Below, one piece after another: positions 1 to 64,000 of a stretch of 64,000 nucleotides of DNA. The notes below the pieces were generated by a model. That model was not told where the DNA came from. It saw only the letters and a program-made list of their open reading frames with translations, and ran no database searches. Origin of the DNA: Aphrocallistes beatrix. Taxonomy: Eukaryota > Porifera > Hexactinellida > Sceptrulophora > Aphrocallistidae. Position 1 is the first letter of the stretch, and each line of letters starts with the position of its first letter. The position numbers and the translations under genes were made by a program. The DNA is taken from assembly GCA_963281255.1 (NCBI GenBank), contig OY725493.1, positions 1,797,550-1,861,549 of the forward strand, in the 5' to 3' direction.

Positions 1-893
1 TTCAATGGTCTTCCTCCGCATCCCTAGTCCCAAATCCGCAAGTTACTGTGAGGCCTTATATACAGTAGGCTATGTTTAAGGTTATAATAGATTATATATC
101 TTCAATAGTTTTTAAGATATGACCTCGGCCTCTTTAGGGACCATAGAGGTATTATGCCCGAACTTTACCTACAATAAGCGATAACTCACGAACAAATGGT
201 CGGATCTGTACAATTTTTTTAAAAGAATGATCAGAATTTTACTTCTGATACAATTGTCACATAATATCTGCTGATATCAAACTGACCATTTCCCGATCAT
301 TTTAGAAATGAACTCCCTTATAGAGCTATTTTGATTGGATTTTATTGGCCTTTATTCTAAATCTTTGTTATAATCTCCAAAGGGGTCAAAACAATGTTGA
401 GGTCCATATCATTAAAAAATATCAAATCCGTTTAAAAACTAATTGATGAATGCGCATATATTGAAATTTCTATTCGCATGCGAACAAGCTACTATTCGCA
501 TGCGAATAAGCAACAATTACGAATCAGATTCAAGGAACTGTTACACGAAAAATAGACACCCCCAGAATGGTTCCCACCGGTCAATATATTCGTAATATTT
601 GGACCCCCTCGGAACTAATATTTCAGTGTTATCCTCTAAAATATATGGACCATCATTATACAGAGGTCAATTGTAATAGGAAAGTCAACCACGGGACTAT
701 TTTTTAAAAAAATTATAATTCGAATGATACTAGAATGTTTCGATCTAAACGTTAATTAAAGGGAAGATGAAGAACAGACGAACTCGGTATGCTCGACTAG
801 TAGAGAGTCTCCGAACATTCAGATGGTTGCACTCTTTACTGCAACAGCTCTGGGTCTAAGCATCTAGCAGGGCCTTCTGACATCAGTCAAAAC
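1..893. other. Gene-free AT-rich stretch with foldback-related relics
   Basis: I see no gene here. Around 475-505 there are two copies of the palindrome ATTCGCATGCGAA(T/C). At about 580-655 the DNA resembles, with many differences, the segment at 2500-2570 of the foldback element further right. This suggests an older, diverged relative of that repeat. The rest is unassigned. Confidence 0.5.
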
Positions 894-1191
894 CATAGGC
901 GCCAAGTGTGGGTACCTGGGGGGGGGGGGGGCGTGGTGCTGAGCAGTGGAACAGCGAAGGTATGGCGGGAATCCACACAAACTTATAGGTTACAACTAAA
1001 CCCCAAAATTGTTAATTGAGTCTAAATATATATCCCAATTACATTTTTGCTTCCACTATAGTCCGAGATTTTCTTTTCCCTAGGTAACAACAATAGCTGT
1101 ATATCAATATTTGAGCATCTAAGATTTAACAAATTTTCTGGGGGCTTGCCCCCCCAGGTTTTATTCTATTTTCCAAAACTTGGCGCCTATG
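894..1191. mobile_element. Non-autonomous hAT element (298 bp)
   Basis: The ends are inverted repeats, CATAGGCGCCAAGT on the left and ACTTGGCGCCTATG on the right. They are flanked by a perfect 8-bp target duplication, GTCAAAAC (886-893 and 1192-1199). An 8-bp duplication is the hallmark of hAT elements. There is no coding capacity, so it must have been moved by a transposase made elsewhere. A run of 12 or more G lies near the left end. The intact duplication suggests a fairly young insertion. Confidence 0.85.
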
Positions 1192-1326
1192 GTCAAAACG
1201 CGAATGCAGAACCCACAAAACCAAAACTAACTAACTATCCCAAAAATTCCCAGGGCCGTTCGTTTGTGTTCAACTAGTTTTCGAAACATACGTAAGTGGG
1301 CAGAATAGTCACAAAAGGAAAATGCC

Positions 1327-2290
1327 GTGTACTGTTGTCCTTGCCGGTTTTTCTCTCGCCGCTCTGACATTCAAATCACTCCATTTGCATCTGCATCAGG
1401 GTTCAAAAACTTGAAGAATACGTCCATCCGAATGCCAGAGGCCCAGAGCACAGTGCATCTGAAAGACACAGAATCAGTTACTGCTTGGGCGGAGTTCTTG
1501 AGGATGCTGGAAAATAATGCCAGTATCGCTCACATGCTAAATGTCGACCATGCTAAACATATTCAAGAGAATCGGCACTATCTAACAGCTATTCTGAAAT
1601 CTGTACTTCTTTGTTGCCGCCGGCATGGCATCGCCTTTCGGGGACATCGTAAGGATCTAACTAATAAACCAATGCAAACCCTGGCAATATCCTTGCTGTT
1701 TTTGGGAATTGTGTCGAATATGATAATATTGTGCCTTCTCGACTGCTGGGCATGGATGGTATGAGTAGCAAGAATCCATCCAATGCAAAGTACACATCGA
1801 AATCAATTCAGAAAGAGCTGATCTCCATAGCGGCAGATATCGTTCTAGAAACAAGCAGACAACTAAGTACCTCTCTCCTGTGCGATGAGTGCAAAGGCAG
1901 CTCTAAGACAGAACAGATTTGTGTAGTGCTTCGCTATGTCACTGTAGACTGCAGTATTACCGAGTCCTGCATTGGGTTCTATGCCTGTGAAGGACTGGAT
2001 GCAGTATCTCCTCGAAAACCATTTTAGACTGTCTCAGGGATGTCAAAATCGACTTCAGAAGTGGTATGGTTGGATAGTGCTATGACGACGCTTCCGTTAT
2101 GCATAGGATCCACAGGGGCGTCCAAGACTCATCAAGGAAGTTGCTCCACTGAGTTTTTATGTTCACTGCCATGCTCATAGACTCAATCTGGTGGCTGTCG
2201 CGGTATGTACTAACGTTGGAACTTGGACGCGTAACGGATAAGTTAAATACTCTACGATCTTTGCATAAGTTCTCTGCCACTGTTCCTGTC
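1327..2290 (+). mobile_element. Decayed hAT transposase (DUF4371/ZMYM1-like)
   Basis: Protein pieces in different frames match, in the right order, transposases of the hAT group related to ZMYM1 (TTF-type finger plus DUF4371). First comes a Cys-rich start with CCPCRFF and GFKNLKN (1327-1430). Next is HIQENRHYL followed by FRGH (about 1555-1650). Then AKYTSKSIQKELISIAADIV runs straight into a degraded DEC segment (about 1785-1900). The motif HCHAHRLNLVAVAV follows at about 2165-2210. The frame changes at least twice, and the C-terminal catalytic part is missing where the foldback structure begins at 2314. It is a dead autonomous element, probably much older than the miniature elements around it. 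A host gene derived from hAT is unlikely given the frame breaks. Confidence 0.7.
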
Positions 2291-3199
2291 AGGCCAAAAT
2301 TGGTCCGTGGGGGGAGGTATTAAAAACTACTATTCGCATGCGAATAAGCTACTATATGCCTTACATGAATTAGCCGAAGGCTATTACCTTATTAGCTATG
2401 ATACAATTTGTCCAAAATGGCCCTACCAATCATGCAAACCTAAAGGCCGCACCCAATCCTCATTCCGAGTCTACGGCCCCTCAAAGTATCCCCCGGTCCT
2501 TACAATTCGAAATATTTGGACCCCTCGGAACCAATATTTCAAAGTTATACTGAAATATATGGACCACTCTTAAATGATCGGTCTCCCTTAAGTGCGAGTA
2601 TGGAGATCATGATCCTTGAGTACGTAGATAATGATTGTTGGAAGTTAGTTGAAAAATTAGGTTCTTATCTGCGTATAATAACCTAATCTCACGATTTAAA
2701 AACCTAATCTCCTCAAAAAGTAAAAACCTAATCTCACGATTTCGTGACCTCAGGTTGATAGCCCTGTACATAGTAGTACAGTACGTACAAGGTTAGGATG
2801 TTAAAATGGGGGGGGGGGGGGGGGGGGAAGCTTCCCCCTGCAGATAGAACCCTGACGTATCCAATAGAGTACTACGTATCAAGAAATACAGTGAAATCAG
2901 CCAATTTATGGGACATAGCTATGCTATTGAATTTCCTGAATGTACAATTACAACTCAAATATGATACGTCAGTGCGCGCGATGATTTGCAATGGACAAAG
3001 AAGGATAATTCAATCCGGCCTATTTATCTAAAATGGAATGGAGGACACTACATCGACGGAGATTTTATCGATGGAAATTACGTCGAAAAGATATTTCATC
3101 TGGTGTGCATTTTGGCAGATATATATTGACACCTTAAAATTTGCTACTGCTCAAAAGATTGTTTGTCTTTATGGCTATAGGTCTGCGTTTGGTTGAACG

Positions 3200-3620
3200 A
3201 CAGTTGCGGAAATAAAATAATCGGAATTATGTGTAATTTCCAGTGGTGTTTTGGGGGGGGCGCTGCCTCCTCACTTTTTTCGCTTGGGGGGCGCTTCTTA
3301 CCTCATGCTGACTACCATTTTAATTTTAGCCTTAGAATGTATTACGTAGCATAACAAATTCAAATCAATTGTTGCCATTTTAAACTAACCACATTCTTTT
3401 TCTCTTTCTTATTATCACCATTTCTATACCATCAGGGGATTAAAGTTTCACGAAAAACATATAACTTTTTTACGGGAAAGAAGCGCCCCCCTACTTCTAT
3501 TTTTGGCAAAACACCGCTGGTAATTTCACATGTAATTTCACATGTAATTTCACATGTAATTACACATGTAATTTCACATGTAATTTCACATAATTCCGAA
3601 TATTTTATTTCCGCAACTGT
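3200..3620. repeat. Satellite-cored inverted-repeat element, copy A
   Basis: The ends are inverted repeats (ACAGTTGCGGAAATAAAATA and its complement) around a tandem array of a 12-bp unit close to ATGTAATTTCAC. It is interrupted by the hAT insertion at 3241-3519. The sister copy on the other foldback arm is at 4270-4463. It looks like a miniature element with a satellite core; I cannot assign a superfamily. Confidence 0.7.
3241..3519. mobile_element. Non-autonomous hAT element (279 bp) in foldback left arm
   Basis: Termini are CAGTGGTGTTTTG and CAAAACACCGCTG, imperfect inverted repeats with the CAG...CTG ends common in hAT elements. The 8-bp duplication GTAATTTC (3233-3240 and 3520-3527) flanks it. 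The target is a tandem repeat containing the same octamer, so the duplication alone is weaker evidence than elsewhere. However, the sister element at 4270-4463 has no such insertion. Confidence 0.75.
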
Positions 3621-3639
3621 ATGATAAATTATTTATTTA

Positions 3640-4250
3640 ATTATGTATACAATATATCGTACATAAAGTGAATAGATATCAAAAATATGCCGAAAACTGG
3701 TTTTTTTTATGGGTGTTACTTCTGCAATCGCCTTTTCGAAACTGTATGATAAATTCACATATTGAAAAGTCCAGAGAACATGTCCAGTGACGATTTTCCT
3801 GCCCCGAATGCAAAAATAAACCTTTGTCGTTATCTTCGACGGAATTTCTATGGGTCCATCAAAAGAATTGCCCGAATACCTTAAGCTTAACGTGGTTGCC
3901 ATTAGTCAAGATCATACATGTCAACCTGATGATAAAAGCGGGACACATCAGAAAGGTATTATACACGGAATCCCCAAAAACGGACATGGCGAGATTTCAT
4001 GTAAAAACGGGACACTTGTCAAAATTAGCTCAGGAGAAGAGTGAAAAAACCCCCGGGACGGTTGGCATGTATGCAAGATTTTCCTAATGCCAGAAGTGTT
4101 GTCCAACTACTCTGTCGTTCGGAGCAAATAACCAGATTCTTTCAGTTTTAATTATTGAGTAAGGATGAAAAAAGGACATCATTTCGCTCATTTCGCACAC
4201 GTGTAGCTACATATGTTGCTACACATATACACGTGTTGCTACACGTGTTG
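3640..4250. other. Foldback spacer, no gene recognised
   Basis: This is the unique DNA between the two foldback arms. Open frames here are short (under 90 codons), overlap in several frames and carry no family motif. The stretch 4195-4250 is rich in CACGTGTTGCTACA-like repeats next to the arm. Confidence 0.5.
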
Positions 4251-4269
4251 TAAATAAATAATTTATCAT

Positions 4270-4463
4270 ACAGTTGCGGAAATAAAATATTCGGAATTAT
4301 GTGTAATTACACATGTAATTACACATGTAATTACACATGTAATTACACGTGTAATTACACATGTAATTACACATGTAATTACACATGTAATTACACATGT
4401 AATTACACGTGTAATTTCACATGTAATTACACATAATTCCGAATATTTTATTTCCGCAACTGT
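4270..4463. repeat. Satellite-cored inverted-repeat element, copy B
   Basis: It has the same terminal repeats as the copy at 3200-3620, ending in CCGCAACTGT. The core is about ten tandem copies of a 12-bp unit, TGTAATTACACA, with an occasional CACGTG variant. It is shorter than copy A because it lacks the hAT insertion. Copy A mixes TTTCAC and TTACAC units while copy B is mostly TTACAC, so the arrays have turned over since the arms separated. Confidence 0.75.
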
Positions 4464-4485
4464 CGTTCAACCAAACCCAGACCAA

Positions 4486-4508
4486 TCCTTACTATTAAAA
4501 CTCGATTA

Positions 4509-4545
<37 letters not shown>

Positions 4546-5035
4546 ACGAATTGATTGAAGAAACTGCAGGGCGCAGAAAGCTGATTTTTGGCATGTGGGA
4601 GTATTTTGGCTATGGCTCCAGTAAGTTCTGAGCTCAGACAAAAATGTCGACTCATCATGCAATTATGACGTCATTGTCACATTTTTAAAAGTTAAGCAAC
4701 ACAGTTATTCGGGCATAACTCAGCCATTATAGGAGATAGAAGGCTGAAATTTTAATAGAATGTGTATACTAACATACCTCACATATGACGCAACTATCAT
4801 CAAAAAATGATGACTCATCACTTTGTTATTACGTCATCATTACTCATCAGAATTTTAAAAATTAACAAATTTGGTGATTTTTCGAGTGATATCGATTTTA
4901 AAACTAAGATGGACATATTTAGCGATGATATCTCCCTTATAATTAACCAATGCCACCTCCAGGCGACCGAAGGGAGCCTCCGGCGGACACAAAGTGTCCG
5001 CCAGCCGCGCAGCGCAAGCAAGCGAAGCGCGCTTG
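4486..5035 (+). mobile_element. Non-autonomous Helitron-like element (550 bp)
   Basis: The opposite foldback arm preserves the site without this DNA. On the reverse of the left arm the sequence reads GACCTATAGCC, while here it is split as GACCAA plus insert plus TAGCC. The insertion therefore lies between A and T and made no target duplication, as Helitrons do. The insert begins TCCTTACTATTAAAACTCG, with the 5' TC expected of Helitrons, followed by a (TA)n run at about 4514-4542. Near the other end is a 21-bp palindrome, GGCGGACACAAAGTGTCCGCC (4982-5002), and a terminal hairpin CAAGCG...CGCTTG. The last four bases are CTTG, not the standard CTRR, which is the main doubt. It has no coding capacity. 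GC-rich relatives of its 3' end lie near 16.8 kb and 50.2 kb. Confidence 0.6.
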
Positions 5036-5845
5036 TAGCCATAAAGACACAATCTTTTGAGCAGTAGCAAATTTTAAGTGTATATATCTGCCAAAATGCA
5101 CACCAGATGAAATATCTTTTCGACGTAATTTCCATCGATAAAATCTCCGTCGATGTAGTCCATTTTAGATAAATAGGCCGGACTCCATTCCATTTTAGAT
5201 AAATAGGCCGGATTGAATTATCCTTCTTTGTCCATTGCAAATCATCGCGCGCGCACTGACGTATCATATTTGAGTTGTAATTGTACATTCAGGAAATTCA
5301 ATAGCATAGCTATGTCCCATACATTGGCTGATTTCACTGTATTTCTTGATACATAGTACTCTGTTGGATACGTCAGGGTTCTATCTGCAGGGGGAAGCTT
5401 CCCCCCCCCCCAAATTTAACATCCTAGATAGAACCTTGTATGTACTGTACTATCATGTACCTGGCTATCAACCTGAGGTCACGAAATCGTGAGATTAGGT
5501 TATTATACGCAGATAAGAACCTAATTTTTCAACTAACTTCCAACAATCCACAAATATATGCAACAATCATTATCTACGTACTCAAGGATCATGATCTCCA
5601 TACTAGCACTTAAGGGAGACCGATCATTTAAGAGTGGTCCATATATTTCAGTATAACTTTGAAATATTGGTTCCGAGGGATCCAAATATTTCGAATTGTA
5701 AGGACCGGGGGATACCATTCCAGGGGCCGTAGACTCGGAATGAGGATTGGGTGGGGCCTTTAGGTTTGCATGATTGGTAGGGCCATTTTGGACAAATTGT
5801 ATCATAGCTAATGAAGGTAATATCCTTCGGCTAATTCATGTAAGG

Positions 5846-6221
5846 CAGTGTTTCCCATCCCTTTTCTTTGTAACGCCCCCTAAAGTGCTTGAAACTTTCA
5901 GAAAGCCCCCTATACTTCATCGTTTATTAAGTCAGAGTGGAATCCCTTTTTTAATTCCTTGCTAAGAAGCCATCTGTAACTGTTGATCCAAAACTGAGAC
6001 ATAATACATTGGATATATTCTGATTGGTGAATAATTTTCTTGTAGGCAGCTTGTAATTGAGCACACAACAATGTTGTAATGATATTTACATATGTGACAA
6101 TAAATTCTCATTCAGTGCCCCCTTCTCAACGTTCCCCATAACGCCCTCTTCCTCTCCAGCGCCCCTCAGAGGCAAGCAAACGCCCCCTGGGGGGCGGTAG
6201 AGCCCCCGTTGGGAACCACTG
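5846..6221. mobile_element. Non-autonomous hAT element (376 bp) in foldback right arm
   Basis: Ends CAGTGTTTCCCATCCC and GTTGGGAACCACTG are imperfect inverted repeats of the CAGTGGTTCCCAA type widespread in hAT elements. A perfect 8-bp duplication, ATGTAAGG, flanks it at 5838-5845 and 6222-6229. The interrupted sequence ATTCATGTAAGGCAAAGG reads through when the element is removed and matches the left foldback arm. No coding capacity. Confidence 0.9.
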
Positions 6222-6484
6222 ATGTAAGGCAAAGGCCCTACCAACCCGACCGGAGCCTACGCCTATGTCATTCTGTGGGAGTCCAAAGTCTTTGTGACAT
6301 TTCCTTGAATATGATCCATAATTGTCATTTATTTGCATATGCAAATAGTAGCTTATTCGCATGCGAATAGTAGTTTTTAATACCTCGAATGCGTCGAAAA
6401 ACCTCCAATATTTTCAATTTATAGTAACGCTTAGCTTCAGGGTGTTAACTCATAAAAATCAAAATAAATAGCGTCCAACTAGTA

Positions 6485-7346
6485 CAGGGGTGGGCAAACT
6501 ACGGCCCGCTTGAAGTCAATAGGAGTGCACATTTTTCGTAGTTTTAACTTATCTATATGTTTTAAAGAAGACCCATTTATTGCTAGTACTTTGATATGGC
6601 GTCAATATCTAGGAAAAGAAAAGTTGATAAAGAGTTCCGTATTTTTAATGAAGAGTGGCGAGGCAGATACTTTTTTTACAGAAGTCAATGGCAGATGCGT
6701 CTGTTTGTTTTGCAAAGACACTGTGGCAGTATGCAAGGAGTATAATGTCAGACGTCACTATGACACACAGCATGCGAAAACCCACACAAATTTGTCCGAG
6801 TCAGAGAAGAAAGCAGTAGCTGTGAAGATGTCTGAATCTTTGCTCAAGGAGCAACAAGTGTTCACAACTCAAACACGTATCAGTGAAGGAGCAACAAGAG
6901 CTAGCTTTGTAATAGCTCATAAAATTGCTCGGGAAAGTAAAGCCTTAAATGAGGGAGAGTTTGTGAAGGACTGCCTCCTCACATGTTCCGATATTCTCTG
7001 TCCTAAAGAGACGAAAACATTTGACAAGTTCATCAAAAATAAGTCAAGATCTGTATTGACAGATGAACACCTTTCTCAGCTTATGCGTATTGCTACTCAG
7101 CCAGAGAACCAAATTTTGACAAACTAGTAAAAATGCAGAATCAACTGCACAAGTCTCATTAATTCTTTAAACATCCTAATATGTAATAAACAGGGATTAT
7201 ACTTCTGTGTAATATTTGATTCTTACCAATGCATGTTCTAGAAAATTAAAAAAAAATGTGTCAAAGTACGGAATATACTCTCTGGCCCGCAGCTCTATGA
7301 AATCTAGCCATTTTGGTCCGCAGCCGTAAAAGTTTGCCCACCCCTG
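6485..7346 (+). mobile_element. Internally deleted hAT (Charlie-like) transposon with transposase remnant
   Basis: Terminal repeats CAGGGGTGGGCAAACTACGG and its near-complement ending GCCCACCCCTG are typical of hAT-Charlie elements. They sit inside a perfect 8-bp duplication, AACTAGTA (6477-6484 and 7347-7354). The open frame at 6510-7127 joins two distant parts of a GTF2IRD2/ZBED5-like transposase. The first is the N-terminal BED-type finger region (CLFCKDTVAVCKEYNVRRHY, then ASFVIAHKIA and GEFVKDC). The second is the extreme C-terminus (LTDEHLSQLMRIAT). The middle, holding the catalytic core, is missing. Near the end a one-base frame change moves the last residues (FDKLVKMQNQL) into another frame. 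It therefore encodes no working transposase, but its termini look mobile in trans. Confidence 0.85.
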
Positions 7347-7354
7347 AACTAGTA

Positions 7355-7630
7355 CGACTAGATGGTAGACCACTCAGTAATACAATGGAATTAACAATAA
7401 AAAATTTAGCCGTTTTTTTTTACGTCAGGCAAAGTTTCACGAGGGCGGTATCCTTAATTAAAAAGCGGGACGTCCAGTTCAGTCAACGGGACAGTAGGCA
7501 AGTACGTATGTCGAAGTGTGTTCTAATATTCCGTTGACACCCCTCTGGTGCAATCTTGTCGCTACCACTGTCCTTGATGTAACTGTTCCTGATCGACATC
7601 GCACTTATTGAGGGATATAATGCAATAGAC
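7355..7630. other. Intergenic, nothing recognised
   Basis: No gene or family motif is visible between the two hAT insertions. Short open frames here overlap on both strands and look random. Confidence 0.4.
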
Positions 7631-7879
7631 CAGGGCTGTCCAACTATATTTACTTCGGGCCGCAATACAGGGGCGTGCACTCGGGATGGGTATGGATGGA
7701 GGCATTTTGGCATATAGCCATATACTATAACGAATGATAAAATAAGGCAATCATGGCGCGAATAATACTTGTGGAAGAAAACGAGATGCATATATGGAAA
7801 AATTTGGAGAATTTGTCTGAAAGTGGGTAAAAAATGGGGAGATTGACAGGCAACGCGGGCCGCCTGTTGGACAGCGCTG
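7631..7879. mobile_element. Non-autonomous hAT element (249 bp)
   Basis: Ends CAGGGCTGTCCAACT and TGTTGGACAGCGCTG are inverted repeats of the CAGGGCTGTCCAA type seen in hAT elements. A perfect 8-bp duplication, CAATAGAC, flanks it (7623-7630 and 7880-7887). It lies about 90 bp upstream of the CEP120 start codon, so it may sit in that gene's promoter or 5' leader. No coding capacity. Confidence 0.88.
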
Positions 7880-7972
7880 CAATAGACAATGTGGACAGTT
7901 TCAGAATTCCTCATTTTTTTAGTGCCTAAGCTAGATAGTCGTTACTTTTTAAAAAACTTCTAATAAGAGACG

Positions 7973-10840
7973 ATGATGACAGAAGAGAAGCTCCAGCTGT
8001 TGGTAGTAGGCATTTCTGAGGGTCGCTACTTCCCAGCTAGACCAGGACACAGCCTGGTAGTGGAGAGCACCTTCTCCGGCAAGTCTCTCTCCACCGACTC
8101 AGTCCCCCACCACACCTCTCCTCACATCAACACGGAACTGTGCTGGGAGATCTCTCAGAAGCAGCTGCAGCAGCACCGTCTGCACCGCACTCCGCTCAAG
8201 CTCGTCGTGAGCGCTCTGGACAATCGGACCAAGTCCAAAGAGCAAGTCGGCTACCTACTGCTGGACCTCCGCACCGCTCAGCAGCGTCCGGCTAAGGGCC
8301 ACTGGCTGAAACTCCTGAACGTGTCCTACCCCCGACTCAAACCGGAGCTGTTCCTACTCCTGACCCAGGAGCTCACACAGGCACAGGAGAACGCCGGTCC
8401 TTCTCTGCTGAATCAACCCGATCACTCCGCTCTTCCCCCCACAGCGCTGCCCCGCCTTCCTAGGATGACCCTAGACCCTAAGCACGGCTACTTCATCGTG
8501 GAGGAGGAGCAAGGGGACAAGAACTCCCTCCGCTCTCTATTCGCACTCACCTTCACGATACAGGCGGTGCTGCACCCTCAGAACTACCCGGCCTATGGAT
8601 CCTCCCACTCGGACGCCTCCCTCCAGCTGGTCTACTCGCTGCTGGGGTCTCAGATACAGTCGGAGGTGTTCTCCCTCACTCTGGGCGCGGAGAGTGAGCG
8701 GACAGACCAGCAGCTGGACACCTGTGGCTTCGCGGCCTCTACCACCTTCAAACCGGAGCGTATCACCATGCGGGTGTTCTCGTCTCGCGAATCTCTACAC
8801 CTCCTCCTCTCAGGACACAGCCCGGTGGCTCTCACACTTCTGTCAGAGGAGCACCCCATCGCTAGTGGAGAAGTGCACCTCTCTGAACTCGCGGACACTC
8901 TTACTCGCCCCTATGACTCCCTCCCCACCCACATCGAGCGCCACATCCGCCTGCTGCCTTCCCAAGTAGAATCGGTGCCACTGAATGAACAGCTGATCAG
9001 TCTCGCTGTGTCTGCATCTCTACGCGTAGAGGCGTCAGGAGATAATCCTGTGTATGTTGAGTCGAAACCGGAGACTGTCCCTCCTTTCCCGGACCTAGAA
9101 GACCACTTCCCCCCTGCCTCTGACCCTCCCTCCCCTCTCATCCAGTCTCCAGATCTCGCGCCCCTCCCTCTTTCCCCTGAGGAGAGTGTGCCATTCTGCT
9201 TCACTGTCGACATTCCTACCATCACGAACCTATCCCTCCCCCCGTCAGGCTCCTACTCCCTCAACTACCTCTATCCCTTCTTCGCGGTCACTCAGCCGAT
9301 CGAGATCCCTCTTCCGCACCCCCTCCCCTCCTCTCACCCGCAGCGTATCCACAGCTCATGCTGCCTATTCGACCTGCGATCCCCTCTCTCACTCCTCATG
9401 CAGCACACACAGACGGAGCCGCTACTGATCCAACTCTACGAACAGTCTCAGCTCCTCGCCACCTCGACCGTTCTCCTCTCCTCCGTATTCTCCCACGAGG
9501 TGTCTTCTCACACCTTCTCTCACTCCATGAGCTCTCCTCTCCTCTCTCGCTCTGGCACTGTGGCAGAACTTCAGATAAATCTGTCCCTCGCCCCCGCCAA
9601 CTTGGACCCTCCTTCCCGCACAGCGGATCCGCACCCAGTGGAGACCCAACCTCTCCAACCCACTTTTCCTCAGCGTAGTCCCATTATTGAGCCAACACCT
9701 CACGTAACTCTTGCACCTTCTGTACCTCCCTTATCCCTCGTACCCTTGGTACCCCTTGCACCCTCACATCCACCTCGCACGCCCCCTGTTCCCACACAGC
9801 GCGAGGGAGGCATGGACCGGGTCCTGGGTTCGGAGGCGTACCGAGAGGCGCTGCAGCTGGAGCTGTGGAAGGAGAGGGAGGAGACTGAGTTCAGGGAGAA
9901 GCTGAGAGGGAAAGAGACGGAGCTGTTGGAGAGACTGGCTCAGGAGTGGAATCGCCAGGAGGCGAGGAAGAGGGACGAACTTGAGACAAAGTCTCGTCAC
10001 TTCGAGGAGCTACAAGCCGAGCTGAAGAATGGACTGGAAGAGGTGAGGGAGCGGACAGGAGTGTTGGAGGGGAGAGAGCAGGAGTTGATGAGGAGGGAGC
10101 AGAGTCTGTGCATCCAGATGGAGAGGTGGGAGGGGGAGAAAGAGAGTCTGCGGCGGGAGGTTGCTACTGCCTACGAGCAGAAGCTGTCTATAGAGAGGGG
10201 CCGGCTGGTGCTGGCAGACGAGAAGCTCAAGACGCTGCAGGAGAGACTGGGAGATGTGGAGCGCAGGCTGAGTCAGAGGGAAGTGGAACTGCAACGAGTA
10301 ACTGAGGAGAGTCGCACCAAGCCAGAGGCGCGACTGCAAGCAGAGCTAACCGTGGCAGAATCAGAGAAGGGAAAACTGGAACAGCAGCTGTCTCAAGCCC
10401 TCCAAGCTAAGCAGCAGTACCGGCAGCAGTGGGGACGGGCGCTGCAGGAGCTGGCCAAGGTGCGTCAGCAGGAGTACGCGACCAGTCAGGCCAAGCTGAG
10501 GCAGGAGCAGCAAGAGCTGGAACAGCTGAGACATACGTACATGCAGCGAGAGGAGACTCAGGGCATCGCACAGGAGCTGCAGAGGACGAGGCAGGAGTTG
10601 GAGCAGCTACAAGCCTCCTCCCAAGGAATGGGGGGGAGCACCCTCTCAGAGGGAGGGGACCAGAATGAATCTCTCACTCGCAGCGTCTCTGGGAGTGCGC
10701 GGAGTGAGCTGGAGGGGAAGATCGCTCGCTGGGTGGAACAGAGGAACATATTGCTACAGACAGGGGTCTATTCCAGTGAGGACCCCACCATAATGCGACT
10801 AGACGAGAATATTAATGCAGCTCTGAAAGCAAAGAAGTAG
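7973..10840 (+). CDS. CEP120: Centrosomal protein CEP120
   Basis: This 955-residue single-exon protein matches CEP120 (human 986), which works with centriole elongation factors at the daughter centriole and in cilium formation. Residues 1-130 form the N-terminal C2 domain (LQLLVVGISEGRYFP, HRLHRTPLKL, VGYLLLDLRTAQ). Residues about 175-400 match the middle C2/DUF3668 region, with HGYFIVEEE and RSLFALTFTI. About 400-540 is a third C2-like part. A Pro-rich linker precedes a long Glu/Arg/Gln-rich coiled coil at about 620-890. The C-terminus RWVEQRNILLQTGVYSSEDP is the conserved family end. The start is ambiguous between two adjacent ATGs (7973 and 7976). A polyadenylation signal AATAAA lies at 10964. 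The complete lack of introns is unusual, since vertebrate CEP120 has many exons. The coding DNA is clearly GC-richer than its surroundings. Confidence 0.95.
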   Translation: MMTEEKLQLLVVGISEGRYFPARPGHSLVVESTFSGKSLSTDSVPHHTSPHINTELCWEISQKQLQQHRLHRTPLKLVVSALDNRTKSKEQVGYLLLDLRTAQQRPAKGHWLKLLNVSYPRLKPELFLLLTQELTQAQENAGPSLLNQPDHSALPPTALPRLPRMTLDPKHGYFIVEEEQGDKNSLRSLFALTFTIQAVLHPQNYPAYGSSHSDASLQLVYSLLGSQIQSEVFSLTLGAESERTDQQLDTCGFAASTTFKPERITMRVFSSRESLHLLLSGHSPVALTLLSEEHPIASGEVHLSELADTLTRPYDSLPTHIERHIRLLPSQVESVPLNEQLISLAVSASLRVEASGDNPVYVESKPETVPPFPDLEDHFPPASDPPSPLIQSPDLAPLPLSPEESVPFCFTVDIPTITNLSLPPSGSYSLNYLYPFFAVTQPIEIPLPHPLPSSHPQRIHSSCCLFDLRSPLSLLMQHTQTEPLLIQLYEQSQLLATSTVLLSSVFSHEVSSHTFSHSMSSPLLSRSGTVAELQINLSLAPANLDPPSRTADPHPVETQPLQPTFPQRSPIIEPTPHVTLAPSVPPLSLVPLVPLAPSHPPRTPPVPTQREGGMDRVLGSEAYREALQLELWKEREETEFREKLRGKETELLERLAQEWNRQEARKRDELETKSRHFEELQAELKNGLEEVRERTGVLEGREQELMRREQSLCIQMERWEGEKESLRREVATAYEQKLSIERGRLVLADEKLKTLQERLGDVERRLSQREVELQRVTEESRTKPEARLQAELTVAESEKGKLEQQLSQALQAKQQYRQQWGRALQELAKVRQQEYATSQAKLRQEQQELEQLRHTYMQREETQGIAQELQRTRQELEQLQASSQGMGGSTLSEGGDQNESLTRSVSGSARSELEGKIARWVEQRNILLQTGVYSSEDPTIMRLDENINAALKAKK

Positions 10841-11240
10841 TGTTATATTATCCACTGACATGTGCAGATATATATGTGCTTGCGCTAGCTTATTAAAGTT
10901 GTATTAGCGCTGTTCAATATACTGGTCATCTCTTAGATTAATCTTCCTACGTAGTAAACTGTCAATAAAATATTAGCTAAGATTTGCTCTTGAGGGACTG
11001 GGGGAGATTATGTAGCACAAGCAAATATTATATACATTTACAGTTTGTAAAATACGGATAACTCCCTGTTCTAAAAATAAGCAGCAGAGCGAGAGGGATG
11101 TTATTTTTACTCGTGTGTCTACTTCATTTTTTAGTCATGCAATAATACGGTTATATGGTATTAGTGCAACAACTTCAGAAACTATATAAGGCATCGTCCT
11201 TGTAAAATTTGACAAGAGTAATTTCGGATATACAAAATTA
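10841..11240. other. CEP120 3' region and BAIAP3-like 5' region
   Basis: AT-rich spacer between two genes on the same strand. It contains the AATAAA at 10964-10969 that probably ends the CEP120 transcript. I see no other feature. Confidence 0.5.
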
Positions 11241-14200
11241 ATGTTTTCCTATTTAAGTGCAGATTCTTCCCTAAAGAACATGGTAGACAAAGTGACAGAT
11301 ACAGACGGTTTCAAGGCCTACGCTCTCAAATGGAGAGGCTCCAGTAGCCAAAATTCCTTTTCTAAGACCAGCCACAAGATCAAGGACGTATTCACAAGGT
11401 TCCAGGACATAAGCAAGCGCGCCTATTCAGGCAGCACCGGAAGTGCTAACACCTCTAAAGAGGAACTAGAGAGTCCACAGCTGGACTGTCTCATTGCTAT
11501 TTCAGATCTGTTCAGTCAGTCCAACAACTATTTCGAAGAAGCAGCCAAGTTGGTGACTGAATCTTCAGACCCATCAGACCCTACCTCTGTTCCCATCCAG
11601 CTGATGGGTGCACCTGGGGAACTGGAAGGGTGCTCCTTGAAGGACTCGGAGAGACAGGACATACACAAGCTAGTTATTCTGGCGCTGAGAAGAGAAGCCA
11701 CCTCTAAAAAGGTGGACTCATTAGACGCAGAGAATGGACAGACGCATGAGGTAATACAATAGATACAATACAGCAGTTCTACGTATTTATAGCTTTGCTG
11801 TAAACTGTACTTCTATTTAGCTGGATGAAGGCGCGTGCTTGAAGGAAGTAGAAGCGATGTTGGAGCTAAGCGAGAAGGAGGCAGCAGCATGGAGGAAGAA
11901 AGCAGAGGCAGACTGTGTCTACACACGCACCCTCTCCCTCTCCCTGGAGGAAGCGACCGAACTGCCGGTATCGGATGCTAACGGGAAAGCAGACCCTTAC
12001 TGCAAGTTTGTGCTCGTGAGCAGAGCTGCAGTGGATCGGAATCCGAAGGGGAAGATGGCAGACTTGGCGCCCAAAGGAACATCTGTACAAATGAGCAGAA
12101 TACAGCCGAGAACCCTGGACCCTGTCTGGAAGGAGCTGTTCGAGTTCGAGCTGAGAGGGGAGGAGCTGCTGCTGCTGGAGGCGTGGGACTCGGATGCAGA
12201 GGACGAGAAGCTGGGAGTTAAGTCCGGATTTAAGGGATTTAAGGCCAAGTTGAAGGACAACCTCTCTCCTGGTCAGGATGACTTCTTGGGGAGGTGCTTT
12301 GTAGAATTGTCGGATTTTAGCACCTCCACCCCTCAGAGCACCTGGTTCGATCTGAGGTCTCACACCAAGAAGAGCTATCGCGGGAAGGTCCACCTCACCA
12401 TCCACACTCAGACGTGTCTGACCAACTCTCTCCTCTCCGTCTACAAGAAGGGGCGTTACGGGGACGAGCTGATGGAGCTGTTTCTGCTGGAGGCTGCCAG
12501 ATACTGCACTCAGTTCAACAAACCATTCGTAGATGGGAAACTTCCTCAGCCATTCTTCTCCATTGCCAACTCCATTCAAACACTACTCAGCATGGACAAC
12601 TTCCAAGCTACCATTGCACGTATTCCTTTCCTCGCGAAATACGTCACCAAGTACACGTACGTGCGTGATGAGCTGTGCATGTCTACCCTCGTGCTCTCCT
12701 CCATCTGGCAAGAAGAGATCGAGCGGATCCCCATGCGCTGCGTGCAGGAGATCATCTCCCACTTCTACTCCGTGTACCAGCACGAGTTGCAGCTGCTGGA
12801 GAGGATCAGCAACGTGTTCCCTAACAACTGCGCGAGGTCCCTTTCACACCTCGCTTCTGTCCTCAAGTCCATCACGAAGGTGTTCGAGTTCCTCAAGTTC
12901 ACCAGGCGGCTGCAGGAGGACCTGTCACTGTCAGAGGTGCTCAAGGAGAGGATTCTCAGAGATATCGACACTTGGAAGCAGCGAGAATTCGTCAAAGCGC
13001 AGCCTCTCTCCCCCAGCAACCCAGACCTGGACCAGGCCGCCACCCTCTCCGACGTGTGCTACGCCGCAGCGCAGTACCTCGCCAACAGCTGGGTGGGGTA
13101 CCAGAAGACGTTCAAGAAGGCGGGCTTGAACTACATCGATTTGGTGTTCAGCCGTCTAGACGAGTTGCTAGCCATGGAGATCAAGGAATTCTTTGAGAAG
13201 TCAGACGTTTCTCAGCTCTTCACTCTAGGAAGCAGAGAGGGTAAGGCGCTTGATAAGGAACTAGCCGACAAGTCTAAGGGAGCTCTCGTCATATTTCGTC
13301 TGTACCAAGCTGTGAGAGATGTGCTGAACTTCAGTTCCTACACCAAGACAAAGCCGGAAGATGGATGGTGTCTCGAGAAAGTGTACACCTGGTTCAAGCC
13401 CTGTGTCCTGACATGGATGGAGATAACAAAGTCCATCGCCAGTGCCTCCTTGGGGAGAGTGATCCAGTTCGATTCTGGACAAGTGTATGACAAATATAAC
13501 AACATCAAGGTGACGTCATCTGCAGTGGATACGTCCATCTGTTTCGAGCAGTGCTACCAATTCTACGAGCGGCTGCAATGGCCTGTGAATGAGGATACTT
13601 TCAACTTTATGATTAAACTGACTCTGGTAGGCGGTGACATCGCCAAGTGTTTCGCTCAGCTCTTGTCCAAGAAACTGGAGACCACCATCAGAGAGGGGAT
13701 TGAGAGTAAGCTTAAGTTTACCATAGATGAGCACGTCTGTTTGTTGTTGAACAATGTGCACGTCACAAAACACCATCTGGAAGAAATCCCCTCTAGACTC
13801 GACTGGAAATCTCTTGACAAAGACTTCCGAGGAGAGGGACAATCTCCTACGAACACGCTGCAGAGGGTGTTAGATGGCGCAATTGAGGACGTTAAGAACT
13901 CAGAATACAAAATGCTCATCACCCTAGGAGAGTGTTTTGAAAGAGAATTCCGGAAGTCATACCACAGTTGTCTAACACAGCCTTATGACTTCGATTTCGA
14001 TTGTGCGATGGATCCTCTGATGGTCTGGATGGTGGAGAATGTGCAGGGAGCGTGTGACACGCTGTGCACTGACCACTTTAGTGTCCTGCTGAAGGAGCTG
14101 TGGTCCAGAGTGATAAAGATCCTGATTGAATATAAAGACAACAAGACGAGGACAGAGGGACAGTACAAGCGTCTCTACCTCAGTCTGGAGGTGTTGTACC

Positions 14201-14898
14201 AGTTCTTCCACGGGAATGGGGACGGACTGGGTGAAGAGAACCTCCATTCATTCGAATTCGAAATCCTACAGAACTATTTCCGGCTGTACAGCCTTGGGAC
14301 TACGGATCTGATCCATAAGTATTACCGAGAGCTGGCGAGGGCTAACAAGAACATTTCTGAAAAATTCGGGAACCTTACTTTCAGTGTCTATTATCAAACA
14401 GAGAATAATCACCTGTCTATCTCAATTATCCGCGGAGAGAATTTCCCACGCTTGGACTCCTTTCTCGGGACTTGTGATCCTTACATCACAGTCAACCTCC
14501 TCCCAGAACTGGGCGAGTTCAAGACGCTGAAGACCAGGCATCATAAGAGGGCGTTATCCGCTCTCTTTAATGAAGAGTTTTCTGTACACATTCCTCTCGA
14601 AACTCTCCAGTCTAAGTCAAAGGTGGTGCAGCTATCTCTGTGGGATCATGACAGGATCTCCCAAGATGAGTACGCGGGGTCTATCTACCTAGATATCTCA
14701 GAGATACCCATAATTTATAATCTAATCTCAGAGACAGAAGGCAGAGCGAAGCCTGTCAGTAGGAATTTTATGTTCCCTATCGACCATCCTATTCTACAGG
14801 TTCTAAACGATAGAACGGTGGACAGAGACTCCATCTTATTTCTCAAATTTATCAGAAACTTAATCTCAGCAAGATCCAAGATCCCCCAATCCAACTAA
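11241..14898 (+). CDS. BAIAP3/Munc13-4-like C2-MUN-C2 protein
   Basis: Two exons (11241-11750 and 11821-14898), split by a 70-bp GT-AG intron in phase 0, encode 1195 residues, close to human BAIAP3 (1187). The first C2 domain covers about 203-355, with Ca2+-loop aspartates visible in SDANGKADPY and WDSDAEDEKLG. The large helical centre (about 390-1000; ELFLLEAARYCTQFNKPF, then the MHD1/MHD2-like parts) is the MUN region that opens syntaxin during SNARE-dependent vesicle priming. The second C2 domain lies at about 1018-1140 (LSISIIRGENFPRLDS, GTCDPYITV, LWDHDRISQDEYAG). There is no C1 domain, so it belongs with BAIAP3/UNC13D, not UNC13A-C. Choosing between BAIAP3 and UNC13D would need a tree. 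Expected role: Ca2+-regulated exocytosis or endosome-to-Golgi trafficking. Confidence 0.9.
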
Positions 14899-15228
14899 CA
14901 TACCCTGCAAACCAAGTGAGCTATTGACTTATTCATGCACAAGTAGAACTCTACAAATCTTGATACTATTGATAGATGCTTTGTATTATATCATTATTGT
15001 CTGGACTGCTGTTTTCATTTTTGTATTAGAATCATTATAGTTTCCTCAAATATTTCATGTTTTTAGAGTTTTACTGGTCGGGTGGGATTTTATGATCCCT
15101 TTTAGATAAGAAATACTCCGTTGCCACCTATTGTGAGGAGCAATATGTTTTTGCTCAAATGAAAGTTTACTTGCTATCCGAATTATTTCTTAATTTAGTT
15201 TTGAGATCTCCTATTAAACAACTAACAA
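14899..15228. other. Intergenic, no feature seen
   Basis: AT-rich spacer. A pyrimidine-rich stretch ending TTTCTTAATTTAG at about 15185-15199 looks like a 3' splice site 30 bp before the next start codon. Confidence 0.4.
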
Positions 15229-16530
15229 ATGTCAGAAAAGCACCCAGAAGTTCCACTAGCACCTCACTACTCCCTCCCTGAGTTGGAGGCAGCTCTCCAG
15301 CAGCTAACTCAGCATGTATCAGAAGAGAAACAACTCATTAAGGATAAGTTCCATCAGATCCACCAAATGGTATCACAGAGACAAACACAACTGATGGCAC
15401 AGCTGGATGCAATTCCAGCTGGCATTTCTGTCAGAATAGAGCAGCGTAAAGCTAGTCTGAAACAGCTGAGCCAGGAGAGAACTGAGACAGAGACAAAATT
15501 ACAGACTGACAAACTCAATGAGTCCCTACTGAAACAGTTATCTGACATCAACACAGAGATAAGCCGCATCCAGTCGGAACGTATCCCATTTCCTCAAGTC
15601 TCTCTTCGCTGTGATAAGGACCGTATACAGACGGTATTGGAGAACAGGTGCCTCATACAGAGAACTGTGAATGACTACTCTGCACGCGCACGCATAGAAC
15701 CCGTCTGGCATTCAGTGAAGAAGGGAGAAGGTGCCAATGAGTTGTACCACCCCTCAGCTATCTGCGTAGATCCCGCTACTCAGCTCATTTACGTAGGGGA
15801 GGACTGTATTACTCAGCGAATACAAGTCTTCACAAGTGAAGGGAAGCACTACTCTACCCTACGAAATGAAGAACTGCTGTTTTGTCACTCGCTAAAGATA
15901 CACAGGGAGCATATCTACGTATGTACTGGGATGTTGGGGATGTCTTACTTGCTTAAGTTAAACAAATCAGGAAAGACTTTAAAAGGCATGAAAACGGACA
16001 ATGAAGTCTTTGGGCTGTGTATAGATGGAGAGGATCTCTACACTTGCAGCTCCAAGTCACTGACATTACAGACCTACGATCTCGGCTTAGAGCCTAACAG
16101 GAAGATTCTGCTGAAGGCTAGATCCTTTGGTAATCACACAACACCCCGTGACTTATTCGTTTCTAAACGCGAAATTTTTGTTCTGTTTAGTTTTTACTCT
16201 CTTGAGAGCTACCAACTAGATCCCGTCCAAGTATTCCAGCTAGATGGGGTGCTTTTACGTTCTCTGGCTATCGGAAACCTAATAAAGAACGCACTGTACT
16301 TCTGTCTCGACGCATCTCAGAATATTCTGGTGAGTGACTTCTCAGCTCACTGCATCCGAATATTATCTCCTGATGGATCCCTGATACATAGCATTGGGAG
16401 GGCGGGGCGAGATCAAGCAGGAGAGTTGTACAACCCAACAGGTTTAACCGTGGACTGCAGGGACAGGATTCTAACGGTGGGGCGGAAACAGGACAATTTG
16501 CTCCAAGCTTTCTTAGTTTCTAATAGTTGA
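15229..16530 (+). CDS. Coiled-coil plus NHL-propeller protein (TRIM-like, no RING)
   Basis: This single-exon protein of 433 residues has a Gln/Glu-rich coiled coil at about 10-125 (many LxxQL heptads). An NHL-type beta-propeller follows at about 170-430. NHL units are recognisable at YHPSAICVDPATQLIYVGED and LYNPTGLTVDCRDRILTVG, and weaker units such as LDASQNILVSD lie between them. The layout matches the C-terminal two thirds of TRIM2/TRIM3/TRIM71-like proteins. No RING finger or B-box precedes it, so it cannot itself be a RING E3 ligase. A second protein of the same design lies at 31547-32803 on the other strand. The function is unknown; scaffolding or ligand binding by the propeller is an inference. 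Confidence 0.75.
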   Translation: MSEKHPEVPLAPHYSLPELEAALQQLTQHVSEEKQLIKDKFHQIHQMVSQRQTQLMAQLDAIPAGISVRIEQRKASLKQLSQERTETETKLQTDKLNESLLKQLSDINTEISRIQSERIPFPQVSLRCDKDRIQTVLENRCLIQRTVNDYSARARIEPVWHSVKKGEGANELYHPSAICVDPATQLIYVGEDCITQRIQVFTSEGKHYSTLRNEELLFCHSLKIHREHIYVCTGMLGMSYLLKLNKSGKTLKGMKTDNEVFGLCIDGEDLYTCSSKSLTLQTYDLGLEPNRKILLKARSFGNHTTPRDLFVSKREIFVLFSFYSLESYQLDPVQVFQLDGVLLRSLAIGNLIKNALYFCLDASQNILVSDFSAHCIRILSPDGSLIHSIGRAGRDQAGELYNPTGLTVDCRDRILTVGRKQDNLLQAFLVSNS

Positions 16531-17173
16531 ACTAACTCGATCTGTAATTTGTATTAGATACAGTCGAAATATCTCCTAGCTCAGCGTGTAGACTAGAATG
16601 CTAGTCCTAGGCTATGTACACGATATTATGTCAGATATGATCTTAATCTTAGTTATTTTTTCTTTTACATATATCTACGCGTACCTCTAAAGCTTTCAAC
16701 AATCCTGCGTGATATGACTAAGAAACTAGATTTTATAAAATCCTGATACTTCTTTGTTATGTGCAATTGCCATGACTTATTAAAGTACAAGCGCGCTTGC
16801 CGCACTTGCGTAGCGCGGCTAGCGGACACTTTGTGTCCACAGAGTCGCCCTGCGGACGCCTGGGGATTTCAAATAATCCACTGGTGGCCCCCTACGGGCT
16901 CAAAATATTTATTACTTTCCCTACAATCCTTTTCGAACTTTGTTTACTTTATACAATCATTGGAAACCAAAGCAAGCAAAATATTTTCAATTAGATTAGA
17001 AAATAGGATATTTGGAATCTACGTACATCCTTAAAAAACCCAAGTCAACTTTTGAAAGCTAGTCTCTACATACTTTCGAAATTTGTTCAACAGTATTTTT
17101 CATAAAATACTAGCATATTAGGGAAATATGACATTTTTGAGAAATCTTTGAATGATATAATGTGTATTTCCAG
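16531..17173. other. Intergenic with a Helitron-tail-like GC-rich repeat
   Basis: At about 16788-16868 a GC-rich block starts CAAGCGCGCTTG and contains AGCGGACACTTTGTGTCC. It matches, in reverse, the terminal 85 bp of the Helitron-like element at 4486-5035. The AT-rich DNA after it (to about 17130) resembles the DNA following a third copy near 50.2 kb, so these two copies share more than the GC block. No gene is visible. Confidence 0.55.
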
Positions 17174-17175
17174 TA

Positions 17176-17360
17176 CAGTCAGGGTCGCTTATTATGAATC
17201 CGCTTAATATGAACATTCGTTTATTATGAACTAACCTCCTGGTCCCAATTTCATATTTTAGATAGGATTTGTATTGAACAAAGTTCGCTTAATATGAAGT
17301 ATCTCTATTATGAACATATTTTTTGGTCCCCTGGCGGTTCACAATATGCGACCCTGACTG
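17176..17360. mobile_element. pogo/Tc1-mariner-like miniature element (185 bp)
   Basis: Ends CAGTCAGGGTCGC and GCGACCCTGACTG are perfect 13-bp inverted repeats flanked by TA on both sides (17174-17175 and 17361-17362), the duplication made by Tc1/mariner/pogo transposases. Inside, both halves repeat a TTATTATGAA-like motif. No coding capacity. Confidence 0.85.
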
Positions 17361-17362
17361 TA

Positions 17363-17727
17363 TTTTGAACTCAATTGTTAGAATTTCCACATGCCTGATA
17401 TAATCCTAAAAAATCGTTAAATACATGAGAACTTGTAGATGCAGATGACAACATCTAGCGTCTTGCTATTGCAAGCCTTCCCAGTTCATGCTTAATTCAT
17501 GTCCAGACTAACGATATTGATTATTAATTAATAAAGCCTCAAACCATCTTCGTATCCCTAACAACGTTCATATTTTGCATTTCATCTCTTGTAATGACTT
17601 CATTTGTACTATAAATAGAATACAGCCGTGTAAATCTATGTTACTATAAATACTCATCTCCCCTGCATTAATTAACCAAACTCTTCCCACATACTTTGTT
17701 TGAATACACATATTGATCGTTATACTC
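17363..17727. other. Upstream region of ANKZF1
   Basis: AT-rich spacer with no recognised feature. It probably holds the promoter of the gene starting at 17728. Confidence 0.4.
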
Positions 17728-20037
17728 ATGGCTACCAAAATGGAGAGTGATAATCTAGCCATTCCCTTGCCTCGATCGCATCTGAGTGACCCTGTTCCCC
17801 CTACAGATAGCTCTAACGCCAAACTCCCTAAACAAACTCCATTTAATCCAATGCTCTCAGTATTCTCTGAACTAGGCCGGGAGAAACTGACTAAACAGCC
17901 CCAACTGCTCCGAGATATTCTAACACAAAAACCTGACTTAGTTGTACCATCTAACGACCCGATTGCACCCCTCCTCTCCCCCTCTAGGGACAACAAACCC
18001 AATTTGTCAACCCTATCCTGTTCATCATGTGACGTCACGTTTGAATCCAGAGAAAGCATGCTGGAACATTATCGGGGGGACTGGCATCGGTACAATCTTC
18101 GGCTACAGCTGGCGGGTAAAAGGCCAGTGGAAGAGGAGGAGTTCAGCACCATCCTCTCTCAGGACATTTCCAGCATTTCAGGCTCTGACAGTTCTGACTC
18201 GTGCAGTGAGACTCTCCTCAAAACTCCACCCCGACTCATGTTGTACTGTCCTGGTCACGACTCCGTGTGCTCAGTGTTCAGGGAGCTGGTGCACCATCCA
18301 AGCCACGCGCCAGCTTCCCGCGAGGAGCTGCTACAGCTGATCTCGCTCATACCAGGCAAGTCCCGATGTGCCGTGCTGATGCACTCAGCTGGACATTTCG
18401 CCGGCGCCATATTCACCGGGGACGCCGTTCTCTGTCATAAAACATTCCACAGATACGTGACACGTGCCAAGGGAGGAACGCTCCAATCCACTCATGATAA
18501 AATGCAATTTGCACGCTCGGTTGGCGCCCAAATGAGACGCGCTAACGAAGCAGCACTAAACAAAGACATCCAAGAACTGCTACGGAATTGGAGCGACAAG
18601 CTCAGTCGTTGCGACATCATTTTCCTACGGATTCCGTTCTACAGTAAGCATGTGTTCTATGCAGAAGGAGAGAACTTTGGTTTTATGAAGGATGAGCCCC
18701 GCATAAGACCTGTGCCCATAAACACTCGTAGACCTACCTTCACCGAAGTGAAGCGCGTCCACTCCCTCATGACCAGTCTGCTGGAACACGGAGCGCTGGA
18801 GGAGCTCTACTCAGACGATGACGTCACCGACCTGTGCGACGTAGAGAATGATGATGTTCCGTCTACGTTACCTCCCAGTCAGGAGACGGTAGGGAGTGTG
18901 CTCCAGGGGTTGGAGGCTGAGGGGGATCCTAGTAAGAAAAAGAAAACGAAACGACCCAGGAGAGCAAAGAAGAATAAAAAGTCAATAGCCGCTCTTTCCG
19001 ACCCTCGCTTTAGCTACTTCCACGACCTGATGGAAGCATGTGCCTCTGGGGAAACGCCTAGGGTCTTATCTCTCCTGGAGGACATAGGAGACCCTCTCAA
19101 TTTTCCAGCCGATTCCTTGCCGCCTGGAGATCCTGGCAATCTGTCCTTAGAGGAGGTTAAGTGTACGGAAGAGGCTGTCGATGCGACGGGGTCTGATGAT
19201 GAATGGGTGCTGGTTAACGATCCGCTAACGGACTCGGTAATAGAGGGAAGTGATACGATTGATGAGTCTCCAGATGAAGCACAGCTTCCAGAGACACAAT
19301 ACGTTAGCACAGACCTAGTACGGAGTGAAGACCATCCTCAACAACCCACTCTCCATTCTCAGATTGAAGATAGTATTCCGCGCATTCCCCAAGAGAATGC
19401 ACAACCAGATCAAGAATCGGTGAGCTGGAAGGATCTAAATCGTGAAACTAAGATGTCCGTACTCCAGATGAAAAACTCAGACGGACACACCCCGCTACAC
19501 CTTGCCGCCTCCAAAGGATTCTCTCCCCTAATTTTCCACTTCTTGCGCTACGGAGCTGACCCTACGCTCAGGGACAACATGGGGAAGGTTCCGTACGAGA
19601 AAGCAAAGGACAAAGCGAGTAGGGACGCGTTTCGTAGATTCATGTTTGCACACCCCAATGCATACGATTACTCCAACGCTAAGATAACGACTCCACTGTC
19701 TCCTGAAATGGAGGATGAGCAACAGAAGAAAAGGGTGGAAAAGAAAAAGAACAAAAACTCTACGAAGAAGCAGAAAAAGAGCCAAACTAAAGGGAAGCCA
19801 GCCCATCCCCAAGAGGAGGGTGCGGGAGAGGATCCCAAGCTGACAAAGGGAGAGAAGCGAGCCCTTGCAGCTGAAAAGCAGTTCATGGCGGTCAAAGGAG
19901 GAGAGGGAGACAGTGACAAGAAGTTTTGTGCCCAATGTACGAATGAAATGCATGGGAGTGACTTCTTCGAAAAGTCCGGACACTTCTATTGCTCTATGTA
20001 CTGTCTGAAGAAGCATAGACAGCAGGCTGTGTTATGA
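17728..20037 (+). CDS. ANKZF1: ANKZF1/Vms1 peptidyl-tRNA hydrolase of ribosome quality control
   Basis: This single exon encodes 769 residues from the first ATG (human ANKZF1 is about 726). ANKZF1/Vms1 releases stalled nascent chains from tRNA on 60S subunits and recruits p97/VCP. A C2H2 finger lies at about 91-115 (CSSCDVTFESRESMLEHYRGDWH). The VLRF1 catalytic domain spans about 170-320, with HKTFHRYVTRAKGGTLQS; the glutamine after GGTL fits the catalytic Gln of Vms1. Arg-rich GAQMRRANEAAL follows. Two ankyrin-type repeats lie at about 590-640 (DGHTPLHLAASKG). A Lys-rich helical segment with EKRALAAEKQ resembles the VCP-interacting motif. The C-terminal C..C/C...C treble-clef (CAQCTNEMHG, YCSMYCLKKH) matches the human end. 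All key parts are present, so it should be active. Confidence 0.95.
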   Translation: MATKMESDNLAIPLPRSHLSDPVPPTDSSNAKLPKQTPFNPMLSVFSELGREKLTKQPQLLRDILTQKPDLVVPSNDPIAPLLSPSRDNKPNLSTLSCSSCDVTFESRESMLEHYRGDWHRYNLRLQLAGKRPVEEEEFSTILSQDISSISGSDSSDSCSETLLKTPPRLMLYCPGHDSVCSVFRELVHHPSHAPASREELLQLISLIPGKSRCAVLMHSAGHFAGAIFTGDAVLCHKTFHRYVTRAKGGTLQSTHDKMQFARSVGAQMRRANEAALNKDIQELLRNWSDKLSRCDIIFLRIPFYSKHVFYAEGENFGFMKDEPRIRPVPINTRRPTFTEVKRVHSLMTSLLEHGALEELYSDDDVTDLCDVENDDVPSTLPPSQETVGSVLQGLEAEGDPSKKKKTKRPRRAKKNKKSIAALSDPRFSYFHDLMEACASGETPRVLSLLEDIGDPLNFPADSLPPGDPGNLSLEEVKCTEEAVDATGSDDEWVLVNDPLTDSVIEGSDTIDESPDEAQLPETQYVSTDLVRSEDHPQQPTLHSQIEDSIPRIPQENAQPDQESVSWKDLNRETKMSVLQMKNSDGHTPLHLAASKGFSPLIFHFLRYGADPTLRDNMGKVPYEKAKDKASRDAFRRFMFAHPNAYDYSNAKITTPLSPEMEDEQQKKRVEKKKNKNSTKKQKKSQTKGKPAHPQEEGAGEDPKLTKGEKRALAAEKQFMAVKGGEGDSDKKFCAQCTNEMHGSDFFEKSGHFYCSMYCLKKHRQQAVL

Positions 20038-20211
20038 CGTTGGACTAGTTCTCCATATTTCATTTTATATTTGTTTACTATCCACGCATTGTGCATTTCC
20101 TTTTGTATATCCGTACTATCATACATATAATATACGTTTATTATGGTATACTAAATACAGGTGTTCACACGAGCATTAAGTTGACACTCGTCTCTGGAAT
20201 ATCTTTAAATA
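20038..20211. other. ANKZF1 3' region
   Basis: AT-rich 3' flank of ANKZF1; no feature beyond the element that follows. Confidence 0.4.
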
Positions 20212-20366
20212 CAGTCAACTCCGCTTAATAGGGTCACATCGGTCAGAGGACATTTTGACCCGATTGAGCAGAGAACCCTATTAACCGAAAATATTTTGTA
20301 TTAGCTTCTATGTGTGAGAACTATTCCGGTCCTACCAAAAGTGACCCTATTAAGCGGAGTCGACTG
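20212..20366. mobile_element. pogo-like miniature element (155 bp)
   Basis: Ends CAGTCAACTCCGCTTAATAG and its near-complement ending GCGGAGTCGACTG are inverted repeats over about 28 bp, flanked by TA (20210-20211 and 20367-20368). The CAGTC-AACTCCGC start resembles pogo/Tigger termini. It lies between ANKZF1 and RPS26. No coding capacity. Confidence 0.85.
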
Positions 20367-20608
20367 TATTCCAAATCCTTGACGGGCAGAAGGAAATCAC
20401 GGAAGACACATTGTGGAACTTTTCAATGTTACTTTATCTAAAATTAGAACTCTATTGGAAAATTCGCTTTTAACAATTTAGTTTCTATCAAATCTCGACT
20501 ATTAGACGGCCCTAATTATGGTATAATATATTTAATTTGTGATAGCTTATTTTCATTATTTAATTAACGAAACAATTCGCTGTTTTCTTGTGTGTAGTAT
20601 TGTGCCTG
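20367..20608. promoter_or_regulatory. Upstream region of RPS26 with splice-acceptor-like AG
   Basis: A T-rich tract ending TGTTTTCTTGTGTGTAG stops 11 bp before the RPS26 start codon. It resembles a 3' splice site, suggesting either a 5' untranslated intron or a trans-splice acceptor. No promoter motif is certain. Confidence 0.35.
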
Positions 20609-21058
20609 ATGACACAAAAAAGAAGGAATAACGGCCGTAACAAGCACGGACGAGGTCATGTGCGCTTTGTACGCTGTACCAACTGTGCGAGGTGTGTGCC
20701 TAAAGACAAAGCGATCAAGAAGTTCACGATTCGTAACATCGTGGAGGCAGCGGCCATCAGAGATATCTCAGAACTGAGCGCCTACGAGAACTACACTCTC
20801 CCGAAAATGTATATCAAGCAGTGCTACTGTGTCAGCTGTGCCATCCACTCGAAGGTGGTGCGAAATAGGTCCAAAGAGGCGCGTCGAGACAGAAATCCTC
20901 CTCCCCGATTCCGGCCCAAGAGCGATTTGCCCCGCCCTCCCCCCAACCCTACTGCCGCTGGCGGTAGCGGTGGTGGTGGAGGAGGTCAATTTGGACAGTC
21001 TGAATGGGGACCTAAACACCCCCGTGTCACAGGGGGGCCCCCAACTAAATCGAATTAA
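20609..21058 (+). CDS. RPS26: 40S ribosomal protein eS26 (RPS26) with Gly-rich tail
   Basis: From the ATG at 20609 this encodes 149 residues. The first 115 match eS26 closely: [60 protein letters not shown] and PPPRFRP. The zinc-binding cysteines (two CxxC pairs) are present. eS26 lies at the mRNA exit channel of the 40S subunit. An upstream in-frame stretch of seven codons lacks an ATG and is not part of the family, so I start at MTQKRR. The odd feature is the C-terminus, which continues about 35 residues past the usual end as a Gly/Pro/Ser-rich tail ([15 protein letters not shown]). Human RPS26 stops after the PRPPP segment. Confidence 0.95.
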
Positions 21059-21445
21059 GGAATATTCGAAGTTAGACTGTCTAGGATACAAATAGAGCTT
21101 TATTATTACTTCTGTTGTTAGTTGAGATTAGGATAACATTGATTTCATGTGGTCTAATGTTTAATAATAAGTAGATTGTAGATCGATCCTAAGTTTAATT
21201 AATCTTGATTTATCATCCGTACCGTATAGAACCATAGATACTAATGGAAATGATAGCGTATGCTTTATAATTATGACCGATCTGTCCATCCGTTCGCATC
21301 CTTTTCCTAGCAGCGAGCAGAAAGGATGAAGTGTCCAGATGTATGTACAATTCAGTACGTATTAGAATATTTTCCATAAATATTATGCAGCAAGTTATGT
21401 TTATCCAGTAAGTGATAATCAACTTGTATATAAATTCAGCTTATT
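21059..21445. other. Intergenic, no feature seen
   Basis: AT-rich spacer between RPS26 and DPH4. TAAATTCAG just before the next start codon is another acceptor-like AG. Confidence 0.4.
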
Positions 21446-21862
21446 ATGTCCTGTGCACAATCTAACCCCTACCGGGTGCTGGGCATCCCTGATCTCTCTG
21501 GGATGGAGTGTGTCAAGAGAGCTTACAAAGACCTGGCACTACAGTACCATCCTGACAAAGACCACAGTTCTGCAGACTGTGTTAACTTCATTCAGATACA
21601 ACACGCCTATGAGACACTGAGTGATCGTAGCATGAAGTCAGATATTGATACACAGCTGCAGACACCTGTTACTAGTGTCTGTCAGGACTCTGTCAGGCTA
21701 GGTGACATGGAAACTGTGGGAAGTGGGGTAGAGTACAAGTACGCATGCAGGTGCGGAGGAGAGTACGTGATTGAAGGAACTGAAATCTCTAGCTCAGATG
21801 ATGAGCTCATTGTTCCATGTACTACTTGCACTCTCGTGCTGAGAGTGCTGCTGACAGTATGA
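21446..21862 (+). CDS. DNAJC24: DPH4/DNAJC24, J-protein of diphthamide synthesis
   Basis: This 138-residue protein (human 149) has two domains. The N-terminal J domain (about 7-70) includes NPYRVLGI, the Hsp70-stimulating HPD motif in QYHPDKD, and AYETLSD. The C-terminal CSL-type zinc finger (about 90-138) has Cys pairs in CRCGGEYVI and PCTTC. This pairing is specific to DPH4, which supports the first step of diphthamide formation on elongation factor 2, where Dph1-Dph2 use iron-sulfur chemistry. No intron is present. The annotation is secure because the two-domain order and length fit only this family. Confidence 0.92.
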   Translation: MSCAQSNPYRVLGIPDLSGMECVKRAYKDLALQYHPDKDHSSADCVNFIQIQHAYETLSDRSMKSDIDTQLQTPVTSVCQDSVRLGDMETVGSGVEYKYACRCGGEYVIEGTEISSSDDELIVPCTTCTLVLRVLLTV

Positions 21863-22225
21863 CCATTCACTCAAGCACAAATGCTGGCTGTATAATGTCT
21901 TTTTTACTCAGAGTTCTGGATATATGAATAATATTTGTAAAACTCAATTTTAGGTGATAAGGGGAATTTCTTTTCAATTCACAGTGTAAAAGCCACTACT
22001 TACCTGCCCTATTTACGAAAGGTGTTAGCACCATACCAGTGTAGCATACACATTGTCTATTGGAATGCAAAATGTTAGTATCAGAGTTTGGTTTGGGAGT
22101 TTATGCAGAATATCTCTTCTACTCCGGCTGCTGTGCTGTGGTGGTGTGCGGGGTAGCGTCTACCTGTACTGGAGGAGAAGGCCTGGTCTGTTATAAGGTA
22201 GACGGGGTGCTCACTGTCATTAATT
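21863..22225. other. Spacer before the ABCD pseudogene, possibly its 5' part
   Basis: A 56-codon open frame at about 22072-22242 (it includes AEYLFYSGCCAVVV) has protein-like composition. It could be the remains of the missing N-terminal membrane part of the pseudogene that follows, but I cannot match it firmly to any family. Confidence 0.3.
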
Positions 22226-25200
22226 ATGGAAGTAAATAACTCAATATTGAAGAAGTCACACCCATCTATAAATCTAAAATTTATCCGTACTCTAATCCAC
22301 CTGCTGAGACTCTCTGTGCCAGGCCTCGTTTCTAAAGCTAGATAGAACTGAGTCTATTGCAACAGAGCTACAGCTCACTAGCCCGACAGATGTAGGCTGT
22401 GTTACGTGATGATGCAGCAGTTCCTGATGAAGTACTTCTGGCATGCTATCGGCATGTGTATGGTTCCATTCCCCTCCTGATCAGTCAATAAGAGACCGAG
22501 GGAATGGGATCCAATGCTCCTCGTGACGCCATCACTCCAGGCACAGCTCTATGCAACCAAGAAACACCTCTAGTCACTTCTGCGGACGCATGGGAGAGGA
22601 TTCTCTCTTCTTACAAAGAGGTTACTAATGCGAGACAATATACGCTTTCTTAGCTACTTTTTATACATTATTTTTATATTTAGGTCGAGAAAGAAGTGCA
22701 TCTACTCATTTCAGGTCCTAACGGTTGTGCGAAAAGCTCTCTTTTGGAAGCCTCAGCAACCTCTGACCTTATGGAGGAAAAGTTATAAAACTCCTGAGAA
22801 GCTCTTCTACATTCCACAAAGGTATGCCAATAGTGGATAGAATCATGAGGAGCTAATCAATGCGGGTAATCTGCAGGTTTCAAATTCTATTTACCATTGA
22901 AGCTGCATCGAGTATAGTAAGAAAGTATAGAGAGTATATCTCTATGTTTAAAACTCGAGTTTAATTAACTGTTAAAATATATTTTAGCTCTTTTCATGTG
23001 TGAAAATTCTAGTGAAATATCACATCAAATTATTTCTGCTTCAAAACTTTTGCTTAATAATATATTTTACATCTTACTGGTGATACAGATGCGGCTTTCT
23101 TCTGCCCAGTATGCTTTTAGTTTATCGCATAAATTGCATTATTTTATAAATTATTATTTACAATATTAGTTATTAAAATATTGATTTTAAGCTGTCTATA
23201 TGTGAAAATGGCTGTGGAGCTATTGAGATTGATTCCAATTAATTTAAGCTAAATTACCAGCAATCAATTACCAATTATTGTAGTTCATGTCTCCTGCTAG
23301 ACTATTATTGCCAAAGGTTAGGGTTTGCAATTGCTGGTCCTCATATGGAACGTATGTGTAGTCTGATTGTAATTGTATCTCCTGATAATGCAACTTGTAT
23401 TTATCGACTTCTTGCCTTAGGTCCCTCTTCTTCTCAATGAGTTTTTCCTTCACCTTCTGTAGTTCTGTGATATCTCTCCCTAGCTGTTCAAACTCGACCA
23501 AAGCTTTGTTCCTAGACTTGTTTGCAGTCTTTATGTTAATTAATTTCCTCCTCTTCTCACGGAGACTAGCTTTCTCCTTTACAGAGAAATCTTCGTTTTC
23601 TATCATCTCCCCGACTACACTAGCCGGAGTGTCAGTTAGCAGTGTATCATCAATCAAATGCAGCAGCTGGAAGTTTAGAAATTCCTTGTAGTCACTTTTC
23701 AGGATAGGTTTCAACCTTTCACACATTCGAACTTTTTTGTCTGATACTTTTTGATTTTTCCCTTCACTTGAATTCATCAAAACACTTTCTGTTGTCATTT
23801 TATTTTATATTGTTTGTATTTATTTGTTTGTATTTTGACAAATCCAAGCTTCCACTGTATTTATAGTCCATTTCATTTTCAATCCCACCTATTTTCAATT
23901 TGCAGTTTAGCATATATTAGCATTTTAATTAAAGATGCCTCGCTCAAAATATAAAATTAGATTAATGTCCCAAAAATATCATTTTCACTTTATTATGAAA
24001 AAGAATGTATTGAGATGTTTTCATTATGTAATCTCAAATTATCTTACACATAGAATCACGTGTTGTAAGAGTAAACTGGTTATTTGCACTACGTAGTCCC
24101 TAATTATGCTTACAATAAGCGATATACAAGTATAATTCCAATCCAATCCAACAAAGCATTTTTGTGACTACAGAATTATACTTGGATTATTTTGAAGTGG
24201 TTTGCTTATTATATTTCTCATAAGAAGAGCTTCGTTTGATATGTAATTTCAGCTGGGTAAGTTTGTCCAGTAAATATTTAGTTGAAGTTACGTGAATGGT
24301 TCTTTCTATTCAAATTTCTTTTCGTTTGACTTGGGTGCTAAGCTAGGGACTGTATACACTGGTAATCATACATATCCCCAAGGTTCTCTTTTGAATTTTC
24401 CGTTCTGAGTCGACAATCTTGGTCGCTCCACTGTACTCTACACTTGTTCGGATCTCTTACCCTTGTTTGAAATCATGTTTCAGATCTTGTTTTTGTATCT
24501 CAAATTCCCTTATTATTAAGCACAATCTATTGTTTCGTGGGGAGGGGCCTAGGAGGGACTGAACATCAGGAAAAAGGGAAATGTATTTGTAAGTAATTTC
24601 TCTGATGATGATGAAATGAGGTATTTTGCTCCCAAAGTCCTGTTTACTCACTATCCAGTATTTATTAGTACAAATAAGAGTTTGGAATGATTTGGAAAGT
24701 GCTAACTCGACTATCATATTTATTGCACTTCAAACTGATTAACAGAAATTTGCTAATCGTGAAACAAAAATATTAATATTCGTAAGTAATTTCTCTTACA
24801 ATAAAATGTTATATTCATGACCACTGTGTCCATAGATTGCAAATAAATTCGTTTCTAATTCTACATCTGTTCTGCTTTTGTATCTGTTACTTGTACAAGT
24901 ACTAATGGGGTCAATTATTTTTTTAATATCTCTCACTCTCGTCTAGGCCTTACATGCGTCTGAGGAGTTTAAGGGGCCAGGTAAAAAGGTGACATATCCG
25001 GACACCTTAGAAGACCTGCAGCGTAAAAAAGTGACCACAATACGATCATCACCATGATCGTATTTATCATCATGATATAGTAATATAGTAAACACGATCA
25101 TGAATTACTCTCTCTCACGATATCCCACAGACCCTATCTTTGGTCAGTTCTTGTTTCTATTGAATTATTATTATTTCTTATTCGAGAACGGAGCACCACA

Positions 25201-25443
25201 TCAACCTACTTAACTGATTGGAATATTATTCCTATTTAGGAAGTTCCACATACATTTACTTCAGTTTGATGGGATCCTGAATTGGCATGTTGAACTGAAT
25301 ACTAATGCACGTTTGAGCTGAAGGAGGAGAAAGAACAGCTGGAGCTACAGTTGTCTGGGATTCCGGAAAGACAGCTGCGGTTGAGAGAGCTGTGTGATAT
25401 CCTAGCAGAGTCTTACGTCGTGCTGTCAGAAGCTGATAGTTAA
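22226..25443 (+). pseudogene. Broken peroxisomal ABCD1/ABCD2-type ABC transporter
   Basis: Collinear plus-strand fragments match ABCD1/2 (ALDP) half-transporters, which carry very-long-chain acyl-CoA into peroxisomes. (a) 22226-22340: N-terminus, with KKSHPSINLKF and LLRLSVPGLVSKA. (b) 22394-22481: last membrane helix, RLCYVMMQQFLMKYFWHAIG (compare ABCD1 EQFLMKYVW). (c) 22577-22634: SADAWERILSSYKEV. (d) 22684-22823: VEKEVHLLISGPNG, a Walker A altered from GCGKSS to GCAKSS, then in another frame KTPEKLFYIPQ. (e) 24947-25040: RPYMRLRSLRGQV, then after about 8 extra bases TYPDTLEDLQRKK. (f) 25240-25443: HIHLLQFDG and, after a frame change, QLELQLSGIPERQLRLRELC to a stop. Most membrane helices, the linker, signature LSGGE and Walker B are gone, with at least three frame breaks. 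Splice sites around the 2.1 kb intron (22824-24946) still fit. AATAAA follows at 25550. Confidence 0.9.
23268..23798 (-). CDS. C/EBP-like bZIP protein nested antisense in the ABCD pseudogene intron
   Basis: This 176-residue single-exon protein has a clear basic leucine zipper at about 80-145. The basic part reads NIKTANKSRNK, fitting the bZIP N..[AT]A..[CS]R rule. Exactly nine residues after that Arg the zipper starts, with leucines spaced seven apart (Q-L-GRDITE-L-QKVKEK-L-IEKKRD-L). KSRxKA resembles C/EBP basic regions (KSRDKA). The N-terminal 75 residues are acidic/hydrophobic with no recognised domain; the C-terminus is Gln/Asn-rich. It probably binds DNA as a dimer; the target is unknown. 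It lies wholly inside the 22824-24946 intron of the broken ABCD gene, on the opposite strand. The open frame is intact while its host gene has decayed. Confidence 0.8.
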   Translation of the reverse strand: MTTESVLMNSSEGKNQKVSDKKVRMCERLKPILKSDYKEFLNFQLLHLIDDTLLTDTPASVVGEMIENEDFSVKEKASLREKRRKLINIKTANKSRNKALVEFEQLGRDITELQKVKEKLIEKKRDLRQEVDKYKLHYQEIQLQSDYTYVPYEDQQLQTLTFGNNSLAGDMNYNNW

Positions 25444-25780
25444 TTTGAAGCAGTCTCTAATTGAGTTCGTTAAGACTGGTGTAGACTTCTTTAGAACTTC
25501 TTTGCAGATATTATTTTATTTTATATAGCAACTGTCTCATATCTATAACAATAAAGCAATGATTACTTATCCGAGTAGGTATCGTATCTAGTCAACGTCC
25601 GTCATGACCAAGTCAGACATATCGTTATCCAGTTATAACGAAATACTCTTTAATTAAAAAAATTGGACTAATTATTCAAATAACTTAAAACGAATTAGAG
25701 TTCCGAGTTATTTCATTATACTTTCCAGTGTATGTCGGAATTGAATTAATAAACCCTCAGAATTTGTAGCTTGGTAGAAC
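25444..25780. other. Intergenic; ABCD polyadenylation signal
   Basis: AATAAA at 25550-25555 fits the end of the old ABCD transcript. I see nothing else before the Rab-like gene. Confidence 0.45.
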
Positions 25781-27035
25781 ATGTCAATCAATATTATTGC
25801 TTACCAAGAAAGATTGAACTGTTCCATTCAGCGGGTGAGAAAGGCCCAAAACAATACATGGGCAATATATGGGCTACAAGATGTTGACTTCGACGTTCCT
25901 TGTGATAAAGATGATGAGTTAATTTTGTTTGTTTTGGCTGAAGGTTACGGAGATGGGTTTCGTCCATTATTGACTCCAAAAACCGCTTATTATTTGTACA
26001 TCAATAACGCAAGTATGGGAGACCAGTCTACCCGTAGACTTTCTCTTGTGTACTGGGTAGGTGGTCAATTGGATGAAAATGTGGTCCGTTCATATGCTTT
26101 TGTCTTTGCCCTTATTGAGAATATGATACGAAGACGAGATTCTGTTTTGATTGCTTCTGCTCATAGAGATATTCTCGATATGCAAGCTGAATATGCTATG
26201 ATGGATAGCACAGAATCACAAAATCGGAGACACGGTGCCTCTATTTCTACCTTGGGTAGCATTCCAATCGATACTCGAAGCAGATCACGTTCATTCCCAA
26301 TAGCGCAGCAAATGAATGTTGATCTTCCTAAAAGTTCCCGAAATCTCAAGATTATAATTATAGGGAATGCTGGCATAGGGAAAACATCAATAACTCGGTT
26401 TTTATGCAATGGAATTAGGCCTGATAATAATGCACCGCATGCTGGAACGATTGGAATTGATGTCTTCTCGAAGAGAATGTCCGTCGACAACAGAACTGTA
26501 ACTCTTGACGTCATCGACACAGCTGGCCAAGAGAGATTTAGTCCACTCCCGAGAGCTTATTATAGAAATGCAAACGGGGTTGTTTTAGTTTATTCTTTTG
26601 ATAAACATGACTCTTTCTAGCTTTGGAGGACTGGCTAAGCCATGCGACGCAAAATACTTTGGATTGTAGACCTGCATTCATCATCCTTGGGAGTAAGAAT
26701 GACATTGAAGCCGGAAACAGAAAAGTAAGCAATGCTGAAGTTTCAAAATTTTGTAATCAGAAAGGAATCGTTAACTTCGAAACTTCCGCTAGGACTGGAC
26801 ATAATATAAATGAAGCTTTCACACAATTGATTCGAACTTATTATGTTTCTAAAATGAACTACAATCGATCTCCAATATTAGCGCTACTAGAGGTTCTAAT
26901 CAAGTTAATGTTGCCCCGCAAAATAATGATATTACCCTCCAGCCTGATGATGTTGTCATTGTAACGCAAAGCATTCGCGGTCGTAGTGGTTCACGGCCTC
27001 AGAACTCTTGGTTACAAGATTGCTGCGAGGTGTGA
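25781..27035 (+). pseudogene. Rab-like GTPase with long N-terminal extension, frame broken twice
   Basis: The first 279 codons hold an N-terminal region of about 185 residues and then a Rab/Ras fold. The P-loop is GNAGIGKTS at about 197, the switch I region contains GTIGIDVF, and switch II is DTAGQERF. After VVLVYSFDKHDSF the frame shifts by one base (about 26618) to LEDWL, SKND (G4; usually NKxD), then ETSARTG (G5). A second one-base shift near 26868 leads to a tail ending QDCCEV with a stop at 27035; the twin Cys suggests a prenylation site. Both shifts equal a single missing base, so this is either a young pseudogene or two sequence errors. The N-terminal extension (NTWAIYGLQDVDFDVPCD, LVYWVGGQLDENVV) faintly recalls ADF-H or gelsolin folds, but I cannot assign it. 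The DNA is AT-rich compared with CEP120 or AP5M1. Confidence 0.7.
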
Positions 27036-27539
27036 AACAGTTTTTTTGTAATATAGTATCATATTATTATGTGGGTAAATATATTAACTTTTTACTTTTC
27101 TAAATGTTTAGTTATTTTTGGTCTTTTTTATGATTGTTTTTTAATCTTTCCTTGTTAGAAGAATGTGTAATCTCTACTGTGCTAATTTCGGTTCTGAGAA
27201 TTTTTATTATTTACTAGTCGTGCTGCTTGAATTCATAGAAGTATTCACTGATTTTCCATTTTAGGCGCGTTCTGCAGCTTGAGAAGTAACTAAAATGTCC
27301 TTTCTCATTATTTTAATATTACTTTCATACATGTAATTAGGGCCTCATGATCTGTATTACTTGATACTCAAGAAATCTGATCTCGACACACAGAGCACAA
27401 AAACGAGTATATATGCACCTGGTTAAATTTTTCTACATTTCATTATCCTAATCCATTAGCCATAACAACCAAGTTTTAAAACGATTTCTTGTATCTATAA
27501 TCCCAATTTACTAAAATATTTTTTATCTTAGCGGATTGG
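27036..27539. other. Intergenic, no feature seen
   Basis: Very AT-rich. The only notable item is a pyrimidine tract ending TTTTTTATCTTAG, eight bases before the DD3-3-like start codon; it looks like a 3' splice site. Confidence 0.4.
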
Positions 27540-30500
27540 ATGCAAGGGGTCATCTGCTTATTAGCAGCTATTTTGCTGGTCACTCCGATTAATGGAGACA
27601 CGTATATGCACAACCCAAGGGGCAGTAACAATAGGCTGAACGAGAGGTCTGCTAACAGGAGGAACGCGAATAGGCTGTTCGATTCCCAGGTAGGTGATTA
27701 TGGTGATAGAAAATAAAATTGACATTACTTGTATAAATGATCTCTTTCCTAACTCTAGAATAATAACAGAGGTGGGTACAATACAGGAGACCAGACAGAT
27801 CAAGCTTTCTCAGATGAAAGAGAAATATACTATATGGTAGGAATTGATTCTAACAATGAGTATTATAATTGTAATTTGTGAATTAATTTTTGTTAGAAAT
27901 ACTTTCAAAGCGCCGCGACTGGGAAAACGTACCTGCCTATTGAATGGACGAACCAGCACGGTTGTGGAGGTGACGACACCCGCGATCCACACAAACTCAA
28001 CTGTAACCTAGTGATACAGTACATGTGTCAGACGCAGGCAGAAAGTGAGTCTGCTCTCTCTCTATTAGTCGCAACCTTCTCACTGCATGAGTTTTATTAT
28101 TGAAATGTTATTGTATTACAGGCGTGACCGACGATTTCATTCCAAACGGTGATGAAGATGTGTATGGAGATGTTATTCGGGACGGAAGTCAGACTAACAC
28201 ACAGGACTATCAAGCTCCAAACAATCTGAATGAAGACGCTAGTACATTTCTCAGTAGACGCCGCAACCAACTAAGGCTCGATCGAGGACTGCATGAATCT
28301 TTTGCATACTACGATGACTGTTATGTTCGGGAGAGGAATACCGGTGAGTGGAGAATACAAATTAGTCAATTTTTGTACATTTTACTTTTCATTTTAATTT
28401 AAAATTTTAATTCTAGGTCTCTTCCTGGCTGACCAGCGGCTAAATCGGGGGCAAAGGGGAAATCTGGAAAATTTCGGAGCCCGCTTCACTCGTCAGAATC
28501 CTAACGCGAACAGGAGGGGATATGAGTGTCCTGAGGAGAGGGACTACTACCCCTACTGGCACCCAACACCTTGGAAGGTTTGCAACATATCATATTACCT
28601 CATCAAAAATTGTATAAAGTGGGGGGAACGGACCTTAACACACTTCTGCTACTAGGATATTGCAGTGCTGGTGAGCGACACTTCACGCTGTTCCTTCTAC
28701 CAGAGTCAGAGTTTCAATGTAGAGCCCCGATACCTGTGTATAGAGACGTACATCGACAATTCTTTTCGGCCTACCAGCACATGGAACAACGAGACTGCTT
28801 GTACTGCAAACGGAGGTAGGTGTAACTAAGCACATGCTGCGCTGTGTACTAAGAACTGATTCCATTCTGTATTTACAAAGGCATGTGGACTGAATTCTAT
28901 AACTTTCTCGAGATCGATTCTACGCGTACTGAGCAAACTTGTGCAGTTGATAACAATGCTCAGGTCACACGCAAATGGGCGCGTGGGTACCGAGACATGG
29001 CACAGAGGTGTTTGGTTCTACTGAAGGAGCCTGACTGTAGACAGGCCGGATGGACCCGTGTCAACCACCTCGGTAACAGTAGGAGCGGACTCCCGTTGAA
29101 TTACACCTGGGAACTTCCCTACTTCATGGATGGCCAAGAGAGGAGATGTGTGCTCAGAATCAGGTTTGCTGTCTTGTATACTGGATACAATCATTTGAAT
29201 GTTGTCTTACGATTATGATACCTCCTGTACAACTAGGTACAACATCTCGACTGACGACTATGATCCAGTAAATACCAATGCAAGTTTCAATGAAAACACG
29301 TAAGGATTTTCTTATTCGTCCTAGAGTTACTATATTATATGTTATGACAGTATTAGAAAGGCTAATTGTCTTTCATGAATATTATTTGCTTTTTGATATT
29401 TGTAGCATTAATAGTCAAGTTACAGGAAACTATTTCCTGAACTTTGAACTTTGTAGCATCATTTCGCTCATTAACGGCGTAATAAACTATGATATCCACG
29501 ATTTATTTCTTGAATAGGGTCAGACGCATAAGGTCACCTGTCACTCAGAACCCATATGTCGACATCGGCTCTCTAACCAACGGGCCTCTCAGGCTAGCTA
29601 TAAACACGGCTCAGTTTGGCAGAACTTTCCAGGATCGTTCTCACGTTTTTATCCTGCGACCAAGACCTGCGCAGAATCAACTCGTCCCTAATTCTAACGT
29701 AGTGATCGATACAGTGAACATCTACAATGTGAATGTGAGAGGCAAGAGAGGTAACATTGTCCAGGTGTACCCAGCTGTGGAGTACGATTTCATCCCCAAC
29801 AGACTGTACATCACTGACAATGATGTCATACACTTTCAGTGGACCGGTGAGTGATCTGTGTGTGTGTCACTATTCCTAACTAACTCTTATACCTGCTGAA
29901 GATGGAATACACCAGTGTAGAATTAACTTGTGCTTATTCGTCATTATCTATCAGGCTCGAATACACACAACAATGGCAACCCTGCGGGAGATGGGCAAGC
30001 TGGAGACGCGGGAGAGGGGAGAGGAGGTTTGTGTTTATAGCGATTTAACTCAGATGAGTCGTCATATCATTTCAGTAATTACGTTATATAATCTGTAATA
30101 TTCTCTCATGTTAGGCACTGATCGGCACAATGTTGTGGAGATAGCCAATGCAGATATGAACTATCCGGTTCCATTTGAGAATTCCACCTTATTCAACGCA
30201 CAAGTAGTCTGGTTCGACTCAACAAGGTTTAGTGAGATCGACCTCACTGGAGCGGATCGAGCTAAGAGCCTTGCTCTGCTGCTCTCATCTGCAGGCTACT
30301 ATCAATGCTTCACAGGCTGCGCTACCGACTCTGTTGAGAACAAAGATCAACTAAACAACCTCCTAAACAACGCCTACCCCTCCTTCAACGGACCTCTACT
30401 CCGGTTCCCTGCTGGCTCCTACCATTACATATGTTCCCGAAATAATAATTTCACTAACCGGAGCCAGAAGGGTCTACTCGTGGTACGGGCAGCTAGCTAG
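27540..30500 (+). CDS. DD3-3-like secreted protein, 11 exons
   Basis: Eleven exons splice to 683 residues: 27540-27689, 27759-27836, 27897-28044, 28122-28343, 28417-28577, 28656-28815, 28881-29163, 29237-29299, 29518-29846, 29955-30026 and 30115-30500. All junctions are GT-AG and keep frame. A signal peptide ([20 protein letters not shown]) leads into [14 protein letters not shown] and NRLFDSQ, the start typical of the Dictyostelium DD3-3 family. Other family blocks follow: [91 protein letters not shown] and [13 protein letters not shown]. It should be secreted or on the cell surface; the molecular role of DD3-3 is unknown. Its introns (60-218 bp) contrast with the intron-poor neighbours. Confidence 0.88.
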
Positions 30501-31546
30501 GCCAGGCGTTAGATCCCGTGTTTGACAGTGTGTGTCACAGAATTATTCCTGTGTTTTCGTTTTACCATTTTATTTTGCTTCTATATATAAGCGCTGCATG
30601 TAAATAGGTATGTCTGTAAATTAACTGAGCATCTTTCGGATGTCTGAATGTCTCCTTCTAACTTAGCTTCTTAGCTTCGGTTGTTCAGCTGTTCTCAGAA
30701 CGAACCAATTTGAATGCTCTTACATCTGTAGCTGTTGAACATTTGCCAAAGTGTAGCAACTTTTGACAGTCATTATCGATAGATACTAGTGGGATTTTAA
30801 TTTTTTTTATTGCGAAGCACAGTAGCAAACCACTCAAAAAGGTATAATATACGTGTGCGTACATCCTTAATTATATTGGAATCAATTTTGTAAATACATA
30901 AGTTTTAAGTTTTCAAGGCACGAGATTTGAACTTATTTCACATGGCCTTAGCTAAACTACGTATAGAGAATGTTGCTTGCCCAAATAAGGTTCTGCCTAA
31001 CTAGCCACAAAATTCCACATGTACACGTGGCAGATGCTGCAAGTATTTATTTTATTCACGAGTTAACAATAAAACAAGTTCATATTGTGGTTTTATTTGA
31101 GACGATAGTACATATATTATTCATTTATCTCCACTTTCACAATACATGTACAACTCAGTCCTGCATGTGATGGCACCATCTTAACTTGAAATGGACATTC
31201 TCTGGACAGATAGAATTCCGGTAGCCTTTACGTAGAGGTCGACACAGGATGCACCCTTGTAATTCGTTTTCAACTTCTTGACTCATTTGAGTCTGAGACA
31301 CGTTCCTAATACAGAAATTTAATATGATGGAAATCGTGAACTTGACTTGTTTCAAGTCCAATCTTAACTCTGGAAATGATATCAGTAGTTTATTTGTGCT
31401 CAAAATCTGCTTATTAAACAAATTTAGGTCAAGCATCTTTGCCCGAAATAGAAAATGCCTTACTTTTTTAAAATTAGACAATAAAATAGGAAATAATTGC
31501 TTAAACTAACAAACTGGGTCAAGTTCCTAGTAATTGCGTGATGGGG
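30501..31546. other. Intergenic between convergent genes, no gene supported
   Basis: AT-rich, 1.05 kb between the DD3-3-like gene and the NHL gene on the other strand. A minus-strand open frame ending at 31155 has a Cys/His cluster (CILCRPLRKGYRNS...WCHH) that might be a worn zinc-finger tail, but it is too short to assign. Confidence 0.4.
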
Positions 31547-32803
31547 TCAGAATATTTGCAGGCAGTTGTTCCTGTTCTCAGATGCAACAATAATTCTGTT
31601 GTAAGAATCGATAGCAATCCCCGTAGGTTCCTTGAATTCTCCCCTTTCTTCTCCTCCTTTCCCCAACTTATGTATCAGATCACCATTGTTTGTGAATATT
31701 GCCACACAACCACTTGAAATGTCAGTCAAAAGAATGTTGTACTCGTTGTCTAAGCAAAAATGCCATGGGTATTTGACGTCTTTCCCGCGAGGGATGATCA
31801 TCCTAAAGAGCTGGTGTGAAAAGTTGTAGTAATATATGCAATACTGCCCTTCAGTCAGCACTGCCAACTCTTTAGAAGTGATTTTGATATCTCTGGGCTT
31901 TGGAACGTTGACAATCTTCGAATTGTAGGTGAGGTCTAAATTCAAGCATTGAATTTGATCGTTTCCAGTGTCACAAACATATATTAGACTTGTACAAGTC
32001 GAAACTGCAACTCCTCTAGGCCGATCAAATCTGATAACGGTTGAGAAAAATTTCTTCTGCTTTTCTTTCCCAACTGACTCGAAAAATTTCCCTTGACAAT
32101 TGTACACATTCAGACGATTGTCCCAATTCTGTGTAATATAAATCCTACCGTCGCTGATACATATGCCATCTGGACGATGCATCTCCTCACAGAAAAGGAA
32201 TAAGAATTGGAAAGATCGGTTAAAAACTTGAACGCGGTCATTCCCACAATCACAAATATAGATATTGCCTGTCTCCGCATCGACAGCGATCGAACGCGGG
32301 CAATGGAACACTCCAACGGTTTCAGATTGCTCGGAAGTATGTTTGAAAGCTACGAACTCGGGATTGACTATCTCTTTATAATCTGGAACGGGCTTCGACA
32401 TAATTTTTCCGAACTCACACAATTTAGTTTCAACTTTTGTATCCCACTCTACCACCACACTCCTCACACTAGCTCTCTCCTTCTCTAAATCTTCCTCCAG
32501 CTTTCTCACTCGGTCGTCCAACTGGGACACATATTGCATTACTAGATCTTTGTTCTGGTTTAGTTTTGCAGTGGCTAACTGCACCTCTTTTAGTTTATTT
32601 AGTTCGGCGATCTGCTCAGCAATCCCTCCACCCTCCTGCATGTAACACACCTCGAGCGCCTCTAACTGAGACAACAATTCGGCTTCCCTCACATCCAGTA
32701 GCTGGCGTGCACTCGCGAACTTCGTTTTAATTTCTTCCTTCGCTTTTCCAACCTGTGAGAGGAATAATTCTTTTCTCGAAGCACTAAGAGCCAAGGTAGC
32801 CAT
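31547..32803 (-). CDS. Second coiled-coil plus NHL-propeller protein (no RING)
   Basis: This single-exon protein of 418 residues has the same design as the protein at 15229-16530. A coiled coil spans about 10-130 (Glu/Gln/Leu-rich). NHL repeats follow, at FHCPRSIAVDAETGNIYICD, HRPDGICISDGRIYIT, RGVAVSTCTSLIYVCDTGND, LDNEYNILLTD and EPTGIAIDSYNRIIVASE. It ends on the propeller, as TRIM-NHL proteins do, but lacks RING and B-box parts. It is more clearly NHL-like than the first copy. The start codon is 195 bp from that of RED/IK on the other strand, so the two probably share a promoter region. Function is unknown; similar RING-less NHL proteins occur in many invertebrates. Confidence 0.8.
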   Translation of the reverse strand: MATLALSASRKELFLSQVGKAKEEIKTKFASARQLLDVREAELLSQLEALEVCYMQEGGGIAEQIAELNKLKEVQLATAKLNQNKDLVMQYVSQLDDRVRKLEEDLEKERASVRSVVVEWDTKVETKLCEFGKIMSKPVPDYKEIVNPEFVAFKHTSEQSETVGVFHCPRSIAVDAETGNIYICDCGNDRVQVFNRSFQFLFLFCEEMHRPDGICISDGRIYITQNWDNRLNVYNCQGKFFESVGKEKQKKFFSTVIRFDRPRGVAVSTCTSLIYVCDTGNDQIQCLNLDLTYNSKIVNVPKPRDIKITSKELAVLTEGQYCIYYYNFSHQLFRMIIPRGKDVKYPWHFCLDNEYNILLTDISSGCVAIFTNNGDLIHKLGKGGEERGEFKEPTGIAIDSYNRIIVASENRNNCLQIF

Positions 32804-32998
32804 TTCTTATCCAATCTGTTATAGAAATTATATTGAATACAACACACTTTATGAGATCTAAATTCAACTTTATACATCTATACATACAAGTACAAGACAA
32901 GAGTTCTCCAGTTACAATCACTGTACTTGTATTCCTAATTAGCATTCAAAGTGGAATATTCCACAGCATAACAATAAGAAAAAACCGATAATGCACAG
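32804..32998. promoter_or_regulatory. Probable bidirectional promoter
   Basis: Only 195 bp separate the start codons of the minus-strand NHL gene and the plus-strand RED/IK gene. Both promoters must lie in or overlap this stretch. No TATA box or other motif is convincing. Confidence 0.5.
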
Positions 32999-34483
32999 AT
33001 GCTAAAGTTCAACTCAGAAAGATACGCCAACCCAGAGGCTCCCGACGGCTTCTATCCAGGAATCGGGCTAGACTCATCAGGCAAGGTGAACCTTGAACCA
33101 GGCACTCCTTGCCAGTTGAGCAACTCCGACTTCAGAGTTCTTCTTATGACACCTCGCGACCCCGCACAGAAGCCGACTCCGGCCGTCAGCGACCACAAGC
33201 ACGAGCAGATGAAGCTCCGAGAGGCAGCGGAGCGGAGGCGCAAGAAGAAAGTATTCTACGCCAAACTCCGCAAGGAAGAGACGGAGAGACAGGCAGAGCT
33301 GGAAGCCAAGTACAGAGACAGAGCTAAGGAGAGACGGGACGGGAAGAATCCGGACTACGAGCATGCTCAAGCTAGCTCCATAACCGCAGGGAGCTATCAA
33401 GCAGTGGGTCCGACCCCTCGTGACACCTCGATCAATGCTGAACTCCGCAAACAGGCGATCAAGGAGAGCAAATACCTTGGAGGGGACATGGAGCATACAC
33501 ATCTGGTGAAAGGACTGGACTACGCCCTGCTACAGAAGGTGCGGAGTGAGATCTCCACGAGAGAGAAGGAGAAGAAGGCTCTGCTGACTGAGCAAGAGAA
33601 GATTGAAAAGACAGACGAGTCGAAGATCAACTCGATCATAGCTAAGAACGTCTACCGCATCCTCTTCCAGTACAAGCCCCCTGAGAAGAACGAGTTCTTC
33701 GTAGCAGGAAGGATGGCGTACGCGATCAGCATAGAAGACGAGGACCCAGATGATTCCGACGTTCCAATCACTTTGATACGCTCCAAAGCTGAGCTCCCCA
33801 GCTCCAGCCGCAAGTCCGTGACCGGGAGCTCGAACTCGGGGGAGATGGACATGTTCGTGATTAACAAGCTCACTCAGGTGCTCTCCTACCTCCGCCAGGA
33901 TGTGCGGAGTTATAACAAGAAGCTGAAACGGAAAGACCGCGGGCCCGTTGTTGCCAGAGAGGACACGATTAGTTCCATGCCCCCACCCCTTCCTGCTCCC
34001 CCTGCGAGGAGACCCTCTCCCCCTCCTCCTCCGCCCCCTCCTCCTCCCCCTCTCCCGCCATCTGTCCCTGCTAGCAAGGATCTCGGCATCTACGGGGACG
34101 TGGGGGATTACTCCTGCGACACCAGGAAGCGGTACCACCCCACCAGCAGGAAGAGCACCTACTCCGAGTGCTACCCCGGACTAGGGGAGTTCGATGATGC
34201 AATGGGTGAATCGGACGATGAGGTCGACTTCTCGAAGATGGACAATGGGAACAAGAAGGGACCCATCACAAAATGGGACTTTGCCAACGAAGAAGCTTAT
34301 TCTAACTATCAACTGCAGCGGGAAGCTCTACCTAAAGCTGCCTTCCAGTACGGAGTTAAAATGAGCGATGGACGCAAAACTAGAAAGTCTGCGGGGAAGC
34401 CTCACGTGGATAAGCACAAGTCTAAGATTGACAGGGATTTCAACAAGATCATGAAGATTATAAACCACAAGGACAATGTTTGA
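32999..34483 (+). CDS. IK: Protein RED/IK, spliceosomal B-complex protein
   Basis: This single-exon protein of 494 residues (human IK 557) has both family domains. The RED N-terminal region covers about 60-260: KLREAAERRRKKKVFYAKLR, YRDRAKERRDGKNPDYE, GGDMEHTHLVKGLDYALLQK, KNVYRILFQYKPPEKNE and AYAISIEDEDPDDSDVPITL. The RED C-terminal region has QREALPKAAFQYGVKMSDGR and a Lys-rich end. RED is a B-complex-specific spliceosome component. The human protein has long Arg-Glu/Arg-Asp dipeptide repeats in its middle; here that place holds a Pro-rich stretch (about 327-360) with eleven prolines in a row. No introns. It faces away from the NHL gene with a 195-bp gap. Confidence 0.93.
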   Translation: MLKFNSERYANPEAPDGFYPGIGLDSSGKVNLEPGTPCQLSNSDFRVLLMTPRDPAQKPTPAVSDHKHEQMKLREAAERRRKKKVFYAKLRKEETERQAELEAKYRDRAKERRDGKNPDYEHAQASSITAGSYQAVGPTPRDTSINAELRKQAIKESKYLGGDMEHTHLVKGLDYALLQKVRSEISTREKEKKALLTEQEKIEKTDESKINSIIAKNVYRILFQYKPPEKNEFFVAGRMAYAISIEDEDPDDSDVPITLIRSKAELPSSSRKSVTGSSNSGEMDMFVINKLTQVLSYLRQDVRSYNKKLKRKDRGPVVAREDTISSMPPPLPAPPARRPSPPPPPPPPPPPLPPSVPASKDLGIYGDVGDYSCDTRKRYHPTSRKSTYSECYPGLGEFDDAMGESDDEVDFSKMDNGNKKGPITKWDFANEEAYSNYQLQREALPKAAFQYGVKMSDGRKTRKSAGKPHVDKHKSKIDRDFNKIMKIINHKDNV

Positions 34484-34773
34484 AATGGTTATTGCAAAAT
34501 TAAGATTAATTAACTTGTGATATGTATTCCATTACATCTTTACCAATTTTGATAATGCTATCATTTACTATAGCACTTAGAATTAGGTCGAGTTCATTGG
34601 ATCCTTACTTGGACCCTTAAATCCCTAGATCAGCGGTTTACCACCCTGCAATCACAGAACATATTTCCCATATGGGATTTGAAATTTGTAATACGATTAA
34701 TGAGAGGGGTCCACAGCCAAAATATAATATATTTACACAATATATACGAGTATATACAGGCATGCACTATGAG
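34484..34773. other. Short convergent spacer, no feature seen
   Basis: The RED/IK gene and the POT transporter end toward each other here. AT-rich and featureless. Confidence 0.4.
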
Positions 34774-36588
34774 CTAGTAAGCGAGCCAGTTTGATACTGG
34801 TTCTCTCTGTCTCCGCTTGTACTTCATGGACACCCCACACATGAATACAGCATACGCCGTACTTATGATCGCGAACACGAAGTAGTACATGAAGCTAGGC
34901 GTCTGAGTCTTCAGAAAGCAGAAGGACTCATGGACCATGCAGAACTGGCAGCTGGTAGCTACCAAGTCACAGCTGCTTGCCTTCATCAGGTCATACAGAA
35001 TATTCGGCAGATAAAACCCGATCCCTATGAACAAATTCAACAGTCCGAACAGGAATCCTTTCATGTCGTGTGGAGACTGTGCGTAGACGAACTCGATGGC
35101 CGCAACCATGGCGAATGACTCGGAGACGCCGATGAGAATTATCTGCGGTAGCATGGTCGAGAGCTGTCTGAATACTTGAGTTATGGGTATGTCGTCTGAA
35201 TCACCCCCGCACTTAGTGAATCCTGTGAAGTATCCAGTCATGTCGGTGATCCACGCGTAGTAGACAGCAACCATGGATAACAGCACGCCGATCAAGAATT
35301 TGTAGAGGATCTTAGAAATACGGACAGAGACGTACTTTCTTCTCAAGAGCTCGATTATAGGGATAGTCACGAATACTGCCAATCCATCTGTCAAAACTAC
35401 GAAACAGCTCGCAATGAAACAGCTATGTAAGCAGGTCAATGCCTGTCCTTGCATCGGAAACACTGTAGTGACCAGATTGTACGTAGCGAAGTACCAGACC
35501 ATGGATCCGAACACTAGCACCATCCGAAAGAAAGTCTTCACGTCATCTACAGTTTCGAAGCTATGCCTTCCTCTCGAATCCCCCACCGCGTAGTCAAGGA
35601 GGGACTTCCTGTCGTAAGCCATCCTTTCATCCCGGTACCCGTGGGCCGCCGAGCGGATCACAGTGGCTATCTTCTTGATGGGACTGCCTACCGGTTTGTG
35701 CTTCTGCAAAAGGTTGCAGCAGAGCGCGAAGAAGCAGATCATCAGTGCCAGCGCGATGCTAATGGTCGCTATGTAGCTGCCCGACAGCAGTTTGAGCTTC
35801 CCCGCATCGCTAGCTCTGTAGATGAAGTACCCCCCAGGAGCCAGGAGCCCGCCTAGGTTCCCCGCCCAGTAGTGCCAGTTAAAGTATGATTTTATCGTCT
35901 GTTCCCCTGCACCCTCCATCTGGTCTACGCCCAGCGGCACCAGGAGAGCGATCACCCCGGTAGAACCCCAAATCAGCATCCCAATGGAGGAGAGATGGAT
36001 GATGTAGTAGAGAGGATCCGGCAGGTCTGATTGTACCATCCGTAATTGTTCGTAGTATGTATGGAACACACTTTGTATCAGGGAACCTAGCACAGAGATG
36101 AGCAGGCAGGAGAGAACTGTTTTGTGCCGTGAGAAGTACTTGTCAGCCAGGAAACCAGGGATAGGCGCTAAGATGTAAACGAGAGCCATGAACACAGTAG
36201 CAACCAATTTTGTATTTTCCATTGGGAAGTGTGTGGTAGTTGGAATCAACACGCTGCATTTACTGCTGTTGAAATGATGATGGTTCTTCAAGGTATGGTT
36301 GATGTCGTACATTCTAATAGAATGGGTCTCATTATCAGGGCGTACTTCTTCCAAGTTAGAGAGAAACATGAAAACCGAGTAGAAGTGCATTTTGTGTAAA
36401 AAGGCTATCACCAAGCAAACTTTAACCCCTGGGAATTGTCTGAACCCTGGAATGAACCTGAGTTCCCTGAAGTAGGTTATGATCTGACTGCATTTTGACT
36501 CAGGCTCCTTCTTCTCTGACACTTCTATTGTGGAGTTGAAGTGGGACGAATCCGAAATAGAACTGTAGTTCCGACCTATATAGGACAT
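34774..36588 (-). CDS. POT-family (SLC15-like) peptide transporter
   Basis: This single-exon protein of 604 residues has about twelve hydrophobic segments and matches the proton-coupled oligopeptide transporter family, nearest in feel to SLC15A3/A4. Supporting motifs are GFLADKYFSRHKTVLSC (PTR2 signature region near TM2-3), YFNWHYWAGNLGGLL (matching FNWFYWSINLGA in SLC15A4) and PHDMKGFLFGLLNLFIGIGF (late TM region). The N-terminal ~55 residues are cytosolic. In most POT members TM1 carries ExxER, used for proton coupling; here that place reads FLHKMHFYSVFMFL and the acidic residues are absent. The transport mode may therefore differ. An alternative is a nitrate/peptide-like relative with changed substrate. 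Confidence 0.82.
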   Translation of the reverse strand: MSYIGRNYSSISDSSHFNSTIEVSEKKEPESKCSQIITYFRELRFIPGFRQFPGVKVCLVIAFLHKMHFYSVFMFLSNLEEVRPDNETHSIRMYDINHTLKNHHHFNSSKCSVLIPTTTHFPMENTKLVATVFMALVYILAPIPGFLADKYFSRHKTVLSCLLISVLGSLIQSVFHTYYEQLRMVQSDLPDPLYYIIHLSSIGMLIWGSTGVIALLVPLGVDQMEGAGEQTIKSYFNWHYWAGNLGGLLAPGGYFIYRASDAGKLKLLSGSYIATISIALALMICFFALCCNLLQKHKPVGSPIKKIATVIRSAAHGYRDERMAYDRKSLLDYAVGDSRGRHSFETVDDVKTFFRMVLVFGSMVWYFATYNLVTTVFPMQGQALTCLHSCFIASCFVVLTDGLAVFVTIPIIELLRRKYVSVRISKILYKFLIGVLLSMVAVYYAWITDMTGYFTGFTKCGGDSDDIPITQVFRQLSTMLPQIILIGVSESFAMVAAIEFVYAQSPHDMKGFLFGLLNLFIGIGFYLPNILYDLMKASSCDLVATSCQFCMVHESFCFLKTQTPSFMYYFVFAIISTAYAVFMCGVSMKYKRRQREPVSNWLAY

Positions 36589-37137
36589 TTATGATTGAAA
36601 CGTGTAGTATCGTATACCTGATTTCCTCTTGTATTTATCTTGATATCATCCTCGTTCACTTAAAGTTATATATTTTTAGTACCCGCTTCTGCATAATCCC
36701 AATTAGTGAAACTGTATACTCTGCAATCTCTGCAAAATCAAATGATTGAGTTAAGCTGTGCGCATGACTACATAGTTATCTTACATATCCACTAAAATAT
36801 GCAGCGAGGTAACTTAATGAGCATCACTTGTTTTTCGAATTCTTGATTTCCTCTAACGTAATCGTAAGTATTTTTATGTTTCCATCGACATACGTAACTT
36901 TATGCAACATTTATATACCAAATATAGCAACTAACATTCCTTACGTAAATTCCCACAAAAACCTGTACTATCTAAGCCTCGTGAGATTTCCAGATTAGTA
37001 CTTAGAGATCTGAAATGATCAGGTTGAAACCCACAAAATTCTGCAAACACTGCCCTAGGGGGAGACTAACACTATTAAAGGGTGCGGCTTCTGGTGGGAG
37101 ACTGACAACCCCAGTGATTTATTGCACGGGGTGTATG
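36589..37137. other. Intergenic, no feature seen
   Basis: AT-rich upstream region of the POT gene; nothing recognised before the hAT element. Confidence 0.4.
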
Positions 37138-37292
37138 CAGAGGCGTAGCCAGGGTGCGGCACATGGGGCCTAGGCCGCAACCTCAAAGGCTGTGCCCACT
37201 AAAATTTCACAAATTAGCATTGGGTGCCGCAACCCTCTCGCGAAACGGAATGGAATTGCCGCACCCTAAAAATTGGGCTGGCTACGCCTCTG
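37138..37292. mobile_element. Non-autonomous hAT element (155 bp)
   Basis: Ends CAGAGGCGTAGCCAGGGTGC and GGCTGGCTACGCCTCTG are inverted repeats typical of hAT elements, flanked by a perfect 8-bp duplication, GGTGTATG (37130-37137 and 37293-37300). No coding capacity. Confidence 0.88.
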
Positions 37293-37300
37293 GGTGTATG

Positions 37301-38369
37301 TGCCCTTTTTTTTCTCGATCCCCTTAGATATTTAACCCTCCAGTGTCGAATTCGTTTATTAATTTCTACGTGGTTGATAACTAGCGAAACCACAGCACTT
37401 ACGCAATGCCTACAAGCCTACGCCATTAGGTAGTGCCCGCTGGTGCACACGTTGTTTTTTTGGTCAGGAGAGGTACCTACAATCCTACAAACTCCAACCC
37501 ACCACCCTCCTGCGTCACAGAAATTCAGTACTTATAGTTAGTCCTGGTTCAGTATACGTATAGATAGTTAACATTTTAGGATTTAATCTGACTTCTGATT
37601 ACATATACAGGGTGGCCCATAAGTTCTGTCCCAAGCTTTATTAGGTATAAAATTTCTTATACTCAAACAATATTAGTTATTATTGCCTTTAGAGATTGTA
37701 ATTCGAATATTCTCAATGACTTCAAAAGATTTTTCGAGTCTAAGACCAGGAACTGTGTTTTGTATTGTGAGTTTTGTCGAGAAAAAATGTGTCCTGACTC
37801 GCAGTGAAAAACGAGAATTATAAGGGACCCGGATGTTCAAATTGTAATGTTACTGAGCAAATATCAGATGCTCCGTCACCGGCCTCCTAAGTTTATTTTG
37901 ACAAAGCACATTCTCTTTAATGTAATTCACAATAAACAAGTTAGTATTCTCTTTCCAAGAAATTTGTAATCGTTTCCCTGAATTCCTTACATTTATTTTA
38001 GCCACTTTATCAACGTATTGATTGTACTCGAGCATTTATCTAGGAACGCGAAATTGCGAACATTCTCCGATCCCATAACGTATCGATTTCAGCGTCTAGA
38101 ATGTATTGGAGTAAAATATATTACATGCAACAATATGCTGCATATTACCCTGTTAGCTATTTACCCAGTTTCCTCAAGTGTTTCTTCTAAGTTTCCTACA
38201 AAATTTAGTATTCCCATTCTATTTATTCGTTATTTATATGAAATCTTCATTTCTAATAAAATAATCTACAAAATACAAGTAAGTATGAATTAGACTTAAT
38301 AAAATCGCAGAATTAAAATTAACTGAGGTTGAGGTAGGTTTGGCGACAATTTCCGTTGTAGCGAGAGGT
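37301..38369. other. Intergenic with a possible mariner-like end
   Basis: At 37609 the sequence CAGGGTGGCCCATAAGTTCT resembles the terminus of many Tc1/mariner elements. No matching opposite end is found, so it is at most a fragment. The rest, to the end of the RNA-binding protein gene, is AT-rich and featureless. Confidence 0.4.
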
Positions 38370-39322
38370 CTACTGGTAGAAGTCGGGCTGCATGTGGTGG
38401 GGAGAGAGGGTTAGGGCGTTCACCTGAGCTGAGAGGAAGTAGGCGTCATAGCTGGAGGTGGGGCTGGAGGGAGGGGGAGAGAAGAAGTGTTCTGGGGAGG
38501 TGGAGGGGCGAGATAGGTGCGTGGGAGAGGATAGGTGCTTCTGTTGCTTCCACTGTCTGTATCTGCGTCTGTCCACCGGCTTCGAGAGACACACCTCCAT
38601 GACGGACCCCTTCATCAGCTGTCCATCCAGAGCCTTGACCGCTCGCATGGCTGCATCGTGAGACTCCATGTGCACGAATGCGAAGTCTTTCAGTTTCTTG
38701 ACTCGCTCCACTTCTCCCCACATGGAGAAGAGGCAGTCCAGCTCCTCCTCAGTGGTGTCCACCGTCAGACGCCGCACGAAGGCGACCTTGACATGTTTCA
38801 TTTGGTGGTTGGACACGTCCATCTCCGGAATGGCCCAGTCGACACTGAGTCTCCTCGTGGAGGCGCTGGCAGAGCTCCACACCTCTGACACTGAGCACTT
38901 CTTGAGTTGGTTGAGTGCGCGGGCGGCCAGTGCGTGCGTCTCGTACTCGACGAACACGAAGCCTCTGTTGTTGGTGCCCCCCAGCATGCTGGGGTACATG
39001 ATCACGTCCAGGATCTAAAGGGAGACAAGGTTAGAAAGGGTGGATTGAGGGGGCAGGGTGAGGGGAGGGGAATTAGCTATCAACTTACATGGTTAGTGAT
39101 CCTCTTGAGTCCAATAATGATCTGCTCGCGACACAGGTCCCGCGGGACACAGCCCACGTAGAGTCTGCAGCTGGATGGGAGCTCTTCTCCGGGGCTGCTG
39201 GCCTCCTCTGGGGAGGGGGTGGGGTTGGAGAGTGAGGAAGAGGAAGTGTGGGGGCTGATCTCACTGCTGGTGGAGCTGGAGCTTCGAGAGCGAGAGGGGG
39301 GACTGGTTGTGAAGGAAAGCAT
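38370..39322 (-). CDS. A1CF/RBM46/RBM47-like RNA-binding protein with two RRMs
   Basis: Two exons on the minus strand (39089-39322, then 38370-39014; GT-AG intron of 74 bp, phase 0) encode 292 residues. The first RRM (about 53-135) has the RNP2-like CRLYVGCVP and RNP1-like RGFVFVEYE. The second (about 150-225) has VKVAFVRRL and KDFAFVHME. DVIMYPS and RVKKLKDFAFVH match RRM2 and RRM3 of the SYNCRIP/A1CF/RBM46/RBM47 group. These proteins normally have three RRMs; here RRM1 is replaced by a Ser/Pro-rich N-terminus and I see no upstream exon encoding it. The C-terminus is Ser/Pro/His-rich. In animals this group edits, stabilises or silences mRNAs, often in germ cells or epithelia. Confidence 0.85.
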
Positions 39323-40723
39323 TGCTCTGCGTATTGTCAGTCTGAAGTTGTTTGATGTGAAAATTTTTTCCTGCTTTCGTGAGTTGTATTTATAATTACG
39401 AAGGAGGGTACAGGTGCTAGGACATCTGTCCTCTCTCGTATGGATCTTCCATAGTGAAATATTGACTACCGAAGAGTGAGGTCACCTGCGGAATGCACCA
39501 ACTCTAGTAACTGTTAGTTGGCAGGTGTTGGGTGACAGGAGCTTACAGCGGTTAACTGGCAGCATCGTAGTGTTGATTCAGTGACAGGTGTCTCCAGGGC
39601 TCAGTCACCAGGTGTTTGCAGCGGTTAGTTGGCAATGTTTCTGACTGTTAGAATTTAATTGAATCCTAATTGAATTCTGGAGGAGGAATAGCATAGCAAC
39701 TTATAATAAGTAATCTGGTTGTTACGCTGATGACTGTTACAGTTAATTTGTTAATGAACTAACGACACTGCATCCCTCTCGGATTGATACATCGAAGTGA
39801 TTAGGTTGTTGTTATTACGCATCATCATTTGTTGTTTTTAGAGAAATTATAATATTTAGAGATTGATAAGTTATTTTAGGCATAAGCTTTTATACATTCA
39901 CAGTACATCAGAGAAACATAATTCGTACTCCGCAGCCAGCGAGAACTTGCATAATTATTCCACATTACATCTCGACTCGTACTATCTTCGCTGATTCTAG
40001 AACTAGTTTAGCTTATCCGGAGTCTTGTCTTAGGTTTTGGTAAGAACTGTACTGACTCATAAATCATGAATTTGTGCCACTTAAGGTTTTTCTATTTATA
40101 TTTTAGTCAACCCATACTTCTATGACTTCCTCTCTAAAATTAGATAAGAGTATGAGTTTCGTTTCCTCACATTCACACTAGGATTAATAGCATATGTGTC
40201 TCTATTTGAAAATATCTGGAAATCCTTCTGCTTATTTATACTAGGATAGGAGTGAGCAGAGGACAGACACAGCTGCGGTAGGTGCCATGCCTTACTTACC
40301 GCATGCCACTTATATTTGCGATTTGTACTCGTCACCCCCTGCGAGTGGTCAAAATGTATATGTATAGTTTGTGCCACTTAGTCATCATTGAAAATAAGAT
40401 GCACGTGAAACCGAATAAAGATTTTCAAATAAATCGCGGGCACATATCATACGACATCGCCATCAGGGTAGTTCCAGGAATTTGTCAAATCCGGGCTGCC
40501 CTTATACTTTTGGCTTAGACCGCTCCATGAAGTGCGACCTCTCTTGCAGCGATTTCGTGGTCTCCTGTGGATCTCCGTCTGAGTATCACAGCTAACCTGA
40601 ATCCACCGGTAGATTTAAACTGTATTCTTCGTGTGCTCACACTATTTTCTTTTGATGAAGAACTTATTAATTTGATATGCGTATTTCTAAAGTATACAAT
40701 CTTAGCAGAGATATTTTATCGCG
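39323..40723. other. Intergenic, no gene supported
   Basis: 1.4 kb between divergent genes (RNA-binding protein on minus, RPS5 on plus). It contains short repeats of GCAGGTGTTGG and CAGGTGTCTCC type at about 39520-39630, which carry E-box-like CAGGTG cores. CAATCTTAG at about 40697-40705 is an acceptor-like AG before RPS5. I see no coding region; short open frames here have no family match. Confidence 0.4.
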
Positions 40724-41392
40724 ATGGCAGAAGACTGGGATGACGTAGAAGCCAGTGGACCAGCTGATACAGGAACATACACCGGAGTGGTAGCAGACAC
40801 ACTGGCAGATGATCCGTTCGTCAACGTCAAATTGTTCAACAAGTGGGACCCAAGCAAAGTGCAGTGTGAAGACCTCTGTCTACAGGACTACATCGCCTTC
40901 AAAGACAAGAGAGCGGTCTACCTCCCTCACACGGCAGGCCGCTACGCGAAGAAGCGATTCCGTAAGGCCACTTGTCCTGTGGTGGAGCGTCTCGTCAACT
41001 CCCTCATGATGCACGGACGCAACAATGGCAAGAAGCTGATGACGATGAAGATCGTAGAACACGCGTTTGACATCATACATCTCATCACGAATGAGAATCC
41101 CATCCAAGTGTTGGTGCAGGCCATCATCAATGCGGGACCAAGGGAGGACAGCACGCGTATCGGACGAGCGGGGACCGTGAGGAGACAGGCGGTAGATGTC
41201 TCCCCCCTCAGACGAGTCAACCAGGCGATCTACCTCATCTGTCTGGGCTCACGGGACGCCGCGTTTCGGAACATCAAAACGATAGCTGAGTGTCTGGCGG
41301 ACGAACTGATCAACGCGTACAAGGGCTCTTCCAATAGCTTCGCCATCAAACGCAAAGACGAGTTGGAGAGGGTAGCTAAATCAAATCGGTAG
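40724..41392 (+). CDS. RPS5: 40S ribosomal protein uS7 (RPS5)
   Basis: This single-exon protein of 222 residues matches eukaryotic RPS5 throughout: [131 protein letters not shown]-like [19 protein letters not shown], and the usual end [12 protein letters not shown]. It sits on the head of the 40S subunit at the mRNA exit near the E site. Only the first ~25 residues are variable, as in other animals. The absence of introns is notable for a ribosomal protein gene. Confidence 0.98.
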
Positions 41393-41966
41393 AGGGATTA
41401 GAGTAGTTGGATGGATTTATTAGTTTATGATAAGCTGTGTAGGCTAATTATTAGATTCGGATTCGTAATGAAATGAAATGAATAGAGACCGTTTGTATTT
41501 TGGGAAATCTCCATCTGTGGTGAGTAATTGGGTGAGATTAATTCATGGCTTAGTCAGTAATGTTAATTTAAGCTAACCTGAAGAAAATTCACCTTTATAT
41601 GTGGACAAAATTGTCCTCCGCTGACCCAGATTGCCAGGTTAGAACCACTGACCTAAGCAATGTATACTCCCCGCCTTCAGAGATATTTTGAGAAAACGCT
41701 TTAGTTAGTTCCATGAGTTCTTTCCTCCAATTTTATTGAGACCAAACTTCCGGGGTGGTCGCAGGAATTTACCAAGCCCAGGATGAGGCAGGGCCAAAGA
41801 AAAATATCCGGGGGGTCCGTACTATGATCTTAGGTCGGTCAAATGAAATCCGGGGCCTCAGAATCAATCTCGGGGCAAAGACCCCGGATGCCCCCCCCCC
41901 CTCTCCCCCTGGGACCGCCCCTGCCAGCCTTTAATTCCAATACTTAGCTGGTTTGAAGAGGTATTG
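41393..41966. other. Intergenic with a possible worn hAT end
   Basis: CCCTGGGACCGCCCCTG, ending at about 41922, resembles the right end of a hAT element (CAGGGGCGGTCCCAG in reverse). A matching left end and an 8-bp duplication are not clear. A C-homopolymer lies at about 41889-41900. No gene seen. Confidence 0.4.
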
Positions 41967-42454
41967 AAAAGTCGAGAGAGCATGCTCATTAGGTCGAGAG
42001 AGCATGCTCCTTACATTTATACCTTCTTTATGTTCAAAAAAGGTACAAGTATTTACTGATTTGAATCTACTACATGCGCCCTAGATACTGTACTTACCGT
42101 ACGGAGTATCACCTATAAAAATCCTGTTGTAAAATTGGTTTAAATTAGTTCGAGAAGTTTCATATACTATGTAATAACTTCCTACTATTATAAGTAGGTA
42201 TGATGCTGGTAACCAATGGAGGAATGGCGGAACTTTCGTCCCCTGAAATGCCCTTTTCGCACCTAATGATTTCTCAATCAAAATGCCTCATTTTCACCCT
42301 TTTTTTCAAACATACTCCACTCCAAAAGCCTCAATTTCCGTTCCTTACATATTAGTGCCCGTTTATTTTGGTCTCTAATGAGACAAAAATTCCAGGGACG
42401 AAAGTTCTGCTTACCCCAATGGAGTATATAACGAGCATGCTCTCTCGACTTTTT
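41967..42454. mobile_element. Inverted-repeat element (about 490 bp) hosting a nested insertion
   Basis: A 20-bp sequence AAAAGTCGAGAGAGCATGCT at the left end is matched in reverse by GAGCATGCTCTCTCGACTTT at 42433-42452. A second copy of the GAGAGAGCATGCTC motif follows directly at the left end (41992-42010). No target duplication is certain. The element at 42221-42415 lies inside it. Superfamily unknown. Confidence 0.6.
42221..42415. mobile_element. Nested miniature element (195 bp) with 8-bp duplication
   Basis: Ends GGAATGGCGGAACTTTCGTC and, in reverse, GGTAAGCAGAACTTTCGTCC are imperfect inverted repeats, flanked by a perfect 8-bp duplication, CCAATGGA (42213-42220 and 42416-42423). The GG start differs from the CAG start of the hAT elements in this window. 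Merlin-type elements (8-9 bp duplications, GG ends) are a candidate. No coding capacity. Confidence 0.7.
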
Positions 42455-42662
42455 ATTATAAGGGTTTGAAACAGATGTGAAGGTTGAAGGTGACTAGTTC
42501 ACTCACTTATCACTATAGCGGTATTCCCACTCTCTTACTGTTAGGTGGGCACAGGCATAACTCGACTTTACTGTAGACTCCGTTACTAAGCTAGGTGTGA
42601 ATGTTATTTGTTGACTGACTGGTCAATGGTTATCATTAGACCCAACTCTGACCCTCTCAAAG

Positions 42663-43985
42663 ATGGATTTCGTGCACAAGAGCCGGGATGAGGTAATCTC
42701 GTGGCTGGAAGGCCGCTTACGGGGAGATGATGGTTGGAACAGCCGGCACCTGGCCGGGTACCTCCACACAGACTTGTTGCGTCACATCCTCTCTGCCTTC
42801 CAACAGCTGGAGCAACAGATCCGAGTGAAGATCCTCCTCGCCATGCTCGAGATCTCGGCTCCCGGGATCGAGAGGGAGAAGCAGCAGTTCCTCTCACTCC
42901 TATCCGCGGCCCGACAGGACGAGGACGAGTGGGTGAGTCGGGTGGCTACGATCGTGGAACATCTCCTGTTCCAGCCGCTGCCCCCCTCCGAGCTGAGCTC
43001 CCTCCTGGACGGGGCTGAGTCCATCGCGAGGAAGCTGCGCTGCCGAGACCTCTGCCGCAACTGTCCGCCCCTCCCCCCCGAGCTCAGCTTCCTCAACTAC
43101 TCCGTGCTCAACGCGCTCTCGCTCACCCCCGAGTGCTACGGCGCCCACGCGACAGCCGGAAGCGGACACTTTCGGTTGAAGCAGAAGCTTCGCACCTCTG
43201 TCATCAAGGACGAGATTCTAACCAAGGCTAAGGACCACAAGCAGGATGAAGAGGCACACAGCTACTCCCCACACCCTCTCAGCTCCACGCCTAAGAGCGG
43301 GGACATATTCATGCCACCTAACACCCGAGACAAGCAGCAGAACACAGGCTACCGTCCGAACGCTAAGCCGATCCCGAGTCTCTACACGCTGAAAGGGTAC
43401 GGCACTCAGCCGCGGTCTAGCACCACCAAACTGCTGCCGGTGCAGGACCTGCCCATCGTGGTGCCCGGCCCCTTGGTCGGGAAGCGGAAGAGGAAGGAAC
43501 ACCCTCCCTCCGCTGGCCCCTCCCCCGCCACCACCCCCGTCACTCCCAGCAATGCTAAGCTCACGCCTGAGAACGACAAAGTGAAGAGGAAGCGGGGCTC
43601 TCTCACCCGGTCCTCCCCCCCGCCCCCCGCCAGCGCAGAGCGACACTCCTCCACAGACTCGCCCAGTCCCGTCCCGCCCCCCCACAAGCCCTCCCACAAG
43701 CGCCTGCAGAAGATACACGAGAAAAAGCGCAAGTTCATGGAGGACATGTTCTCGGAGGCGGACCTCCTCTCTGAGAAGCAGAAGCAGATCATCATCGACT
43801 TCATGGTGGGACAGGCGACCAAGCCTTACAACGAGTCAGGGGACAAGCTGACCTTCACCCTCAACAAGACCATCCACGAGGATGACAGCGAGAAGACAGA
43901 GGTGGAGACGCTCTTCGAGATGGATTACAGCACCAAGCAGTGGCGCAAGCTCAAGAAGTCCGTCGTTCTTAAGATTCCCACTTAG
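42663..43985 (+). CDS. NELFA: Negative elongation factor A (NELF-A)
   Basis: This single-exon protein of 440 residues (human NELF-A 528) has the N-terminal helical domain at about 1-185. It includes VISWLEGRL, LLRHILSAFQQLEQQIRVKI, LFQPL and FLNYSVLNALSLTPE, followed by HFRLKQKLRTSVIKDEIL, equal to the human HFQLKRKPKSATLRAELL. The centre is a Pro/Ser/Lys-rich linker. The C-terminus (about 380-435) has EKQKQIIIDFMVGQATKPYN and ETLFEMDYSTKQWRKLKK, matching the human LILGFMAGSRENP and VFEMNYATGQWTRFKK. NELF pauses RNA polymerase II near promoters. The extremely GC-rich third codon positions contrast with the AT-rich spacer next to it. Confidence 0.95.
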   Translation: MDFVHKSRDEVISWLEGRLRGDDGWNSRHLAGYLHTDLLRHILSAFQQLEQQIRVKILLAMLEISAPGIEREKQQFLSLLSAARQDEDEWVSRVATIVEHLLFQPLPPSELSSLLDGAESIARKLRCRDLCRNCPPLPPELSFLNYSVLNALSLTPECYGAHATAGSGHFRLKQKLRTSVIKDEILTKAKDHKQDEEAHSYSPHPLSSTPKSGDIFMPPNTRDKQQNTGYRPNAKPIPSLYTLKGYGTQPRSSTTKLLPVQDLPIVVPGPLVGKRKRKEHPPSAGPSPATTPVTPSNAKLTPENDKVKRKRGSLTRSSPPPPASAERHSSTDSPSPVPPPHKPSHKRLQKIHEKKRKFMEDMFSEADLLSEKQKQIIIDFMVGQATKPYNESGDKLTFTLNKTIHEDDSEKTEVETLFEMDYSTKQWRKLKKSVVLKIPT

Positions 43986-44063
43986 TTTGTTAGTCATGCT
44001 AGTAGCTTGCCTTTAAGTAAATCTTTTGGTTTTCACTGCATTAATCTTGAGTTTGCTGCTCAA

Positions 44064-44094
<31 letters not shown>

Positions 44095-44337
44095 CATTGC
44101 ATGGCATTACTTATTACGTAATATTATTCTTTTTGGTCACTTCCTAAATGTTCAATTTTGGAACCAAGTGATGTAATGATTTATATTTTTTGGAACGGAC
44201 CAGTAATTTACTCATCGGTATTTCAGGTTTTTCACAAAATTTAAATTCAATCATGCATAATAGTCAATCTACTAACTCTATCATCCCATTACATCTCAGT
44301 TCCATTCCTCGACTCAATTAGCTTTGCGAGAAGTGAC
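43986..44337. repeat. Spacer with CT microsatellite
   Basis: A pure (CT)n run of about 15 units lies at 44064-44094, and the rest is AT-rich. CAATTAG at about 44317-44323, just before the AP5M1 start codon, is acceptor-like. No gene seen. Confidence 0.7.
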
Positions 44338-45861
44338 ATGTCAGTCCGCGGGGTGTGGGTGATCCTGGACGCGCCAGACCAGCAGCCGACAGTGCTCTAC
44401 TCCCGCCGCTATCCCACCGTGGAGAGGAGAGCGCGAAAGTTCTCCCCTGATCCCTCCGCCTACTTCCCTCTGCCGGGGGACAGGGAGCTGTGTGGTGCCG
44501 CGATGCAGGAAGTGTGCTCTGTGAAGGAATCGAATCAGAAGAACGCTAGCATTCGCGCCTGTGACAAGAGTTGGTCTAAGCCCGTGTATGAGCTGTTTGA
44601 TGGGAAGGTGTGGCCTGTCGTCTTGATTCAGCAGAAGAACCTCTACTTCCTGTCCATCCCGCTGCTAGAGCAGAGGACAGGAGGAGAAAGGCCCCCTCTC
44701 CTGGACATCCCGGCCATCCCCCTCGCCCTGGAGCTCCTCATCTCCATGACCCAAGTGCTTAGCTCTTCTTCAGAGAAGTCTTCCTTAAAAGGACAATTCC
44801 CCTCTCCACTGCACCAGTTCCTATCCGTCTCAGTCCCGCTGGGTACAATTCTAGACACCAACGTGTCCCAGTACAACTCCCTAGTCCCCATCCTCACGGA
44901 GCAGACGCCCCCCTGCCTCCTCCCTGACACTCCTTCCTGGAAACCGGTGCTGTTCAAAGGCAACCCCAAACTGTCTCTCACCGTGCTAGAGCAGGTGCAG
45001 CTCACTCAGTGGGACCCTCGCCGCTCTAGCGTCTCCTGGAACACGTACGGATCTGTCCTGTGCAAGGCGGATCTGGAGGGGGTACCGGACGTCTCCCTCA
45101 ACCTGGTCATCCCGCAGGGCGGACTCAACCTGCGCACTCTGCACATGCACCCGTGTGTCCACCTATTCGATGTTCAGTCCTCGACACCTGAGCCTGAAGC
45201 CGAGACCGCTAACCGACCAGCAGGACCGCTACTTCTCGCCCCTACCTCCACCTCCACCAAGTTAAGATTCTCGCCCCCTCTGGGCCTGTTCTCCCTCTGC
45301 AAGTACGCATGCTCAGAACGCAACCTCTCAGTGCATCCGGAGTTCGTCCCGATCAAGGCGATCTACGAGATGGTTGGCTCTCGGAAGGTGGAGCTACTGG
45401 TGCACCTCAAACTGAGCGAACGAGTCAAGAATAGTTTTGAAGTTCTAGAAGTTTCTATTCCTCTCTTCAACCGCGGTCCCATCCAGACAGCGGACATCCA
45501 CCCCTCTTCCATGCAGGTGTCAATCTCCCCAGATCAGAGAAAGCTGATCTGGAATGTGGATAAGAAGTTCCCAAAGAGTCTTGAGCAGACACTTCGCGCT
45601 ACTGTCACATTCTTGGAGGATTCCAACCCCCCCTCCGTTCAGGGAGAAGACCCCTTCTGTGTCGGCCAGACGGCATACATCCTGATTAGCTTTCGCATTT
45701 TCGAGTTCACTCTAAGCGGCCTGAGCATAGAGCCCAGGTCCATCCTCTCCTTTCCCCAGTCCAAGTACAAGCTCGCCATCTCCAGGGAGTTCTCCAGTGC
45801 CGAGTACAAAGTGTGGAATGTGAACGGAGACGCTCTCATTCCTGAAATTACACATGACTAG
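44338..45861 (+). CDS. AP5M1: AP-5 complex subunit mu (AP5M1/MUDENG)
   Basis: This single-exon protein of 507 residues (human 490) matches AP5M1 along its length: YSRRYPTVERRARKF near the start, KVWPVVLIQQKNLYFLSIPL, PLGTILDTNVSQ, PSWKPVLFKGNPKLSLTVLE, VSWNTYGSVLCKADLEGVPD, VHPEFVPI, LKLSERVKNSFEVLEVSIPL, FNRGPIQTADIH, KFPKSLEQTL and GQTAYILISFRIFEFTLSG. The second half (about 205-500) is the mu-homology domain that recognises cargo. AP-5 acts with spatacsin and spastizin on late endosomes. No introns. It is 350 bp downstream of NELF-A on the same strand; no functional link is known. Confidence 0.95.
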   Translation: MSVRGVWVILDAPDQQPTVLYSRRYPTVERRARKFSPDPSAYFPLPGDRELCGAAMQEVCSVKESNQKNASIRACDKSWSKPVYELFDGKVWPVVLIQQKNLYFLSIPLLEQRTGGERPPLLDIPAIPLALELLISMTQVLSSSSEKSSLKGQFPSPLHQFLSVSVPLGTILDTNVSQYNSLVPILTEQTPPCLLPDTPSWKPVLFKGNPKLSLTVLEQVQLTQWDPRRSSVSWNTYGSVLCKADLEGVPDVSLNLVIPQGGLNLRTLHMHPCVHLFDVQSSTPEPEAETANRPAGPLLLAPTSTSTKLRFSPPLGLFSLCKYACSERNLSVHPEFVPIKAIYEMVGSRKVELLVHLKLSERVKNSFEVLEVSIPLFNRGPIQTADIHPSSMQVSISPDQRKLIWNVDKKFPKSLEQTLRATVTFLEDSNPPSVQGEDPFCVGQTAYILISFRIFEFTLSGLSIEPRSILSFPQSKYKLAISREFSSAEYKVWNVNGDALIPEITHD

Positions 45862-46040
45862 CTCCGAATACGAAGAAGACTGCTGTACAATTTAATGATG
45901 TAGATAATCGTGGATATAATAGCAAATTTAATTGGAAAATATTAGTGACTATTTTCTCTTATCGAATTATAAATTTGAGATTTAAACCTCTGGTTCTACA
46001 TTATATTTCGCTGATACCATTGACGACTTAGTGGCATTTG

Positions 46041-46700
46041 ATGGCTAGCAATCACTCTCATACCGTTGATGATGACAGTGAGATCTGGGACTCGATGGCA
46101 GTGGCTCACAGTGAGCACTGGATGCAAGAGGATACGCAGGTGACAAAGAGGGATATCACTCCTTCTCAAGTGAGTGAGTTCAGTCAGGATGAGGCAGAAG
46201 CGATATTCATAGAATCAGGTGAATTTGGCGATGTTAAATCGATGCGAGCACTCCTCTCCACATTCCCCCATATCATAAACTGTGCAGACTCTGACGGTTA
46301 CACTGCCTTGCATAGGGCTAGCTATAACGGACATAGAGACGCTATTCAGTTCCTGTTGGAGCAAGGAGCTGATACCTCCGCACGTACACAGGACGGATGG
46401 CAACCACTCCATTGTGCTTGCAAGTGGAATAAACACGTGGTCGTGGAGATGCTGTTACAGCATGGAGTTGATGTGAACTGTCAGACAAACGGAGGACTCA
46501 CCCCCACACACATGGCAGCGTCGAACAGTCAGTCTCGCGACGTCCTGGCTCTCTTACTCACGCACTTCAATTCTGATGTCAGTGTCCCGAGTCTGAATGG
46601 AGACCTCGCGCAGCAGGTTGCTCTGCGGTATGGAAATCTTCATTATTTGTTTGAAGTGAAAGAGAAATATCTCGAATTCAGGTTCAATGATATCGATTGA
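46041..46700 (+). CDS. ANKRD49: Ankyrin repeat protein ANKRD49
   Basis: From the first ATG this gives 219 residues (human ANKRD49 239). After an acidic N-terminus, four ankyrin-type units cover about 65-190: IFIESGEFGDVKSMRALL, DGYTALHRASYNGHRDAIQF, DGWQPLHCACKWNKHVVVEM and GGLTPTHMAASNSQSRDVLA. The signature HCACKWN and the C-terminal LHYLFEVKEKYLE match ANKRD49 (HSACKWN, YHYLFEIVEG) and set it apart from generic ankyrin proteins. ANKRD49 is reported as nuclear and testis-linked; the molecular role is unclear. No introns. Confidence 0.9.
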   Translation: MASNHSHTVDDDSEIWDSMAVAHSEHWMQEDTQVTKRDITPSQVSEFSQDEAEAIFIESGEFGDVKSMRALLSTFPHIINCADSDGYTALHRASYNGHRDAIQFLLEQGADTSARTQDGWQPLHCACKWNKHVVVEMLLQHGVDVNCQTNGGLTPTHMAASNSQSRDVLALLLTHFNSDVSVPSLNGDLAQQVALRYGNLHYLFEVKEKYLEFRFNDID

Positions 46701-47088
46701 GTTTGTATTTATTCAAGAATCTATCTACAACATCTAATTATGAGGGCAGGGCTTCTCAACTCAATGTCATGTTATATTTCGCAAAATTTAACTCAAATGT
46801 GGTACGAGGTGGCACAGTTTGAAAATATTTAACCTTGTGGAAGATTAATCCAGTGGAAAGAATATAAAATGAGTAATTCGAATTTGAAGTTAAATTAAAC
46901 GTCTCTCTTACAAATTAAATGCCCTTGACTCGCTAAATAACTTAGTAATTTAACTATTTGTATGGTCAATTTTGGGGTGTACGAATACTTTTGTCCAGGA
47001 AGTGTTCAGTCTCCAGTGGGACTACTTGTGACTTATTTGAATTCGGTTACAAATTTATTGAACTACAACCACGTAGACTAGTCTTCTA
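46701..47088. other. Intergenic, no feature seen
   Basis: AT-rich spacer between two ankyrin genes on the same strand. GCAGGGCTTCTCAACTC at 46746 resembles a hAT end but has no partner. Confidence 0.4.
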
Positions 47089-47944
47089 ATGAAACAATTT
47101 ATTTCCGATATATCAGTGGACAAGCATGGCATCCCAAAGCCTTCGAACAGAATTACCTACCCACTCCACATGTCCTCATTGGTTGGTAACATGGAAGTAT
47201 TGGAAAAGTATGTTGCCTTGAGAGTAGACATTGACTGTAGAGACAAACAAGGCAGAACTTCACTCCACGAAGCGTGCTGTACGCGCAGTAGAGAGGATGC
47301 GTTGGAGATCATAAAATTTCTGGTTAGGAGTGGAACTGACGTCAGGGCTATAGACAAGTTCGGAGAAACACCGCTCCATTGTTTAGCCAGACATAAGAGA
47401 AACCGATTGGCAGCTTCCTTTCTCGTACTAGATGTAAGTTCGAAAGAAGTTAGTAGACAGTTTCCTACCAAAATTCCCAATTACATGTAGTAATACCGCG
47501 TGTCGATATTTCTTTTAGTGTAAAGCTCCACTCTCTCTTCTAAACTTTTTCGGTCAAACACCCCTGGACGTTGCAAAGGAGGCTAGCTACTCTTTTCTGA
47601 AAACTTGGGATATAGATCCTAAGAAATTGACACCGAATAACGAACATTTCGATCAGTTGCCAGAAGTGTTGCAATTCTTACTACTGCAGCAATGCGGTAG
47701 TCATTTGTCATTGCGAGAATTAGCCAAAGAGAAAATTCTGTGTCAGCTGAATTCTTATGAAAATAATAAGTTGCATCAATTACCTCTCCCGAATATTCTC
47801 AAGTGTTACGTAGGAGGGGACACGTACATTGAGTGGATCAAGCAGCAAGAGGGGAGAGGAGAGCTACGCCTGGATGTTTTAGCAGTTGAAGGAGCTGAAG
47901 GAGTTGCCACACGTACAGAATCGAATTTTTGTAACCTTATGTAA
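47089..47944 (+). CDS. ASB-like ankyrin repeat and SOCS-box protein
   Basis: Two exons (47089-47433 and 47519-47944; 85-bp GT-AG intron, phase 0) encode 256 residues. Three to four ankyrin repeats span about 20-130: RITYPLHMSSLVGNMEVLEK, QGRTSLHEACCTRSREDALE and FGETPLHCLARHKRNRLAAS, with a last half-unit FGQTPLDVAKEA in exon 2. Near the C-terminus, SLRELAKEKILCQL and LHQLPLPNILKCYV form a SOCS box, the part that binds Elongin B/C and Cullin-5. It is therefore a likely substrate receptor of a Cul5 ubiquitin ligase. The substrate and exact ASB subgroup are unknown. The SOCS box is not quite at the end; about 35 residues follow it. Confidence 0.85.
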
Positions 47945-48184
47945 TTCTTTTACTTTGTATATCTGGTTAATTTTGTTTCTATATTTGTATTTTTCAAATT
48001 CTAGGACGAACTAATTTAAAGAGCTGTCTTAAACGATATTTCTGAATTATTCGATAAATAAAAATAATTAATCTATATGTATAATTAAGACTCAATTGTT
48101 AGTGCAGCTCCTAGTATAGTATAGGAGATATATCATGCATGATCGGCGTGTAACGTCCGTGCATCCGTACTTGTACATATGCAC
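47945..48184. other. Intergenic before hAT element
   Basis: AT-rich 3' flank of the ASB-like gene; nothing recognised. Confidence 0.4.
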
Positions 48185-48376
48185 CAGGGCATTATACAGC
48201 CTTCCAGAGATACGCTCCTAATCTAAAATTTCTAAATTTTCATACGCCTAAATCGCTAAATAACATTATAATATTTGCTAAATTGGGTATTTTTCTGGAT
48301 TTTTACGCTCCTAAACACTTTGCGGCTTAAAATCACACGCCTAAAGGAGCGTCTCGCGCTCCTAGATAATCCCCTG
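48185..48376. mobile_element. Non-autonomous hAT element (192 bp)
   Basis: Ends CAGGGCATTATACAGCC and GGAGCGC...AGATAATCCCCTG give imperfect inverted repeats (CAGGG-ATTAT). They are flanked by a perfect 8-bp duplication, ATATGCAC (48177-48184 and 48377-48384). Internally it repeats ACGCTCCTAA and ACGCCTAAA motifs. No coding capacity. It lies about 240 bp upstream of the zinc-finger gene start. Confidence 0.85.
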
Positions 48377-48618
48377 ATATGCACATATGCTTGTTCTTGT
48401 AATTTCTATTGGACCAAATTGTATCAAATTTGGACCATCATTCCTTATATGGTGGAGATTTGAACATGGGGTTTCGAATACACGTAGTTATATTTCTGAT
48501 TTAAGTCAGCGAAATTTCGCTCGTTCGCTGTGCTCACATCTACGCATAGCATAAAGGAATCCTGCATGCAATTTGGTTAGAAATAAGACATTACTTTTCG
48601 AATATACACGATAGTTTG

Positions 48619-49521
48619 ATGGATGAACGTAAAGGATTAGAATCAGAGCAAACAAGCGGAACCGAATCAAACTACGAATCAGCTGTAGATGGGAGTGAGT
48701 ACTCGAGTGTACCAAAAACTCGAGGAGATCTAGTGTTCGATCATTTCGATTGGAAGAATGGTCATTTTTGTGAGATTGAAGACTGTTGTGATGATTTCCC
48801 ACCGCCTCCACCGTATGGTGATAAATCATACGAATGTACGATCTGTTCGAAGAGATTACCTTATCCCTCAAGGCTGAAAGCACACATACGTGTCCATACA
48901 GGAGAGAGACCCTTCCACTGTTCTCTCTGCCCTAAATCATTCTCTACTTCCTCGAGTCGTACCAGACACGTTCGAATAGTACACACCGAGGATAAGCCCT
49001 ATGGATGTCCTGTGTGTAAGAAATCCTTTCTAAACATATCCAATTTGAAAACCCATCTCAGTATTCATACCGGAGAACGACCTTATGCCTGTTCGATTTG
49101 TCAAAAGAAATTTTGTCAATCCTCAAATCTCAAAAAACATGCACGCATTCACACTGGCGAGAAGCCATTTTGCTGTTCGATTTGTTCTAAGCCTTTCTTG
49201 ACTATTCAAAATCTTCAAAGTCACATGCGCACCCACACTGGGGAGAGACCCTATCCATGCCCAACCTGTTCCAAATCATTCTCTCAAATGGCACATCTTC
49301 AGGCACACAGCCGTACCCACACTGGAGAGAGGCCGTATCAGTGTCCGACGTGTTCTAAGTCATTTTCTAGGTCATCCGTCCTTAAAATGCACATTCTTGC
49401 ACACAATGGCGAGAATCCCTATCATTGTCCGACCTGTCCCAAATCGTTCCCAACCTTTGCGAATCTTAAGAGGCACAGTAAGACTCATAAAATCTCAAAG
49501 TTGGAGAAACCCATCGAATGA
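48619..49521 (+). CDS. C2H2 zinc-finger protein with eight fingers
   Basis: This single-exon protein has 300 residues. After an acidic ~70-residue N-terminus come eight tandem C2H2 fingers (about 74-292) joined by TGERPY/TGEKPF linkers. Finger 2 to 3 uses TEDKPY, and the last linker is NGENPY. All Cys-x2-Cys and His-x3-4-His ligands appear intact. Such linked arrays bind DNA. No KRAB, BTB or SCAN domain is present, so the protein cannot be tied to a named orthologue; Kruppel-like arrays are too common. It is AT-richer in codon use than the AP5M1 or NELF-A genes nearby. Confidence 0.9.
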   Translation: MDERKGLESEQTSGTESNYESAVDGSEYSSVPKTRGDLVFDHFDWKNGHFCEIEDCCDDFPPPPPYGDKSYECTICSKRLPYPSRLKAHIRVHTGERPFHCSLCPKSFSTSSSRTRHVRIVHTEDKPYGCPVCKKSFLNISNLKTHLSIHTGERPYACSICQKKFCQSSNLKKHARIHTGEKPFCCSICSKPFLTIQNLQSHMRTHTGERPYPCPTCSKSFSQMAHLQAHSRTHTGERPYQCPTCSKSFSRSSVLKMHILAHNGENPYHCPTCPKSFPTFANLKRHSKTHKISKLEKPIE

Positions 49522-49962
49522 TCTCTACTTCTAACATACGTATATGTACCTAGTATCAACCCCAGGTCCTCCAACACAAATCAACACGAAGCTTATTCAT
49601 ATTTTATGCAATCATTATTTTATCTTTTGATTCTGCTATTACTACTTGTAGGCTAATCATCACTTCTAGGCAACAAAATAATTGGAATAATGGCTATCTT
49701 AATGAATATAATCAAGTCGCTATTAGATTGTACGTAGCTTGATATTTGACAATTATTTTTACTATTTTTATTATTACGTATTTGTTATTTCGATGGACTC
49801 ATCGTTAGTCTATCTCGAGGATGTTCTATCTAATTAATTCCTTCGCTACTGTGTTGATTACATGTATTTCATATTTTCTCTCAAGAGTTAGCTAATAATA
49901 CAGTTCTTCAAAACGCGACTCTGAAAATTAAATACTGCTGAATTTCTAAAAACTTTAGACAA
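49522..49962. other. Intergenic; upstream of sacsin-like gene
   Basis: Very AT-rich with no recognised feature. AAAACTTTAG, ending four bases before the ATG at 49963, is acceptor-like. Confidence 0.4.
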
Positions 49963-52900
49963 ATGGATGGTAAGTTAAAATTGCTATTGATATAAATCAT
50001 GAATGCTTCAGTGTGATACCCTTTCTACGTATTTCCTAGACCCAGACGACACTAACTTCGGGCCTACACCGAAAACAGTGTTGGAGGAGATCACTGCCAT
50101 TTTGAAAGAGTATGCTGATGGGAGTAATATTCTTAAGGTAAGTACATATACATCCGTTTAATTATTAATTATTTATTTATTAATTAAAAGCGCGCTTTGC
50201 TCGCTTGTGCTGCACACCCTGCGAACACTTTGTGTCTACCTCATTCGCCTTTGGTCGACTCTTCCATTTCAAATAATTTTCTTGTTAGTTCAAAAATAAA
50301 ATTCCTAACAAAACATTCGCACTTTTTTCCAAATTTGACATTTAGTATATATCACCCATGATCAAAACTGTTGAAAAATAGTCTCTAATATATTTTTGAA
50401 ATTTGATGACTTATATCTATTATAGACAAAACAAACAGAATGTTTATCAAATAGTTTCGAAAATACGATAATCAGGATCTACAACCCTAGAAACCCTAGG
50501 TCAACGATGTTAAAAGCTGCTGATCTCTAGCATATTTTTTAAAAAATCGCCAAAAAAGTGTGAATACAGTATATGCAAATAATTTTTATTGTCATGCACT
50601 ATTGAAAATCAACATATGAATATGAGTTGTTACTTTGAAGTATCATTAACAACCACATATTGGAGTAATAATTATTTGTACATGATTTGCTATGGTGTAT
50701 AGTGGAGGAATGCATAAAAAGTATAGAAAGAAAAGGTGTGGAAATTTGTTTGGGAGAGGCGTAATTTCACACCTTTGAGAAATTTCCAGGGCTTTTCACA
50801 AGTTACCAACAAATTCCGCTTAGATATTTGAACTTAATCGTAGATCACATGACACCTACAAGTACATGCCAATTTTCACATTTCCACGATCAATTCGAAC
50901 AAACAAACGAAAAACATCCTCGTGTTTTAATTCATGAGATAATTCTGACAGTATATGCTAGTTGTATTGCAATTCTAGCTCTGCACTGAGATTGAGAGAT
51001 TTGCTATACTCTAGGAGCTCATACAGAATGCAGATGATGCAGCCGCTACTCGCATTGCATTCCTTCTTGATTCGACTCAGCACCCTGTTGCAAATCTGGC
51101 TTACCCAGATCTATATGAGTACCAGGGACCTGCACTCTACTCCTGGAACGACTCCATATTCACAGAGAAGGACTGGGAGGGAATCCAGAAGCCTGGGAGG
51201 AGTGTCAAAGAAACAACAGTCCTCAAAGTTGGAAGGTTTGGGATGGGGTTTGTCTCGGTCTATCATTTAACAGGTTTGTGGTTTTCTTTAGTTTTGTTCC
51301 TGGAATAAACACCTGAGTTACTACGTATATTCTCATTTAAATTATTGGTTAAGTATTATTTCAGACTGCTGTCATTGTTCTCTACCTTCAATAATTTCAT
51401 TTTATTCTGTAGATACTCCTACCATCTTAAGTGACAAACGTTTTGGTATTAATCACCCTTTACGAGAGTTGTCGCATCCCGGTAAAAGGGGTGTGTCTTT
51501 CTCCATCGAAACATTGGCCACGAATCCCTGTAAATCGGGACATCTCTCCTGCTTCAAAGGATACTTCGGGTACAATGGAGAAAGCAGTTACGGGAAAACT
51601 ATATTCAGGTTACCACTCCGGAAAAACAAATCTGACGTAAGTGCGAGTGTGTGTGACGTCACGGATGTGAGAGAGAAGCTACTGCTGCCGCTAATGGCGG
51701 AAGCGGAGTATACACTGCTGTTCTTGAAGAGTGTATCTTCTATCGAGATTCTAGAGAAAGTAGGAGGTGCTACAAAGAGTTTGTTCAGAGCTGAAATCCC
51801 ATCTGACTATCAATATATTGTTAAGAAATATAGAAAAGATGTGACTGAGTTTGTATCTTCTCGAGAATACTTAACTCACACAAAGTTGTTTGTCTGTTTA
51901 TTCCCTACTATCTCATCGCGTGGAGAACACGGTGAGAGAGAGAAGGTGTGGCTGGTACTGAACTTGATCGGATTCGGATCTCCTTCTGGAGAACTGCGGA
52001 CTTTTTACTGTGAGGATCTAAACTATCTTCCTTGGGTGGGACTAGGACTCGCGACAGGTGTCAAGGATCTGTCAAACTGCAATAATTGGAGTTTTGATTG
52101 GAATGAAGAAAATCCTTCTACGTTATTTGATTCCATCAAGACTACTTTTTCAAAACCCTTCATTGTTGATCCAGAAACGGAATTAGAAATTTCTACAGGT
52201 CGCATCTTCTGTTTTCTTCCCACACAGCTCGAGTCTAAGTTTCCATTCCACATCCATAGTTATTTCTCACTCAGTTCGAATCGAAGGTCGATTGACTGGC
52301 CAGCACCTGACAACCAAAACGACAAAGGACCTAAATGGAATCAACTTTTGACGCAGAACTTAACATCCATAGCGTATGCAGCATTCCTGCACATAGCTGT
52401 AATCGCTCTGGAGCATCCATCTCCCCTCGTGTACCACTATAAGCTGCTGTCCCGCTGGAGTCCACACGAGCCTGAGCACACACTCTTCAACTCCATTCTA
52501 CAAATAGGACTGCAAAAGCTGTCTCGCCACCTCCTCCTCTTCTCCCGTCAAAATGGTGGGAAGTGGTTGCCTATAAATGAGGCTGTTTTTCTACCCAGTT
52601 TAGTAGGGGAATCTCTCTGTCATGAAGATGTGTGTTTGAAGTTATTTGAATTACTAGAGCAGCCCATCGTTAACATTCCTTCTTGCATCACTGAGATCAT
52701 TTTTAACGTTCCTGAAATCTTCTCACAGATAAAAGAGAGAATTCTTACTCCTGTTGACATCAGAAACTTGCTTGTAGAGTCCTACTGCTCACCTCTTTGT
52801 AGGGAGTACCTAGCTGGCGATGGTGTCTGTATTGCACTGCTGGAGATACTGCTACCCTACGTCTCAACATTGGAATCAAATCAGCTGTTTCTTGATGGTG

Positions 52901-55900
52901 TTCCTCTGCTCCCCATCTCAGGCAGTAGCCAACCTCATTTATTCCGATACAATGGAGATGCAATGTACTTTATCAGCGATAATACACCTGCCCACCTTAC
53001 ACTGTTCCCTGACTTAGCATTTGTCAATCATTCTATTCCCCCACAGTTGCATTCTATTCTCCTCTCTCTTGCAAGAGGAGGTACCTCTCTAAATCTATTC
53101 GACCTCACAAACCTTGAAAATAACCCAGAATTATTCTCGCAATTACTGACTAAGTCGCTTTCCTGTCTCTTTAAGACTGAGTCACTAGATTCTATCACAT
53201 GGCGACCTGGAGTGGATAAACAGCCTCCAGCTGACTGGATTGTAAAACTTCACCATTTCATTGGTACATCTCAATCTCTCCTCTCTGCAGTCTCTCATCT
53301 CCCGATTCTCCCTCAGCATTCTACTACCTGTGACGTTATCACATTATTACCACTCAAGTCTCAATCCACTTACATTGAGATAAGTAAAACACAGAATTTG
53401 AAGTGGCTAGAGCAAATCCTGGAATGTTCTGGTTGCTATATGTGTGTAAACCAATCGTTTATTGAGTGCTTTAGTGAGTTTGTGTTGTCTCCTATTCCTG
53501 CTGGACTTATTCCAGCTCTGCATTCAACCCAAATTCTAAAAAATTTCATGCCAAAACTTTCACACCTGAACGATGAGATGATGTTTCAGTTGATCAATTT
53601 GCTGATTCCTTACATTGATGATTCTAACATTAATATCATCAAGCAATTGCCTGTACTTCTGAATACTCGAGGAGAATGGCTAATACTACGCTCTGACATT
53701 GTTCTGCCTCCTCTTTTCATTCCTTCCAACATACCCTATCCACCTCATATAATCTCTCCTTTCCAAAGCTCCCTCAAAATACTTTATGAAAAACTTAAAA
53801 TCCCTCCTATTTCGACTGAGTCTTTTCTCACATTCCATTTATTGCCGTTTCTTTATACTCTAGATTATGATGCACGCAGCAAATTGATTGTCTTTGTATT
53901 GGAGAATATTTCGAAATTGAACTTCGATGTCTGTGAGGTTGGGGTGTGTCTTAAGAACACTGAATGGATCGCAGACGCTGCTATGAGTGACTGTCTGCAC
54001 ACTCCTTCCAGCTTACTCGATCCGAGGGACTCTCTTTTTGAAAAACTCCTCCTACCTCACGCCCAATCTCTGTTTCCTAGCGATATTTGTTGCAATCATT
54101 TAGATATTATGATAAAGTTCTTAGGTCTGAATTCTTCCAGCACCCTGACTCTCGATTTGTTAGTTAAAGTCTGCCAACATAGTGTAGAGACATTAAAAGC
54201 TAGAACAGGATCAGGATGGAAGAGTACATTTGATGCACTCTTGCACCTATTATGTAATTATCTCGACTCATTCGATACTGTTTCATGGAGAGGATTGCTT
54301 GAAATATTCGCAACTCCTTTCATCTTTCTAGATCAATTTCCTCCTAATGAATGGCCTCCTTGCATTAGATTTCAAACTTCCAACCAGTTATGTTGTCCAC
54401 AAGACTTGGTGTTGTGCCATCCAGATGGCATATACTTGATTGGTTCTATCTCCCACACTTTCTTAGATTCATTCTCTAACCCCACAACACAGCAAATACT
54501 GAATGGGATGGGAATGATGCCACTGTCCATTGAAATGGTAATCAAACAGCTCAACTACTTATCTCAAATAGAAATTGAGAATTCTGATAGAGAGAGTGTC
54601 TTTCGAATGGTATCTAAGATATACAATTATTTAAATTGTAATGTCTCTCAAGTTCAGAATTTAGAATCGAACATCATTTTCATTCCAGATGAGTGTAAGT
54701 TCGTTTCTAAAGAGAGGATTGTGTTTGAAACACCTTTTGACTTGGCACCGTATTTATACTCTATCCAACAGCTTCGATATGACTCTCCACAATTCTTCCA
54801 TTTCTTGGGTATCAATCAATCTCCTTCCTCAGCTCAATTATCCTTAATTCTATGCAACTTTAATGACTTAGGTGATAAGCTCTCAGATATACAGCTTAAG
54901 ATAGTAGTTGATATTCTGAAATGTTTCGTAGAAGGAGATGTTCCACTAACAGAATTGCAAATTTATATACCAGGTCAAGACCTCGGGTTGTATGAACCTG
55001 GAGACGAGAAACTAGTGTTTTGGGATCAGAGCTGGCTGGAACGTGGGCTGATTGAAGAAGACTTTGTAATTGTCCATGGTTCGATTTCGAATGAGATGGC
55101 GTACAAACTGGGCGTGTCTCCTTTCAGTGAGAGGGTCGCTCCCTCTAGCGAAGACTTCTGGTGTGAAGAATCGGGCCAGCAGGTGTGTGTGACAGACCGA
55201 TTACGCTCCATCCTCGAAGCGTACTCAGGCAACATTAACGTCCTCAAAGAGATGTTGCAGAACGCTGATGACGCTAGAGTGACAATTATGAAGGTTGTAT
55301 TTGATTGGAGGAAACATCCGACTCAGTCTCTCCTTAATACCGAATTAAAGGATTGGCAAGGCCCGGCCATCCTTTTCTATAATGATTCAGTATTTTCTGA
55401 TAAAGATTTTGAGAACATTACTAAGATAGACGGGGCCACGAAAGCAGAAGATGGAACTACGATCGGTCGATACGGGCTTGGTTTCTGTACTGTTTATCAT
55501 TTCACTGACGTTCCAAGCTTTATATCAAAAAAATACATTCACATTTTCGATCCTCAAAAAAAGTACCTCCGTAGATCAAAGGGCGGTTGTAAGATAGACT
55601 TTTGTTGTGGGACCTACGCCAAGTATATTGGACTGTACAAAGACCAGTTCGCTCCTTATGAAGGCATATTTGACTGTTCCATCATGAACCACCACTGCTT
55701 TGATGGGACTCTGTTTCGGGTACCTATTCGTTCAAGCAACCTATCTTCTACTGTTTCTCTTAATACATTCGAACATTCAGATATAATCCACCTTCAGGAA
55801 AGTTTCGTGAGGGAAGCGGAGAACTTGCTATTCTTCACACAATGCGTTAGATCAATTGAGATATATGATATAAGCGCTGCATCTCAGGAACCTGAACTGA

Positions 55901-58900
55901 ACCCGATTCATATCGTTAGGAGAGATGACCCTCCTACAACCCAATCTTTTCTCCATGCGAACAGGTATCTTGTGGAACACCTCTACAATGGCCAGCCCAT
56001 GACACCAGCTGTATCCCATTGTGAGTATGCATTAACTGTACAAAACAGGCAGAGTATGAATTGGATGGTTACCTATGCAACTGGGAGTGAGGCATGTGTA
56101 GAGGCTCTGAGGATATTCCCTTATAATGTAGCTCCACTACCGTTTGCAGGAGTCGCTATCAATCTAGATCTCTTACAGAGAGTTGAGGAATCTGAGTACC
56201 AGTCAACCCTGTACTGCTTTTTCCCTCTCCCCATTTCCACGAGTTTCCCTTTCCACTGCCATGCTATGTTTGAACTGAGGCATGACAGACAGGGTCTGGT
56301 TGATTCAGTAGAAAGTAAGACTGAGTGGAACAAAGTGTTGGTTTCAGATGCGCTCGTCCTCGCTACTCTAACTCTCTACCAGCATCTAGCTGAGAAGGTC
56401 AAACTTTCAAATGACGAAGTATCACGAAGCGCATATATACATATCTTGTACAAAATGTTTGCAAGACAAGTCCTCAGTGATCCTCTCTGGGAAAGTTTTG
56501 CCGTTGCGATCTCAAAACAATTCTCACAAAGTGAATTCGAGCTCTTTCCTCTTACTACGACAAGTGGGATTGATTGGGGTAGTTTCAGTTCAACCTATTT
56601 CCTAGATATTTCTTCAATCAAATCAGATCTGAGAGAACTCTGGTCTGACTCATTCTCAACCAAAGTACACGGTGCTGTAGTGAACTGTGGTTATCCTGTT
56701 GCGATTATTCCAGATTCCATTTGTGAGAACAGTGCCTTGATTTATTTACTATTTGGAAGCCAAACTGATAATATAATCGATCTTAAAATGTTTAAAAACA
56801 TTTTCTTTTCTAATTTATCAAACTTTAGCATTGATTTAATTGTTGACATCCTAACTGTCCTTATCTCCGCCTGTACGGTTCATATCTGGTTGAGAGAAAC
56901 TATTATGTCAACTCCCTGCATACCTTGTGGGGAGGTAGGAACATTCCGGGAACCAAGTAAAGTTGTTGATCCAAACAATCATCTGGTTGCTCAACTTTAT
57001 GAGAGAATCGAAAATAGACTTCCTAGCGATGCGTGCATTGAGGCTATGTTCACCAGTGGCTCAGTGCTAGACATATTGAGGACTAATCTCGGTTTGATTA
57101 CTTTCAAGCTCAGTAATGAAGAGTTGAAGGGTAGAGCCGAGTATATCAGGGTGAACTGTAACAGAGAGCTAGCCGTGAGACTGATCGGATATCTAGATCA
57201 GAAGATATTCACAGGATCTGAAGTTGAAGCGATGCGATCCATCATCTGCAATGTAGCTTTCATTCCAGTAGACTATCCAAATATTACAGAAACATTTTCA
57301 ATCACTTCCAACTTTTTCTCACCTTCTGAGATCATCCCATTCTGTCTAAAACCTATTGCTGAGTTACAATTACCAGTGTGTCCAGATAATTTAACGAGAT
57401 ATCAGGATTTCATAACTAACTTCATTCTATCTAATGATAGCAATCTCACAAGAAATATAGCACTCATCGCAATTAAGGAGTTGAAATTATGTGTACAGCA
57501 TTATGGTACATTGGTGACAGTTATGGATATTCCTGATAAAGTGACTAAGATCTATGAAACGATAGGAGAGCATTGCTTGCCTGATGAATACACTAAAGTA
57601 CCAAACAATGGAATTCTGGTTCCCTCTGTTGGATTTTGTGACAAATCCAGGGTTCTCTTATATTCCGATGAAGATTTTCCACCGTACATCTTCTCACTTA
57701 GTTCCTATTACCCTAGGAGGTCCAGATATCTCCATGATTTCTTTGTGAAAATGCGAATTAGCAAAGCTCTATCACACCTTCAATGCAAGATGGTAATAGA
57801 GGAGTTGTACAACAGACAGGGAAGTATCCCTCTAACTCCACAAGAACAGCAAATTGTTCTAAAATTTATATTTCATATATATAATAGTCATACAGGAAGT
57901 GATAACAAGTTCCTGTTATGTAGGGACAATATCATCCATTTGGTAGAAGATTGCGTCTTTTATGACCTTAATTGGACTGGAGGAGAATCAGAAGTATCTT
58001 TTACACACAAGGATAAAACTTACTACTTTATTCATGATCATTTAAGCAATAAAATAGGATCTGCATTGGGGGCGATACCACTTAGTCACATCAAACTATC
58101 GGGACGCACATCATTACCGTTCACGTACATCTCAAAGGGTCAATCGGAGCCTCTTCCAAGAAGACTAAAAAACATTTTGAGTGAGTACGAGAGTGACATT
58201 GATATATTCAAGGAATTGACACAGAACGCTGATGATGCACACGCGACTGAGATAAAGTTCTTGTTTGACTGCTCGCACTACGGACAAGAACACATAATAC
58301 ACCCGGAAATGAAGCACTGGCAAGGCCCGGCCCTCTACTGCTTCAATAACGCAACTTTCTCTGATGCAGATTTTGAAAAAATTACTCAGCTGGCAAGTTG
58401 TTCTAAGATGGAAGATCCGACCGCTATTGGAACTTATGGGATTGGTTTTAACACTGTCTACCATCTGACCGACCTTCCAAGCTTTGTTAGTCGCCACCTG
58501 CTCACTTTCTTTGATCCGCAAGTCCTGTNNNNNNNNNNNNNNNNNNNNNNNNNNNNNNNNNNNNNNNNNNNNNNNNNNNNNNNNNNNNNNNNNNNNNNNN
58601 NNNNNNNNNNNNNNNNNNNNNNNNNNNNNNNNNNNNNNNNNNNNNNNNNNNNNNNNNNNNNNNNNNNNNNNNNNNNNNNNNNNNNNNNNNNNNNNNNNNN
58701 NNNNNNNNNNNNNNNNNNNNNNNNNNNNATTCCCGTAACTGATGTCTCGACCATTAAGATAACTCTTCAATCTCCTTCGAATCCTCCAACTCCTGAAGAT
58801 CCTGAAGATTCTGAAGAGTTTATAGTCGCATTCTCTTCTGGTACTAAACTCTGCTTCGATCTCGTGAATAGAATAAAGAACGCTAACCAAGTGCGTACTC

Positions 58901-61900
58901 GCCCTGTGTGTTCCGTTGCAGTGCCAAAGTGCCTACTTTCTCTGCCGATTGTAGAGTTTACAAACTATGAATGTCATCTCTTCTGCTTCCTTCCTCTCCC
59001 ATGTCTCTCTAACTACCCGATGCACATTAACGGTAGTTTCCAGCTCCATCAGTCTCGCCGTGCTCTTCACTGTACCTCTGATGATAGCATCAAAACCGAA
59101 TGGAATCGAGCTCTTATAGCTGATGCTCTTCCAATTGCTGTAGTAAACATGCTAATCTCCCTCACCAAGGAATTCTCTACAGAAACGAATTGTATGTTGT
59201 CTGTTCAACAATTGGAAAGGTACTATTCATTCTGGCCTAATTCGAATGAAGACGATGTTCTATGGGGAGAATTTTCTTTAATGACAGCTGACTGTATCAG
59301 GAAGAGCAATTCTAAAATCTTCTATTGTAGAACTCACCCTACACACTGGATTGGATTTGAAGAGGCATCACTCTTCGTTACTGATCCAAGCATCTACACT
59401 ATTGATAGCGAGTTCACTGATGTGCTATCTTATTTTGCTTCCAGGAATCAGATTTACTTTGTCGATCTCCCTCTAAATTTTAATAAACACAGAATCATGA
59501 TGCGTTTGAATTTCGATGAATCACAACTCTATAAAATTGACAGAGCATGTAGAGAGATAATATTTCCTTGTTTGGATGAACTGATGGAGAGCAATCCAGG
59601 GACTCTTAAGTGCATCATATCTACTCTTTTGGAGAATTTAAAATATGAAGAGTGTCTTAAGAATCTGTTAACCACTGAAGCATGTATTCCTTGTGGCGAA
59701 GATGATCCCATATTTCGCGCTATTCCGGACGTGATAAGTCCTCATTCCGCATTTACGCAGATATTCTATCCTGATGAGAAGAGACTCCCGTCTAGTTCCT
59801 TTCAATCTCTTTTTGATAAAGAGCTTTTACCTGAAACCTCACAAGCACTCATCTCTCTTGGCGTGATCACGTCAGAGTTGCCATTGGATCTGCTTGTAAA
59901 CCGATGCTATAAGACATCTGAGTTAGAGATTCAGCTGGCTGACCAGCACGCTAAGCATCTCCTCGACTACATCAATAGTTTGTGGCTTAGTCCCATCCAA
60001 AATGACATCAGTAATAGCCTTCAAGAAATCCCATTCATTCCTGTTTATCAGGACATCATATACAACACTATTTGTCCAGAGATACGCAGGTTCTCTCCTC
60101 CATCTTCTTGTTGTATGTTTGACAAGAAGCATATATCTCCTTGCTACAAACCTGTAACGATAACGGTTAATTCTCTCCATCAAGCAATGTCACTGCTGGG
60201 CATTTCTGATAGAGAGATTCCGCTTCAGGATGCACTAGACTCTATATTCTTAATACAAAGAAACCTAGAGCTCATTGAGGACATTGATATTGCTGATATA
60301 GCTGAAACTATCAGAGTAATATATTTGTTTATCGCTCAATCCTGCTTCTCAAGTGGCAATGAACATCTTAACCTTGAAGTTAACAGGGATCTAGTGCGAA
60401 CTACTCTAGCAGAGAAGGATTGGATATTTAGTGTGTCATGTCGGAAGTTCTATCCTGTCTCTCAAACTTGTATTTCCAGCGAATACCTACATTTTAACAG
60501 CCAGTTTCTTAACTCTTTTTCTTTCACACAACTCTTAAGTGAAGCAAATATTAAACAATTTTTTGAATTTATGAAAATTTCCACCGAAGTCACACGTGAA
60601 ATGGCATGTATGATAATCTGCTTAATGAAAGAACACTTTGGCGACAGTTGTCTCCCTTCTACTGAAGCTTGTAATGAATGTGGGTGTGTAATTCATTTGG
60701 TGAATAATACACTAAAAGAATTGCAAGTAACACCAGACTGTTCCAATACTATTTACCTCCTGACAGAGCTGAACCAACTCCAATTAGCTTTGCACTTGTA
60801 TCTAAATGACGCTCCTTGGATAGATAATCCTGATTGTGAATGCTTTGTTCATCACGACATAACTTTGTATTCTTCAGAGAGGCTAGGAGCTCAAAGTAGG
60901 ATAGAATCAATATGTGTACCGATAGGATTTGAAGAATTTGGCCAGTATGAATCAATTTCCAACCGTATTGACACATTACTGAGGGAGCTCCCTTGCGATG
61001 TCACAATCTTCAAAGAACTAATTCAGAATGCAGAGGACGCTAAAGCTACTGAAGTCGGAATTATATTGGACTGTCAATCGTATGGAGATGAATCTCTATG
61101 TCTACCTCCCAGAACGCAAAGAAATTGGAAGGATCTCCAGCGTGTGCCATCTCTCCTGATCTATAATAACCGACCCTTTACAGAGGATGATATACAAGGC
61201 ATCCAGGCGGTTGGGATTGGAGGAAAGCAAGGTAAGAGTACCATTGGACGGTTCGGGCTAGGTTTTAATTCTGTTTATCATCTAACTCGAGTTCCATGTC
61301 TACTCACGTGCTCTGAAGACGGTTCTGATTCCAACTTCTGTGTGTTTGATCCTTATCGAGAACATCTCAATTTACGTCCGAATTCTTTACCAGGTCTGAG
61401 ACGTAAGATCAGAACACAAGATCTTGAAAACTTTTCTCACCAATTCTTGCCCTATTTCCTTAAGCCAATATTTACGCATTTTAACAATTCTATGTGCAAT
61501 CTTAGAGACAGGAAATGCTTTTCAATATTTAGATTGCCTCTGAATAGATCTTTAGACTTTGAAAATAACGCATATAAAACTGAGAAACTATTATCTGATT
61601 TGCTGAAAGAAGCTCCTAGGCTACTGCCGTTCATAACTCATGTGGAGAATATCAGTATTTTCCACATAAAATCAGATGGCACCACGACTTGTAAGGGAAT
61701 TATAAGAAGTAAAATTGAATCTCAAATAAACTCTCAAGTTGAACGCCCAATATGCGGACACGATAACTCAATCAAAATAATAACTAAAAAGGTTTTTGTA
61801 GATCGACCTATCGTGTCGGATTCTGGACAGATCTTATCTGACACTGTAACTAATGAAGTTACTTGGTTGATATACCACTATACTGGAAGTGTAGATGCAT

Positions 61901-64000
61901 TCTGTCAAGAGTCAGACATGCTAAAAAACAATGTAGGCATTTATGACAGGGAAAAACTCAGATTATTTTCAAGTATCGCCGTTGAGACTGTATCCACAGA
62001 ATGCCCTGCTCCTACTCAGAAGAGATACCTCTACTGTCATCTTCCCTTTGGTAACTCCCTCGACTTCCCAGTGCATATCAACTGTCCTTTTATACTGGAC
62101 CCACACCGACGCTACGTTAGCTATCAGGACGAACTGACTGGAATCTCTTCTTGGGATAATATATGGCACTCTGAGATATCGAAACGAGTGTTGACTCCTC
62201 TCTATTTTAAACTTTTGATAGACTTAGGTCCTAGAGGAGAGAGGCATTCTAACTTACCAGATGATAAGTATTTTGCATGGTATTATACACTATTTCCTAT
62301 CATTCATCATACTGATCATGGTTCTAACAGTATGGAATTCCTGCAGTCATTAGGTCGAAACGTTTTAAAACGTATTCATAAAAGCAACTCAAATATCCTC
62401 TTAGCCGACGATATCAAAATAACTGAATCACGCACCTGGTATCCAATCCTTGGATCCGAGGCAGGGATTTTTAAAGTCATACACGAAGGAGTATTCGGTA
62501 TTGAATGCATTGAGTGTGCTAAGTGTCTTGTTAAGCTTCGCTTCCGTTTCACATTTGCTCCACCTAGTCTAGCTAATTCTTTTCAGGCCTGCAGACTAGA
62601 ATGTGAACTTTTCAATCCACAAGAGGTTGTTAGGTATATTAATGAGAATATGAATAAAATTGCAAAGATACCCTACTCATTTCCTTGTTCATTGATAAAC
62701 TCTGTGCTTAACTTCGAGGAACTAAACACTCTCCTAAAATTTATCTTGAAACACTCCGAAAGTGAATCTATTGATTGTATACCGTTGAAAGTGGATTCTA
62801 AATGCGACCTTGGAATTTTCAATCATTCAACGAATTCTAGCTTTACTAACAAATACGTCAGTCTTCTTCCTCGCCTAAAAGAACGATTTGTATGTGAGAA
62901 ATATGACATTGATATGGTTCAATTGTTGATAAAGCATAAATTTGTAGAAAATTTGAACGCCAAATTTGTAGCAGCCAATTTGCATGTTCCTAGCTCTATT
63001 TCTCCTGAGTTCTTCTCATTCTTCTGGAGCTTCATCCTTGAACTTGGCTCTCATTCCTATACTGTGTCACTATTCGATAGATATAGACTAGTCCCCGTTA
63101 GTTATGGCACATCTAATCAAGATGCTATTACATTTGTAAGTATAAGTGAAATGCGAGGTGTTGCAACAGAAACAATCAGTATTAATTTTAAATTTATTCT
63201 ACAAAAGCTAGAGTGCCCTTTTCTATGTCTGTCTCCTCTCCAAATGAATGATCCCCCTATGGGTGTTAATTTTCTCTCTATTACAAATATCATAAAATCA
63301 CTAGTTATGAATGATTGTGGAGCAGAAAGCATTCTTAAGTGTATTAGTCTATGTCATAATGTCGGTGCAGTCTTGTCTAGTGATGAAGCCTATGTGTTAA
63401 GAAATTTATTTCAAGATTTATCTTACCCTTCTTGTTTCATGGGGGCCTTTCTGCGTCTCAAAATATTTGTAAGTCACACTGCACCAACAGAAACTGCTCT
63501 TGTTGCATTAAGCGGGTTTAAGATCTATCTCTATAACGAAAACATCCCTCTCATAAAAGATTTAATTCAAAGACTAATTGAATCTTTCGGAATTATTTTC
63601 CTATCAAATATACATAACCCGGATAAACTAATTAGAGGTATAGTTAAACATTCTCGTCTCCATTTTATAAACATAAAGGATTTGGTTAATTCATACATCT
63701 TAACTACTTCAATTTTCCCTCACCTCGATTCGAATGCACAAATAAAACTAATTAGATTTTTTGATGGTCTCGATAATAATGATTGGATGGAATTACTCGT
63801 TTCACTTAAATTTATCAAGAGTCAACAATGCCTTTACAAACCATCAGACCTCTTCTGTCCAAATGTTCCTCTTTTTGTTCTTTATAGAAAAGATCTTCTG
63901 CTTCCACAATGTTGGTTGGAATCGAATTATATTTACAAAATAATAAAGAAGTTAGGTCTAAACGTAGAAATGTCCCTAAACATCGTACTAGAGGCCGCTA
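49963..64000 (+). CDS. Sacsin-like giant protein with at least four sacsin repeats (incomplete)
   Basis: Exons: 49963-49969, 50040-50137, 51015-51273, then one open exon from 51413 to the window edge (over 12.5 kb). At least 4,300 residues. Four sacsin (SIRPT) units each begin with an Hsp90-like ATPase fold. Their motifs are ELIQNADDA (residue ~36), KEMLQNADDA (~1400), KELTQNADDA (~2390) and KELIQNAEDA (~3325), each followed by a GPAL-type strand and the glycine motif: VGRFGMGF, IGRYGLGF, IGTYGIGF and IGRFGLGF. Human sacsin (4579 aa) has three units with a ubiquitin-like N-terminus and C-terminal J and HEPN domains. Here the first unit starts almost at the N-terminus, with no ubiquitin-like domain. 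J/HEPN parts, if present, lie beyond the edge. Expected role: large chaperone linked to Hsp70 and intermediate filaments. The third unit has Thr for Arg in its glycine motif and spans the 200-N gap. Confidence 0.92.
50186..50272. repeat. Helitron-tail-like GC-rich repeat in sacsin intron 2
   Basis: Inside the 877-bp second intron of the sacsin-like gene, a block starting AAAGCGCGCTTTGCTCGCTT, with CGAACACTTTGTGTC, matches the GC-rich block near 16.8 kb and, in reverse, the end of the Helitron-like element at 4486-5035. The AT-rich DNA after it (to about 50560) resembles that after the 16.8 kb copy, with shared CCCTAGGTCAAC-like and TTCGAAA stretches. Confidence 0.6.
58529..58728. other. Assembly gap of 200 N
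   Basis: Exactly 200 N lie inside the third sacsin repeat. The reading frame before and after the gap is the same if the length is taken literally. Comparison with the second repeat suggests about 95-100 missing residues (about 290 bp), so 200 is likely a placeholder. Confidence 0.95.

Follow-up and report, generated by a model that had tools for sequence, protein, structure and literature searches.

A probable unitary pseudogene of an ABCD1/ABCD2-type peroxisomal half-transporter in the glass sponge Aphrocallistes beatrix

Identification of the remnant

The question raised by positions 22226-25443 of this stretch is whether a gene for an ABCD1/ABCD2-type peroxisomal transporter has died here, and whether the genome still holds another. 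An earlier note, made from the letters alone, had called such a dead gene from six collinear plus-strand blocks lying in several frames. The window, that is, the whole stretch of 64,000 nucleotides that was analysed, comprises bases 1797550-1861549 of contig C7 in an assembly of 100.5 Mb and 28 contigs. When human ABCD1 (745 aa, the same sequence as PDB chain 7rr9_A) was used as the main tblastn query, its eight top matches in the window all fell on the plus strand within 22226-25443 (best E value 1.4e-6), and the next match had an E value of 0.79. The map was extended with six more ABCD1/2 proteins (from two sponges, a mollusc, two unicellular relatives of animals and one source without known origin). 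Each of 17 ABCD1/2 proteins gave four to six tblastn matches at E ≤ 0.05 within the segment, and a single match was obtained elsewhere in the window over all 17 queries at this threshold. The six blocks were all recovered, collinear and on the plus strand, with human ABCD1 and the further ABCD1/2 proteins. The ORF list contains no plus-strand ORF of at least 120 aa in the segment, in agreement with the remark that an open-frame scan is blind to this gene. A bacterial promoter scan and an Rfam scan gave nothing useful.

Joined together, the remnant pieces score 211 bits against a profile of 17 ABCD1/2 proteins and 63 bits against a profile of 15 ABCD3 proteins (both built here), and their identity ranges from 55 to 60% with these 17 ABCD1/2 sequences (225 columns) and does not exceed about 40% with ABCD3 sequences (187 columns); the pieces were selected by similarity, so that these scores speak for family and not for completeness. 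The assignment to the ABCD1/ABCD2 type made in the note is sustained by both comparisons. An earlier, smaller piece set searched against PDB matched human ABCD1 with 109 bits (E 1.7e-30) and ABCD3 with 53 bits, and among the NCBIfam models the joined pieces reached 101 bits with TIGR00954 (peroxisomal acyl transporter family), the whole-protein cut-off of which is 919. The identity of the remnant is 58.7% to Ephydatia, 56.0% to Sycon and 59.6% to Mytilus, the sponges being no nearer than the molluscs, and in a tree of these columns its place within ABCD1/2 is poorly supported (0.333). Judged from the profile scores and identities, descent from ABCD1/ABCD2 holds.

The competing idea that the blocks reflect chance similarity or a decayed copy of ABCD3 draws on their being individually short, but none of 300 dinucleotide shuffles of 22226-25443 equalled the real best match (43.1 bits, compared with 25.0 in the best of the shuffles) or the real collinear sum (201 compared with 158.8), by which chance similarity is ruled out. 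A decayed ABCD3 copy was rejected on the profile scores given above and on the position of intron 6, which falls where the genome's own ABCD3 has a single uninterrupted reading frame. We therefore regard this idea as having a vanishingly small probability.

Organization of the remnant

All pieces described here lie on the plus strand. An in-frame ATG is located at 22226, and no ABCD match was detected upstream of the exon 1 remnant. The latter (KKSHPSINLKFIRTLIHLLRLSVPGLVSK, 22250..22336) corresponds to about residues 60-89 of human ABCD1 and was matched by an ABCD2-like protein of Ylistrum (tblastn E 2.2e-4, 52% identity); the block that had been called the N-terminus is real, but it aligns with human residues of about 60-90 and not with the extreme N-terminus. 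It is followed by a deletion joint (22337..22341) at which about 210 codons (human 90-300) are gone together with intron 1, and the CTAG that ends this joint may be the old acceptor of intron 1. Exon 2 starts with IELSLLQQSYSSLARQM (human 301-317, 22342..22392) and goes on in another frame as RLCYVMMQQFLMKYFWHAIGMCMVPFP (human 324-350, 22394..22474; tblastn E 1.6e-5 with human ABCD1 and 4e-7 with Sycon), after which a stop is found. The helix QQFLMKYFWHAIG, previously taken for the last membrane helix, is probably TM5 instead, to judge by the topology of ABCD transporters. Between exons 2 and 3 there are 95 bases, in which a stop occurs and the frame shifts, compared with an expected 123 or so exon bases plus an intron. 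The end of exon 3 (LVTSADAWERILSSYKE, human 392-408, 22570..22620; tblastn) stands in yet another frame and is joined to a hybrid intron of 63 bases (22621..22683, gttact...atatttag), which consists of the gt of intron 3 and the ag of intron 5, with borders as in human; exons 4 and 5 are lost, and the hybrid intron fits a single loss of the two.

Exon 6 (22684..22821; tblastn E 1.3e-5) has 138 nt compared with 146 nt in human; it encodes Walker A as GPNGCAKSS, followed by an internal frame break and stops and then by FYIPQ(R). Intron 6 (22822..24946, 2125 nt, gtatgc...gtctag) interrupts the codon for human R545, its position in human ABCD1 too. The start of exon 7 (human 546-570, 24947..25030; tblastn) reads PYMRLRSLRGQ and, after a frame break, VTYPDTLEDLQRKK. 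In place of the exon 7 end, exon 8 and most of exon 9 there is a filler without tblastn match (25031..25113). A repeat was considered for positions 25031-25107 of this filler and dismissed, the genome holding one copy of them. A perfect 10-base hairpin, single in the window, was observed at 25040-25063, within the filler between the exon 7 and exon 9 remnants. The end of exon 9 (LTISHRPYLW, 25114..25142) contains the H-loop; these ten residues are known only as the start of longer tblastn matches (for example with P0293), and the matches of P0245 and P0246 likewise extend back to 25096. Intron 9 (25143..25239, 97 nt, gtcag...atttag) splits the codon of human W664 and leads to exon 10 (25240..25443), which has one frame break (KFHIHLLQFDG...ARLS / ELKEEKEQLELQLSGIPERQLRLRELCDIL...stop) and was matched by tblastn at E 1.4e-6 with human ABCD1 and at E 4e-13 with Sycon, the latter in two linked matches. 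The C-terminal tail of ABCD1/ABCD2 (EEK..LE.QL.G.P..Q.RL..LC) is present at 25318-25413. The exon 2 start, the FYIPQ piece that closes the Walker A exon (22793-22821), the exon 9 end and the KFHIHLLQFDG piece (25240-25314) were absent from the earlier note.

Exon borders and introns

The exon borders of human ABCD1 were derived from published variants and exon sizes. Passages in these sources place the start of exon 2 at c.901 (Val301), the end of exon 5 at c.1488 and the start of exon 6 at c.1489 (PMC8701351); give exons 2 and 3 as 181 nt and 143 nt, which puts the end of exon 3 at c.1224, and the end of exon 6 as c.1634 (PMC3534082); and set the start of exon 7 at c.1635 (PMC6619352) and that of exon 10 at c.1992, the last from the variant c.1992-2A (PMC7330173). 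Every human border position that survives has GT or AG in the window: a donor after codon 408, an acceptor before codon 497 and introns within codons 545 and 664 were matched, and an acceptor-like AG stands immediately before codon 301. This comparison covers the surviving places only, the borders inside the missing stretches being gone. Introns 6 and 9 are kept whole, GT...AG. The SADAWERILSSYKEV block of the note is likewise real, except that its final V would be intronic if the exon border is conserved. With splice sites at the exon borders of human ABCD1, the gene was not copied from mRNA, and a processed copy is ruled out by the retained introns. We propose that the ancestral gene had the human ABCD1 exon borders wherever borders survive.

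Disablement of the gene

The missing parts are human residues 90-300 with intron 1, exons 4 and 5, and further on the last part of exon 7, exon 8 and the bulk of exon 9. A search of the window for PF06472 (ABC_membrane_2) at E ≤ 0.001 found nothing, which together with the loss of residues 90-300 agrees with the claim that most membrane helices were deleted. Walker A is indeed altered, GPNGCAKSS standing in place of GPNGCGKSS, and all 17 references have the Gly that is changed here. The LSGGE signature and Walker B had no tblastn match at 25031-25113, their expected place, as a deletion of both would have it. Frame breaks, put at three or more in the note, were found within exons 2, 6, 7 and 10. 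From the large exon losses, the frame breaks in four exons, the altered Walker A and the loss of signature and Walker B, the call of a dead gene stands.

The surviving pieces cover 83 residues that do not vary among 17 functional ABCD1/2 proteins; the remnant keeps 75 of them (90%) and differs at 8, a count that the choice of pieces by similarity biases toward too little change. When seven functional proteins were held out in turn, each broke 0-5 of 83-88 such residues, and the remnant broke 8-9 on the same sets. The residue change is real, if moderate, and the death of the gene may be rather recent relative to the age of the family. A retention of 90% is a lot for a long-dead gene and counts against our main reading, though the pieces were chosen by similarity.

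We propose that the gene would have died in place through deletions, frame breaks, stops and the alteration of Walker A. The deletions would have taken the bulk of exon 1 along with intron 1, exons 4 and 5, and the region from late exon 7 into exon 9, of which little is left; a further one probably lies between exons 2 and 3. No product able to bind ATP or to cross the membrane as ABCD1 does would be expected from what is left.

Search for other copies

Over the whole genome PF06472 has five matches, of which three lie at C18 and the other two at C10. The C18 locus is an intact-looking ABCD3, the exons of which, when joined, give E 9e-250 with human ABCD3. The C10 locus is a multi-exon ABCD4, whose membrane exons match ABCD4 at E 8e-29. 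The C10 locus had been considered as a second truncated ABCD gene, in which the membrane exons would be followed by a gene on the opposite strand; this was rejected when tblastn with human ABCD4 found the later exons beyond the nested gene, with LSPGE, Walker B and H-loop. The pieces cover human residues 53-229, 272-343, 402-475 and 522-599, some with weak scores and with parts without match between them, and by its sequence ABCD4 looks present. This gene (L008-L009, C10:3855.7k-3864.0k) spans about 8 kb, and the opposite-strand gene nested in it is, by its look, what we take to be a mitochondrial Era-type GTPase.

The joined remnant pieces gave eight matches in the genome, seven to the remnant itself and one to ABCD3. 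With the Ephydatia ABCD1/2 protein as query there were 64 matches (64 of 108 candidates scored), of which four lie at ABCD3, one at the remnant tail and 59 elsewhere at ≤ 39% identity; none of these 59 reaches below query residue 407, below residue 400 ABCD3 alone is matched, and the C-terminal tail of the query matches the window alone. The two strongest of the 59, both to the nucleotide-binding domain, are at C11, and the one inspected (L022) looks ABCB-like by eye. As DNA, 22226-25443 is single copy in the genome. Domain (PF06472), protein and DNA searches of the 100.5-Mb assembly found no second ABCD1/2; as positive controls, ABCD3 was recovered by the domain search and both protein searches, and ABCD4 by the domain search. 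The check for an intact paralogue proposed in the note has thus yielded, besides the window, only the ABCD3 and ABCD4 loci of this assembly.

Two alternatives turn on these searches. The remnant could be a decayed duplicate, redundant beside another working ABCD1/2 gene that exists or did until recently; such families often duplicate, and an assembly in 28 contigs can miss stretches. The three kinds of search, which found ABCD3 and ABCD4 and no second copy in the assembly, speak against it, and we hold it to be distinctly unlikely. The remnant could also be a null allele of the sequenced individual, with an intact allele on the haplotype that was not kept, since reducing two haplotypes to one is common in assemblies. 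The lesions, with three or more large losses, frames broken in four exons and changes at 8 of 83 invariant residues, point to a long decay instead and make this reading highly improbable. Against our main reading stand the remnant's being no nearer to sponges than to molluscs, and the chance that a region with a working copy is missing from the assembly or that an intact allele is carried by the other haplotype. We consider it very probable that the remnant is a unitary pseudogene of a glass sponge ABCD1/ABCD2-type half-transporter.

The nested ORF and neighbouring genes

Intron 6 contains on the minus strand an intact bZIP-like ORF of 176 aa (23268..23798), which matches Pfam bZIP_Maf at E 0.006, below the cut-off. 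Elsewhere in the genome it has 19 matches, 16 of which are free of stops; two of the 19 (L033 and L034), when aligned, share with it a similar basic region and a zipper-like stretch. Such nesting is frequent in at least one glass sponge: nested genes number 2432 in Aphrocallistes vastus, though 83 in Oopsacas minuta, according to a passage of the Aphrocallistes genome report (PMC10282587). The remnant might be retained partly because it serves some other role, such as hosting this ORF, a reading that is compatible with pseudogene status. The 176 open codons, the further matches with their 16 stop-free members and the fact that the home of the ORF is the largest surviving intron favour such a role, but the survival of one intron may be chance, and we think the role fairly unlikely. 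That the nested gene shielded its part of the relic from deletion is an idea only.

Downstream of the unitary pseudogene proposed here, a Ras-like GTPase ORF (25781-26620, +) ends in mid-domain (Ras profile 1-87 of 162), and its remainder seems, by eye, to continue downstream in another frame; this may be a second broken gene. Residues 1-163 of this ORF are not reached by any further genome match. The pseudogene locus is flanked by this Ras-like gene and by an RPS26/DnaJ-CSL pair. At 58165-58890 (-), a listed ORF contains a stretch of X, which stands for masked or unknown bases.

Glass sponges and very-long-chain lipids

Working ABCD1/2 proteins are present in other sponges (Sycon P0267, Ephydatia P0279). 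For the glass sponge, the import of very-long-chain acyl-CoA into peroxisomes would have been lost or left to ABCD3; the loss of the import itself, which the note had made conditional on there being no other copy, is what we infer from the state of the gene. Peroxisomal and lipid genes seem otherwise to be present, to judge by genome matches for six acyl-CoA oxidases, two adjacent Pex19 and 13 elongases (9 of 13 stop-free).

The genome's ABCD3 shares 75% identity with its counterpart in Oopsacas minuta, a glass sponge, and ≤ 62% with the other 119 matches listed; the Oopsacas protein and that of this genome pair in a tree with a support of 1.000, in keeping with a glass sponge as host. Over the remnant columns the corresponding values are 79% to Oopsacas and 67% to the next, from which it follows that an intact Oopsacas ABCD1/2 should rank near the top in a protein search with the remnant. 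Among the best 120 of 2670 matches in that search, the named entries are ABCD1/2, hypothetical or uncharacterised proteins from many animals, Capsaspora and the sponges Sycon ciliatum and Ephydatia muelleri; none of these named entries is from Oopsacas, the unnamed ones being unplaceable. This suggests, without proof, that Oopsacas may also be without ABCD1/2.

Ephydatia is a demosponge. 5,9-Unsaturated acids of 26 to 32 carbons occur in many glass sponge genera and were first described in demosponges, as stated in a passage of PMC2992992. We tentatively propose, though the proposal is doubtful, that glass sponges as a group gave up ABCD1/2 import in connection with these C26-C32 fatty acids: a closed peroxisomal gate would spare the long chains, and ABCD3 would serve the oxidation of the remainder. 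The lack of Oopsacas among the named entries of the best 120 of 2670 matches lends support to a group-wide loss, and the retention of the gene in Sycon and Ephydatia, the class of the latter being where the acids were first described, is against it. No published report of ABCD1/2 loss was found in the portion of the literature searched, and the terms 'ABCD', 'peroxisom' and 'fatty acid' do not occur in the main text of the Oopsacas genome paper, nor 'ABCD1', 'peroxisom' and 'fatty acid' in that of the Aphrocallistes paper.

An animal that belongs to a class noted for C26-C32 acids and seems to have no transporter of the ABCD1/2 type left would be a natural test of how cells manage once the importer is gone, and of the extent to which ABCD3 can take its place. 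The relic would probably be missed by gene prediction, and losses of this kind are therefore easily mistaken for missing data.

Comparison with known ABCD genes

The pseudogenes of human ABCD1, which are copies of exons 7-10, are also non-processed relics of ABCD1; they are partial duplicates beside a working ABCD1, whereas for the sponge relic no working gene was found in the assembly. ABCD3 (PMP70) belongs to the same transporter subfamily, but the relic is about 40% identical to it at most, and the ABCD3 of this genome is uninterrupted where the relic has intron 6. Compared with ABCD1/ABCD2 (ALDP/ALDRP), the peroxisomal importers of very-long-chain acyl-CoA, the relic is without a complete membrane domain, LSGGE and Walker B, its Walker A is altered and its frame is broken; what it shares with them is the order of the pieces, the surviving exon borders and the type of C-terminal tail.
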